Shown here in pieces: positions 1 through 64,000 of a DNA stretch of 64,000 nt. Numbering within the stretch: position 1 is the first letter of the stretch; every line of letters starts with the position of its first letter. The position numbers and the translations under genes are program-made. The notes beneath the pieces were generated by a model. That model worked only from the letters and a program-made list of their open reading frames with translations, was not told the origin of the DNA and did not search any database. The stretch is from Populus alba (taxonomy: Eukaryota > Streptophyta > Magnoliopsida > Malpighiales > Salicaceae), in contig NC_133301.1 in assembly GCF_005239225.2 (NCBI RefSeq), positions 687,001 to 751,000 on the forward strand. The letters are read 5' to 3'.

Positions 1-894
1 ATGCCAATTAAAGGGTAGGTTTTATGGATTATTTTTGTATTATTATGGTTTGTGGGGTCTTAGTTGAGATTAAATAATGCGATAAAGCCGTAGGAATAAT
101 AGAGTTGTAGGAATAATAGAAAAGAAAACAATCAAATGGAGGAATCTTGGAAGATTAATTTTTTATTTCTCTCTCTCTCTCTCTCTGCAGAGCCACGATT
201 GGCATTTATTTATTTAATTAATAATAATAATAATAATCATGGTTCTTTTTACTGTCATGAAGTCCTTTCTTAAGTAGCCAATTCCTTTCTAGGTGTCTGG
301 CAGGTGTCATCTTTGAAGCTTGGAGAAGTTGCCATTATATCTTTGCTACGATTTAGGTTACGTTTATTATTAATTACTACGATTTGAGAGTTTTTTAAAA
401 ATGTTTTTTTGAATAATGTACATAATGTTTGTGGTTTTAATAGGTGTTATAAAACTCGATCAGACTTGACAAGTTCATTTAAAACTTGAGTAATCTAGAG
501 CTTGAATGTGTTTAGGTTGAAAAAAAAAATAAAGGAATTGGCATGGCTTAACTCAGTAAAAAACAAATATTGATATATAATATGATTGATTCAGGTGGAA
601 CTTGGTAAAAATATTCATTGATTTTTTAAAAAAAAATAATTAGGTCAAAATAACATCATTTTATTCTTATTTAAAAATAAAATTAAGTGAACTTGGATTG
701 ATCTTTCCTGATACATATAACTTGAGCCCTGTTCCAAATTGATTTCCAAATTAAATTTTAAAACTATGATTTGACTGTCTTTAAAAATATATTTTAAGTG
801 ATTTTATATGTAAAACATTTAATGAAGGGTTTTTTGAAGTATTTTTTTATAATGTTTTGTTGCTTTATTAAATACACACTTACAACTTACAAGG
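1..894. other. AT-rich intergenic sequence, no gene seen
   Basis: No open frame of useful length and no recognisable family motif on either strand. A short (CT)n microsatellite lies at about 169-186. The rest is A/T-rich sequence upstream of the gypsy element that begins near 895. Confidence 0.6.
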
Positions 895-1273
895 TGATGC
901 ACAAGGATTTATAGAAGAAAATTATTTTTCTTAGTTATTATTATTTATTATTTAGTAGGAACATATTTTTTAAAGTGCTTTTATTTTTTTTCTATTTAGT
1001 TTAGGAAATCAAGTGTTAAGATTGATAATTTTAGTTTTCTAAATTTGTTTAGGATTTTTATTACTTTTCCTTTATTTTTAGGTTTTTTAGTTTGTTCAGG
1101 TTGGTTTTTTAGATTTATTCAAGGTGTTGTAAACCTCTTAAAATGTAGACCATAATAGAGTTTTCTCTTAAGCAATAAAACTATGAATTGAGATTCTTGT
1201 GTTCTACCTTATTTCATCAATTAATCTGTTTTCTCTTGCTATTGTCCTATTGTTTATGTTTCTATATGTGTTA
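895..1273 (+). repeat. 5' LTR of the decayed gypsy element
   Basis: Aligns by eye with 3607-3977. Shared stretches include 'ttagtttaggaaatcaagt' and 'aacaataaaactatgaatt' with scattered substitutions and indels. The 'agcaataaaactatga' block near 1171 resembles the polyadenylation region of an LTR. The left edge is uncertain by a few bases. Confidence 0.75.
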
Positions 1274-1559
1274 GCTGGTATTAGAGTCTAATAATCTAGG
1301 GTTATTGTTTGCTATGTGTTCTTATTGTTTATGGTAGAAAGAGGTTATAGAGTAAGGCATGGTTAATAAAAGGACGGGGGTTGTCCCCTAGTAGAGAAAT
1401 ATATAGGAGCCTGTGATAGAGAACGTACAGAGGCAGATGACAAAGTTGACTCATCTGTTGAAATATAGAGATCTATAGGAATAGAGTCAGGAGGAAAGTG
1501 ACCATGGATCCCTGGGCAGTATCATGAGTACATTCCAGAGAAAAAAAATAGAGTAGAAA

Positions 1560-1830
1560 ACTTCTTTATCGAGAGAAAAACACAGCTTGAGATTTTGAAT
1601 TTAATATCAAAATCCCTGAATTTGTAGGAACTATACAAGAAGGAGATTTCATCAATTGGTTAAACAAGTTTTTCACTATAAAAAAGTTCTAGAACAAATG
1701 AGGTTTAAATTGATTACAATCATATTCAAGGCTCTATCTTCTGCATGGTGGGAGTAGTTAAAGAGGTCGTGAAAGAGGTAAGGGAAGTTGAGAATCAATG
1801 ACTAGGATAAGATGAAGGAGCATTCTTTTT
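1560..1830 (+). pseudogene. gypsy gag remnant
   Basis: Translation across several stops gives a retrotransposon gag-like order: 'IPEF.GTIQEGDFINWLNKFF', then a lysine-rich stretch, then a Trp-rich 'AWWE' followed by 'KRSRERGKGKLRIND.DKMKEHSF'-like residues. This is the order expected of the gag domain of plant gypsy elements. No intact frame remains. Confidence 0.6.
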
Positions 1831-2317
1831 CCCCCCCCCTTTTATCTATATGCAAACCATATACCAATAGCTCCACGTATTGAGACAATGAGGTAAATTT
1901 GTCAACAATCATACTAATGACTTTGCATAAATTGAATAGCATTTAATGGCAAGATATTAGAGCAGTTTATTGCAGTAGATCTAGGACGTGTAATGCTTAT
2001 CATCTTTGTGAATAGTTTTGAAGGCATAGCAGAGGGCTTTGACATTTGAGAAATAACATGTTGTTAGGTTAGTTAATAGAAGTTTTTGGGCTTATCCATA
2101 CAGTAAATGAGAACCCAACAATAATCAAAGGCCACCCACCCCCAAGTTAGACCTATTTAGAAAACTCAGCAAATAACAGGTTAGGGTTTTGGTTTGACAT
2201 TCTGAATTTGTTGTTACAAATATGGGAATTGAGGCATTAGGATAATGTGTGCAACAAACCAGAAAGTTGCCCGAGTAATAATATGTTGATAAAGGAGCAT
2301 GTAGATAATATGGTTGA

Positions 2318-2503
2318 TATAACGGCCCGGCCCAACTTGCCATATATTGTCCGCTTTGGCTCTTACGGCCCTCACAATTTTGTTCCTAGTGACGCAAGCC
2401 CACCTCTGAGCCTGACGCCCCAAAACGCGTATAACAAGTTGGCAACTAGCACCACTTATAAGGCTAGCAACACACCCCTCACCCGCCGATGTGGGTTCTT
2501 ACA
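2318..2503 (-). repeat. TRIM LTR (3' LTR in element orientation)
   Basis: 186 bp, the same length as its partner at 2579-2764. It contains a TATA-like CCTTATAAG on the minus strand. It is bounded on the left by target duplication GTTGA and on the right by the polypurine tract. Confidence 0.9.
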
Positions 2504-2564
2504 ATCCACCCCCCTTAAGGAGCCCGACAACCCCGTCGGTACAACCAGACAACCAGTGAGGTCG

Positions 2565-2576
2565 GCTCTGATACCA
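2565..2576 (-). other. TRIM primer-binding site (tRNA-iMet)
   Basis: The minus strand reads TGGTATCAGAGC, the standard complement of the 3' end of plant initiator methionine tRNA. It starts two bases after the end of the 5' LTR. Confidence 0.9.
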
Positions 2577-2578
2577 AA

Positions 2579-2764
2579 TATAACGGCCCGGCCCAACTTG
2601 CCATATATTATCCGCTTTGGGCCTTACAACCCTCATGGTTTTGTTTCTGGTGACGCGAGCACACTTCTGAGCCTGATGCCCCAAAACACGTATAACAAGT
2701 TGACAACCAACACCACTTATAAGGCCAACAACATACTCCTCACCCGCCGATGTGGGTTCTTACA
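2579..2764 (-). repeat. TRIM LTR (5' LTR in element orientation)
   Basis: 186-bp partner of 2318-2503, followed on the right by target duplication GTTGA at 2765-2769. Confidence 0.9.
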
Positions 2765-2879
2765 GTTGATCCTATTTATGATAACTTGGATAAAAGTGGG
2801 GAGATTTTGTGTTAAGACGATGGTGCTAATTTAGTCATTCGAAGGAATCTGCTAACTCCTAAAAGTGATTTAAATAAAG

Positions 2880-3300
2880 ATTGGCGTCGTACTAGCATCT
2901 TCTACTCGATGTACACTATAAAAGATAAGGTTTGTAATTTAATAATAGACAATGGTAGTTATTATAATATAGTGTCCACATAGGCAATAAAAAGCTCTAA
3001 CTAAAAACCGAGATACACCCTAAGCCTTATAAGTTGACTTAGCTTAATAAAAACACAGAGGTAATTGTAGATAAATGTTGTTTTATTTTATTTTCTATAT
3101 GCAAGAGATATTTAGATAGTGTTTAGTGTGATGCGGTATTTATGAATGCGTGTTATATACAATTGGGTATGCCATGACAATATGATAGAGATTTCGTACA
3201 TGATGGACGATATGATACACATACCCTCGGTATAAAAAAGAAAGCATATAACATTGACACCCATAATAGAGAAGGCGATTGTTGAAAGCAAAGGCAAAAT
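2880..3300 (+). pseudogene. gypsy aspartic protease / early pol remnant
   Basis: Plus-strand translation gives 'LIIDNGSYYNIVS' near 2935-2980, a degraded form of the retroviral-type protease active site (usual D-S/T-G; here D-N-G). Further on, residues such as 'YDRDFVHDGRYDTHTLGIKKK' (about 3180-3240) match the region after protease in plant gypsy polyproteins. Stops and frameshifts interrupt it. The TRIM insertion at 2318-2764 separates it from the gag remnant. Confidence 0.65.
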
Positions 3301-3606
3301 TAAGTTGTTTTAATCCAAAATTATAGAGAAGGAAAATAAGAAAAATGAAAGGAAAAAAAAAGAGGTGGTGGAGAGTTTGAATAATATGAGTAAGGGTACA
3401 ATATGGAACACATCATTGATGATTAGTAATGGTTCTGTCAAGATTAAGGTTGTTTTGGAGATTGATTCTTGGCCTACCTAATCTAAGTCGATGTGGAAAA
3501 AGCCAAGGAAGCCCAAGGGCACTAATATTGTTTTAAATGGTTGACAACAACGGTAGTGTGATGACCAGAACTCGAGAACAAGTTCTCCTTAACCTGGGAA
3601 GACTAA

Positions 3607-3977
3607 TGCAAGAGGATTTTTAAGGAAAAAAATTTTTCTTAGTTATTATTACTTCATGTTTAGTTTAGAAAAAATATTTTATTTTATGGTAATTTTACTT
3701 ATTCTTATTTAGTTTAGGAAATCAAGTATTGAAATTGGTAATTTTTTGTTTTCTAGTTTGTTTAGAGTTTTTATTAGTTTTCTTTTATTTTGTGAGTTTT
3801 CTAGTTTGTGTAGGTTGATTTTTGAACTTAGTTAAGTTGTTATAAACCTTTTAAAAAGACATTTTATGATAGAGTTTTTTCTTGAACAATAAAACTATGA
3901 ATTAGAATTCTTGTGTTGTATCCTATTTTAGCTATTAATTTATTTTTTGTTGTTGTTTGTCTTATTATAATTTAACA
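3607..3977 (+). repeat. 3' LTR of the decayed gypsy element
   Basis: Partner of 895-1273. Just upstream, about 3560-3606, translation recalls the C-terminal 'SRTSF..P' tail common before the 3' LTR of plant gypsy elements. The end near 3977 (TTTAACA) is approximate. Confidence 0.7.
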
Positions 3978-4988
3978 CTTCTTTTCTCTTCTCTTCACAA
4001 TTCTTCTTCTTCTTGTTTATTTTTTCTTTTGAAGAACCTTGGCCTTTGGAAGATTCAATAATGCCACCATCTTATACTGCTCCTTTTCTTTTTTGGCTTC
4101 TATACCGATAAATAAACTCTCTTAGTAGATTTCTTGGTCTTTAGCGTTAGTGCTTGATCCAAAATGCCATCAACATTATGCAATATTTTTTTGGCACATT
4201 GTTAAGCAATCACAAATTAACCTTTAATTATTATCTTGGGATAAAAAAATGTAGATAGCATAGATAACTAAATTATTTCATATTTATTTTTCTAACCGAA
4301 TATATTTCTATCATTATTGTTTATATCTTTTTATCATAGAATAGTAACCAAACACGGATATATCTAACGTTGTTCTTGTTGAAATTTAGTAAAATTGATT
4401 TTTTTTTTCTCCTTGATTGTGTGTGTAATATGGTGAATAAATTATCAAAAATATAATTCAAGTAATAAATGCTCAAGTTTCTTTTGAGTCCCAATTTCAA
4501 TATGATCTTCATGCTTCATTAGCCCAGATTACTCTTGAAAGAATACCTATGGTTAAAAATAAAAACCTTATACTAAGAAGATGAAAATGTTATCTAGAGA
4601 GAATTCAACCTTTGCATGAAATATGTGTCCGAATATTCCAAAGTCTCGATAATTAGCTCTTGGTCTTTCAGTCAAAAAAAAACATTGGTAACGACATGTT
4701 GGTCACTATTTCGCAATGAAAATTGTAACTTTCCATGAATTTGATTGGATTTTAAACATGTTATTTATATATAAAAAATATTTCTTGACAAATTATTTAA
4801 AAATTCGAATTCCAAATGAAATAGAACTCAACCCATCTCCTCATTTTTCATAATATAAATGCTCAAATGACAAGTCATTTGAGAGTATAATAAGGAAAAA
4901 ATAAAAGCATCCCATTTTGGTTTATTTTCTGTTTGCTTGGTTGGAACTTATCAATTATTTGTGGATCTGTCTATGCAGCAGCATGCAT

Positions 4989-5053
4989 GTGAGCTCGAGA
5001 AACTCAGCGCAGTGAGCTGGAGAAACTCAGCACGGTGAGCTGGAGAAGCAAGG
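4989..5053. repeat. Short tandem repeat, 23-bp unit, about 2.7 copies
   Basis: Units start at 4989, 5012 and 5035 with GTGAGCT(C/G)GAGAA; the first two continue with ACTCAGC. It stands out because it is G/C-richer than its surroundings. No gene or element was recognised around it. Confidence 0.75.
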
Positions 5054-5518
5054 AGGATCCTCTCACAGACACACTCTGCTGTAAGCCTTCCAAATTCCAC
5101 ACACACACCAATGGGATAATAAATGCAGAAGTAGAAAAATATTAGGAATTCAGAAGGGAAAAATAAAAAGAAAAAGAAAGAATATACAGTACAATAAATA
5201 TCTTAAACCAAGCAATATCTGATTGCATCTGGGCTCATCCCCATGCATTGGTTTTCATTAATTATTATTAGGGAAATTAATGTAGTCAAGGCAAGGTCAG
5301 CGTTGGATTTGGATCACAGAATTAAGATATTGGATTGAAAATGCATAGAAAACTATCTGTTTGTGTGTTTGATAACTCAATTACTGTGTTTTTTTTTAAT
5401 TAAGAATATATTTAAATAATATTTAAGTTTTTAATAATTGAATATTATAATATATAAATATATTTAAAAAATTACTTATTTTTTTCATTATTATCTACTT
5501 CTTTTTTTATAATAATCC

Positions 5519-5632
5519 TGAGAGAGGTGTAGCTCAACTGGTCAGGTACTTGAATTTGCTCCTTAAAGGTTACGAGCCTTATAAACATAGTTTTAAGGAC
5601 AAGGCCCGGGTTCCGGTTTTGATCAAAAAAAA
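5519..5632 (+). mobile_element. Candidate tRNA-derived SINE
   Basis: A box-A-like 'GTAGCTCAACTGGTCAGG' (about 5529) is followed about 40 bases later by a box-B-like 'GGTTACGAGCC' (about 5568). The unit ends in a poly(A) run 'GATCAAAAAAAAA' near 5620-5630. This is the layout of a plant SINE with a tRNA-derived head. It cannot fold as an intact tRNA. Target duplications were not resolved. Confidence 0.45.
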
Positions 5633-5639
5633 ATCAAGC

Positions 5640-7990
5640 TTTTTATCTCAAACGGATCAGGTTTTACTTTAAGTTGCCCGGGTACATATCGTTAACTTCA
5701 ACTTTAAGTTAATGGAATTAGTCGAAATACACGCAAACTGGCCTGAATACCTATATTAATCTTAAAACCAAAATTGAGATAACATAATCTGACTTATGAG
5801 TACATCCTATTTAAATGTAGAATCACATGGATTAAGTGTTTTTTAAAAATATTATTTAATTAAAAATATATTTAATTTTTTTAATTTTTTTATTTTTAAA
5901 TACGAGTATATCAAAATCATTAAAAAACATCTAAATATTATAAACTTCATATAAAAAATAATCTGAAAAACATGTTATAATACACAAACAGATACTCACT
6001 AAAACTGCCCAATTTCTTGAGTTATGAAAATAAAGCAAAGTGTTCACTCCTTCACCCAAAATATACATACACGAAGAACCTTTTTTTTTTTATTTTATTG
6101 TGTAATTAATGAAGAAGAACAAGGGAGTGATGAATTATTTTTTATTTCTGGAATCCAACATCTCAAATCTTAATCATGAAAAAGAAAATGTAACGATGAC
6201 GGTAACATCACGAGGGTAACATGACACAATACGTACAACCAATGAGATGTGACAACTACAAGGATGGAGATTTGAAGCCATTGCTATTCATTGTTATATC
6301 ACTCTCAAAGACGACTTCTCGTCTTTTTACTTTGTGATTGTTAAAAAATAGATTGTTGTTGTTGTTGTTGTAAATGTACTTGTATTTTAGATCAATGTTT
6401 ATGCATCGACATCGTAACATGATTTTAACAAGGCATTTGGATATTTTTTTAACCAAATAAACATGCATTAAACTTAACTGAATCGATAGGTCAATTTAGA
6501 ATTTAATGATTTTAATACATGAATTAGATTGGATTTTTAAAAAAATCTATATAGAGAAATGTTTTTCTAAAATTAAATTTTAATTATATAAAATATATAT
6601 AAAAAAATATAGATGAATTAGAATAACCTTTTCAAAAATTAAATACATATAAAATAATTAAAAAAACAACCATAATTTAAAAAAAAATTAAAAAATATAA
6701 TTTAGAGAGAAGGTGTATTAATTTAAATATGAATTAAAAAAATTATTTAAAAAAACACATATAAAAGCATGATTTTTATTTTAAAAAAATAAAAATTAAA
6801 AATAAAAGTCAGGCATCACTAGGCTTAACAAGTCAGGCTAGCACTTAGCTTATTTAGTAAGGGTATGTGCGCAGGTCTTATTTTTTTTAAAAAAATATAT
6901 TTAAGGTGGATGATATGTCATCAATTCCAATAATTTTTTTTTTAAAAAATAAAAATTAGGCGACATGTTATTTGGTATTCCCTAGATTTTGACCACTATA
7001 GTGATCTGAAAAGAAGGATATATGTTTTTTTTTTTCTTATAAGAATTCATTTTTGACCTCAAACAAAAAAAAAAAAAAAAAAAAAAAAAAGCTCAATTCG
7101 AAACCAAAAATCTCTTGAGCTTAGATTTAGTTTTTTAGTCAATTTTAAGGCAAAACACCTAAATTGAACTTCCTTTACCAAATGAAACCCTTTAACATCA
7201 AATCAATTATTTTGGCTAATGAAAATTGGTTTCAACACCGATTTTCTTCTTTCTATCATCTAAATCTAATGATCTTTCTCTCATCTCTCAAACCAGTGAC
7301 TAAAAAAAAAATTTGTATCAGATTTGAATTGAAAAAATATTAAAGGATTGAATAGGTATAATTTGTAAAGTTTAAGGACTAAAGTAAACTATATGTGTGA
7401 ACTTTGAAATTGTTACATATTTTATGATGTCTTTTTTACCTTGGTCTTTTGTCTTTCAAATTTTTTTTAGTTAATAAATTGGATTCAATTGTCTTTAAAT
7501 TTGATTAAAACAAATATAACTATGTAAAAAAATAATTAAAGATTAAATTGAAAAAAAAAAAAATTCTAAACATAAATTCATAATAAAATATAAGGGATGA
7601 ACATCAATATCTTAAGAGCACACCGTTTAAAGTTTTGTATAATAAATTTTTAACTATGATACCGATGACATGTTACTTAAATCCCTACCAGTCTATGGTT
7701 GAGGTAATTACCTTATGAACTTTTTATAGTGGATAATATGGCATTATATCACATTAATTACACCTGTAAAATGCAGCCTCCATTGTTGTGACAAAGCTAA
7801 AGGAGAAAGTGGACTTAGCTGGGTTTTTTTTTTATATGTTAAAATACACAGTTTAATTTTAATCTAAACTAAATCAAAAAATTAAATTAATAAGTTTTAA
7901 AATTTATTTATTACGCTAAATTTAATAATAATATCAAATAAATCTGATTACAGAGATTTGGTTTTGGCATTTGGCACTACCAGAAGCCAT
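5640..7990. other. AT-rich intergenic sequence, no gene seen
   Basis: Runs of A and T, a (TTG)n tract near 6355, and a homopolymer A run at about 7064-7090. No supported coding region. Regions at 7140-7700 recall the degraded LTR-like repeats seen elsewhere in the window, but no boundaries could be set. Confidence 0.5.
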
Positions 7991-7999
7991 CCCTAAAGC

Positions 8000-9600
8000 A
8001 CAATTTTGGAAGCCATAAATAATGGGAAGATGGAGATTTAAAAATCCTACAAGCGAAGGGACAACAACCCACAGGAAATGCCCCACTTGCCCGCCATAAT
8101 TTGCCCCCCCGAGGCCAATTGTTTTCTTCCCCGTCGGCCTAAATTGGTATAAAAAAGCAGATTAGATTTTATTATGAACATGGACGAGGTCATATTGGTT
8201 TGATCAAAGACAAAAAAGAAAAAAAACAATACCATGTGCTTGGATTTTATTATGAACATGACGTTGGAGGGGTATTGGGGGGCTGTCCTCATATGATGTG
8301 CTCCATGATTGTCTGTTAGGGTTAAAACTTGGGTTAGGATGGAAGCTAAAGGTAGAGGGAAAGTATGGAGATAAAGGATGGAATCCTCTCTTCTTCTTCT
8401 TTCTTTCAATAGTTTGGGGATGGTGGATTTTAAGCTTGAGCTAATGAACCCTAAATCCCTAAAATGTTGTCAGAGGAATTCGTTTTTGAAGTTGAAAAAG
8501 AAGTGGAAGAGGGACTCATAAAGAAACGATGGAAAATGTGTAGTAATAGCAGAACATTTTCAAGTATGATTCTTGAAATCATGTTCGGTTGCTATTCAAT
8601 GTTGAGTAACCTCCAACAACACAAGGTCCACTTCTTGCTGAACCATCCATGGATACCACCAGTTATCACCAAGCTATGGCCAGCTTTCATTAGGCGGAAG
8701 AGTTAAGGAAAAACCATATTTGTCCCTGGGCCGTCTATAGGCATTGTATGTCCCACCCACATTCCATTGCTATATTTTTCTACGCATCACGAAACGGCGA
8801 TGGATATCTAATCTACAGAAAAAAGGAAAAGAACGAACTACTTTTTCGAACTTTGAAATGATTGCTCAAGCTCTACAAGACTCCCAGGGTCATGTTATAA
8901 TGCAACGGTTCTTCATGAATCTCCAATGCAGATGTGAATGGCATTATTTTGATTAGATTAAGGATATAAATCGAGAGTCTGTGTGGTATTACGATATTGT
9001 ATATTTTTGGAAGTATTATTTTGATGTTCTTACAAGATGCTTTTAGTGCACCCAATCACGAGGATACACTAGCTCAACTAGTTGAGTGCCGTCCAGATGC
9101 TAGGGAAAGAAATGAAAACACGCTGGGACTTCAAAATTAATAATCCATGAAAGAGACAATTGAGAGAGTTGAGACAAGGAGCAATGGATCAAGTCGGAGA
9201 AAATTGGTATGAACAATGATTTACACTTGATTGGACTGATGAGAAGATGTTTTCTTAAACCTGGGTGGATTCCTTTTGCCTCTGGCAGCAAATAAAGTCT
9301 CTCACTTTCTGTCGTGATTATTCACCTGAATTTACCATTTATTGTGTGCCATTCTAAGGGGGTTTGAGTGGAGACCATTCCAGCTGAGTGGACAGATCTT
9401 AGTATGGGATGGGTGTTGAGGAACTCAGGAGTCTCAGTTTAACTCCAGGATTTGCATTATCATAACGAATTGTCTCCAGACGATCACTGAAGTAGATTAG
9501 GTCAAATCATTTTCGCCAGCTCCTGACAAGAACCATCCATGGCAACTGAGAATCACAGACATAATGCCATCACAGAGTAGAAAGTAAATGACCTAAGAGA
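8000..9600 (+). other. Unidentified, less AT-rich block; possible degraded gene
   Basis: Base composition is visibly less AT-rich than the flanks. Short open frames exist at 8464-8706 (80 codons) and 8744-8956 (70 codons), and a further readable stretch near 9056-9115 gives 'TLAQLVECRPDARERNENT'. I recognise no family in any of them. A telo-box-like AACCCTAAATCCCTAAA lies at about 8447-8463, directly before the ATG at 8464; telo-boxes occur in promoters of plant housekeeping genes. It may be a gene fragment, a non-coding transcript or old element DNA. No function is proposed. Confidence 0.3.
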
Positions 9601-9904
9601 AGCTTTTCATTTCACAGAATTAAAATGCTTTGAACAACATGCAGTGGCTAGAATATCAATTTCAAGCACAAAAATCCAATCTAAATCAGCCGACAGCTTC
9701 AACCATTTTGATCATGACATTTTCTGACTGAAATCAAGAGCCTGTAGCAAGGAAATGCTATAAAATTGAATATTCTTTAACATATAAAAATTGCTATACT
9801 TCATTTTTCACCCGTTTTGGTTGTTACAATGAGGTCATTGTGAATGATTACAGTGTAGGGAATTGACAAAAATCAGACAAGGAACTGCCTGAAGCAGCAA
9901 TTCA

Positions 9905-12900
9905 TCACCGATGTGCCTCTACATCTGATACTTGCTTTGGAGGTTTGCTCATCTTCTGCTGGTATTTGGCATATGAGTACCACACCCCACCAGCTGTGTT
10001 GATAACCAATCCAGTCACATTCAAAGCATGGACTTCCACGCCACCCAGTATGACAAAACCAAGGGTCTGAGCAGCAAAGGAAAAGGAAACTTTATGCACT
10101 TTTACATTTTATTAAAATGTAACTAATGATGCAGGTTCAGTTCAATTATTGAGAAGCTAGGAAAAGAAAAGGGTAATGGAAAAAACCAAAACAAATTGGT
10201 TTAATTGTTAAAATGTAAAGTTTTTTTCATTTCTTCTTGTAGGTTCTCTACAAAAGACAAAAGCAACAAGGTTTATATGCACATACCGTGGACCCAACAC
10301 CTTTGAGAACTCCCACGATGGTTGTTGTTAGAGCTGAGTTGACTATGGTACATAGGAACATGGTGAAGTTGAGAACTATGCCCATTACTAAAGAAATAAC
10401 AAGGATCACCAAAAATGATAAAGAATTACTCTGCAATAAAAAACAGATTTCAAGTTAGAAACCAATTCTAAATAAACTGCACATGAGCACAAAATGCTGC
10501 ACATCATAGAGGAAAAAGGAAATTTGAACTGTCACTGCACTTTATAGATGTTTTGATTGCCATTCAATTTGTTTCACAGCAAATTAGATGATCAGGTAAG
10601 AAAGATTTACCAAGACACATACCATATCAAGAGGCAAAACAATATTTCAGACTTAAGAAAAGGCAATGCATGGGGAAGCCTAGAGTTTCATGGAAACACT
10701 AGATGATGGAACCTTGAAGCACGATAAAAATCTAATGATTGAATAGGGCATGATGCACCAGATAATAATGCTATAACTTTCAAAGGGCTTAAACTGATAT
10801 GGGAATATAAATGGAATATGATGAATAATAACTTTGGCACTTAAATTTAGCACATGTCAGACTTGGTATTCACAAGACATGATGAATACCCTTACCCTTG
10901 CACTGCCCTCGTAAGAAAATGAGTTCTTAGATATTAAAAATGTTATCCAGATCATTCTGAAATGACCAAGTTTTATGCTGTCCTGATTTCAGTAACCAGG
11001 CTAACCCTGAAGGCATCAATCAACAATCCCAAATTGAAAAATATGAAATACAGGACTCTAATTGAATGTGACTTAAAACTATTTAATCCTTTTCAGTGGG
11101 GATACCAACTGGAAGGACAATAATTGAAACTTACATAACTGACTGCTCTCTGAAACATGTTTGACCAATGATGTTGTACAATTGACATGAAAAACTGATG
11201 TGTTAAGTGGTACACAGAATTTTCCAGGTAATGTATAATCCCCTATGCAAAATATATTAGACTGGAATTCGATGATGTTAACTCCCTGACAGAAAAACCC
11301 AAACTCTCACATAAAACTTCGAAATATTAAAGGTTTTGAGCATCAATTATTAGATCAAAGTTCCAATTGTAAACAATCAGGAGAAGAGCATATGCAATTA
11401 CACAAGAATAGCATGCTATCATGCTGAGAATAGGCTTCAGAACATCAGCATGCCATATTTTCCTAGCACAATCAACAACCGAGTCTAAAAAAGAGGGGTT
11501 AAGATTCTAACCTTTGCAAACAATAATGCTAGTGAGTTTGGAAATTCTCCTGTTGTTATGATGAGAAATATCAAGAATGGAAGAGAAAGAAAACTGTTAT
11601 AGAACATTATCTCAATAGAAGAGAGGCCATCTTCTGCACCAGATCTTTCAACTAACACAAGGTACATTGTCTGCAGTTCCAAAGCACAACTGCTGTTAGT
11701 TAACAATGAGAAGGAACCATCGTGCTTCATTATTCACATCCCTGAGCAATTAAGGAATTAATAGCAAACCTGAAAGAAAACAGAAGTAAGGGCCATGCCG
11801 TAACCCCAAAGGTCAAAAGAAAAATCTCCAAGTGCTGCTATAATAACTCCAGCAGCAATTGATAGCACAGAAAGAGTAACCTGAAACATGTAAATGTGTC
11901 AACAATTTGAAACAACTTCCCATATTCAAGATCACTAGTCACAAAGATGCCTTGTCAAGGATTCAGTGGGTTGATAACTAAATTGAGTGTATATAACATA
12001 ACAATTGGTCTTTCAGCAACAGATATCTGCTAGTTGAACAGCAAGCTTCTTTTTCATTTGTAAAATTAAAAAATCAACACAGGCGATACTGTCTGAATTG
12101 GAGCCAGAAATGTGAATTATGGATCATTCCGTCAATATCATTAAATATAATCATTTGACTAAGACCAAATTAAAACAACAGCATATAAATAAAACAATTG
12201 GCAAAACAGAGTCCCATGTATATCTAAATACATTACAAAAGAACACAGAAACTATATAAGTGCAAAGTGGTTTAATAAGCGGCAGCACAAACCTGTGTTG
12301 TAGGCTTTCCCTTTCCTGAAGAAAATCCAGCTATAAGTACCGCAAGTGGTGTGAGTCTCTTTATTGCAATATACATAGGAATATTAACTCCTTTCAAGCT
12401 AGCCAAAGCAAATGCCACATTAGCATTGTAGAATAGTGAAACCGGGAGAAGTTTTTTAGCTGTTTCCATATCTACTCCCCTTGCTCTCGTATACCCCATT
12501 TGCCTACCAAAATGTATAAGCAATGCTGTCGCCAATTGCTAATCCAACCAACCAACCAATTGCAGCATCCATTATCAGTAATCATAATCACCGAAAACAG
12601 ACATTACAACAACAACAACAACAACAACAAAAAGCCTAAAAATCTTCAGTACTCATCATCATGTGGATCCACAAATCCACGATACAACATTAGAACTGAT
12701 TTTTTTTTTCTCAAATAACAATACAATAAACAAAAGGGTTTATTACATTTTTGAAAAGTTCAATACCTGCAGAGTGAGAAGGGTCATTGAGTGACCATAT
12801 TGCATCAAAATGGCCTTATTGATAAAAACCATAGCCATTGAAGCAATCCCATAAGATACAGCCGCAACCAAACTACATCCATTCATTCACACACAATCAT

Positions 12901-13054
12901 CACTAACATGCAGTCAAACAAATCAATCAGAGAACAAAATGTGATTAAGGATTACATGCATTAATTAATGGGCTTCGAATTAAGAACTCAATAATACAAT
13001 AATAAAAAAAAACCTCTTATAAGGACTTGCTTCTGCTTCACTGCGATTCTCCAT
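9905..13054 (-). CDS. UGNT1: Nucleotide-sugar transporter, UGNT1-like (TPT/NST superfamily)
   Basis: Seven coding exons on the minus strand: 13054-13014, 12872-12767, 12538-12293, 11880-11770, 11670-11512, 10430-10287, 10066-9905. They join in frame to 322 residues with GT-AG sites. The protein is very hydrophobic, as expected of a ~10-helix antiporter. Family signatures are 'NKAILMQYG' in the first helix region, 'IPMYIAIKRLTPL' and 'MYLVLVERSG' mid-protein, 'NFTMFLCTIVNSALTTTI' near the end, and a C-terminal 'GVWYSYAKYQQK' followed by a short polar tail. Relatives are Golgi/ER membrane antiporters exchanging a UDP-sugar for UMP. The closest match I recall is Arabidopsis UGNT1, which carries UDP-GlcNAc/GalNAc, so the substrate is inferred. 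The start ATGGAGAATCGC opens a short soluble N-terminus. The AT-rich leader up to ~13.5 kb has upstream ATGs. Confidence 0.85.
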
Positions 13055-13520
13055 TGCTGTCAATTGAACCAAACAAATCCCAAAATTTTATAAAAAAATA
13101 ACAAAGAAAACAAAACCCTGCAAAATAATCAAACAAAAAGCATCGAATTATAGAAGCACATATAAAAAGAAAACATAAAAGGAATCTGGGACATCATTAA
13201 AAAGCAATCACCTTGGTAAAAACAATTTTTTTTTACAAAATAGTAACCAAAAAAAAAAGAATCTTTTTTTCTTGGATCAAGTGAAAGAGGTTTTAGTGAG
13301 TGGTTTGCTGGGGTGGAAAAGCCGTAAAAAAAATAATGAAGGGTTTGGAAAGAGAGAGATGTGAAGTGTGGGATTTGTCGATAAAATAATATGCCAAGGA
13401 AAGGGATAGACAAACAGCTGGCCACGAGAGATATCGCCATCAGATGAGGCATGGTTTTGCTTTGTTGCTGGTTCCAACCTTTCTTCCACTCTTATGATTC
13501 TTATCATTTTCAAGATAAAC
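13055..13520 (-). promoter_or_regulatory. Probable 5' leader of the UGNT1-like gene, with upstream ATGs
   Basis: Sequence upstream of the chosen start contains a 107-codon frame (ATG at 13452, ending 13129) that does not reach the transporter frame and lacks a transporter-like continuation. If transcribed, it is an upstream ORF. No clear TATA box was fixed. Confidence 0.3.
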
Positions 13521-13559
13521 GGTCTAAAATGTCAACCACTACCTAATCACATCATTATT

Positions 13560-15000
13560 GGATCCACCCTAATAAATAGCCCACCATTACTATAATTATT
13601 ATGTAATGTGTTTAAAGTATGCTATTTTTTTTTTATGATTTAATGTATAATGTTAAAAATAAAAAAATAAAATAAATAATTTTAATAAAATTTTTAAGTA
13701 AAAAATATTTTTAAAAAATATTTTGTCACCATAAAATAAATAATATATCATAGTTTTTGTGATTATGATTTAAAAAAAAATTAATTTTATTTATTTATTG
13801 GTTAAAAAAAAATATTTGGCTAAATTACTATATGAAAAGTAGCTTTTTTCATGAATTTTTTTACAAAATCAATATTTGAAACACGAATTATATATAACAT
13901 CCCAGTATAAAACACAAAAACTAATTGGTAAGCAAATGATTTTTTTTTTTCTTTGTGGATGGATAAAAAACATAAGGTTTGGTACAAAAAAAAAAATTCA
14001 TTTTTTCAAACCCACTATAATTTAAAATGAAAAGCCAGTTTAAGTGATAAAATAAAATAACTACACCTTCAACCGATCATACTTAGCGTATTAACTACTT
14101 CTCATACTTAATTTAAGGGGTATGTTTTGGAATAGTAATTGGTATATTTTTTTTACTTTAAAATATATTAAAATAATAAAATTTTTAAAAAATATATTTT
14201 TAATATTAAAAGATTAAAAATAATTTAAAAATACTTAAAATTTAATTTAAAATAAAAAAAAATTAAATTTTATAAAACTTTAATTGTACCGTACCCAAAC
14301 AATACAGTTCAGAAGTTACAGTTGGAAGTTCTGTCTAATCCAACGAAGCGGGAGATGCTAGCAAAATTACTAACTAAAATGATTTCTTATAAAAACATTG
14401 ACAACTTTGAATATAGATGACGTGTTTAAAATGGATGGAAAAATTAGTTTAGTCTCCATGTTTAAAAATATGATTAAAATATTAATTATAGTTTTTTTTA
14501 TTTTGAATTTAATAAATAAATTAATTAATTAAATTCATGAATTTAAAAAAAAAAATATTGTATTAATATTATTAAATTTAATTTTATTTTCTATATGTCC
14601 AGTGACAAAAGAAAGAAAAAAGGGAGAAAAGAGTGATACAGAAAATATGCAAATAAATATTTTAAAAAATAGTAGTTTTTAACATTAATTTTTTTATTTA
14701 TGTAATAAAATTTAATTCTTAACATTTAAAATAATTTCTAATATAAAATTTTAATAAAATCTCTAAATCAAATTAAATCAGAGGCTTGAAATGTTAAAAA
14801 TCTCGAAATTACAATTTTTGGCGGTAAAACGGTTAAATGTTGGCCTGAGCTTAGGCCCCCACAATTTTTGGCGGTAAAACGGTTGAATGTTGGCCTGAGC
14901 TCAGGCCCTCATTTTGGCCAACGGTTACTATAGCCACACGTAACTCAAACCAGCCCTATCATCCTAGGCAGTTCCAGTTCAATTATGCATATCAGTAATC
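13560..15000. other. AT-rich intergenic sequence with MITE-like repeat copies
   Basis: 13610-13740 and 14110-14290 resemble the AT-rich 'TTAAAAATA..TTTTAAG' dispersed repeat that recurs through the window. Apart from the 50-bp tandem repeat at 14811-14910, nothing gene-like was seen. Confidence 0.45.
14811..14910. repeat. Two-copy 50-bp tandem repeat with E2F-like and MSA-like motifs
   Basis: Units 14811-14860 and 14861-14910 differ at only a few bases. Each carries TTTGGCGG (fits the E2F consensus WTTSSCSS; 14817-14824 and 14867-14874) and AACGGTT (the core of the mitosis-specific activator element; 14828-14834 and 14878-14884). Each ends in GGCCTGAGCYYAGGCC; the second copy is a perfect 16-bp palindrome (14892-14907). 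Another AACGG follows at about 14920. It lies 1.8 kb upstream of the transporter start and ~460 bp beyond the UBP stop. Confidence 0.8.
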
Positions 15001-15373
15001 ATTCAATCAGGAGGCCCTTTTAAACTTGTTCTTGACACCAAAAAAAAAAAAAAAAAAAGGAGGATTCCTGGAGCAGAAAGTCAAACAGTAAATTCTTCAT
15101 TAATCAACGTGTCATTTGCTTACCTTGGACCAGACTTTCTTAGCAACTTACATGGTAGACTATAACCAAGTTCCTGCTCATGATGTAATGGCATCCTCCT
15201 ATTCTGTCCTGGGATGAAGGCATCTAGAACAACTGTTACAAATGGAATCCGAGATTTCTGCAAATAATGAAACCCCGGATGAAAAATGCCCAACACAAAT
15301 TTTCCTTGTATGATTGGGATCGTTTAAAAAATATAAACAATTGATTAGGGATTTTGATGATGCTTCATTGTCA

Positions 15374-18300
15374 TCAACAACTATCTACTGTTTCTGCTCT
15401 TTTAGCTCCATTTGTGTCCTCGCCATCCGAATCATGGAGAGGTGGCTGACGTTTCAAACTATTAGGTTTTGTTGAAATCTCTTCGCTCGAGAATGAATGA
15501 ATACTGCCATTTACTTTGATATCCTTTGCAACAGCAGAATCTGATTCGTCCATAACTGTATCTGAATGGTCCAAGGAGTGCTCTATCACAACAGCTTCTG
15601 AATCAAGTGCAGCTGAGGAATCCTTCTTTAAGTCAGAAACCCCCACTGGAATCAAGGAACTGGAGCTGGAATCAATTCCATTCATATCCTCTGGAACTTC
15701 ATGAATAATCCCAGAACTCAAAGCATCTGGTATGTCCCTAGGATCCTCCTCCATAGCAGATGAAGATAACTCAGAATTATGATTAACCCCTGAATCTTCC
15801 GCGTCTTTCATGTCAGCTTTAGATGGCGACTCATTTTCACAGGATGAAACACCCTTTGAAACCGCTGTGCTTGAATCAAAATTTACCACAGCATCCTCAT
15901 GACATGCACTTCCAAATTCAGAATTTCTACTTTCAGGTGCAGGTGCTAGGAACCCAGAACTTGTGGCATCCGTTGACTCCATTGGTGAAAGGTGTCCAGC
16001 TGGTTTCTCTGTGCAGGAGTCTAATTCTACTTTCACGATTGATTGCTGCTCCTTTGAGGGCTCAATGGTTCTGAGACATGATGGTCGAACAGAAACCCTG
16101 CCCAACATCAAGCAAATATAGTCTTTAGAGCACACCCAGAAAGCATTTACAGAAAAAAACAGTGCTGCATTTGAACATGAGATGCTTGTATGCCCCAATT
16201 CAGATCAACAAATCGCAGTATCATTCTGCTGTACAATTCTTCTGTCACAAATGTCATGAAGCTTAAATAAATGTTTCCAACAAGGAAACCAAAAATTTCA
16301 ACATTCTTTTAACATAAATTAAGAATTAGAATCCGCCTTTTATGCTTGTTTTTTCCTGAAGTTCTAATACCATCAAGTTTTGATGCCATGGTTTTAAAAT
16401 GTACGCATGGCTATGAACTCCGAATTATCTACTTCGCCAACAACTGGGTTATAGCAAGCTAAATACTATATATAAGCAAAGCAAATGTTGCAGCAGTCAT
16501 AAATAACCATCAGGCATTAAACTGTATACCTGCTGTATAAAAGCATATAGGCTCCCTGAGAAAGCACCTCATCCAATTCAACACTAGAAACCTGAGAAAG
16601 CCAAATCCACAGTCAGAGGAAAACAAGGCCAAGTAGATTGCAACATCTTAGCTATCTTGCTTTGCTGTAATAATGATGGCATCGCAATATTATAAAGCAG
16701 GAAATCATTTCTTACACTAAACTTAAATAAATAAGCAAGAAAGTTTCACATTATGATTTTAAAAAAATTAGGCTACCAATCCTCACAAGTTACAGTTAAT
16801 AGATCAAATTAGAAGTACATAAAGCATGTGCATGCACACTCACACACACAGAGCGAGTGAGTTTATACCTTAGAGTCATCAATTCTGTGCCAGTTTCCAC
16901 GGAAATCCTTGGTGTAGCAGATGTAATGACCAAAAAATGATGCATTTAGCATGTCAACATGGACAACAACTGCATAAAGCTTGTACACATCTGTGCCATC
17001 TCCTTTTTCACTCATGTAGGGGCTCAGATCTAAAGTCTCAGGAAAAGTTACCCTTTTGTTAAGTTTACCAAACCTCCCACTCTGCAAAGGTATGTCCACA
17101 TACAATTTCAGAAGATATAAAAAAACTCTAGAACTAGAATATCACAAACTTGATGAATTTTCATAGAAAAGGTAGTTAAGATTCAGAAAGGTAATAACGA
17201 GGTGGAGATGTCTGTAACCATAGAATGTATACAAATCTGACCTGGAATCTCTTTAACGCGATTGTAAGAACATTCGGAGCTCGTTGAATGGTAAGACGCT
17301 TCCATGCCTTGACATAGTCATTACACCTATAAACAGTATAAAATTGTACCTTAATCAAAGCAGATGCACACGTCAAAAGATATTAAGTGCAGACTTGTGA
17401 TCCATTTCACTGCTATCCTTGTTCTATTAAATTCTGCTGGACTCCAACTATATTGGAAAATTTGCATGAAAAAAGGAAAGATTCCATGACAAGACATATT
17501 TCACTTTCAATTATTAAACCATCAAGACTTCATGCCAAACTATCTGGAGTTGGATTATTAAACCTTAACAAATCATCCTTTCATTCTGTCTGATCTAGGG
17601 CCATATTTGAGCATATTTAGAGACCACATCCTTACAACTAAGAAGTCATTTTCATTCTACACGTCTACAGAAGCCATATTTGGCCACGGTGAGTGGATTA
17701 CATTGAACATTTAGTGAGGCAATTGTAATGTCCGTGTTAATTGTGCCAGAGCAGAAATGAAGATCAATTAACCAATAAGCACATTTTTTCCCTTTTTTTA
17801 TAATACCAAACCAAAGAATGACTAGGAAGAAAAATAACACACTACTTGACTGAATTCAGCATCTACCATCTAGCTGCCTATCTTTTCTCAAAATGCAAGG
17901 GAAGAAACATTTGCTGAAACCAACAAACCCCATCACCATCCATGGAAAAACAACTCCTCAAGACTCACATCCCAAACTGGCTGGATCAAGATAGATGCAC
18001 ATGCTTCTTCCATGCAGTCTAAGCCATACCAAAATTCATATTTCAATTGCAGCCACCTCCATCAAATTTCATCACAATTTAAAATTAATAGTTGAGTTAT
18101 AACAAGAGTGGAAGAATCCAAGATGACAAAACTCCTAGTCAGTCACTTAAGAGAAAGATGGCAAATAAAAAATAGAAAATAAATAAATAAAGATTGTGTG
18201 CAGAATGAAACAAATATGGTGAAGAAATGCAAACAATAAAGTAAATGATTTAAGCTTTTGGGATTCAGAAATCACAGGATTAAGCAGCCATACCCATCAC

Positions 18301-21300
18301 ATTTGTACATATTTTCTCCATGGAGCCATTCTTTGTCTGTGAATTGATTGAGGCATTCCTCCAAGGATTCAGCATCACCATGAATCTCAACAGTTAAATC
18401 CATCATGTTCTCAAACTGATTTGAAATCTTATTGCATTTTGTACATATCACCTAAAGAAGACGAAGCATGTTAGGACAGCATCCCAATCTAAAGATAGGA
18501 CTAGTCCAATCATTTTAGAAAGTTTCAATAAAAGAAAGCCATATTTGCATATATGCCAAAACAACAAGGAAAGATTCATCACATTGCTAAACAATCTTTC
18601 TCATGCTAGACAATTCTAAGTGAGAAGCCTGCTAACAAGAAGAACAACAGTATATGCATTTACTAGAATAGTGCCAAAAGTTTTCTAAAAGACATTTCGA
18701 ACAAACAAAAGGATCAAAGTGCCTGATAGTTTTCCCACATCCTCTGGATTTATTTCTATCTACTGTACATGGGAAACCTCGTCGAGGGCATTGGTATTGC
18801 TGCTCTGTTAAGTCTTTCAGATGCAAAACTTCTTTTATTTTCTTCATTTTAAATAAGTAGAAGAAGGTGTGATCAAGATAGGCAAACATTTCTAAGCCAC
18901 TTCTAAATTGGCATTTAGCTTTTCTTCTTGCATGTGATTCCTGTATAAAACAGGGGCAGAAAAGCGAATGCCAATTTTTGTTTCATGTCAACCAGCACCA
19001 GATATCAGACTTCTAGAGAACAGCTCAGTTCAAGAGTCCATCAACTTCTTTTTTTTTTTTTGTTTACTATCTGTAATGACTAATAACAGAAAAGGATGAC
19101 AAGCTCTGGATAATGTCATGACAGTGGAATTCAATACAGTATATACAAGCTGAGGAAAAGGAGTTTTCACAAACAAGAACAAAATCAAACAGCTTCAGTA
19201 TAACAGGATGCATGACCTGAGATTGGAGGCGACCCCCAAATATGTGTTGAATTATTGTAGTCTCTTGGGAGGCAGGTTCAACAGCTTTTTCTCCACCAAA
19301 TTCATCAAGGCAAACTGATTGCATTGTATCAATAGCAAACCTGCAGAAAAGACAGAAAAAAGCTTACAATATTGAGCTGGGCATAGCATCAAACACAACC
19401 ACAACTTATTCTCCAGTCAATCACTTTCTTCAACTTATCCTTCCCTGTTATTATATTTGGAGTGTGACTGTGTTTTGGGGTGGGGGGTGTTTATCTAAGA
19501 AAAGAACATGGGTAGAAATTATGTAAACCAGATGAAACATGGGTAGAAAATATGTAAGAGAGTTGGCAGGCCAGTAACAAGAACCTCATGAACTCATGAG
19601 CATCCTCCTGTCTTCCATAGCCAAGATTACCACCAATATTGCGTAATCGAGACAGGATATTCATCGGTGAAAAAGGAAGTGCACTTTGGCTTGCACTTTC
19701 AACATGGGATTGAAATTCACAAAGAAAACACCAATCATTATGTCTACCTGCAAAGCAAAGATGAAAAATTGTGAGAGGGAAGAATTGTCCAAAGCAGCCC
19801 CAGAAAGGAGGACAGAGGGGCCATATATAATTACAATTTCTAAACTTACATTCTCTTTGATGACTTTTCTCCAACAAGTAGGCAACAAGTGGCCTAGTGT
19901 AAGTGAGACATTGCAGAACCACATTGGCAAAGCAACTGTGCAGCAAAAGAAAAGGAAAATTGAATAAAAAAAGAATACGTGCCCAGGTGAAAAATATAAC
20001 ACAACTAACAAATGTTTATGTCTGTGCCCATGCATAGTTTTTGCTCAAATGAACAAAAAAGGGGTGTGAGGATCACAAACACATACCTGTTTCCACAATT
20101 TATGAGCCCGCAGGGAGGGAATCTGGGTTTGTCTGAGTTGTAAAGTTTAATGAATTCATCATACGGGAAAAGAACCTTGAATAGAAGTGCATGTTAATGT
20201 TTTCACATTGCAGAACAAGAATTCACTAAATAATCTAAATAAACAACTAAATGAAAAAAAGTTAAAACATATACCTTTCCTGGCTTCTTTATAGGCTTAG
20301 AGTTAGAACCTCCGCTGGCAGGAACAAGTGCAATGCTAGAAAAACTTTTGCTCCCACCACCTGAAGGTTTAAAACCAAAGTTTGATTTTGCTGTTTGTGA
20401 TGAGTTTGCTTTGAAATCCTTGCATTTTAACTTATGGCCTGCTTTCCAGTGTGCTTCTTGGCATCCGTGTGAGCTGGGCAAAGGCAAAAGGAACAGTTGT
20501 ATAATTTATGATGCTGAAAAAAGAAAGAAATATGCACCTAAAACCCACATATTAAACTTAAATCTCACTGAAAAGGATAGGCAAACCAAAAGAAAAAAAT
20601 CAATGCATCAAAAATATAAACTTAAAAATAGACCTAAAAATCCTAGATGTAGAAGGCAGTACAAAAACACACGACCAATTATGAGGAAAGATAAAAACAC
20701 AAAACAGGTAATTAAACCTTCATCATCAAATCATTAAAAAGTAATAGCATATTATATCATAACCTACTATTTATACTTCCAATGTTGTCTCCAATCGCTA
20801 CAAATATTATCTTCTTGAAATAAATCATCTATGAATAGATAGCAGTCCATCAATTACCCTAAAATCGCTAATTAAGTTGCAAACCAATTACATCACAAAT
20901 GCTTAAGGCACAAAACCAAAGAACAGGATGAACCCAGCAGTTTCTAAGCATAAGAAACCATCTTAAACACAAAATAACACATTTTTAACCAAACCATAAA
21001 AAACAACCCCCCCACCCTCTCCCCTCAGATTAAAAAAAAAAAAACACCAACAACAACACTCATACAATTAATTACTTACAAATCACCAATTAAGCGGTTA
21101 AACCAAAAACCATAAATGATTAAGCTCACAAAACCAAAAGAACTACACAAATGCAAAATTCCCAAATTCAAAAACCATCTTCAAAACAAAAAGGATTGCA
21201 TTTCTACCAACAAACCATCTAGCACAAGCTAGATCATTACTCTCTAATAACTGATTAAGCTAAAACATGCATAATTAAGCCAAACCGTCTAGCACAATCA

Positions 21301-22414
21301 AGTTCACTACTTGCCCTACTGATCACTAATTAAGCTAAACCTATTCATTCAGCACACAAAAATCAAATGAACCCCAAAAGAAATCACCTATAAACTTTAG
21401 TAACCAATATTAACAAAGACTCAATTCATTCTAATACAATTAAATTACCCTACAATTACTAATTTAAGCACACATCCATTCAAACCATACATAAATAACC
21501 TACAAAAACCAGCAGAACAAGAAAAACCCTGGTAATTTCCAGATGTAAAAGAGCACCTTCACCACTATAAAAACTTAATCAATTCCAAATGCCCCTCCCT
21601 CGTATCACTAATTTGGCCACCAAAACAATAAAACATATACAATTAACCAACAAAAACAAAAAACGATAGCATTTTTACCCCGAAAACAAGAACCCTCAAA
21701 AACCACCAAAAAAGAACCATAACTACAATTAAGCAACAACAAAACATCAAGAAACAAATCGAGCCATGCAGTTATTTACAATTCAAATCACAGTTTTAGC
21801 TTCAAAACCCAAAAAACAACATAAACCCATTAATTCCCAAAATCATAAGAAACAAAACAAGATTGCTATTTGACCAAGACCCAGAAAACAAGAAACCTCA
21901 AAAACCCTAAAAAACTTAAAAAAGGAACCATAACTTCAATTAAACAAGAAAACATAAAGAAACTAATTGTGTACCACACAATTAATTACCCTACAAATCA
22001 GTAATTTAGCTACAAAGCCAGTAAGACCATATAAAATCACCAAAATAACAACAAAAACCCATTATTTTCCAATATCAAAAGAATACAAAACAGAAAACCC
22101 AACAATCAAGAGCCCAAAAAAATAGCAAATACTTACCAATATCTCACAGATTTGCAACGAGAACACGTTTTAGACCCCGAATTGCCACAATTAACACAAC
22201 GAGAAGAATCCTCTTCAGCTTCCATTGTCTGGTTACCAATACTTGGATCAATAACAGTGTGGTTACTCTCAGCCGCTTCGAAATTGGCGTCGACCTCGAA
22301 ATACTTCGACGCCGTATTCTTAACGAGGTGTAACAAACCTAAACCTATTACAAAGACAGTGAAAATAAATTGTAGTAACCAATTCAGATCCACTGTTATT
22401 CCACCGACATGCAT
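15374..22414 (-). CDS. UBP18/UBP19-like: Ubiquitin carboxyl-terminal hydrolase, UBP18/UBP19-like, MYND type
   Basis: Eleven coding exons, minus strand: 22414-22137, 20473-20275, 20175-20087, 19935-19850, 19747-19585, 19340-19217, 18451-18294, 17326-17242, 17081-16869, 16591-16530, 16097-15374. They join in frame to 726 residues, all with GT donors. Order: hydrophobic helix ~11-32 (membrane anchor); MYND zinc finger with C73, C76, C84, C87, C93, C97, H106, C110; USP domain from ~180. The Cys box is '[14 protein letters not shown]' with catalytic C190, followed by '[12 protein letters not shown]'. Paired CxxC zinc ligands 'ICTKC' and 'YKCDGC' sit in the insert. The His box has '[11 protein letters not shown]' with H446 and 'WHRIDDSKV' supplying Asp. 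All catalytic residues are present, so it should be an active cysteine deubiquitinase. The last exon adds a ~240-residue Ser/Asp/Glu-rich tail, probably disordered. A partial duplicate lies upstream at 27.9-29.4 kb. Confidence 0.93.
20474..22136 (-). other. Long intron 1 of the UBP18/19-like gene
   Basis: 1663 bp, A-rich on the plus strand. Its 5' part (about 21730-22136) is clearly similar to intron 1 of the chimeric paralogue (28800-29154), and its 3' end (20474-20570) matches the end of that intron. The chimera's intron lacks the middle ~1.1 kb. Donor here is TG|GTAAGT. Confidence 0.8.
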
Positions 22415-23035
22415 CTACACTTTCCTTTTTATTCTTATTCTTTTTTGCATGCATTAATCGATGATTTTTTTTTCTTTATTTTTTATTGTTTACACGGGAA
22501 ATGGGTATTTTGAGAGTAGAGAAAGGGTGTGTTTCCTTTTGTATTTGGAGTTTCGTTGTTTTATTAGGGTTTTTTTAATTCCCTTTTGGTGTGAGGGATT
22601 TGGGGATTTTTTTTCTTTTGCATGGAAATAAGGTGGGTTGATTAGCAGGGTAGTTAATTATTTGCTAGTAATTAGCCTCAGGGTCCGTCTGTTATCGCCT
22701 TATTTGTTAATAATTAGCGTTATCGCGGCTTATCGTTGCGGTGTCAAATGGGTTATTAGCGTATAATTAATATTGTGATAATCTTTATAATTACAATTAA
22801 AAAAATAGCATAATAATAAATAAATCTAAATTCAAAACGATGAAATACTTGAGAATTTTATTTTTTTATTTTTTGGAACTTGACAAAGATGGGGTTGCTT
22901 AGCTGAAAAGAAAAAGAAAGAAAGTACTGGTTTTTCCCCCCTTTCTTCCCTTCTAAGCTATGCCTTTTAGTCGAATGCCTTCAACTTGGGAGTGCTACAT
23001 GAAAGAAGTGACAAGTGAGAAGACTGTACTGTATG
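22415..23035 (-). promoter_or_regulatory. Upstream region of the UBP18/19-like gene, shared with its duplicate
   Basis: The sequence just upstream of the ATG (to ~22450) and a block at about 22865-23030 ('cttagctgaaaagaaaa', 'tcttcccttct', 'acatgaaagaagtga') match 29415-29460 and 29630-29800 upstream of the chimeric gene. The duplicate therefore carried promoter-proximal DNA. No TATA box was assigned. Confidence 0.5.

Positions 23036-23038
<3 letters not shown>

Positions 23039-23072
<34 letters not shown>
23039..23072. repeat. (AT)n microsatellite
   Basis: About 17 AT units directly after a TGTATGTATGT stretch. Confidence 0.95.
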
Positions 23073-23074
<2 letters not shown>

Positions 23075-23528
23075 CTGCATATTGAGAGGAGGATTTCACA
23101 TAAAACAATGGGAGTTGACCCAGTGTTATCATTTTATTTTTTATTTTTTTTGATAATGGTGCGTGATCAAGTTAAAACCTCTTATTTTGTTTTTTAAAAA
23201 AATTATTTTATATTATTTTAATATTTTTTAAATGAATTAATCTAAAAGGGTTTAGATTAATCAATCTAATTGATAAATTCCAGATTAGATTTGATAAATA
23301 TGGATAAATCAACTCTTCCGCTTGGTTAGGTTTGGGAATCAATCCACGCTAGCCCTTTTAACAAGTGATGCTTCTTTATTTCTCTTCCATGTTTGCCTGA
23401 AATTGCTAATTGTGTACGGCAGAAATGATGATTATCTGAAAATTGCTAATTGTGTACGAGAAGAAATGATGGTTAGGTAGTTTTTGATGTTATAGTTTAC
23501 CACTCCATGAAAAAATATCAATAATTTG

Positions 23529-23530
<2 letters not shown>

Positions 23531-23621
<91 letters not shown>
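23531..23621. repeat. Compound (GT)n(GA)n microsatellite
   Basis: About 18 GT units pass without interruption into about 26 GA units. A perfect compound tract of this length should be highly polymorphic. Confidence 0.97.
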
Positions 23622-23622
<1 letters not shown>

Positions 23623-24176
23623 TACACTACGGATTAGGGTAAAAAATTTTCAAATACCAAAAAAAATCTACATATTGCTAACGTGTCTTCTAAAAAAATT
23701 AATTTTAACCATAAATTTAAAATCAATTACATATTAAACGATATTTTTATCTAATATTAAGATAAGAACATATTAGATCTACTTAGATCAATTCGGATTG
23801 ATAAGCAAAAACTTGTAGATATAATTTTGAGAAAAACAAACTGGAAAGTTAAATCTTCAAGTAACTCAATGTTAAAGGACAAAATTATTTAAAAAAAACT
23901 AAATTAAAAAATATATATGTTAACTTCAGTCAATCAACCAATCTCGAAACACAAGTCATGCATCTCATTAGATTCGATTACTCTTTTTTATCTCATAGAT
24001 TATTTTTCACTTAATGGATTTATATGACAATCGATAAAGCATATGAAAAAAAATTGTATGTAATATTATTATTTTTTTTTGAAAAAATTCATGACAGGTG
24101 TTTCGGATTAAGATAACAAAAGTAGATTATTAATAACATTGGGTCAAATTGCATTTTTTTCGTTGTAAGTTAAATA

Positions 24177-24230
<54 letters not shown>

Positions 24231-26100
24231 ACTAAGAGGTTTTGAATTGAGGAACACAAAATGAATTAAACAAAAAAATAATAATAAATCGAATGTTGTG
24301 ACTTAACCTTTCAAAACTTTGTAATCCGAGTTACAGATTCAACCAAATTCAATACTTTTTTATATATATAATTCTATAGTTAACCTAAATATACTTTTTT
24401 AAAAAAACTTTAAGGACCAAAACATAGGCCAGTAATGTGGGTCAATGGGCTTGCACCCTGAGCTTGTGAAAAGGAAGATCCTGGACATTTAGGCACTCAA
24501 GTCTCTAGGCCTATATGGGCCTTTATTTTTTATTTTTTTTATTTAAAAGGGTGGACAATATGTTATTCGTCCCTATTTTTTTATATAAAAAAAGACAAAT
24601 GACTTGTAATCGCTGTGGCAGATGACATTTTATGTTCAAGCTTAAAATTCAACCATCATTATGGTGACTATAAAATTAGCTCTTTGTGTTTTTTACAAAA
24701 AATAAAAACCTCATTTTAACCTAAAATCACTCTTAAAATATCAACAAACCAACATATCAACCTAATAAGCAAAAAAAATGTTCAAATAAAAAATCAACCT
24801 AAATAAAATTTCTCTTTTCTCTCTCTATTATGGATTTTAGTGACTGTCTCTCTCTTCTCTCACTAAAAGAGACTTGAAAATGATATTTAGTACCAAAATA
24901 GAATTTTTGACAACTAAAAAGATCAACCATTTATTAACTAAAAAAGATGGGGGGGGAGACTAAATTTTTTGTACAAAATTCAAAGTTGTCATGTATTTTC
25001 TCCTTGTTTTTCACTTTGTCCTCTGTGTTTCAATTCCGCCCTCTCTAAAAAAAAAGATGTGATTAGCTATTAATTTGAGCTTAAAATGGTCTAATTGTGA
25101 AAAAAAATGTACACGGATCAAATTGAAAACTTAGAAAAAGTTTACTATTCCAATTCATAGTGATTTGTAAGAAAGTGCACAATGCAACTTTAACCGTAAA
25201 ATCACCACACAACTTGGTTATTTTTTAATGTGGTAATTTAAGGTGCTTTAGGACTAAAACCTACCAAATTGTAAATATTTCTATGAAAATACAAACCTTA
25301 AAGACAATAGTATGAGCATACTTCTCCCTTTCTATGTTAAAAATCATCATCTTAAAAACTACTAAAACATAAATCAATTATAATTAAATTTGATGGGTTA
25401 ATTACAATTCAATTAGATATGATGTTATGAGTTTTTGTAATTGTGCTAACTATGATATATATTAAAAGAAATGACTCGTAAAATTATGTTCTTATGCAAG
25501 AACATATGTTTCAATTATAGTTGTCACATTCCATTCAGGAACTGACCCAAAAAATAGATTCAAGTGTTTTGGACTATTAGGCTCGTAAAAATCAAATGGG
25601 TCAATTATAATTGAATTAGAGGGGATTCAATGAGTTTTTTTTAATTTTAATTGTGCTAACTATGATATGTATTAAAAGGAATGACTTGTAAAATCATGTT
25701 CTTATGCAAGAGCATGTGTTTCAATTATAATTGTCACATTTCATTCAGAAACTTACCCAAAAAATGATTTGATCTATTAGGTCATCTCAAATCAATCATT
25801 TTTATTAAAATCAAAAAGTTTTTTTTTATGTTGATTAGACCGAATTTAGATGGTATAACCAGGTTTGATTTATAGTAATGTAATTGAAAAGATAGATTAT
25901 GATAATTTTCTTCCACTATTGATTTTAGCTAAGATGGGGCAACACAATTAATTGATTGATTTATTGGTATAGGAATTTTCATGTATGCATGTGCATATTT
26001 CATTAGTGTTTTCTTTAAAACTCATAAAAATAATCAAAGTCAATTTCATTTTTCTTTATTAAACCATGTTAAGTAGGGCAATATTAAAGACTTCTTTGTC
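23622..26100. other. AT-rich intergenic sequence between the two UBP-derived genes
   Basis: No coding region supported. It contains an (AT)n tract at 24176-24237 and a diverged tandem duplication at 25385-25790. 24380-25330 has the texture of degraded LTR sequence, but no boundaries could be set. Confidence 0.5.
25385..25790. repeat. Diverged tandem duplication, ~204-bp unit
   Basis: Units start near 25385 and 25588 and share 'taattgtgctaactatgata', 'gttcttatgcaagagcat' and 'caattataattgtcacatt' with scattered changes. Confidence 0.8.
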
Positions 26101-26129
26101 TTCTAAAAGGATGATTGTTTAAATGATCC

Positions 26130-26400
26130 TATTATCCTTTTCAAATTATTATCAATATGTCATTATAAAAAATAAAATTGTCAATATACAATAATAGATG
26201 TCAATTGTCACAAAAAATATAAGACAATAAGGAGTTTTGAGGAAAGAAATTGAGAAATGACAAATACTATCATATTAGGCAAAACTAAAAACTAGTTGAT
26301 AGGTTTAAGTAGGTGTGAGATCAAGAAAATCTTAGCAAGCTAAATAGACATAACATTGGCTTAGTCATGCGAGTCATGACTAGTTTGGGGCGTTATGTGT
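26130..26400. repeat. Distal part of the segmental duplication (copy A)
   Basis: Similar over ~250 bp to 29910-30185. Shared strings are 'caatatgtcattata', 'tcaatatac', 'ttttgaggaaagaaattgag', 'agttgatagg' and 'gtgactagttt'. Both copies lie upstream, on the same side, of the two UBP-derived genes in the same orientation. Confidence 0.7.
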
Positions 26401-26649
26401 TACTGAGAAAGTCAAGACTTATTGAGGGTGGCAAGGTCTAAATTTGCCATTGGATTTCCAAAACGGTCTAAATGAGGAGTTCCACCCGATTGGTAAGTTG
26501 TTAAAGGTTTAATTGAGTAAAAGTGTTCGTGATAACATATAGATTTGTCCTGCATTCTAACCCAAGTGTATCTTGGTTATGTGTCATGAAATTAATGACT
26601 TGTAAATGTTAAAAACAAGTTCTAGAAACCAATGGTTATTTTATTAGTT

Positions 26650-27440
26650 TTCCATAGACAACGACGATTGACGAGTCCTAAAATTCAAGATGCTTAGGAA
26701 TAGGACTACTATATTAGACAATTGGATAATCTTTTAGTTCAATTTGATCCATTTTCCCTAACTAAGGTGTATGGTGGCTTGATATGAAAAACCCAAGTAG
26801 CTGGTAGCTAGTAGTGTTTAGTAAGTCAAGGTGACTAGTAATTAGTACCTGCAAAAGATCTCATTTGCTGGATGTGAGGACTCTTCAATACTTCAGTTAA
26901 TAATTTTATAAAGAGAGAGAGTGCAATGATATTTTAAAAAGATAAATTATTAAAATATGTATACTGAAAGTGCTAAGAATGAAGAGATTGTGAACATTTG
27001 GTTTGAATGATTCAAAGTGTATTTATAACTCAATAGTCTTGTCTTTTTGTGGAGAGAAAGGATTGAAGTGTAATTTCACATTTGTGATATTTTTAGTTTT
27101 ATTATACTCAAAATAATATATATCATATCAATATAAAATACTAAGGAATCTACATGGAGTCTTGAAAAAAATTGTAAAGGATAGTTTGACTCGTGCAAAT
27201 TGGTATTGGGATGCGTGCTTATACAGAAAAATTAATTGGGTTCGGGTGTAATACCTGGACTCAGTAAAAGGTGTTGGTGCGCCTAACATCTTAAGTGACT
27301 GGATATAGACGTTATGCTTAAACATAGTTGGTGGTACTGGCATGCCAAGCACCCTTAATTTTTACTGGCATGACAACATAAGCTCGGTTTCATTATGCCC
27401 GAGTTCATGCATCTTGATAGCAATTAGGCTCGGGCTTAGT
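26650..27440 (+). repeat. Dispersed repeat, possibly a solo LTR (copy 1, inverted relative to 62.6-63.3 kb)
   Basis: Matches the reverse complement of about 62590-63340. Shared strings include 'gctaagaatgaagagattg', 'aaaaacccaa' and 'ttagtacctg'. Its length and end-to-end pairing with a distant copy suggest an LTR. No polyprotein adjoins it and no target duplication was identified. Confidence 0.55.
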
Positions 27441-27481
27441 AGTTAAAGTACAAAAGAGATGCTTTTTTAGATTTTTAAGGG

Positions 27482-27503
27482 TTTTTTTTTTTTTTTTTTT
27501 TTT
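27482..27503 (-). other. 22-base poly(A) on the minus strand, 3' of the chimeric gene
   Basis: A run of 22 T on the plus strand is A22 on the minus strand, about 420 bases after the chimera's stop codon. It could be the tail of a retroposed transcript or an unrelated homopolymer. Confidence 0.5.
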
Positions 27504-27922
27504 AACTTTTCATAAGATTTTTGTACCGTTAAATTTAGATACAATATCTTTCAATTCTTCAAAAGTCACCCTACCTATATTACGTCCTCCCACCCAAACA
27601 TGGTGCTGGAAAACTGGAAGAAGCAAAATATGGATCCGTCATTTGCTATACTTTTCGTTGAACATTTACTACACGTTTCTTTCTTACAAGGAATGTACAG
27701 TTATCAAACAAGTAAATAAAAGTACGCAAGAAAACCAACCTGTGAATTAAGTAGGGATTCATTCCTTGATGCCACAGATAGCTAGCATTGGTGCACCTTT
27801 AGTCTTAACGGAATTTATACTTGGAAAAAGCTCACAGATCAAAGATGTAAAGATCAAATTAACCAAATATTCTTACAAATCAATGCCAGATCCGTTTTAC
27901 TCAGGTGGGTCATGTCCGCTTT

Positions 27923-29414
27923 TCAGACAGCATAAAGCCTTAAAACTTGGTTTATATTGGATCGGCAAACTGGGCAAACACCTTTCTTAGCTTTGATCTC
28001 ACTCAAACAAGCCATACAACCAGCCATGTGACCACAAGGATTGCATGCACCTTCAACAGGAGCCTCCCAGCATATTATACATGAAGAAGCACCTCCTTCG
28101 TTCACATGATCACTTGTTACAGAAGCTCCACGCTCTATAGCTGGAACAGACAACTCCGGTGGACTAAAATCGATTGATGGATGATGGATAGGCTCTTCAT
28201 CGAATGCCCCATCTGGAATTGGCGGAGCTGATGGAGCTGATGAAGTATTTCCACTACTTGTTTCAAAAACATGACCTTGACTGCCACTTGGCCCCATATT
28301 AGGCACACCCCATCCGTTGTAGTCTTCTCTTGGTGCCTCATCCATCCATCCACCGCCGCCTGCTGCTGAATGCGTGGATGCAACAGCTGCGCCCCATCCG
28401 TTGTAGTCTTCTCTTGGTGCCTCATCCATCCATCCACCGCCGCCTGCTGCTGAATGCGTGGATGCAACAGCTGCGCCCCATCCGTTGTGGCTATCAGTAC
28501 CACGCACAGGATCTTCCCAGAAGTTTGGATTGGTTACTCCAGGCTTCTCTATAATAGGCTTAGAGTTTGATTTTGCTGTTCGTGACGAGCTTGCTCCGAA
28601 ATCCTTGCATTTTAACCTATGGCCTGCCCTCCAGTGTTTTATTTGGCATCCCAGTGAGCTGGGGAAAAGAAGACAAGAACAACCATATACAGTATACTTT
28701 ATGCTGCTGGAAAAAAGAAAAGAAAAGAAAGAAAATCTGCACCTAAAACCCACATATTAAATTAACTTTAAGATTGCAAGCTAATTCAGCAACAAGAAAT
28801 CATAAAGAAACAAATCATACCATGCAATTACTTGCCCTTCAAATCACTATTTTAGCTACGCAACCCAAAAAACAACACGAACCCATTAATTCCCAAAATC
28901 ATAAGAACCAAAACCAGATTGCAATTTGACCAAAACCCGGGAAACAAGAAACCTCAAACACCCTAAAAAAGTAGCCATGAAAACATAAAGAAACAGATTG
29001 TACCACACAATTAATTACCCTACAAATTACTAATTTTGCTACAAAACCATACAAGATTACCAAAAAACAACAAAAATCCATTATTTTCCAACATCAAAAG
29101 AATCCAAAACAGAAAACCCAACAATCAAGAACCACCCAAAATGGAAATACTTGCCAATATATCACAGATTTGCAACGAGAACACCTTTGAGTCCCAAAAC
29201 TGCCACAATTAACACAACGACAACAACCCTCTTCAGCTTCCATTGCCTGATTAACAGTACATGGATCAATAACAGTGTGGTTACTCTCAGCCGCTTCGAA
29301 ATACTTCGACGCCGTGTTCTTGACGAGGTGTAGCAAACCAAAACCTATTACAAAGACAGTGAAAATAAATTGCAGTAACCAATTCAGATCCATTGTTATT
29401 CCACCGACATGCAT
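27923..29414 (-). CDS. Chimeric gene: UBP18/19 anchor + MYND finger joined to XBAT34/35-type RING
   Basis: Two exons, 29414-29155 and 28658-27923, join in frame to 331 residues. Residues 1-110 copy the neighbouring UBP gene: hydrophobic helix ~11-31, then a complete MYND finger (C67, C70, C78, C81, C87, C91, H100, C104). The USP catalytic domain is absent. At about residue 120, after 'SKPIIEKPG' (parent 'SKPIKKPGK'), the sequence changes to a Gly/Trp/Ser/Pro-rich linker with two perfect 28-residue repeats, then a C3HC4 RING from C280: 'CIICWEAPVEGAC', 'PCGHMAGCMAC', 'GVCPVCRSNI', ending 'QVLRLYAV'. All eight RING ligands are present. This end resembles XBAT34/XBAT35 E3 ligases, without their ankyrin repeats. 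The predicted protein is a membrane-anchored E3 with a MYND protein-binding finger. Intron 1 would need a GC donor (TG|GCAAGT). Expression is unknown; the frame is fully open. Confidence 0.8.
28308..28475 (-). repeat. Two perfect 84-bp tandem copies inside the chimeric CDS
   Basis: 28308-28391 and 28392-28475 are identical base for base by eye. The next 15 bases start a third copy and then diverge. Because 84 = 28 codons, the frame is kept and the linker segment 'GWGAAVASTHSAAGGGG' plus 'WMDEAPREDYN' is doubled. Zero differences implies a very recent duplication or ongoing slippage. Confidence 0.95.
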
Positions 29415-30185
29415 CTACACTTTCCTTTTTAATCTTGTTGTTTTTTGCTTGCATTAATAAATTAGTAGTCAAGATTTTTACCATTTAGTATTCGTTTTTT
29501 TTCCTTAAAATATATTAGCCGATAAATTAGTAGTTGTTCTTGTTTTTTTTTAATGACTTAAATAGATTTTCTTTTCTAAAATAAACGTGTTGACTTTTTT
29601 TTTTTTAATCTTCATTTCATTTTTGTTTTTGAACCTGACAAATATGGGTTTCTTAGCTGAAAAGAAAAGGAAGAAAATACTGAATATTTTCCTTTCCCTT
29701 TCTTCCCTTCTGGGCTTTGCTCAAGTCGATTGTCTTCAGCTAGGGAGTGCGAGGTCTGACGCTACATGAGAGAAGTGACTATGGAGAAAGACTTCTGACG
29801 TCTTGAGGTGACTGCTTACGTCTTGAGGTGAGGGGCTTGCATGGAAATAATCTTTGCTTGGTTAGGTAATAATCTGTTGAAGTGATTAAATCTAGGACAA
29901 ACCCATTAACCTATTCAAATTATTGTCAATATGTCATTATAGGAAAATGTTTTTTTTTTTTGTTTTGTCAATATACAGTAATAGATATCCAAGGCCACGA
30001 AAAAAGAGAAGAAATCGGAGAGTTAATTTTGAGGAAAGAAATTGAGAAAAGACAAATAATATCATATTGGGCTTTATTTTTTTTGAAAGCATTAGTTGAT
30101 AGGCTTAGAAAGGTATCAGACCAAGAAGATTTTGGAAGAGACACAACATGGGCTTAGCCATGGGAGCCGTGACTAGTTTAGCTAT
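28546..30185 (-). repeat. Segmental tandem duplication of the UBP 5' end (copy B)
   Basis: Exons 1-2, parts of intron 1, the 5' flank and a distal block at 29910-30185 all match the UBP gene and its upstream DNA (20275-23035 and 26130-26400) in the same order and orientation. Copy A is longer because ~3 kb of repeat-rich DNA lies between 23.1 and 26.1 kb and ~1.1 kb of extra DNA lies in intron 1. Confidence 0.8.
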
Positions 30186-31220
30186 ATCCAATAATGAAAG
30201 AAGAACATGCATGCTTTCGTAATTACATCCCAACTCAAAACATGCAAATGGCTATCGTAACCGAGTGAAAAAGTTAGATGGTTTTGAATACTCTGTTAAT
30301 GAATCATGTAAACAGCCTAGCGCAGACTTGTTTGTGAATCAAGAGGAGAAATTTAAACAAATCTTGTCGAAATCGTTTGGTGTTTTATTGGTTCATTTTA
30401 GGACGGGGAATTTATTCAACACTTCGATAAGTTCATGGTTTTTACTGCGAAGAATTGGACTGTTGGTCAGTTTGAGCAGGAGAAAAAGGCTTAAATTAGC
30501 ACTTAAGGTTGTGATCTAGCGAGAAAAGGGACTTGTTTTTTTATTCTGTATTCGGGTTTGATTTTTTTTTTTTGTGTATATTTGTCACCCTCATGATGTT
30601 CTTTTTTTTATTAGATTTGCACGGTATTCAGTGGCTCTAGAAATAGTTATAATACACGTAAACCGATTTGAACAACCCGGAGTATTAAACAAAAAAACGC
30701 ATGTGGTGCTTTTCTGATCCAGCAATATTAATTTTGTCCGATCGTGAGTAGGTGCAGAAAGAAGGAGAAAAAGGAACAGAAAAGGCTATTAGCTACATAG
30801 ATTTTAGGATTGTGAGATGCACAGAGATATGAAACTGCTGTTATCAGCAAGCAATATTTTTGTTCTAAGCTCCTGGTTTTACCTAGTAAGAACCAAATCA
30901 AGTACAATATTATACTATCTACAAACGAAAGTGACATGCAATTACTTAATTATCATGCTAGCTAGAAATTAAAGAAACCCTAGCTATCTGAAAGCTAGGC
31001 AAGAAATCCCGGAGTGGTGTTGTCCACTACCCATACATATTATGTGCCCTAAAACGCTGAACATCTTCCTCGATCAAGAACCCTTCTAGCCCCCTAGTGT
31101 TTTAATGGGTCCTCAATCATATCTTCGGATGGCTACGAAAACTCTTCGACATAGACGTAATGTTCTTTCTAGCAGAAAATTATCTAGTATTTTCCATGAC
31201 TTACTAACCATTCATAGGTA
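30186..31220. other. Intergenic sequence with a possible short gene relic
   Basis: A plus frame at 30265-30519 (84 codons) gives 'VNESCKQPSADLF' and 'QEEKFKQILSK', which look coding-like rather than random AT-rich sequence, but I recognise no family. No introns, promoter or continuation could be placed. Confidence 0.25.
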
Positions 31221-31225
31221 ATTAT

Positions 31226-31440
31226 ATAAAAAAATATAAAAAATCATCTTAATTTAATAGCTTAAATTGTTAAGTGAAGTCCCGAGATATAATTTATATT
31301 ATTCTTTAATACATCCTCTCAAGTGAAAGTTTTTTTGAACTTGAAACATGCAAAAACTTGTATTATTTTATGTTTAATTTTTATTAAATAAATAGAGATG
31401 GTGAGATTCGAACTCGTAAGCCCTTAGCCATCAAGACTAG
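31226..31440. repeat. Dispersed repeat with tRNA-like box-B remnant (copy 1)
   Basis: Shares order and wording with 35925-36130: 'atataatttatattatt', a 'tcaagtgaaa' block, 'ttaatttttat', and a 'gagattcgaactc' (reverse-complement box-B-like) end. Same orientation in both copies. Confidence 0.6.
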
Positions 31441-34400
31441 TATTTTCCATAGTTTACTGAACATCGATACTTATACAGAAAATAATCTTTTTAGATTTTT
31501 TGATATTATCAAATTGTGGTTTAATAAGAAATCTTAAATAGTTTTTTTTTTCATATATTTTTATTATAGCATATTAGTGTTTTTTTTTTTAAGTTTGTTT
31601 ATTTTTATCCCTATATTTTTCTTTGGCTATTGATTTAATAATCTTTTCTATATATTATCTAATAAAAAACCATTTATTTACACTTGGTGGGCTTGGGAGA
31701 TCATAAATTGACTCAAAGTATACATATATGTCATATCAAATCAACATATATGTCCTACAAGGAATGGAAATGTAGGGTTCATGGGGCGGGCATTTCTTTT
31801 GTCATGGAGTTGTCAAGATGACAAGATCACAATCTTTCATTGTATGGCGCTTCCGGGGTTCGAGGGATTTTTAAACACTAAATTATATTGAATTATGTTT
31901 TGGCAACAATGCAAACAATTTGCAAAACAATGTATGTAAGTGGTAAATGACGCAGGAACATCCATGCATGATTGATAAATGTACTTTATTCTACTTCTTT
32001 TATTCCCATACTCTTTGGATTTACATATTTTTTTCACTCTATGATTTGGCTGTCCTCTAACTAAATTAGCATTATAAACAATTTAAATAATAAATTAAAA
32101 CCTTATTTGTTTTTGTATTTCAAAAAGATTTAAAAAAAATTAATTTTTTTATGTTTCTAAATCGTTTTGATATGTTGAAGTCAGAAATAACTTTTAAAAA
32201 TAAAAAAATATTTTTTAATATATTTTCAAGTGAAAAACACTAGTTTGAAAATCAACCGCTACCAAACACCCTTTTAATTGGATGAAAATTAACTTGGTGG
32301 GTTAATTCATGACCCAATCAAGACTTTATTTAATTTTTTTTTAAAATCATGTTATTTTAATTTTTTTTAAAAAGAATTTCAAATAATGTTATTTTAGATT
32401 AATTTGGTGATTCGAATTATATTTAACATAACAAAAATGGTAAAATAAAATCTCCTATAGTTAAAATTGAGATCAATCATCAACATGAAATTAAGATCAT
32501 ATTACTATTAACTTGAATAAAGGGCATCCTCTTTTTGCAATGTTGTAAAGTTTGGTTTCATTTGCATAATAATGATGCATCACATGGTGTGTGATGAATG
32601 TATTCGATTATAAAGGTGGAGCTGCCCTCATGGTAACATGAACACAGCAGTCTTACTTTTCCTCTCTTACGTGGATCCTTCGGACGTTGACCCTCCATTG
32701 AATCTAAACCCACTCTATTCTTTCTTTAAAGAAGGCCCACGCCTTTCTATACAGGGGGCCCACCTAAACCTTTTAGGGGTAAAACACCTTTTAGATCCTA
32801 CACTTCAATCCCTATATAGTTTAGGTTTTTCAATTATGATTTCATGTTTAGAAAAAAGCTTCAAATCTCGTTTCCAAGGCTTTCTCTTTTGTGTGGAAGT
32901 GCGGTCAAACTATTTTAAAAAAATATATATTAATTTTTTTTTTATGATTTTGAATTATTTTGATGCAATATCTACAATATTATATTAAAAAATAAAAAAT
33001 ATTTTAATATATTTTTAAGTAAAAATTATTTTAAAATATAATCTCTACTAGTATATTATAACTATTGTTAAATAGCTAACAAAAACCTAATGGAGAATCA
33101 TTTCCTTTGTTTTCTTTCTTTCTTTGGTTTTTTTTCATGCTTTCTTTTTTATTTTATTTTTTCCAAGCTTCTATATACATCATATTATGTCGCAACAATT
33201 CTTAAGCCCCCCTCCTCAAAAAACATAATAATAAAAAAGTGATCTTGTAACTTGATTTCCTTAGCCTTGTGTTGCGTTCCACTAAAATTTAAATTATTTT
33301 TGCTAAAAATTAATTTTTTTTACATATTTTGGATCATTTTGATTTGCTAATTTCAAAAATAATTTTTTTAAAAATAAAAAAAATATTATTTTGATGCATT
33401 TCGTTACAAAAAATACTTTAAAAAACAATCGTAATCACATTTATAAACAGTAGGTAGTAGGTATAATGAGAACCCATTGAGACTACAATATCAATATTAA
33501 AAAAGCTAAACTACAAGGACCAAAGCAGAATACTGCCGAGTCTCTAGGAGATAAACTATAGCTTTTCAAATCCAATGAATTCTCGCATTTAAGTATTGAT
33601 AAACAAAAAAAGATAAAAGAAAAGGAAACAAATGTATGGAATTCTTGCATCAGCAAGCAATTTGTATATCATGATTGAGAGATAATGGTAGTGGGTCGGC
33701 TGTCCATAATAGCAATAATAATAATAAAAAATAAATAAATACTTACTAAAAGGAAACATGTGTGTCAGCATCCCAACTCAAACACATCTGTACTGCCTCC
33801 TCGTGATGAATATTTCTTTAATTTTAGTCTTAATTAATATTTTTATCTTTTTATTCACTGCACCAGCAAATTGATTAAAGGCTCCAATCCCAAATGATGA
33901 ACGCGAGCAAAAGTATAGTATTTGTTTGGACTTGCACACTAGCCAATGCAGATGCGTCTGCTGTGGTTAATTTTAGGACACCCAACTGACATTTGCCAAA
34001 CAAGGCACACAAAATCATGAGACCCAGCATGAATCTTGTCAGGACTCACAAAACCCATGATGATCCATGCAATTACTCCTTGAGTTTTCTCAGATTTCTT
34101 TTTTATAATTAATGATTAGTGATTTTTAATCCACTTTGCACTCCTTGCTCCTCGCATCTTTTGTTGAGCAATGCATTTAGCTAGTAGCTAGCTGCATGCA
34201 TAGACTGTTAATTTCTCAAGTGGATGGTAGCATCAATATACTTTCGAACCCAATTCATATATATATAATAATTGTTCATGAAGATTTGGTATACAAAATT
34301 TGTTTCCCAAATGAAACTAGGGTTTCTGAGAGTGGAATAGGGAACTATATATCCTATAGTTTAATGTTGTGTGCTGGGATCTTCCAAGCTATTTGGAAAG

Positions 34401-35920
34401 GAGTTTGGAATGATGTTTTTTAAAGATGCAATTTTTTTAAAATTATATTTTTATGTTTTTGAATTGTTTTGATATGCTAATAACATAAATAATTTTTTTA
34501 AAAATATATATAAATATTATTTTGATATATTTTCAAGTAAAAACATTATACTCACATTTAATTTACAAAATAATATCTTAAACAGATAATTAAGGGGTAA
34601 TAAGACACTAACCATGGAAAGAAAAATAAAGAGAAAAAACAAGAGGACATGTGACTTATTCCTCCAACATTAAAAAGAATTATGGAAATATGAAGACAAA
34701 GAATACAACTCTTGATTAATTATGCAAGATTAACCTCATTTCATACGTGTGTGTGGGGTTTGTATACAAAATTATTAAATAAAAGTATTTGCTCATTAAA
34801 TTAAAGTTATACTCATTATTTAAATTTATAATTCAAAATATATTTATTAAACTATATCTAATATAATAAATTAATATAAAAATATACAACTTAGAACTTA
34901 ACTCAGTCAAGTTTTAAGTTAAATTAAAAAACGATATTGATTTGATAAAAGTCAATTGACCTGTTTTTATATTTTAATAATTTGGTTGACCTGATTAAAT
35001 TAAATCTAAAAAGTTAACTTTTATTTTTTTTTAAATAAAATAATTTTATTTTAATAAAAATAATTAATAATAGTTGATTTAATAACTTAGTGATTTAGAT
35101 TTGTTTTTTTAGATTCAATCCCCAAACTAAATTTAATAACTATAATTTAAACTTGAATGTACTAGGTCATATGATTTAATCACTATTTTTTTCCCCACAA
35201 AGTCTCCACATCACATCAACATCAGTTAAGAATTTATGAAATGCCAATGTGAACTTGTGGAAAAACTTCACAAACAGATCCTCAATTGCATGAGAGGGAC
35301 ACATGCATGTAATTCTTCAAGGTCGGCAGGTATGAGAGCCAATTAATCACATTGGTGTTAATTTCTGTAGTTAATTATATATTATGATTTAATTAGCGCG
35401 CAGCAGCTCTAAAAATAAAATAATTATTAGCATATTTGATAAACACAGGGAAGGGGACTGTATCACGTTTACCAAAATTTATTTATAGTTAACTAATCCA
35501 TGTATTGAGGATGCTGTCTTAACCAATCATCTTAGTTTCTCTTTTAAGGCTGATTAATTAACGTATCAGTGTCACTAATCTCACTTTCACCATCCTTTCT
35601 TTATGATCATTCAAGGGGTTTAATTAATTATTTATTCCATAAAAAGGGGATTCAATTATTTAATATTTAGGTGGCAACTCGATTATAATATTCTTAAGCA
35701 AAGTGGTTTCTCTGAATTAATTCTATTTTATTTGAGATTTTAAATTAACCATAGGGTATACGAAAGTAGTTGACATTCATTGGTAATTTAACTCGATTGA
35801 AAATTCCTTTTGTGTTCAAATTAGAATATGCTATTTTTTAATATAAAATTACTCTTGAGCTATAGCTCCTGCGATGCCATAGGAATGTGAGTCTTTTTTT
35901 TTTTTTTAATAATATTATCA
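31441..35920. other. AT-rich intergenic sequence, several MITE-like repeat copies
   Basis: Copies of the recurring 'GTTTTGATATGCTAAT' AT-rich repeat are readable at about 32120-32280, 32920-33050, 33300-33450 and 34425-34570. An open frame at 32638-32988 (116 codons) has no family signature and runs into one of these repeats, so it is not called a gene. Confidence 0.5.
32120..32280 (+). repeat. AT-rich MITE-like dispersed repeat, representative copy
   Basis: Reads 'aatcgttttgatatgttgaa', 'ataacttttaaaaataaaaa' and 'atattttcaagtgaaaaac'. Similar sequence occurs at 32920, 33300, 34425, 36610 and 58520 in this orientation and at 45285, 51470 and 58300 in the opposite one. Terminal inverted repeats could not be fixed by eye. 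Confidence 0.55.
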
Positions 35921-35924
35921 AAAA

Positions 35925-36190
35925 ATCATCTTAACCTAAAAATCTGCTAAATAATATTTTAAGATATAATTTATATTATTCCCTAACACACCTCCTTAAA
36001 TGAAAACTTTTTAGATTTGAAACTTGCACAGATATATATTATTTTGTGCTTAATTTTTATCAAATAAGTAGAGATGATGAGATTCGAACTCATGATCATT
36101 TGGTTATAAAGACTCTAATACCATGTTAAAAAACTATTTTAACTTAAAAATTTAAACTGTTAGGTAAGTCTCAAAATATAATTTATATTA
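35925..36190. repeat. Dispersed repeat with tRNA-like box-B remnant (copy 2)
   Basis: Counterpart of 31226-31440. The far end, read on the minus strand, starts ATGGTATTAGAGTC. That resembles a degraded iMet primer-binding site, so the family could be an LTR-type rather than SINE-type repeat. Confidence 0.6.
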
Positions 36191-36199
36191 TTTTTTATC

Positions 36200-39100
36200 A
36201 AACATTATTAATTATCTTGGATTTAAATTTTATCACAAGAAAGCAATTTTTCATGAATAAATAACCAATTCAAATGGTGAATTAAGATTTTATATTCATA
36301 AATAAATACATATTCTTCCGGAGTAAAAATCAACATCATGTTACTATAATTTTCTCTTACGGAAATTCTAATTTCAAATGAATACTTAACGTACGCATGA
36401 TTCCATGCTGTGGATGGCAACAGATTGTTCTGTGTCAATTGCGTATTTTAGAGTTCAAATAATAGAACACAGATGGCTATAAATTAAAATATTGTCTTTT
36501 GAAGACCAAAAAGCTGATTCCTTGCTGTGTTCTTCCAATCATCATTCCATCTTTTATTTATTTATTTCCATATTTGGACTATGATTTAGAGTGCCATACA
36601 ATTTGGAAAACGTTTTGGGAATGTAGTTAAAATTGTGTTTTTAAAATATTTAAATTTTTTTTGTTTAAAATAATTATTTTTATATTTTTCAAATTATTTT
36701 AATATATTAATATTAAAAATATTTTTTTTAAATAAAAAATATTTTAAAACAGCAATTATTATCATAATATGTAGTCAATGATATGGAGCCCTGCACACAC
36801 GAGAGGATTAATTTTCCTCTACGACCACTTCAAATTTTCCTCTGTGTGTTTTTATCAATCTTTTTATTTATTCAGAAAAAAAGAGTCTCCATTTTTCTTA
36901 TTAGACACTCTTACATATTATGACTAAACTTTTTTCTTAGCGATAAGGTAAGATAGAGTTGAGATATTCTCGTTTTAGCTCTTATTATTATGACTAAACG
37001 TTTTTCTCCACCATATTATTAATAGAACTTCTACATTACAAAAAAAAAATTATGAGACTTTTAGTTTTTATAACACAATTTTAAATATTAGTATTGATTT
37101 AATAAAAAAAACATATAATATTTGTAGTGAAAACAATTATGAAATCTCAAATTAATCAACAAGTAGAAAAAAAAAAGCACAATCAATCATATAAAAATAT
37201 ACATAAAATTTACATGGTTCAATAACGTAAGTATATTGATATTTTTTTTTTACTTGAACCTATAATTTAACATAAACCCAATACTATCAAGAATCAATCA
37301 TGCCAATCCCTTAAGATTACCTTAAGTCACATGTTTCATTAAATGCATTTCATGTAGTTTATACTAATTAGGTAGCCCGTGTTATGTTGCAGGTCATTTT
37401 TTAGCATGAAAAATACCAAAAAAAGCTAAAACCCAAGAGCGTTGAATCTATTTGCAAAGTTAGATCCAAGAGCCTTGAGTTTAGCTGCAACGCCTGACCT
37501 AAAAGTAATAATTATTATATTAATTATAATACCAATAATAATATTTATAATACAAATAATAATATTTTTAATACTAATACTAATATTAAACTTGCATGAT
37601 TCAAATTTAAGTAGGGCTAGCTGCAACGCCAAACCTAAAAGCTTTATATGTGATCTGGTTGCAAGACCGTGTCATAAAAGTGTGATAACTAAATAAAAAA
37701 AGTTCAATATTAAAAAATAAAATTAAAAAAAAAGATTAATTGAAAAGAAAAAAAAAATCAAAGCACTATGAATAGTGCTTTGGGAGGAGGGGTACAACAA
37801 AACCCCTTCATGAGATCAGGATCATCTAATGAAAAATAAACAATATAAATCATGAAGTTTATTTCTCAATCATATTGATATTAAAAGATGAAATTGAAAG
37901 AAAAAAAAAAAAAAAAAAATCTGAGTTAATTGTTGGATTAGCCCGTCAAACTTGAGATTCATATTATGAGAGTATGATAACTAAATAAAAAAAATTATAA
38001 TATTAAAAAATTAAATTAAACAAAATAAGATTAATTGAAAAAAAAAACCTAATAAGTAAATGGCATCCATCTTTTACTATGTATTTGAACAATAAAATCT
38101 ACAGTGAAAGGTGACTGATTTCTTTTAGTTATAATTAATTAATAGTATGATGCTTTTTTTTTGGCTGTATGTATTTTTTCTTTTAAATATTTTGGCCTTT
38201 ATTGATAATGAGTATTAATAAATAGGGAATTGCTATACAGGCAAAGCCCAAATGCCAGAGAAAAGGTGAGAAGGAAATGGCTTAGTTATTATGGCAGCAT
38301 AAACTATAGGCATTGCCTTTTTTATTTTTTATTTTGTTTAATTATAGATTAAACCAACTGATCACACCATGGCCTTCGAACTAATATAAATTATTTAAGC
38401 TATTTAATTTATGTATATTTTAGTGTTCCTCTCACAAAGGTTACTTAAATGCCCAACTTAATTACTCCATTGCTTATATATAAATCAGCTGTGTAAAAGG
38501 CACCGTTTTGCTTTTGCGTTTAGAACTTTGTCCAACTGTATTTCAATAGAATATTTAATTTTAAAAAATATTAAATTCATATTTTTTAATGATTTTGATA
38601 CATTTATATAAAAAATAAAAAATTATTTTAATACAAATATATAAATAGATATTGCATGGAATGATTGTGACTATCGATTTTCCTAAACACGTGGACACCT
38701 AATCCCTTCTTTTTTTTTATTGAGTAACCTTTTGTTTTTATATTTTAAAAATATTTTTAAAAAAATTAGTTCTTTTTTATTTTAAAAATTATTTTTTTGA
38801 TACACTAGTATCAAAATTAATTTTAAAAATATAAAAAAAATCATTTTATTAGATCATATCTTCACGTCAAAAAGACCCCGAATTACAATGCTAAAAGAAT
38901 TACAACCTCAAGCAAAACCCAAATTTCAATGGATTAGGTAGACTAATCCATGTTTAAAGCAAAAAATGGACAGGCCTAAATTTTGGTTAAAAAATTAAAT
39001 GGGTTAATTTAAAATAATAATTGTTTATTTTTTTTTTTAAAATCAAACTAGATCTCTCGTTTGAGTTTTAATTAGTGGACTAAATTAATTATTAACCTTC

Positions 39101-39640
39101 TAACAATGGTGGATGCATTTAGAGCAGGTTGCAACTTTAACATCAACTTGCCAGCTGCTTCCCTATAAATGCAGTGTATCCTCAGCATAGAAGCTCCCAT
39201 TTCCAGGCGCAGTACCCACGCGCCACCCCAACACGTATCCTAGGAATAGTAAAAGGCGGGGAACAAGGAGAACTTCCTTCCCATTTTAAAAATTACTTGA
39301 TCAAAAGCTTTCCAAAAAAATAATGAAAAATAAAATATTTCTCTCAGAGAAACAGAAGCAAGAAAACAGAGAGAGCAAGCTGGTGATTTTTTATTTATTT
39401 TTTATTTATTTCTAGCCATGAATGTGACCTTAAAAACGAAGAAAGAGAACAGAAACTTTATTTTATAGATTATTACACAAATTAAAGATTGAATAAAAAG
39501 GTCCAAATTTAAAGAATTCTCTAATATTTTTGACCTCCAAATGCACATGGCTTCTTGATGCTTGTACTAGCTAAACTATAGTATTAGTATTATACCTTCT
39601 CTTCTCTCCACATTTTTTTTGGTTATCTTTTTTTTCCCCT
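36200..39640. other. AT-rich intergenic sequence upstream of the histidine kinase gene
   Basis: No coding region supported. There are MITE-like copies at about 36610-36770, 38530-38660 and 38740-38860. Two diverged stretches at 37660-37745 and 37960-38050 ('gtgataactaaataaaaaa..') are related to the repeat in the GLR intron. A TATA-like CCCTATAAATGC lies near 39163, but its link to the kinase gene is unproven. Confidence 0.45.
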
Positions 39641-39646
39641 CACATG

Positions 39647-39651
<5 letters not shown>

Positions 39652-39677
<26 letters not shown>
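39652..39677 (+). repeat. (CT)n tract in the probable leader/promoter of the AHK5-like gene
   Basis: About 13 uninterrupted CT units, ~840 bases before the start codon. Pyrimidine (CT) tracts are common around plant transcription starts and 5' leaders, so this may mark the 5' end of the transcript. Confidence 0.8.
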
Positions 39678-40520
39678 GTGTTAGTGGCGAATTATTCATT
39701 GACAACTAACGACTCAGTAGTTAAGACCAGTATCCAGACTCTTCATCAGATCTACAGTGAAAAAGTTTTTGCCCCTTAAACTTTCATTTTCTTGTCTGCC
39801 CAGGTGTTCTAATGTCCTGATCTTCTTTGCTTCTTGGTTGCATGAACTTTGATTCCATCACCATTGATTCACCAAGGTTAGTTGGCTCCTTTGTTTCTTG
39901 AGTTGTTTTCTTTGATGGATCTTTTTCTTTGTACGTGAAATGTTTTTGACAATGACATGTGTTTGCACCTGCTGTCTTCTAAAGTTACTCAAGGTTGGAT
40001 AGATTAATGACGTAATGCAAGGATTCCTTTGTTTGGTTGACAGAATTAATGGAGAGCGAATTCTTTTGTTTGGTTGGCTGTTTTAAATCAATGAATCCTC
40101 CTTTCTCTATAACAAGTTTGATTGTTTTTTGATATTTGGTTAAATTACTATAGCCAATCAACTTCGCTGTAATTTGTATAGCCATCCAATTTTGCTGCTT
40201 CTGCTTCTGCTGCTCCTCCTTTAAATTCATGATCTTGCTGCATGATGTGTTTGCAGATGCTTATTTGATTTCCTATTTCTGAAATGTAGGATGTGATTTC
40301 CTCTGGTAATTCATTTTGTTCTGTAGGTTCCAATAGGAATTCATAATTTTCTAGTCAAAATAAAGTGCTTCCATTTCATGGTTTTGGAAGCTTTTCTAAT
40401 GCGAGCAAAGGATTTAAAAAGGTTGAAGTTTTTGACTGGTTCTGGGGACTAGAGTGGCGTAAGTAGCTTGATTCAGTAGCCTTTTCTGGACAGAAGCAAG
40501 GATTTGATGCAAGTAATTTA

Positions 40521-43500
40521 ATGGTCAGCGAAATGGAGAACGAACAAATGGAGGATATGGACATTGAAGCCCTCCCTTCAATGTGGCCTGAAGATATTGA
40601 CAGTTCAAAACCATATGTAGAGAAGCCGGCAGGGGATCAAGATATGTTAGAGGAGGTTACAATAGTGGAGGAGCCAACTATAGTTGATTTCCACCATCTC
40701 GTCGAGCTGACCAATTACACTGATAGAGGCTCTTCTCAGTTGACACATCTTGTTCAACATTGGGAGTACAAGCATGCAAATGCAGTCCGCCTTCTCAGAG
40801 AAGAGATTGACATCTTAAGCAAACAAAGGGAGGAAGTGGAGCTCAAGAAATTGGAGATATTGGAGGATTTTCGGTTTGAGGAAGCAAGATACAGTGGCGA
40901 TAAACGACCGATTTCTATATTGGATGAAATAATTGATTTATATCAAGATATTCCTCGGAGAAAACGTGAAATCATTGTTAAAAGCAAGACAGTAAACATA
41001 GATGCAGAATTCGACACTGTTGCATACTGGAAACAACGAGCAAAGGATTTAGAGAAATTGTTGGAGGCCAGCGTCCACAGAGAGCAGTTACTGATGGAGA
41101 AGTTACAGGAAAGCGTACAGAACTTGGAAAAGGAATCCTCACCAGTTGAGGAGTTGACACAGATTCTGAAAAGGGCTGATAATTTCTTACATTTTGTGCT
41201 TCAAAATGCTCCTGTTGTTATGGGCCATCAGGTATTAGGAGTAAAAATGATGAAAACCTACCTATTCTTTATGCCATATGGCCAATTTCTAGCTAAAAGG
41301 TCTGATTTTCTGGCAATTTCTTCTTTCAGGATAAGGATTTAAGATATCGCTTTATCTATAATCAGTTTCCGCGTTTGCAAGAGGAGGTAAGAAATTGTAA
41401 TCGAGGCAGGGTTTTCGTTATTCTTCTTCAAAGAATTTTCTTAGCTAGCTGGAGTCGCTCTGAGTTACCTATCTATATTGTGCATTTCACATTTTTTCAG
41501 GAAATTTTAGGAAAAACAGATGTCGAAATTTTTTCAGGCGCAGGAGTGAAGGAATCTCAAGATTTTAAGAAAGAAGTTTTGGATAAAGGATTGCCCGCAA
41601 AGAGGGAAATCACATTTGAGACAGAATTATTTGGTTCAAAGACATTTTTGATTTATGTAGAGCCAGTGTTTAGCAAGTCCGGGGAGACGATCGGTATAAA
41701 CTATATGGGAATGGATGTAACTGATCAGGTAAATAATTCTTTTTCATGGTTATTTAGAATCTTCATTATCTTGGAGAAGTATGGACATTTATGCTCCTGA
41801 TTGCACAACAGGTGAGGAAAAGAGAGAAAATGGCACAGCTTCGAGAGCAGATAGCAGTCCAGAAAGCCAAGGAAACAGAACTTAACAAAACAATCCATAT
41901 AACAGGTTAGTTTTCCGGCGGAAAATTGTGACTTCTGTGGAAGAGAATCTCAATCTGACCTTGTCTCTCTGCACCTTTTCAGAGGAAACAATGCGTGCGA
42001 AACAAATGCTAGCGACCATGTCTCATGAAATAAGATCTCCACTTTCTGGAGTTGTCAGCATGGCTGAGATTCTTTCCACTACAGACCTTGATCGCGAGCA
42101 AAGACAATTATTGAATGTGATGATATCTTCAGGAGACTTGGTTCTTCAACTTATAAATGATATACTCGACCTTTCCAAGGTTGAGTCAGGTGTTATGAAG
42201 TTGGAAGCAACAAAGTTCCGACCAAGAGAGGTAGTAAAACATGTATTGCAGACTTCTGCAGCGTCATTGCAAAAGATTTTGACCTTGGAAGGACGTGTAG
42301 CCGATGATGTTCCCATTGAGGTCAAAGTTTCTCAACACAATGTTTAGCTGTCTTTTTTGAGGCAGCATTTTCCTTGAGTACTGCGTTTCTACTAACTGAA
42401 TCTGCAACATAAATCCTTCTGTACCGTTTAGCTCTGTCTGAAGGCAAAATCTGTTTGTGTTAGTAAGGGGTTGCAACAATGTGCCAAACTCATCATTTTA
42501 AACTCAATGATACTTGTGCAGTAATTATTTAGCTTTTCAAGTTTCTTATTAAAGACAACCTGCTTCGATTTCAGGTCATTGGAGATGTTCTCAGGATCCG
42601 GCAAATCCTCACCAACCTGATCACCAATGCAATCAAGTTTACTCATGAAGGGAAAGTAGGGATAAACCTTTATGTCGTATCGGATCCATGTTATGGAAAA
42701 GCCGAAGGAAACCATCAGAAGTCATCTGGAGATCAGTCAGCCACAACTGAGATAAAAGAAGACAAGCCTAAGCTGTCATCTCAAAATTGCAGTGACAGAA
42801 AAGGTTTCCACAGTAAAAAATACAGTGAAGGTCCATATCCAAATCATTTGCCTAGTGATGCACCTCAAAACCCAGTCAAGAATGGAAACACAACGGATGG
42901 GGATGAAGGGGAGGAACCTCAAGTACCTGGAACAACAGTGTGGCTTTGCTGTGATGTTTATGATACTGGAATTGGAATCCCAGGTACAGTATCGATACCT
43001 TGACTCTATTCGAAAACTATACACCAAGTTGAAGAAGAATTGAGAATACCTTCAGCTTCTTTTCTTTGGCTATTAATACTGCGGCTGTCTATTACATCTC
43101 AAGTTAGTTTCTATTGTGAAAGCACTATTAAGTACATTTCTCATTCATGCAACAGAAAATGCTTTGCCTACTCTATTCAGAAAATACATGCAAGTTAGCG
43201 CAGATCATGCTCGAAAATACGGTGGGACAGGGCTTGGCCTTGCTATATGCAAACAGCTGGTAAATTTTCTTTCCACCAAAGCTATTTTTGATTTGCAATT
43301 TGACTGTAACAAAGTGCTCAGAAACATTTTGGTATAATAAACATGCGTTCATAACTTAAAAAACTAAAACAGAACATTATGTGCTTACGGATTTTCACAC
43401 TGCCTTCTTACAATTCTATTCGTTTGGAATAGGTTGAACTGATGGGAGGTCGTCTCACTGTCTCTAGCAAAGTGAAATGTGGATCTACGTTTACCTTTGT

Positions 43501-44902
43501 GCTACCGTACAAGGTATCATCAACCTGTGATTCTTCTGATGATCCTGATGATCTATCAGAGATGGTTGATCATGATGCTCCACTAGAGGATGAAACTGCC
43601 GGCTTCTTTCAGTTCCAACCACGTACTTTGGGCTCTCTATTCTCTTCTAATGGATCCACCAGGACCCAAAAATTATTGCCACACAGTATCGGTTTTGCTA
43701 AATCCCCTAAACTTAATGGAATCTCAGATGATTCTTGCTCATTTCCTTCTGGTAACGTTAGACTGAAAGAGACGACTTGTGCTGAGGATGCCTGTTCTAT
43801 GGTTGAAGTCGCTGAGACCTTATCTGAACCTGAAAGCTCATTTAGTCACTGCCCTGAACGTGACTACGAGAATGTAGTTTGTAGAAGTCAACAAAGTCAA
43901 GACGACACAAACTGTAAAATCCCGAATGGCACTACAAATTGCAATAATCACACAGAATCAAGCAGAGAAGTGGGCTCAAGGGCAAATACAGCCGAACCAC
44001 CAGGATCGTGTCAGGAAGAAGAAAAATCTGTCATTAATTCTCAGTGCACTTCTACCAGCATCCCACAAAAACCAGAATCAAAACCAAAGCCGAAGATTCT
44101 TCTAGTAGAAGATAACAAGATCAATGTAATGGTGGCGAAATCAATGATGAAGCAGTTAGGCCATACCATTGATGTTGTGAATAATGGAGTTGAAGCTGTG
44201 CGTGCAGTTCAGTCCTGTTGTTATGATCTAGTTTTGATGGTAATTTCTAGATTCAAATCATTTCTACCACCCCCTTTTCTTTGTTCATGGTTCTTCTGAT
44301 GGGATTTTGATTAAGCTGAACACTTGGATTCTTAAGTTTCAGTAACCATGTATCACATTAAATTTGCAGGACGTCTGCATGCCGGTAATGAATGGCCTCC
44401 AAGCTACACAAATGATTCGTTCTTTTGAAGAAACTGGCAATTGGGATGCTGCTGCTAAGGCTGGAATAGAGCCTTCAGCTTCATTACAAGATGGTCAGAG
44501 TTCTATTCATTATGACAAGAGGATGCCTATAATTGCGGTGAGCACTTCACTTTTAATAGCCAACTCTGAGACCCCATTCTATCTCCTGACTCACTAGAGA
44601 TCTTACCACCCTGAGTGTTTTTAGTTATTTGCTTGTTATTACCAAACAACACAAAGCATTGTGTCTTGCTTTCTATATTAGCCGAGCTACACTGAAGCAC
44701 TGAAACATGTCCTTATTTCATCACCCTCTAAGCCATAAATCCGTCTGCATATACTAACATATTCAGTTGGTGAATGCAGATGACAGCGAATGCATTATCA
44801 GAGAGTGCAGAGGAATGTTATGCAAATGGTATGGACTCATTTGTTTCAAAGCCTGTGACTTTTCAAAAACTAAAAGAGTGCCTAGAACAATATTTACCAT
44901 GA
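40521..44902 (+). CDS. AHK5: Cytosolic hybrid histidine kinase, AHK5/CKI2 orthologue
   Basis: Ten coding exons: 40521-41231, 41330-41386, 41501-41728, 41812-41905, 41983-42320, 42575-42983, 43156-43259, 43433-44239, 44370-44537, 44780-44902. They join in frame to 1012 residues with GT-AG introns. Order: acidic N-terminus with Glu/Lys-rich coiled coil (~75-215); PAS-like sensor (~220-332); HisKA with phospho-acceptor H378 in '[11 protein letters not shown]'; HATPase with N box '[13 protein letters not shown]' (~490-502), G1 'DTGIGIP' (606-612) and G2 'GGTGLGLAI'; Ser-rich linker; receiver with acidic pair E873-D874, phospho-Asp D917 in 'DVCMPVMNG', and K996 in 'SKPVTF'. No transmembrane segment, as in AHK5. 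In Arabidopsis AHK5 feeds the multistep phosphorelay through HPt proteins and acts in H2O2, ethylene, ABA and salt responses; those roles are carried over by homology. All catalytic residues are intact. MVSEMENEQ matches the family start. Confidence 0.95.
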
Positions 44903-45563
44903 TGTCTGATGTAAATTTGTGTACAAAAAATGCTAGGAAAGTTTTGTGACCAATGTAACAACATGCTCTTTGCAGCCATTAGTATCTCAATAGAAGTTGT
45001 ATAGATCCATGTCAATATTCTTTCCCTTCTTCAAGATTATTTTAACATTGTTCCTTCAAAGATTAGGAAATCTCTGGTTTCTAGTCAAGTTAGGACTTGA
45101 AAGAAAAGGCAGAGAAGCCTACAACAGACATGAAGGCACAGAAGTTAATGCAGGATTCCCTTCAGCAACACTAACACAAAACAGAATTTTCACTGAAAGA
45201 GACAAAGGGCAAGAGATATACTTGTGATAATTTACTAAAATCCTAAAACTCATTTTAAAATCGTATTACTCGTCTTGAGCTTGTTATAGTATAGTTGCGA
45301 TTGTTTTTCAAATAATTTTTTTATCAAAATACATGCTACTGATGTTTTTTTATTTTTTAAAAATTATTTTTGATATCAGTATATCAAAATAATTTGAAAA
45401 CACTATAAACATATTAATTTAAAGTTAATAAAAAAATAAAAAAATTTCAAATTATTTCAAAAGCGTTTTTGATATGTAGAAATAAACAGGCCAGGGCAAT
45501 ACAGTAATTCAATGTCTTTACTGATGGCTACTGGGTTCTAATTGTCAAATGATAATGTACAAG
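44903..45563. other. Convergent 3' intergenic region between AHK5-like and GLR genes
   Basis: Only ~660 bp separate the two stop codons. It contains a MITE-like repeat at about 45285-45490 in the reverse orientation ('catgctactgatgttttttt', 'tatcagtatatcaaaataat'). The 3' UTRs of the two genes may approach each other or overlap. Confidence 0.6.
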
Positions 45564-48500
45564 TCAATTATTTTCAGGATTCATTTCCAAAGCTGTTGGT
45601 CTCTCTTGATTTTGGTTGGTAGGCTGATCAATATGTATTACTACCTCTTGAGGTGCTTGCCTATTTGGACTATAATCATAATCTGTAGAAGAAGGATCTT
45701 CAGGAAATTGTCTGTGAACTGAGAAGGCTGCCGGACTTGGCACGCCCATAGAAGGCAGACTGATTCCATTTCTATCAGTCAGTTCCATTTGTCTGGATGT
45801 TTGGGACGTCGAGTCCCTTTGAATGAAGATTCTGAAGAAATTTTTAGTTCTATCCCACGTTGAAGCTGTGGGATCAGAGGGCCTCAAGTCTCTTCTTTCT
45901 CGGTAGACAAACATGGCAATGAAGATGACGAGAGCTAAAAATGCAGCTAGTCCGGCAATTAAAAATAATCCCCAGAAACTCTTGAGACTAAGGATATTAG
46001 ATGAAACTGAGGTGCTGGAATCTGGACAGCTGCCTTTTTTGCCAAACCACGCATCCTCTATTTGCTTCATTTTATCCCCCTCTGTCACATTTAAAATTGC
46101 CCTTGATATATCAGGCACTAGAGGAGAACCTTTAGGGAAGACCTGAAGTCACGAAAACAAAGCATAGATGAGAAACAATGCACTTACTAGCCATATAGGA
46201 AATGGAAATAGAAAGATGGAAAAGTGAACTTACAAATCCGAAACCGTCTGTTTTAAATGTAGGATCAATCATGGCATATTTATAGCAATTCTTCGACAGA
46301 AAGAGCCTCGTATATGGTACTTCATCAAAAGCAGCAGCAATACCACCATTTCCACTTCCTTTTGATAAAAGGTCATCCCATTGTTCTGTGGTAATATACA
46401 CAATGAGCTTGGACTCGTCGAAACCCAACTGATCTAATAGGATTCCCTTAACAAAGGAACCCTCCCGGTAGCCTACATACTCCCCCTTCTTAATGAGCTC
46501 GTGTACATCAGTAACTGTAGGCCGCAGCTGCTGGACTGTAAGTAAACTAGCTAGACTGGCTGCGTAGCTTTGTGTAAGAATCAGCACAACAAAACACCAT
46601 ATGATTACCACTGCTCTAGACAAGTTGCTAACAACTGTCTCCCCTGCAATCATAGTTGAAAATAATGAAGATGAAGTCAATTTGGTGTTTGAGACACTAA
46701 AACAAATATGTTAAACGAAAGAAGAAAAATTCAAAAGGGAAAGGGAAAGGGAAAGGAAAATTACTTTGTGCAAAAACCATGGTTGAGAAAGAAAACCAGA
46801 AGCTAGTGCCAGCTTGATGCGACGCAGGCCCTCTAAAATCTTCATTGATTCTGTGTTCAAGAACCCAGATCACAAATCCAATGAAAATAAAGAAACAAAA
46901 ACTTGTCACCCAGAGATCCCATGTCAGAGGCTTCAAGAAAACCCATGCATTTTTGCTGTTGGTGTCCACAATAGGGACGATCATGGAGACACCACTTTCA
47001 GTGTAAGGCAAAGTAAAATCAACATACCGGGATCTGTTGAAAATAATAGTTGTATCTCCAACTACAGCATCAAATTTCTGTTGATAGCAAGCAAAAGAAA
47101 CAAGATATCAATAAAAATTAGATTTGCATGCATGAATCTGACCCAAATCTTGTTTCAGATATAAAACTTAATGTGATCAAGTACAGGAAAAGGTTGGTGA
47201 AAGTTTTACCTTCAAGTACACTTGATTTATCAGATCATTGTAAGTTCCAGCTGGCTCGCCGTCAGACTTGGCAAAGGGGATGTACTCGTGAGGCAAAGCA
47301 TAAGGCAATGCTTTGACAACAGCCTCAAAAACATCTATGCTGTATCCAGTAAAGGTTGTGGTGTTAGAACTAGGATCTCTTGTCACTCTCACAAACTCAT
47401 TGAAACCATCCTTCACAGGCACTCCTATTCTCAACTTCTTCCCATTCGTTGGAATCTCCCAGCCCTTGGGAACAGAAGTTGTATCACCCGGCCATATGAC
47501 AGTTGAAAGATCGGAGTTAGAACCTGAGTACGCAGTCATAGTATTTGTTGAGTTCAATGTTTTGACAATCCCTTCGGTTGATGTCCAGAATCCTATCTCT
47601 CTTCTCCCATTGCCATCCACATTTATTATCTGGAAAGCTGATGACTGTAACTGTCCATTATCGAAAAGATATTCTCCTGTAAGACCTTTGAAAGTAATGT
47701 TTGATAAAGCTTGAACGAGGTTTGGACCATTTAAAGACACCCCAAGAGTTGCAAGATCTGTGGATGAATTGCTAGAAACGTTTGCCTTTTGGAAGCCTAA
47801 ATTTGCAGTTCCAGCTTTCTCAACTGCCAAGGCGAAAGCTGTTGCTGCATCATATGCCCATAAGCCAAAAATATTCAACTCAGCATCAACAATATCTGGA
47901 TTATCTTGTTGGAATTTTCTTTTCCACCGAATTCGAAAAGTTTCGAGATCTTTTGTTATTGGCACATAAGGTTTCACACCCAATGCACCTTGCATTGTAT
48001 TAGTGATATAAGCATTTGGTGAACTAAAAAATTCAGCTGTTAGACCATCAGTCATGATCCAAACATAGCCTTCACTCACCATGCCAATCTCTTTTGCTTT
48101 GGCAAAAACCCGAGCGCCAAGAGATGGAAACATGTGCACAATGAAAACTCTAGTTTGCATTGTCATCAACTTGTAAAGCTCTGAAACAATTTGATCATCA
48201 GTGGCTGATGGAGAAATGACACTCCGGTACGGTACACGAGCATCAACTGCTTGCAGAGCATCAGTTAAATAAGGTATCACTCCCTGTCCATACTCATTGT
48301 CAATGTAGATGGGTACTGCTTCTCTCCATCCAAAGGCTTGAACTAATGCACTTATAGCATTCACCTGAGTTGAGTCATTTTGGGTAGCTCGGAAGAAGAA
48401 GGTACTCCTGATGGAAGTGAGAGAAGGACTTGATGCAGAAAATGATATAATGGGCACCTGAGCTTTTTCTCCAAGTTCAATAACAAAATTGGCTTGCATT

Positions 48501-50422
48501 GATGTTGTTGGGCCTATGATTGCTTGCACTTCAACATTTTTTATCAGGTCCAGGGCTGTACTTGTAAAAGGATTAAGAAAACAATTACTCGTATAGATCA
48601 ATTGTTTTCAATAATCAGTAAAGATCAATCAGAGAGACTTAATTATGACTTTTTTGCACTTTATATTAAATTAGACTTCTGATATATCATTAATATAGTG
48701 GTTATGCAGAGAAAGCAAGGAATGGATTATACTATGCATTTGAGGTTCTAAAAATCAGTTAGATCAAGGAATGGATTATACTATGTGATCTGGGATATCT
48801 GATGCAGCCGAGCTTGTATAGAAATTTAAAATTGAAGGTTCCAAGCATACAAATAAAGTTCTAACCCAAACAGACCAATATAGATGGTCTAATAGATGTT
48901 TTTATAGACTACTGGAATAGATCTAGATTCAAAAAACAATTTAGTAATGTCAGACCAGGTTAGTGGCTTACAACTATGATAATGAGAGATCTGACAGTTA
49001 GATCAAGCTCAAATTTCTCCAGATAATAAGCAGTTTTTCTACATGAAACTATTTTTTTTTCAAACCATTTGATCTCCCATAATTAGGCTTAGAAATTGCT
49101 ATTTAGACTAGTTTTGTTATTTTTCCTATGAGTTTTTGGATTATTTATTTATTTTGTTTTAATTCTTTTTATGCCTTTAGACTTTAAGTTGTTTTCTAAT
49201 AAAGATAAGTTAATTTTCTGACCTATTTAAAACAGGGTCACCTTATATTTATTTTTCAGGAATACAAAAGGTTCACATCTTCAACTATTTTTACTCATTA
49301 AAACTTTTATATTTTTTGTGTTATTATTGTATTGTTAGCTTCCACATACATCAATATATTTGAGATAAATATTAAAAATTTAAGAATTTCTTCCTTATAC
49401 TTTCTTTCACAGTTTTCCTTCCTTCATTTTTTCTTCAACTCGGTCCGGTTCCGACCCCGAGCGGCTGGGTCCCAGGTTGACCCGCCGGGCCGGGCCGGGT
49501 TTCAAAATTATGGTTTTAAGAAAGAAAAAACAAAGACGTAGGGGACACAAAATATGTTTTCATGTCCTTCATGTTTTGAAAACTCTATAAAATTATTATA
49601 GAAACATATTTATTTGTGTGTCCGTCTCTATCCTTCTAAACATGTTAACTTGTTAAACTCGTAACCCGGGTCATGAAACTAGGATAATCTTATAAAAAAA
49701 AAATTAAAAAAATTATGAAGTTCAATCTTCAATAACCCTAATATTAAATGATGGAATTGAAACAAAAAAATTGATTAAAAATAAACAAAAAACAACTTGA
49801 ATCAAACTGGGTTAACCCACCAAACCTATGACTCGAGTCATGAGACAGGAATAACCTTATAGAAAGTAAACCATAAAAACTTGATTTTCAATAAATACAA
49901 TATTAAATGATAAAATTTAAAGAGAGAGAAAAAAAAACCAATTACGAAAAGAAAAGAAAAAACTTGAGTTAACTAAAATAACTTGTGAAATCCAAAGTTC
50001 AAATTATGAGATTAGGATAACCTTATAAAAAGTAAATTAAAAGAAATTATAAAGTTCAATCCCCAATAAACTTAATGTTGAAGGATGAAATTGAAATTGA
50101 AAAAAAAAAAGATTAGATTAAAAAAAAAACACTATTATAGTAAATAATATTTTGTGAGAAAGAATACAGTAAAATCTTTCTCTTTTAGTGTTTTTTTTTT
50201 TTTTAATGTTTTTCACATTTAATAGTATAATAATAATTATGAAATGACATAATTAACAATACATCAATTAATAAAATGATGTGGACAAATATAATGATAT
50301 AATGATTTTACTAGCTTGGTCCATAATCATATATAGTTAACTCATAGGTTTAATTAGATAACAAGCATTAAATCTTTAGGTGTTGGCTGAGGAGGTGATA
50401 GATTTGATCTCCACGATATCAT

Positions 50423-50462
<40 letters not shown>

Positions 50463-50968
50463 ATCGAGATGTATTATTAAAACAGCTCGATTAAGGTTCA
50501 CGATATCATTTTAGATTTAATGAGAGATTGTGATATAGAAGTTTCTCATGAATCATCCGTATAAAATTTAACGGGAGGAGGGTTTTAACCTTAGTGCATA
50601 CATAAAACATAGTTTGAGCAATGATTTATAACCGAAGCAAGCTGACTGCAGAATCAAGAAAGAGGAGAGAGAGAGAGGGAACCTGCAGCAGCTGCACCAG
50701 CAACATCGTTCTTGGAGTCCCTGGTGATGGGGACCAGCCTGGTTTTGTAATCACCATGAGTGTCATAGAAGTCTGAGAGAGACATGTTGATGCAACTCAA
50801 CCCAATCTTGCCATCCAAGTCATTGTCAAAGTCAAGAACCACACCTACTTTCACTGGGATTATAGATGTTGAGTTCTTGGCCATTCCCATTTCAAAGAAG
50901 ATAATCTTCAAAAAAAGAAGGGAAAAGAAAGAGAGAGCAGGCATTGAAGGGTACTTTTTCCTGATCAT
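45564..50968 (-). CDS. GLR2: Glutamate receptor-like channel, clade II (GLR2-type)
   Basis: Five coding exons on the minus strand: 50968-50683, 48555-47210, 47077-46765, 46643-46234, 46142-45564. They join in frame to 977 residues. A hydrophobic leader (~10-30) is followed by the periplasmic-binding-like amino-terminal domain ('VKVGVVLDFD' through 'IIGPTTSMQA', 'FGWREAVPIYIDNEYG'), then the S1 ligand lobe ('KKLRIGVPVKDGF'), M1 (~597-617), pore segment 'GTSFWFSFSTMVFAQ' (634-648), M3 with gate motif 'SYAASLASLLTVQQLRPTV' (from 674), S2 lobe, M4 (~841-865) and a ~110-residue cytoplasmic tail. All parts of a plant iGluR homologue are present. Such channels conduct Ca2+ and other cations on amino-acid binding. 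Clade II is assigned from overall resemblance to GLR2.7/2.8 and may need a tree. Intron 1 is 2.1 kb and repeat-filled; the others are 91-132 bp. Confidence 0.93.
49430..49510. other. GC-rich island within GLR intron 1
   Basis: A run containing CCGACCCCGAGCGGCTGGGT and CCGCCGGGCCGGGCCGGG is far more G/C-rich than anything nearby. It adjoins the 166-bp-period repeat and looks like part of the same family ('gggttgacccgcc'-type wording). Confidence 0.7.
49671..50110. repeat. Degenerate tandem array, ~166-bp period, in GLR intron 1
   Basis: Equivalent points 'tcatgaaactaggataa', 'tcatgagacaggaataa' and 'ttatgagattaggataa' fall at 49671, 49838 and 50004. The spacings are 167 and 166. Each is followed by 'ccttataaaaagtaaa'-like, 'aagttcaat' and 'aaatgatgaaattgaaa'-like segments. 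Related isolated copies lie at about 37660 and 37960. Confidence 0.8.
50429..50459. repeat. (AT)n microsatellite in GLR intron 1
   Basis: About 15 AT units. Confidence 0.95.
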
Positions 50969-51772
50969 ATTGTTGTCTACTTGTGGTTGAGCTGATTCCA
51001 GTTTGTTGGTTTAAGCTTGAAAGAACGCTCTCTTATTTATCTAAGGCTGTGGCCTGTAGGGTACTTCAAATATGTGGATCCTTAAAGCCTAGATGAAGAT
51101 CTCAGAACAGTGGTTTACTGAGTTTTGTTGCAAGGAAATTTCATGCTTTGATTTTTTTTATTCGTTTGCATAGTTTTTTTTCTTATTTTTCTTGTTAATT
51201 GTATGATTTTCCCCCCTGGCTTGTCTGATGTTACTGATCAAATATCTTCCTTGTCTCTGATTTCACTATCGGTTACCTTGAGTAATAAATCAATTTACGT
51301 ATGGTTAGACTTTTTGAAGTTTTGGCTAATTAAATCAAGATTTGTATATTTAAGTCGTCTATTTCACTTACTAAGATAATGAATAGCATCCTTTCGACGA
51401 AGCATCCTTTGTCATGTCACAAATTTATTTTCGACACACAACGCCATCTTATATCAAGTCTGAATTGTTTTAGTATGTTTTTTAAAATATTTTTTTTATA
51501 AAAATGTATTAAAATAATATTTTTTTATTTTAAAAAAATATTTTTAACATCAATACATCAAAACGATCTGAAAACATTAAAAAAAATTAATTTAAAATAA
51601 AAAAAATAAAATAAAATTCAATTTTAAAACATTTTTGAAACACAAAATAAATAGAGTTTATATTGCCACCTACTTCTTGTTTGCTATCTAAATCTCAATC
51701 ATCCATCTTCTACACTAGCTAAGATATTGAAATACTTCATATAAGCTCACATTAAGTATGCTAACGAGCTTG

Positions 51773-51822
<50 letters not shown>

Positions 51823-51973
51823 CTGGACACAACTCACGACTTGTTATCCGTGATGGCTATTTTTAAGAGCCAAACTACTAAGAAGAGCCCGCCAACTCAA
51901 GGTTCCTAATTAATTGCACACTTACATCTGGGTTAAAAAATTCAAGTGGTGGGATTCAACTAGGAATGTCATT
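50969..51973. other. Upstream region of the GLR gene, with repeats
   Basis: An A/T-rich TATA-like AGATAAATAAG lies on the minus strand near 51035-51045, ~70 bases before the ATG. A MITE-like repeat copy sits at about 51470-51650 and a ~45-base (AT)n tract at 51776-51820. Confidence 0.4.
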
Positions 51974-52554
51974 TGTACTGGTCTTGGTAATTAAGGGAAA
52001 GATACTAGAATTTTTATTATAACTTTTCTTGAACCTGAGCATACAAGTAAAAATTAGGGAAATTGAAACAACAACTAAAACAAAATATTTTAAAGAACTT
52101 GAATTGAAAGAACAATGCAATGTTGATAAACCCTAACTAAGTTTCTGGGCTGCTTCGAGGTAGCCCGAGCCTCTTGGTGAATGAGATTTGCTTCAAAGCA
52201 ATTTTATGCCTCTTTGAAGCCCCTCCTCCCTCTTCTATTGTAATTCTCGGTTAGTTGAGAATTAAGACTAACAGATAGGCTTGCCAGCTGTTTTTATTCA
52301 TCTGTTTTGTATTTGGACTCTTTTTCCTCTCTCAACGGTGCCGTTTTGCCTTTGAACTTACTCCCTTGCCAGCTGTTAATCGCAGGAGCTTCATGATCTC
52401 AGCCCTCCATGTAAGTGATTCTTGTCCAATCTTGACCATACACGTGCTCACCTTATCTCATTGATGTAGGCAAGTCTTCTCCAACACGCCTCCCTCATTT
52501 CTTCCCCAGCTTCAATTGAGAGCTTGCTCCTTTATGCACTGACGGTCTGTTACA
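51974..52554 (-). repeat. 3' LTR of the chromovirus-type element
   Basis: 581 bp. On the minus strand it starts TGTAACAGACC directly after the polypurine tract. The other end (plus strand TGTACTGGTCTTGGTAATTA) matches 56906-56950 at the 5' LTR. Confidence 0.85.
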
Positions 52555-52599
52555 ACTTTCTCCCCCTTAAAAAACCTTGCCCTCAAGGTGAGGGTAAGA

Positions 52600-52760
52600 A
52601 CCTTTTAACCATTCTTCTTTGACCCAAATGACATCTTCTTTGACCCAAACGGCGTCTTCCTTGGGTTGTCCTTCCCATCTTAACAACACTTCTTTCCTCG
52701 TCTTCCTCCTTGAGACTTGACTTCTTCGGTCAAGTATCTGTGTTGGTTCTGGCTATGATT
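52600..52760 (-). pseudogene. Chromodomain remnant of the gypsy integrase
   Basis: Minus-strand translation gives 'ILDRRSQVSRRKTRKEVLLR' followed by 'WEGQPKEDA', the pattern of chromovirus chromodomains ('VLVKW..LP.E.A.W'). Confidence 0.7.
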
Positions 52761-53094
52761 TCAGCTTGGTTTCGGGAATGGGTAGCTTCATTTCAGCAAA
52801 AGGTTCCTTTTCCAACCCATTTCTTCAACAGTGAGACGTGGAATATGCTATGGATTTGAGCTTCCTTGGGAAGATCTAGCTGGTAAGCCATTTCTCCCAC
52901 CTTTTTTAAGATTTTGAACGACCCGAAGTATTTATATGCTAACTTCCTATTTTTATTTCTTGACATGCTGGATTGTCGGTATGGCTGGAGCCGGAGGTAA
53001 ACCCATTCCCCTTTTTTGAACTGGGTTTCTTTTCTGCCTTTATCTGCTTGTTTCTTTTATCCCTCTTGAGCTTGAGCTAAGTTGTGTTTGATTT

Positions 53095-53634
53095 CTACAA
53101 TTTGTTTTGTCCTGTGTTGTAAATGTTCCTCTGCTGCATGATTTTTTTTATTGAATCGGGAATGTAATCTGTGAGGCTTGGGGGTGGGTAGCCGTAGGTT
53201 GCTTCAAATGGGGTAGATTTGAGGGATGTGTGGTAGCTGGTATTGTAGCAATATTCGGCCATTGTTAGCCAATTAGACCAACCCTTCGGGTTATCACCTA
53301 CATAGCATCTCAAATAACCTTCCAATGTTTTGTTAGTTGCCTTTGTTTGCCTATCATTTTGGGGGTGGCATGATGTTGACATCAGCAGCTTGACCCTTTG
53401 AATTTGGAATAATTCTCCCCAAAACTTGCTAGTGAAGGTAGGATCCCAGTCTGAAACTATGTTGTTTGGGAGTCCATGCAACTTCATTACATTTTGTGAG
53501 AACAGGTTGGTGATTTTTATCACGCTGTAGGGATGGTATACGGGAATATAATAGGCATATTTGGTAAACCTATCCACAACTACCATAATTATTGAGTATT
53601 GATTAGATTTTGGTAGCCCCTTTATAAAATCCAT
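53095..53634 (-). pseudogene. gypsy integrase core
   Basis: 179 codons are open. It shows rve-type features: 'DRFTKYAYYIPV', 'LPNNIVSDWDPTFTSKFWGE', and 'STSCHPQNDRQTKATNKTLE' with the D-D-E spacing partly altered. The usual 'SDRD' is 'SDWD' and 'HPQTDGQTE' is 'HPQNDRQTK', so the catalytic Glu is replaced and the protein would be inactive. Confidence 0.88.
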
Positions 53635-53730
53635 AGATATGGATGACCATGACCATGGTCTGATGGGTATAAGTAAGGGCTATAAAAGCTCGGAGGGTTT
53701 GTGTTTTCTCCCTTTGCTCTCTAACAGACT

Positions 53731-54720
53731 TCATAGTGTTTTATATAGGTTTGTATATCTGATTTCATCCTTACCCAAAAGAAATCTCTCCTTGCCCTTT
53801 TTTAGTGTTCTCTCAAAACTTGTGTGCCCTGAGGATGGATTGTCATGAATATAATTCAGTGTGTCATTTTTTAGAGGGCTGGATTGACCTATGTAGACTC
53901 TGTGTTTGTAGTATAGTATCCCTCCTCTAAGCTGATATTTCAAGGAACCTATGGTTTCTTGGTTTAGTTGTTGCATGATAGTTTGAATTTCTGAATTAGT
54001 TTTATAACTATCTTTTAATTGATCAGCCCAGTTAACAATTAGGATAGAGATAGCCCATAGTGTACCTTTTTCTATAGTATCCTCCTGCCTAGAGAGTGCA
54101 TCAGTTGCTAGGTTTTCCTTTCCTACTCGAAACTCGACCACAAAGTCATATCCAATCAATTTGGATAACCATTTCTGCTGTGTGGGTGTTTCAACCTACT
54201 GCTCCAATAAATACTTGAAGCTCTGTTGATCTGTCTTAACCTTAAAGGCTTGGCTTAATAAGTAAGGCCTCCACTTTTGAACAATAGTGACTAGTGCCAA
54301 GAATTCCTTCTCATAAGTGGATAGTGATAGTTCCCTCCCTTTTAGACTCTTGCTGAAATAAGAAATGGATCGACCCCCTTGCATTAGCACAACACCGAGT
54401 CCTATACCTGAGGCATCACACTCTACTATAAAACTTTGGTTAAAATCTAGTAGTGCTAAGACGGAGAGGTTGATACGGCTTTTTTTAATTGTTCAAAGGC
54501 TTGGTCTGCTTCTGAATCCCATTTAAAAGCCCCCCTTTTTAGTAGTCTAGTCAATGGACCTGCAATCATCCCATAACCTTTGATGAATCTGCGGTAGTAG
54601 CCTGTTAACCTTAAAAATCCCCTTAGTGATTTGATTGTGTTTGGTTTAGGCCACTTGATCATTGACTCTACTTTGCTGGGCTTAGCATGCACTCCTTGAC
54701 CTGATACGATATGCCTCAAA
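53731..54720 (-). pseudogene. gypsy RNase H and H2C2 zinc-binding region
   Basis: Fragments 54719-54456 (end of RT, 'GFLRLTGYYRRFIKGYGMIA'), 54390-54196 (RNase H, 'GRSISYFSKSLKGRELSLST') and 54159-53731 ('VVEFRVGKENLATDALSRQE', then an H2C2-like 'HDNPSSGHTSFERTLKK') follow each other but are broken by stops. Confidence 0.85.
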
Positions 54721-54755
54721 TATTCGATTTCACTGCTTGCAAATTTACATTTGTA

Positions 54756-55337
54756 CTATTTGGCAAATAATTTATGTTGTACTAGAGTCTCAAATACCAT
54801 CCTTAGGTGTCTCTCATGCTCTTCCACATTATGGCTGTAGACTAGAATGTTGTCGAAGAAAACCAGCACAAATTTTTTGAGATAGGGTCGAAAAATATCA
54901 TTCATCAAACCTTGAAAAGTGGAAGGGGCATTTGTGAGGCCGAAATGCATCACCAGAAATTCATAGTGCCCTTCATGAGTTTTAAAGGCTATTTTGGGAA
55001 CATCTTCTTCCTTCATTTTGATCTGGTGGAAGCCTGATCGAAGGTCTAACTTGGAAAAATTTTGAGAACCATGTACTTCATCTAGTAATTCTTCCACAAC
55101 TGGTATGGAAAACTTGTCTTTCACAGTTTCCTTGTTGAGGGTACGATAATCAACACATATTCTCCATGACCCATCAACCTTCCTAACTAGTAGGACTGGC
55201 GATGAAAAGGGACTTTGGCTGGGTATTATGGTACCCAGTACCAACAACTCCTTAATTAGTTTTTCTATCTCTGATTTTTGGTAATATGGGTACGTATAGG
55301 GACGTACACTTATTGGGGAGGTACCTTCCTTCAGCAC
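54756..55337 (-). pseudogene. gypsy reverse transcriptase
   Basis: 193 open codons: '[20 protein letters not shown]', '[18 protein letters not shown]', '[20 protein letters not shown]', '[20 protein letters not shown]'. In the catalytic block the usual F-V/L-DD appears as '[10 protein letters not shown]', so the second Asp is Asn and activity is probably lost. Confidence 0.9.
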
Positions 55338-55607
55338 TATAGAGTGATCATGTGATCTGCTAGGTGGAATTCTTTTTGGCTCCTAAAAAACTTCCATGAA
55401 TTCTAGCAACATATTCTCAATATGTTCTGGAATTTCATTTTGGACTGATCCCAGCTCCTAAATTTGCAAAATCAGTCCTTCTTTGACTATTCTTAATTCT
55501 TGTAAAAAGGTTGGGCTGCAATCTACTTCTGATTTCTCCACTCCCATTCCATAAATCAAGACCCTCTTCCTCTCCTTTTCGAATTTCATTTTTAAGGCTG
55601 AGAAATC

Positions 55608-55907
55608 CTAAAGAATGGGCCCTAAACTTTTGAGCCACTTGATTCCTAACATCATATCGCATCCTCTTAGTTGAATGACATAAGCTCGAGTGACAAACTG
55701 ATCTCCTTGAATCATCAATTTGATATCTGAGCAGCTTCCCTCACTCCATAGCTTGGAACCATCTACAATGTTCACCCCAATAGGCTTGTGTTTTAAAACC
55801 TTCATCCCTACTCTTCTTACTACCCTTGGATGTATGAAACTATATATACTTCCTATGTCAATTAAGGCCACAAAATTATGGCCACTCAACTTAACTACCA
55901 CCCTCAT
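55608..55907 (-). pseudogene. gypsy aspartic protease region
   Basis: 'NFVALIDIGSIYSFIHPRVV' corresponds to the D-S/T-G active site context, here D-I-G, followed by 'GCDMMLGIKWLKSLGPIL', the usual 'LG..WL...G' block. The active-site triplet is altered. Confidence 0.8.
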
Positions 55908-55989
55908 AGTTTTAGGATTGGGACTTCCAATGATTGCATGAAGGGATATGTTGATTCCCTCCTTGCCTTCTTCCTGAGGGTCCCCTAAA

Positions 55990-56890
55990 TCAATCAGATC
56001 TTCAGGAACAAAATTTTTCTCCTCCTCTAATTCCTATATCAAGAATATCTTGGGTCCTCCACACCAATGCCAGGTCCCCACTTACTGTCACATTTAAAGC
56101 AAAGCCCCTTGTCTTTTTTTTTTCCTTCATCTGTGCTGGAGTGAGTCTCTGTACTAGAATTGGTTTATTTTCAGCCCTAGGCTGAGTTGGTGTTGGGTTT
56201 CAGCCTTGAAACCCCATAGCACTAGGTCTTCATGATTTCCTCATGATTGTCAGATTTTCCTCTTGCATCCTTGCTAACCCATAAGCAACCACTAAATTCT
56301 AGGGGTTTAACATCCCTACTCCCAGTCTTATCTCCTCCTTCAATCCACCTAGAAAACAGCTGAGCCTGTGAGAGTCAGATAACCCTATGACCCGATTCAA
56401 AAACATCTCGAATTAGGTTTTGTAAAGCTCTACTTTTGATGTTTGCTTGATACTTATGAGGGCCTCCATGGGGTCATCATAAGATGAAGTTCCAAAATGA
56501 ATTTAGAGGGCCTTAACGAAGGCCTCCTAACTGATGAGAATTCTGGTTTCTTCTAGTTCTTGATACCATGTTATCGCCTTTCCTTCCATGTGAAAACTGG
56601 CTATAAACAACCTGTGTTGAGTTGGAGTGTTGTGAAAGTTAAATAATTGATTGGCCTTGTATACCCAACCAATAGGATCATCTCCATTAAACCGGGGAAA
56701 CTCCAATCAGATTGACTTGAGCTAAACCTGTTGAATTCCTTGATATAGTATTACTTCATGCCTTGTATTTCCATTGACTGACATAGTGGGAGAATTAGGT
56801 GGGAGCCCATGGGCCTTTTTCCTTGGGCCTTAGTCATCTAATCCATCCTAGCAGACATATTTCTTGTTCCTTCAGTCATATGAGAATCGT
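55990..56890 (-). pseudogene. gypsy gag remnant
   Basis: Translation across several frameshifts gives gag-like segments ('GDDPIGWVYKANQLFNFHNT', 'FHMEGKAITWYQELEETR', 'SSYDDPMEALISIKQTSKVE'). It starts just inside the primer-binding site. Confidence 0.65.
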
Positions 56891-56905
56891 GGCTCCAATA
56901 CCACT

Positions 56906-56950
56906 TGTAATGGTCTTCGTAATTAAGGGAAAGATACTAGAATTTTAACT
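56906..56950 (-). repeat. Truncated 5' LTR stub of the chromovirus-type element
   Basis: TGTAATGGTCTTCGTAATTA and the next ~25 bases match the left LTR. After 'agaatttt' the sequences are unrelated, marking a deletion or insertion breakpoint near 56950. Confidence 0.8.
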
Positions 56951-58400
56951 GTTTAATCCATCAATTTTGGAAATTTACAGTTTAGTCCCTAAAGTTTGAA
57001 AATTTTACAATCTGGTCCCTAGAACGTAAATTGAGATTCTAGACCGAGTTGAGGATGGATTATGGATGAAATTTTAGTATGATTATGTATTTATAGTTTG
57101 GTCCTCCAATATTGGTAAAATCATGTTTTGGTTCCTTTTTTTGGAAATTTGTCATTTTAATCCCTAAACTTAGTAAACTAAACCTGAATTTCTTATATGC
57201 ATTAGAATAATCTATTTGTGTTGTTTGTTAGTTTATTATGTATTTTTATTGTAGGTTTTTCTAACAATCTCTATAGAATTTTCAGGTTTTTCATCTAAAT
57301 TCTTTTTACTTCTATATTTTTTTGAGTGAGTAGGATAATCTTTAATATACATGTAATATAAATAAATTATATGTGTTGATTATATGATGAGTATGGATGA
57401 TATTCTTGCATATCTATAGATATGTTGATTTTTTTCCAAGTACTCGTTAGTTTCTTGAATATGTATTTGCTTTAATTATATTTGATATAACATTGAGTTA
57501 CTTTGATAATTATATGAATATATGTTATGTCTGGATACTGAATTTGTCAGTAACTCCATACTAACGGAGTGTAGTTTGTCTTTATGCTCATCGTATCTGT
57601 ATTCCTAGCTAGTGAGAGAGACAACAACATATGCGCGCCCAATTATCCCAAAATGGTCATCTTTGGTGTCATTGAATTATCTTTGGGTGTCATCTGATCT
57701 TTGACATGTATTCCACTATCATATGTTAATGTGCTTAGTATGTATATTTATATTAAGATATGTATGACTTATAAATTATTAATATTTAAGATGTATATTA
57801 AATGTTATTCCCTCACTGAGTTGGTTGAACTCACCCTTTATTTTATATTATTTTCATGTTCTTAGTTTATGTTAGCAAGTTGATCTTGTTGTTTATTCCT
57901 CCTTCTTCACTTTTGTTTGGCATGTCTTGCTTATTTCCGCGGTGTTTACTTTTAATTTGTCTTAGAGTGCTACACTATTGCACTATTTTATCTAAAGTTT
58001 GGGTGTTATATAATGTAACACGCAAACCCTTGTCTTGTTTTTATATGATGAAGAGATATTTTGAAAGTTTATAAAATGCTCTGTATTTTAAAGCTGTGGT
58101 TTCCTCACCGTTATTGCTAGGATATTCATGATTTGGAAGAGTCAAAGCCAACCATTTTAATAAATTGGTTCAAGACTTGGACCTGAGGCGAGACAATATC
58201 ATATATTGATAAAAAGGAATCTCCCAGAGTTTAGAAGACTTGTTTTTATTTTTATTTTATTTTTATTTTTTAAATAATAATAGAATTTGTGTTATTTATT
58301 TATGATTAAAAAAGTATTAAGTTATTTTTTAAAAAAATATTTTTTTAAAAAATGTATTAAAAATATATATTTTTTATTTTTTAAAAATTATATTTTAATA
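56951..58400. other. Unassigned repeat-like sequence, possibly LTR DNA of another element
   Basis: Wording such as 'cagtttagtccctaaagttt', 'gtcattttaatccctaaact' and 'tccctcactgagttggttga' is typical of plant gypsy LTRs. No pair, primer-binding site or coding domain was found inside the window. Confidence 0.4.
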
Positions 58401-58414
58401 TTAAAATGATAAAA

Positions 58415-58835
58415 AAATATTTTAACAAATCTATCATTTCAGCACTCCCAAACTAGAGCAAGCGATAAAAGACTATTTCTAGACCATATCTTTTTTTTCA
58501 ATGAATGGGAATGCAACTCATTTTTTTAACTTTATTTTTAAATTATTTTAATGTATTAATATAAAAAATAAATTTTAAAAATAAAAAAAATATTATTTAA
58601 TATATTCTTAAATAAAAACCATTTCAATAAACCATAGTTATTGTAATTCCAAACATTATCTAAAATTACAAAATGTTTTAATATATAGTAATAGCTATCA
58701 ACCACTGTCCCGTCAAAAAACTAAATGAAAACAGACTCTTCACCTAACCGATAAGACAACCTCAAAAATTAAAATTACATATCAACCCCTTCCCACTTCT
58801 CCCTCCACCAGAAGAGAACCAGACCCACCAGCCGT
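58415..58835. repeat. Direct repeat flanking the LINE (left copy)
   Basis: Near-identical to 61510-61857 over its second half, e.g. 'aatagctatcaaccactg', 'aaaacagactcttcacctaa', 'cttcccacttctccctccac'. The left copy has ~100 extra bases at 58500-58620 that look like a MITE-type insertion. Confidence 0.88.
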
Positions 58836-59009
58836 GCCACACTCTTCCTCCACACCATCAAGCCAACGCCAAACTTTTTTTTTTTTTTGATAGTAAACGA
58901 GATAATTATATATTAATAAAGCAGCCCCATCAAGTAAGTGGGGCTGAACGAAAGATAGAATACAATGGGAATATGAAGAAAGAAAAGACCAAAGTGATGA
59001 GGGACTTAA

Positions 59010-60449
59010 TTAGTTAGTCCAGTTCATAATACATTCAGGATTTCTAAAAAGATCTGAGCCTGTATAGCTGAAATTTGTAACTGAGGACTTCAACCAGAAA
59101 GCCAAACGGTGAAAAGTGAGATCAAAAATCATATCCCAATCAGGAGCCTTGGATTCGAAGATTAGGCGGTTGCGTGCTATCCAAATTGACCAATACAGAC
59201 CTTTACAGAGGAGGGTAATAGCACGTCGCTGAAATTTTCCATTAATCAATCCGGACCATTCCTGTAGATTTTGATTTGGGTCTTTGTGCAGACAACCTGA
59301 GCACCCGAACCATTTCAAGAAACGACCCCAAAGAGACCATGTTATAGGACACCAATGGAAAAGATGATTAATTGTCTCGGTTTCCTTGCAGCAGAATGGG
59401 CAGTGAGATTCCTCATAATTTATGATTCTCCTCTCAGCTAAAAAACTTCTTGTACTCAAACCTCCATGAAGAAGAAGCCAAATGAACACATCCACTTTTG
59501 GGGGGGCATAACCATTCCATAGCAGAGTAAGGGAGTGATTATTTTCAGTGGCCGATAGACTATCAAAGAAGAGGCGACCTGATTGAGCTGAGTACATGCC
59601 AGAGCTGTGGAATTTCCATAACTTGCAGTCTGCACCATCTGAGAAAAGGAGACCACGCTGCACCTCTGCGATCAAGCTCTCCCTTTGGCAGATCTCACGA
59701 GGCCGAAGGGTTCTTCTCCAGGAAAGGTTTAAAGATGCATCTGTCAAATTGTATATATCTGCAAGGTTGGTGTTTTGCTGCAAGGAGAGGTTATAAAGTC
59801 TGGGGAATAAGAGCTGGAGATTGGTTGTAGAGCCGAGCCAAGAGTCAGTCCAAAACCGGATGTTCCTCCCGTCACCCACCTTGAACCCGACATTTGCATG
59901 TAAAAGATTGGCTATGTTTTGTGTTGAGAAGATTGCCGAAACAATGCCATGCCAAGTTGGAGATAAAGAACCTGCAAACTCAGGGATACCATTTATAAAG
60001 TGAGGTCGGTATTTTAGAAGAATGTGTTCTTGCCAGCCTCCTGCCACTCCATTGTCTAGATTCCATAGCCATTTAAAGAGCAAAGCCAGATTTTTGTTGT
60101 GGATGGATCCCAGCCCGAGACCACCAGAAGATTTATCCTTTATTACCTTGTGCCAAGCCACCTTAAAAAGGCCATGAGAAGTTGAGCTTCCTTTCCAAAG
60201 GAAAGACCGGGTTAGAGAAGAGATGGCTTTAGTAACACCCTTTGGCATAGCAAAAACTGACATGTAAAACAGAGGAAGGGAGCTCAAGACTGATTTAATT
60301 AGACATAACCTTCCCGCCATGCTCAAAAAAATTCCCTTTCCATGTGAGTAGCTTTGCTCTGATAGTGGACAACACTGGTTTCCAAGTAGAGAGTCTGCTG
60401 GGATTGGCTCCAAGAGGTAGTCCAAGGTACCTAACCGGGAAAGTATCAC
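59010..60449 (-). pseudogene. LINE ORF2 C-terminal part with zf-RVT region
   Basis: 479 open codons: 'HGKGIFLSMAGRLCLIKSVL', 'SLPLFYMSVFAMPKGV', 'HKVIKDKSSGGLGLGSIHNK', then the zinc-binding block with 'HCPFCCKETETINHLFHWCP'. This is standard for plant L1-type ORF2 downstream of the RT. Confidence 0.88.
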
Positions 60450-60720
60450 TACGACAGAAGACTGAGTTCGCCAGGCTAGAGGTGTAGTCGTTGTCCAAGT
60501 TGATACCTATTAGTGAGCTTTTATAGAAGTTAACTTTCAGTCCGGAAATGATCTCAAACCAACGTAGAATCCTCTTGGCATGTAGAAGAGAGGGAAAATC
60601 ATTTGGCAAGAAAATCAGAGAGTCGTCGGCATATTGCAAATGAGTTAAGTAATGACCTGGGGTAGTCTGTAAGCCTTTGAAGTAACCTGAAGCTGATGCC
60701 CTATTGAATAAAACTGTCAA
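60295..60720 (-). pseudogene. LINE reverse transcriptase, palm with YADD
   Basis: 'LTHLQYADDSLIFLPND' contains the Y-A-D-D catalytic motif, followed by 'FEIISGLKVNFYKSSLIGIN' and 'YLGLPLGANP'. It overlaps the next fragment in another frame. Confidence 0.9.
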
Positions 60721-60736
60721 TCCCTCAACTGCAATG

Positions 60737-61399
60737 TCAAATAGGAATGGAGAGAGTGGTCCCCTTGCCTGAGACCCTCTCCAAACTAAATTCTCTACTA
60801 GGAGAACCGTTTATCAAGATGGCTAATTTTGAAGTGGATAAGCATTCGAATATCAGCTTCCTCCAGTGTGAGCCAAAACCCATGTATCCCATACTTGTGT
60901 CAATATGTTCCCATAAAATTGAGTCAAAGGCTTTATGGAAATCTACCTTCAATAAGAGGCCATGCTTCTTCTTGCTGCGCACACCATGGACAACCTCATT
61001 TGCTATCATGAACCCGTCTAGAATCTGACGCCCAGCAATAAATGCAGACTGGTTAACACTGATCACATCTGTCATGACATGACGAAGCCTAGTGGACAGT
61101 AGCTTTGCCAATATTTTGTATAGCCCGTGAATCAGGCTTATCGGACGAAAATGGGAGAATCTGCTCGGCTCCTTTGATTTCGGAATCAGAGTTACAAAAG
61201 AAGAGTTGATACCCTTTGGAAGTTTACCAGTTCTAAAAAAACTTTTAACCAGCATAAAAACCTCTGAGCTGATGATATTCCATACCTTTTTATAGGAAAC
61301 CAAACTCCAGCTGATAACCCATAGATGCCCTGCCCCCTTCTTCCTCCTTTCAAACCGACGGACAGCCCACAAACCATCCGATCTCTTCCCAAAATCCAA
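60737..61399 (-). pseudogene. LINE reverse transcriptase, N-terminal part
   Basis: 'INSSFVTLIPKSKEPSRFSH', 'FRPISLIHGLYKILAKLLST', 'INQSAFIAGRQILDG'-like and 'GLLLKVDFHKAFDSILWEH' (first catalytic Asp) are visible. A frameshift near 60770 moves the 'GDPLSPFLFD' block to another frame. Confidence 0.9.
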
Positions 61400-61509
61400 A
61401 CACCAGATATCTCCGCACCATTACTAGCAGCAGAACCGTGAAAACACAGTCGTGCCACTATCCTCGGCACTATAAAATTACAATGACATTACGGAAAAAA
61501 AAACTATAT

Positions 61510-61857
61510 TTTAATAAACAAATTTTAACAAATTTATCATTTCAGCATTAAATTGAGCCAGTGATAAAAGACTACATCTTTTTTTCAATGAATAGAAATG
61601 TTTGTTTTCACAACTATATCTTATTCTTAAATAAAAAAATATTTTAATAAACAATAGTTAATGTAATTCCAAATATTATCTAAAATTACAAAATGTTTTA
61701 ATAAATATTAATAGCTATCAACCACTGCCCATCAAAAAAAATAAATGAAAACAGACTCTTCACCTAACCCATAAAGACAACCTCATAAATTAAAATTACA
61801 TATCTACCCCTTCCCACTTCTCCCTCCACCAGAAGAGAACCAGACCTACCAAAAATT
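61510..61857. repeat. Direct repeat flanking the LINE (right copy)
   Basis: Partner of 58415-58835 in the same orientation. It is too long to be a LINE target-site duplication. Confidence 0.88.
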
Positions 61858-62589
61858 GCAGCTGAGTGAGGAAAGTCGCCTCCGAATTATATGACCACTG
61901 TTATGCATCTCTTTTTGGCTTACCCACAGACCCATCATCGAAACCCCAATGGCATACTAACGGTTACCTCAGACAATATCCTTAAAGAAAGGAACAAGAA
62001 TATCAGAACATGCTTTGAAGGGTACCTTTTCTTCATCCTCTAACTTGTTTCCAAACAATTTAATAAAAATCCTGACAAAAACATGAAGATGGTTGGAAAT
62101 ATGAGGGGGGTTTCTTTAAAACATGGTGACTTAATTTTGGATAATGCTTTAGTTTTCGTTTTCACAATATAATTTTGGATAATTTCTTTAAAACATGGTA
62201 ACTTAATTTTGGATAATGCTTTAGTCTGTAGAATTTATTTGGCCGCAAACAAGGTATGCAACTGCTTGCATTTCCACAGTATCTTGGGAAATTGCTGAAG
62301 AAAATCTATAATTTGTGATAATAATTTACTAATTCTGAAACTCAGTTTGATCCTACCTAGCTATAAATATGTTATATTTTGATGCTTTGAAGGGAAAAAT
62401 GTTAAGAAAGCAAGATTGTCTTTGAGAAGATATTGGTATTTATTTTGATGCTTTGAAGGGAAACACTTAACAAGTAAGTGCAAATTAGACATAATTATTT
62501 TCTCCACCGGGAGGCCAAACGTGAGACTTTCTTTTAACAGACCAGTCATGTTGTAAATCTGGGTCAACATTATTACTGGTGGCGTTTAT
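61858..62589. other. Intergenic sequence with short internal duplications
   Basis: A 43-base unit ('tttctttaaaacatgg(t)(g/a)acttaa...') occurs at 62111-62153 and 62183-62225, a period of 72. A 'tattttgatgctttgaaggg' string occurs near 62376 and 62440. No gene recognised. Confidence 0.6.
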
Positions 62590-63340
62590 AGAAACGTGCA
62601 CTCACCTCCAGTCCACACGTAGCGCCTCAACCCAACTAATCCACACGACGCAAGTCTAGATGGTCTCGGCATAACAGGTAGACCCATTTAATTAGAGTGC
62701 TGGGCACGCCGGCACCTAATATTTTAGGGGTTCTGAACAAGCATCCTAGCATCTTTATGAACCCGAAGATATGTCTCGAGCTCAATATTTTAAAAAAATA
62801 ATTCTAGTATATTTTTAGTATTTTATTTTAATTCAATACATTTTATTTATAGGAGAATATAATTCAAAATATCACAAAGATGAAGTTACACTTTAAATCC
62901 CTCATCTTTATAAAAGGATAAGATTTATGAGTTATAAATACCTTATGAATTCTTTAAGTTTTAGGTTCACAATCTCTTCATTCTTAGCTTTTTTAGCATA
63001 TATATTTTGAGAGTTTATCTTTAAAATATTATTAAATTTTTTCTCTTTACAAAGTTATTAACTTAAGCAACAAAGAGTCCACACATTCATCAAAAATAAA
63101 ATAAAATTCCAGGTACTAACTACCAGACACCACTTGTTACCAGCTGCAAACCATTTGGGTTTTTTATATCAAGTTATCAAACATATTAGCTGGAGAAAAT
63201 TAATGAGACTGCTTAAACTAAAAGATAATTCAATTATCTACCTAATCAATTTTATTTTTAAACATTTTAGATTTAGGAATTATCAACTACTATTTCATAT
63301 AGACTAAGAGTCCTATAAAATTTTAGGTACCATTTTCTTC
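62590..63340 (-). repeat. Dispersed repeat, possibly a solo LTR (copy 2, inverted relative to 26.7-27.4 kb)
   Basis: Reverse complement shares ordered blocks with 26650-27440. The blocks are best conserved around 'gctaagaatgaagagattg' (62970-63000 on the minus strand). Confidence 0.55.
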
Positions 63341-63388
63341 TCATGAAACGCTTTTTCAAGACAAAACTTGTCAATATAATGTGAACCC

Positions 63389-63553
63389 TGTTAAATAATA
63401 TTTATGTTGTCTTATTTATTAAGGGTAGAATAGTACTTTCAGTTTAACCTATATATACTTTATTTGTAATTAGGTTAAGACTATGCATTCATAATATACA
63501 GTTTATTCAGAATTCTAGCCTCCTTTTTGTGTTTGATCTCAATTAGTTTAACA
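63389..63553 (+). repeat. 5' LTR of the copia element
   Basis: Ends form the inverted pair TGTTAAA/TTTAACA. A TATA-box-like CCTATATATACTT sits at about 63448-63460, in the expected U3 position. Confidence 0.85.
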
Positions 63554-63852
63554 TGGTATCAGAGCTGGTTTTATGGAACGAAGCTTAATCCCAAATACAG
63601 CTTCGCGGATCCAACTTAGGTATTTCGACAGTCTCTGTAATTATTTTGGTATTTCGACAGTTTCTGCAATTATTTTGGTATTTCATCTTCCCTTCAGCTT
63701 CTGCAATTTGGTATCTACGTTCAGTTTTTGCAAATTTGTTTTGTGTTTTAGGAGTAATCGTATAATTTCGAGAAGATATTTGTTTAGTTTCTGCAATTGA
63801 GTATTTTGTCTTCCGCTGCTTTTGCATTCTGGTTATTTGTGATTGTTTGATT

Positions 63853-64000
63853 ATGGCTACTGAAAGAGATGATTCGCTTCAGTTCTGTGAGTGTGAGTTG
63901 GATGGGAAGAACTATTCATATTGGAGTTATGTAATGAGAAATTTTCCTTAAGGGTAAGAAGATGTGGGGGTATGTTAGTGGAACTTATATGATACCTAAG
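63853..64000 (+). pseudogene. copia gag N-terminus with early frameshift
   Basis: Starts 'MATERDDSLQFCECELDGKN', then 'YSYWSYVMRNF', matching copia gag ('LDG.NY..W...M..FL.GK..W.Y'). One extra base at about 63946-63950 shifts the frame and creates a stop. Reading on in the next frame gives 'LKGKKMWGYVSGTYMIPK'. This copy cannot make full-length gag. Confidence 0.85.

Follow-up and report, generated by a model that had tools for sequence, protein, structure and literature searches.

XB3-like (XBAT) ubiquitin ligases are defined as having at least two ankyrin repeats (available text of PMC3596331). XBAT35.2 carries two PSAP motifs, binds the ESCRT-I subunit VPS23A, places K48 chains on VPS23A and affects ABA signalling, and the deubiquitinases UBP12 and UBP13 act on VPS23A and stabilise XBAT35.2 (available text of PMC13043654). 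The MYND domain is described as a protein-interaction domain common to UBP15-19 (available text of PMC11236618 and PMC11546300).

In this study, we analysed a gene of Populus alba in which parts of an XBAT34/35-like and a UBP18/19-like gene are combined. The gene lies on the minus strand at positions 29414-27923 of the window, the 64,000-nt stretch C18:687001-751000, and encodes 331 amino acids in two exons, with a hydrophobic N-terminus, a MYND finger, a Gly/Trp linker and a C3HC4 RING in this order. The sequence itself shows both parents, a join that is in frame, a similar divergence of the two halves, an open frame and the zinc ligands. We lean towards the explanation that this is a young fused gene whose frame looks maintained by selection and which is predicted to encode a RING ubiquitin ligase anchored in the membrane, and we regard this explanation as somewhat probable.

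Gene structure and the two parental loci

The frame of the chimera consists of 331 codons with zero internal stops and has the C-terminal end QVLRLYAV. Exon 1 (29155..29414, minus strand) contains the start codon, the hydrophobic segment (residues 13-31) and the MYND ligands from C67 to C81; the C87 codon is split by the intron, with its first two bases in exon 1. It is followed by intron 1 (28659..29154, minus strand) with 496 nt and GC-AG borders (GCAAGT ... CCCCAG), and by exon 2 (27923..28658, minus strand), which contains the rest of the MYND finger, the linker, the PSAP motif, the RING, the tail and the stop codon. Using Pfam, zf-MYND (PF01753) was found at residues 67-104 with 38.0 bits (cut-off 22.7), given the GC-AG splice, and zf-C3HC4_3 (PF13920) at residues 278-325 with 45.7 bits (cut-off 27). 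All MYND ligands (C67, C70, C78, C81, C87, C91, H100, C104) and all RING ligands (C280, C283, C295, H297, C301, C304, C315, C318) are present. Gene model and Pfam thereby confirmed the initial annotation of an open 331-codon frame with all zinc ligands kept, with the correction that C87, and with it the full set of eight MYND ligands, arises only if the GC donor is spliced. Neither the USP catalytic domain (PF00443) nor ankyrin was matched in the 331 amino acids (Pfam, E <= 0.001); the XBAT protein P0011 has ankyrin. Because the USP catalytic domain is absent, the chimera is not expected to remove ubiquitin.

Judged by homology, the 5' part arose by tandem duplication of the neighbouring UBP18/19-like deubiquitinase gene (15374..22414, minus strand; exon 1 22414-22137, exon 2 20473-20275), here called the sister, whose P. 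trichocarpa relative P0124 carries MYND and USP domains. The homology includes upstream blocks, covers exon 1 as well as parts of intron 1 and extends into exon 2 of the chimera, with DNA identities of 83, 77 and 80% in the three best-scoring blocks (gaps counted). The exon 1 regions match in two blocks with 94% and 88% identity, and exon 1 of the chimera is 6 amino acids shorter than that of the sister. The UBP-derived part of exon 2 (28538..28658, minus strand) reaches from the MYND remainder through KSNSKPIIEKPG; relative to the sister it has an in-frame deletion of an internal 26-aa block and ends one codon short of the parent exon end. Thus, the initial view that exons 1 and 2 of the sister were duplicated stood for exon 1, minus the 6 amino acids, and had to be restricted for exon 2, which was only partly copied. 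Intron 1 is a shortened copy (496 nt vs 1663 nt in the sister, where it has GT-AG borders), and the splice donor is GC (TATTG/GCAAGT) in the chimera and GTAAGT in the sister.

Further upstream, the block 29620..29793 (minus strand) matches the sister-side positions 22863-23025, and the block 29902..30179 (minus strand) matches 26128-26386, collinear with the duplicated UBP 5' end and with 47 mismatches at 251 ungapped sites. When 285 nt from the left copy (26128-26386) were searched against the genome, only two places were returned, namely 26128-26386 and 29902-30179. In this direct repeat we probably see the upstream portion of the tandem duplication of the UBP gene, the sister side being longer by approximately 3 kb. 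We considered that an LTR element had captured the gene and rejected this, since the genome search gave only these two copies of the flanking repeat and both are collinear with the tandem duplication. Two other repeats were noticed in the window: a direct repeat of 121 nt (25435-25555 and 25645-25765; 91% alike) between sister and chimera, and an inverted pair (26715-27144 and 62815-63240; 73% alike), possibly a dispersed element.

For the 3' half, a genome search with the RING half yielded, among the best candidates scored, an 80% match at C5:20940138-20940701 and weaker matches on C8 and C10 (51-58%). The C5 locus at 20.94 Mb matches an XBAT34/35-like protein exon by exon, including the ankyrin region, and its linker, PSAP and RING are all located within the single last coding exon. 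The XBAT-derived part of exon 2 (27923..28537, minus strand), comprising linker, PSAP, RING, C-terminal tail and stop, has 82-83% DNA identity to this exon, and the aligned blocks of chimera and C5 gene have 82, 85 and 83% (gaps counted in both cases). Downstream, the 3' UTR and 3' flank copied with the exon (27547..27922, minus strand) form two blocks against C5; the C5 match reaches approximately 765 nt past the C5 stop, with stretches missing between the two blocks. According to these alignments, linker, RING, stop and approximately 376 nt beyond derive from the last exon and 3' flank of the C5 gene. The join of the two parts is located at 28538/28537 and is in frame. Because the aligned blocks match both parents at 77-85% DNA identity, the origin of the chimera is not due to chance. 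The initial annotation had likened the RING to the C-terminus of XBAT34/XBAT35 and proposed a search for its donor; the likeness was borne out and the donor was identified at C5:20.94 Mb. Also, a Gly/Trp linker and a RING indeed take the place of the USP domain, the linker being part of the XBAT last exon and no separate addition.

Retroposition of the XBAT half was not supported. A run of 22 A (27503-27482, sense strand) is located approximately 43 nt beyond the homology end (27547), the copied part of the parent is one exon, and the stretches missing from the 3' flank have no clear intron ends as judged by eye. A DNA-level copy is the simpler explanation.

Transcript evidence, age and distribution

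A single assembled sequence, P0004 (source lgn, single member), crosses both the splice and the UBP-XBAT join. It starts with FSLQICDILLTEMP; the spliced chimera yields FSLQICDILLTGMP in the same frame and the unspliced chimera does not, and the same stretch, FSLQICEILLTRMP in the sister and FSLQIREILLTEMP in the UBP paralogue on C6, does not fit P0004 in either case. The starting frame FSLQICDILLT fits the spliced chimera, with one residue just beyond differing from the window. P0004 then shifts into the MYND frame within an A-rich stretch, continues over the join and is identical from VPNMGPSGSQGHV onward to the ordinary XBAT P0011 over 139 residues. An assembly switch in P0004 is likely, because chimera and C5 share 39 identical nt exactly at the switch point. 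The junction-spanning evidence that the initial annotation had called for was therefore obtained in part: P0004 crosses splice and join, but its frame is shifted and its 3' end is of XBAT type. It supports, without proving, splicing at the GC donor and transcription across the join, but not a correct full-length mRNA.

That the join itself is an artefact of assembly or annotation, which had been named as a possible refutation, is hardly credible. Chimera and C5 are identical over two stretches, one of 39 and one of 64 nt, which are able to mislead short-read assembly; however, both parts differ from their parents throughout (dS ~0.14, noncoding distances 0.10-0.24), so that a misjoin of the present loci cannot give the chimera, and P0001 and P0003 have the same join with differences of their own.

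P0003, a cluster of 33 members, reads out of the intron into exon 2 and has a Met of its own. Transcripts that retain the intron or start internally could accordingly yield the functional product, a shorter RING protein devoid of anchor and MYND finger, i.e. a soluble PSAP-bearing competitor of XBAT34/35. Within the XBAT half, the RING is conserved best (dN/dS 0.35 vs 0.81 in the linker) and the PSAP motif is kept, as would be expected for such a protein. However, P0003 may be genomic DNA rather than RNA, the intron-to-exon-2 frame of the window has no Met before the linker, and the anchor, which would be unused, looks constrained (see below). We consider a short RING product quite improbable.

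The synonymous distances of the chimera from its parents are similar, with dS of 0.135 for the UBP half (bootstrap 0.062-0.234) and 0.137 for the XBAT half (0.076-0.22), which fits one event and is not proof of it. The UBP paralogue of the sister on C6 (L026, C6:24031500-24041000), presumably derived from the Salicaceae genome duplication, has a dS of 0.284-0.294 from the sister (C6/C18 pair) and 0.339 from the chimera. By these distances, the fusion would be roughly half as old as the C6/C18 pair.

Among the matches listed in the database searches (best 120 of 199; 8 of 8; best 120 of 132), the join was seen only in P0002, which is identical to the chimera, in P0001 (both Populus), in P0003 and in P0004. 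The Salix matches P0005-P0008 (S. suchowensis), P0009, P0125, P0127, P0141 and P0238 are of XBAT or UBP type and have no join; some are partial models, and these matches do not prove absence of the join in Salix. The distribution fits, and does not prove, an origin of the fusion within the poplar lineage. Thus, the suggested search for the architecture in other Salicaceae gave two Populus proteins, P0001 and P0002, and none among the listed Salix matches inspected. Our literature searches for this combination found no paper on such a protein, in line with the initial statement that none had been described. A predicted RING-type domain protein, A0A4U5Q498_POPAL (UniRef; n=2, Populus), does exist and is identical to residues 8-331; this automatic entry, in which no functional description was seen, is taken to be the same gene on the basis of this identity. 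Hence, the architecture appears new among the proteins covered here, while its parts are known and a predicted entry exists.

Apparent constraint on the fused reading frame

Each of the 9 coding indels has a length divisible by three, so that none breaks the frame; 3 of them lie in the UBP half and 5 in the XBAT half, and the ninth is the tandem duplication. They were counted in protein-guided alignments, which would hide a pair of compensating shifts. In aligned noncoding DNA, 5 of 16 indels are multiples of three. Neutral evolution was simulated for an unconstrained frame of chimera length, using divergence and indel rate from the same alignments, the noncoding indel rate leaving out two large gaps of the 3' flank. 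Of 4000 neutral runs, 2 still had an open frame when half of the pairwise divergence was placed on the chimera branch; the fraction rose to 1.2% for a quarter and to 17% for a tenth of the divergence.

The dN/dS ratios of the halves, a check proposed by the initial annotation, were 0.75 for the UBP half (bootstrap 0.35-1.66) and 0.69 for the XBAT half (0.37-1.39); both intervals include 1 and neither value is significantly below it. For the UBP half, changes on the chimera branch were counted with the C6 paralogue as outgroup (126 shared codons, 3 ambiguous sites dropped). The whole half has 6 synonymous and 19 nonsynonymous changes, which equals the neutral expectation. These are unevenly distributed, with 4 synonymous to 1 nonsynonymous in the anchor vs 2 to 18 in the rest of the half (Fisher p = 0.005, for a comparison picked after the counts had been seen). 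Compared with the sister, the anchor has 2 nonsynonymous and 4 synonymous differences in 38 codons. The MYND finger differs from that of the sister in 11 of 38 residues (14 nonsynonymous and 2 synonymous differences), and all 9 of its changes on the chimera branch are nonsynonymous, a 9:0 split that has a 13% chance under neutrality. It nevertheless retains all eight ligands, which 11 or 9 random changes would miss with p = 0.045 or 0.088, respectively. Between the RINGs of chimera and C5, there are 4 nonsynonymous and 3 synonymous differences; assigned to the chimera side by family consensus, 2 amino-acid changes stand against 8.3 expected (p = 0.01).

From these counts, anchor and RING look constrained and the frame looks maintained by selection. 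Several of the same data would also be expected for a chimeric pseudogene, i.e. a real fusion whose function was lost or never existed and whose frame is still open here by chance: dN/dS is not below 1 in either half, the chimera branch has 6:19 synonymous to nonsynonymous changes in the UBP half and 0:9 in the MYND finger, the donor is GC, the RING carries the unique exchange I293N, P0004 contains a frame shift, and Pfam gives no MYND match in the gene model of P0001. The in-frame indels, the rarity of neutral runs that stayed open, the apparent constraint on RING and anchor, and P0003, in which the exon-2 frame and all RING ligands are kept, argue against it; a late or slow decay is still compatible with the simulation. 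We therefore treat a pseudogene as a serious possibility, albeit a doubtful one, and continue with the explanation of a maintained fused gene.

Predicted function and comparison with known systems

Residues 13-31 have a hydropathy of 2.29 (Kyte-Doolittle). In the AlphaFold model of P0002, residues 3-36 of this protein form a helix, with mean pLDDT of 90-97 over residues 1-30; the whole-protein model has a mean pLDDT of 51, is poor outside the N-terminal helix and was not used for the fingers. The N-terminal helix is predicted to be a membrane anchor. Because the anchor is nearly unchanged from the sister, a location common to both proteins is plausible. The listing of UBP18 and UBP19 as nuclear, with an asterisk of unexplained meaning, in a table in the available part of PMC11236618 counts against a membrane location, and the word 'transmembrane' does not occur in the available text of PMC11236618 and PMC11546300. 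No activity, membrane or binding data were found for the chimera.

The linker contains a tandem repeat (28308..28475, minus strand) of two exact copies of an 84-nt (28-aa) unit. This unit is present once in the C5 parent and in P0003, five times in P0001 and several times in the Salix XBAT P0005, so that the linker is a length-variable Gly/Trp repeat. P0002 has 8 and P0001 has 17 GW/WG pairs; a role as Argonaute hook would be a guess, and the Argonaute-hook literature found does not mention XBAT. The PSAP motif (residues 229-232; 28223..28234, minus strand) corresponds to position 222 of P0002. Of the 116 relatives with a parsed RING, 115 have a PS/TAP motif upstream of it, the exception being P0115.

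The C3HC4 RING identified by Pfam (residues 280-318; 27965..28081, minus strand) was modelled as a monomer with a mean pLDDT of 76. Its Asn293 (codon 28040..28042, minus strand) ends the first strand of the modelled RING and is replaced by Ile or Val in all other parsed relatives: among 116 proteins with parsable RING (7 of 123 were not parsed), 101 have Ile, 14 have Val and 1 has Asn, namely P0002 with the same sequence as the chimera. P0001, P0003 and P0004 have Ile. Because I293N is unique among the parsed RINGs, ligase activity does not appear secure; some active RINGs, such as that of Cbl, are polar at the matching position, and a loss of activity through I293N is not certain. In a Foldseek search with the RING model, IDOL and MEX-3C were the best matches (E ~3e-4), followed by cIAP and MDM2 (2e-3 to 1e-2), and the sequence match to the RINGs of MEX-3C, MDM2 and cIAP2 extends into the C-terminal tail. 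Several of the RINGs of IDOL, MEX-3C, cIAP and MDM2 are dimers, and dimeric RINGs with an activating tail have an aromatic residue beyond the last ligand, close to the C-terminus. The end LYAV of the chimera has this feature, and an end of the form [YF].V is found in 109 of 116 parsed relatives.

For the steps beyond gene structure, we infer the following mechanism. The hydrophobic N-terminus would anchor the protein with the remainder in the cytosol, and the RING would dimerise via its C-terminal tail and work with an E2. As has been reported for XBAT35.2, the PSAP motif may dock VPS23A of ESCRT-I, or else another UEV protein, and ubiquitin would then be added at the site of the UBP18/19 anchor, wherever this is. 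The diverged MYND finger, the presumed partner-binding part, might bring a changed partner. The initial annotation had suggested that ubiquitin is added at the site or to the partners where the sister removes it. The shared location is plausible, but shared partners cannot be assumed, because the MYND finger differs from that of the sister at 11 of 38 residues. The PSAP motif, which came with the XBAT half, is a more specific lead to a substrate. A far-reaching version, in which a lineage-specific poplar E3 on the UBP18/19 membrane is docked by PSAP to ESCRT-I, ubiquitinates VPS23A, opposes the neighbouring deubiquitinase and retunes endosomal sorting of ABA receptors, is in our estimation unlikely.

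The locus presents a new gene composed of two modules of opposite sense in one pathway, for which parents, join and relative age are readable. It shows a docking motif and a RING moving jointly beside a new N-terminus, and the chimera permits a direct test of whether the MYND finger or PSAP sets the target.

With IDOL, MEX-3C, cIAP and MDM2, the chimera has the RING fold in common, a likeness known for the RING alone. With UBP18/UBP19, it shares the hydrophobic N-terminus (MHVGGIT.DLNWLLQFIFTVFVIG), the MYND finger, the exon 1/exon 2 boundary and the upstream blocks; the USP catalytic domain of these proteins is missing. With XBAT34/XBAT35, it shares linker, PSAP, C3HC4 RING, a tail ending in Y.V and the 3' flank; in contrast to them, it has the anchor and MYND finger instead of ankyrin repeats and carries I293N in the RING.
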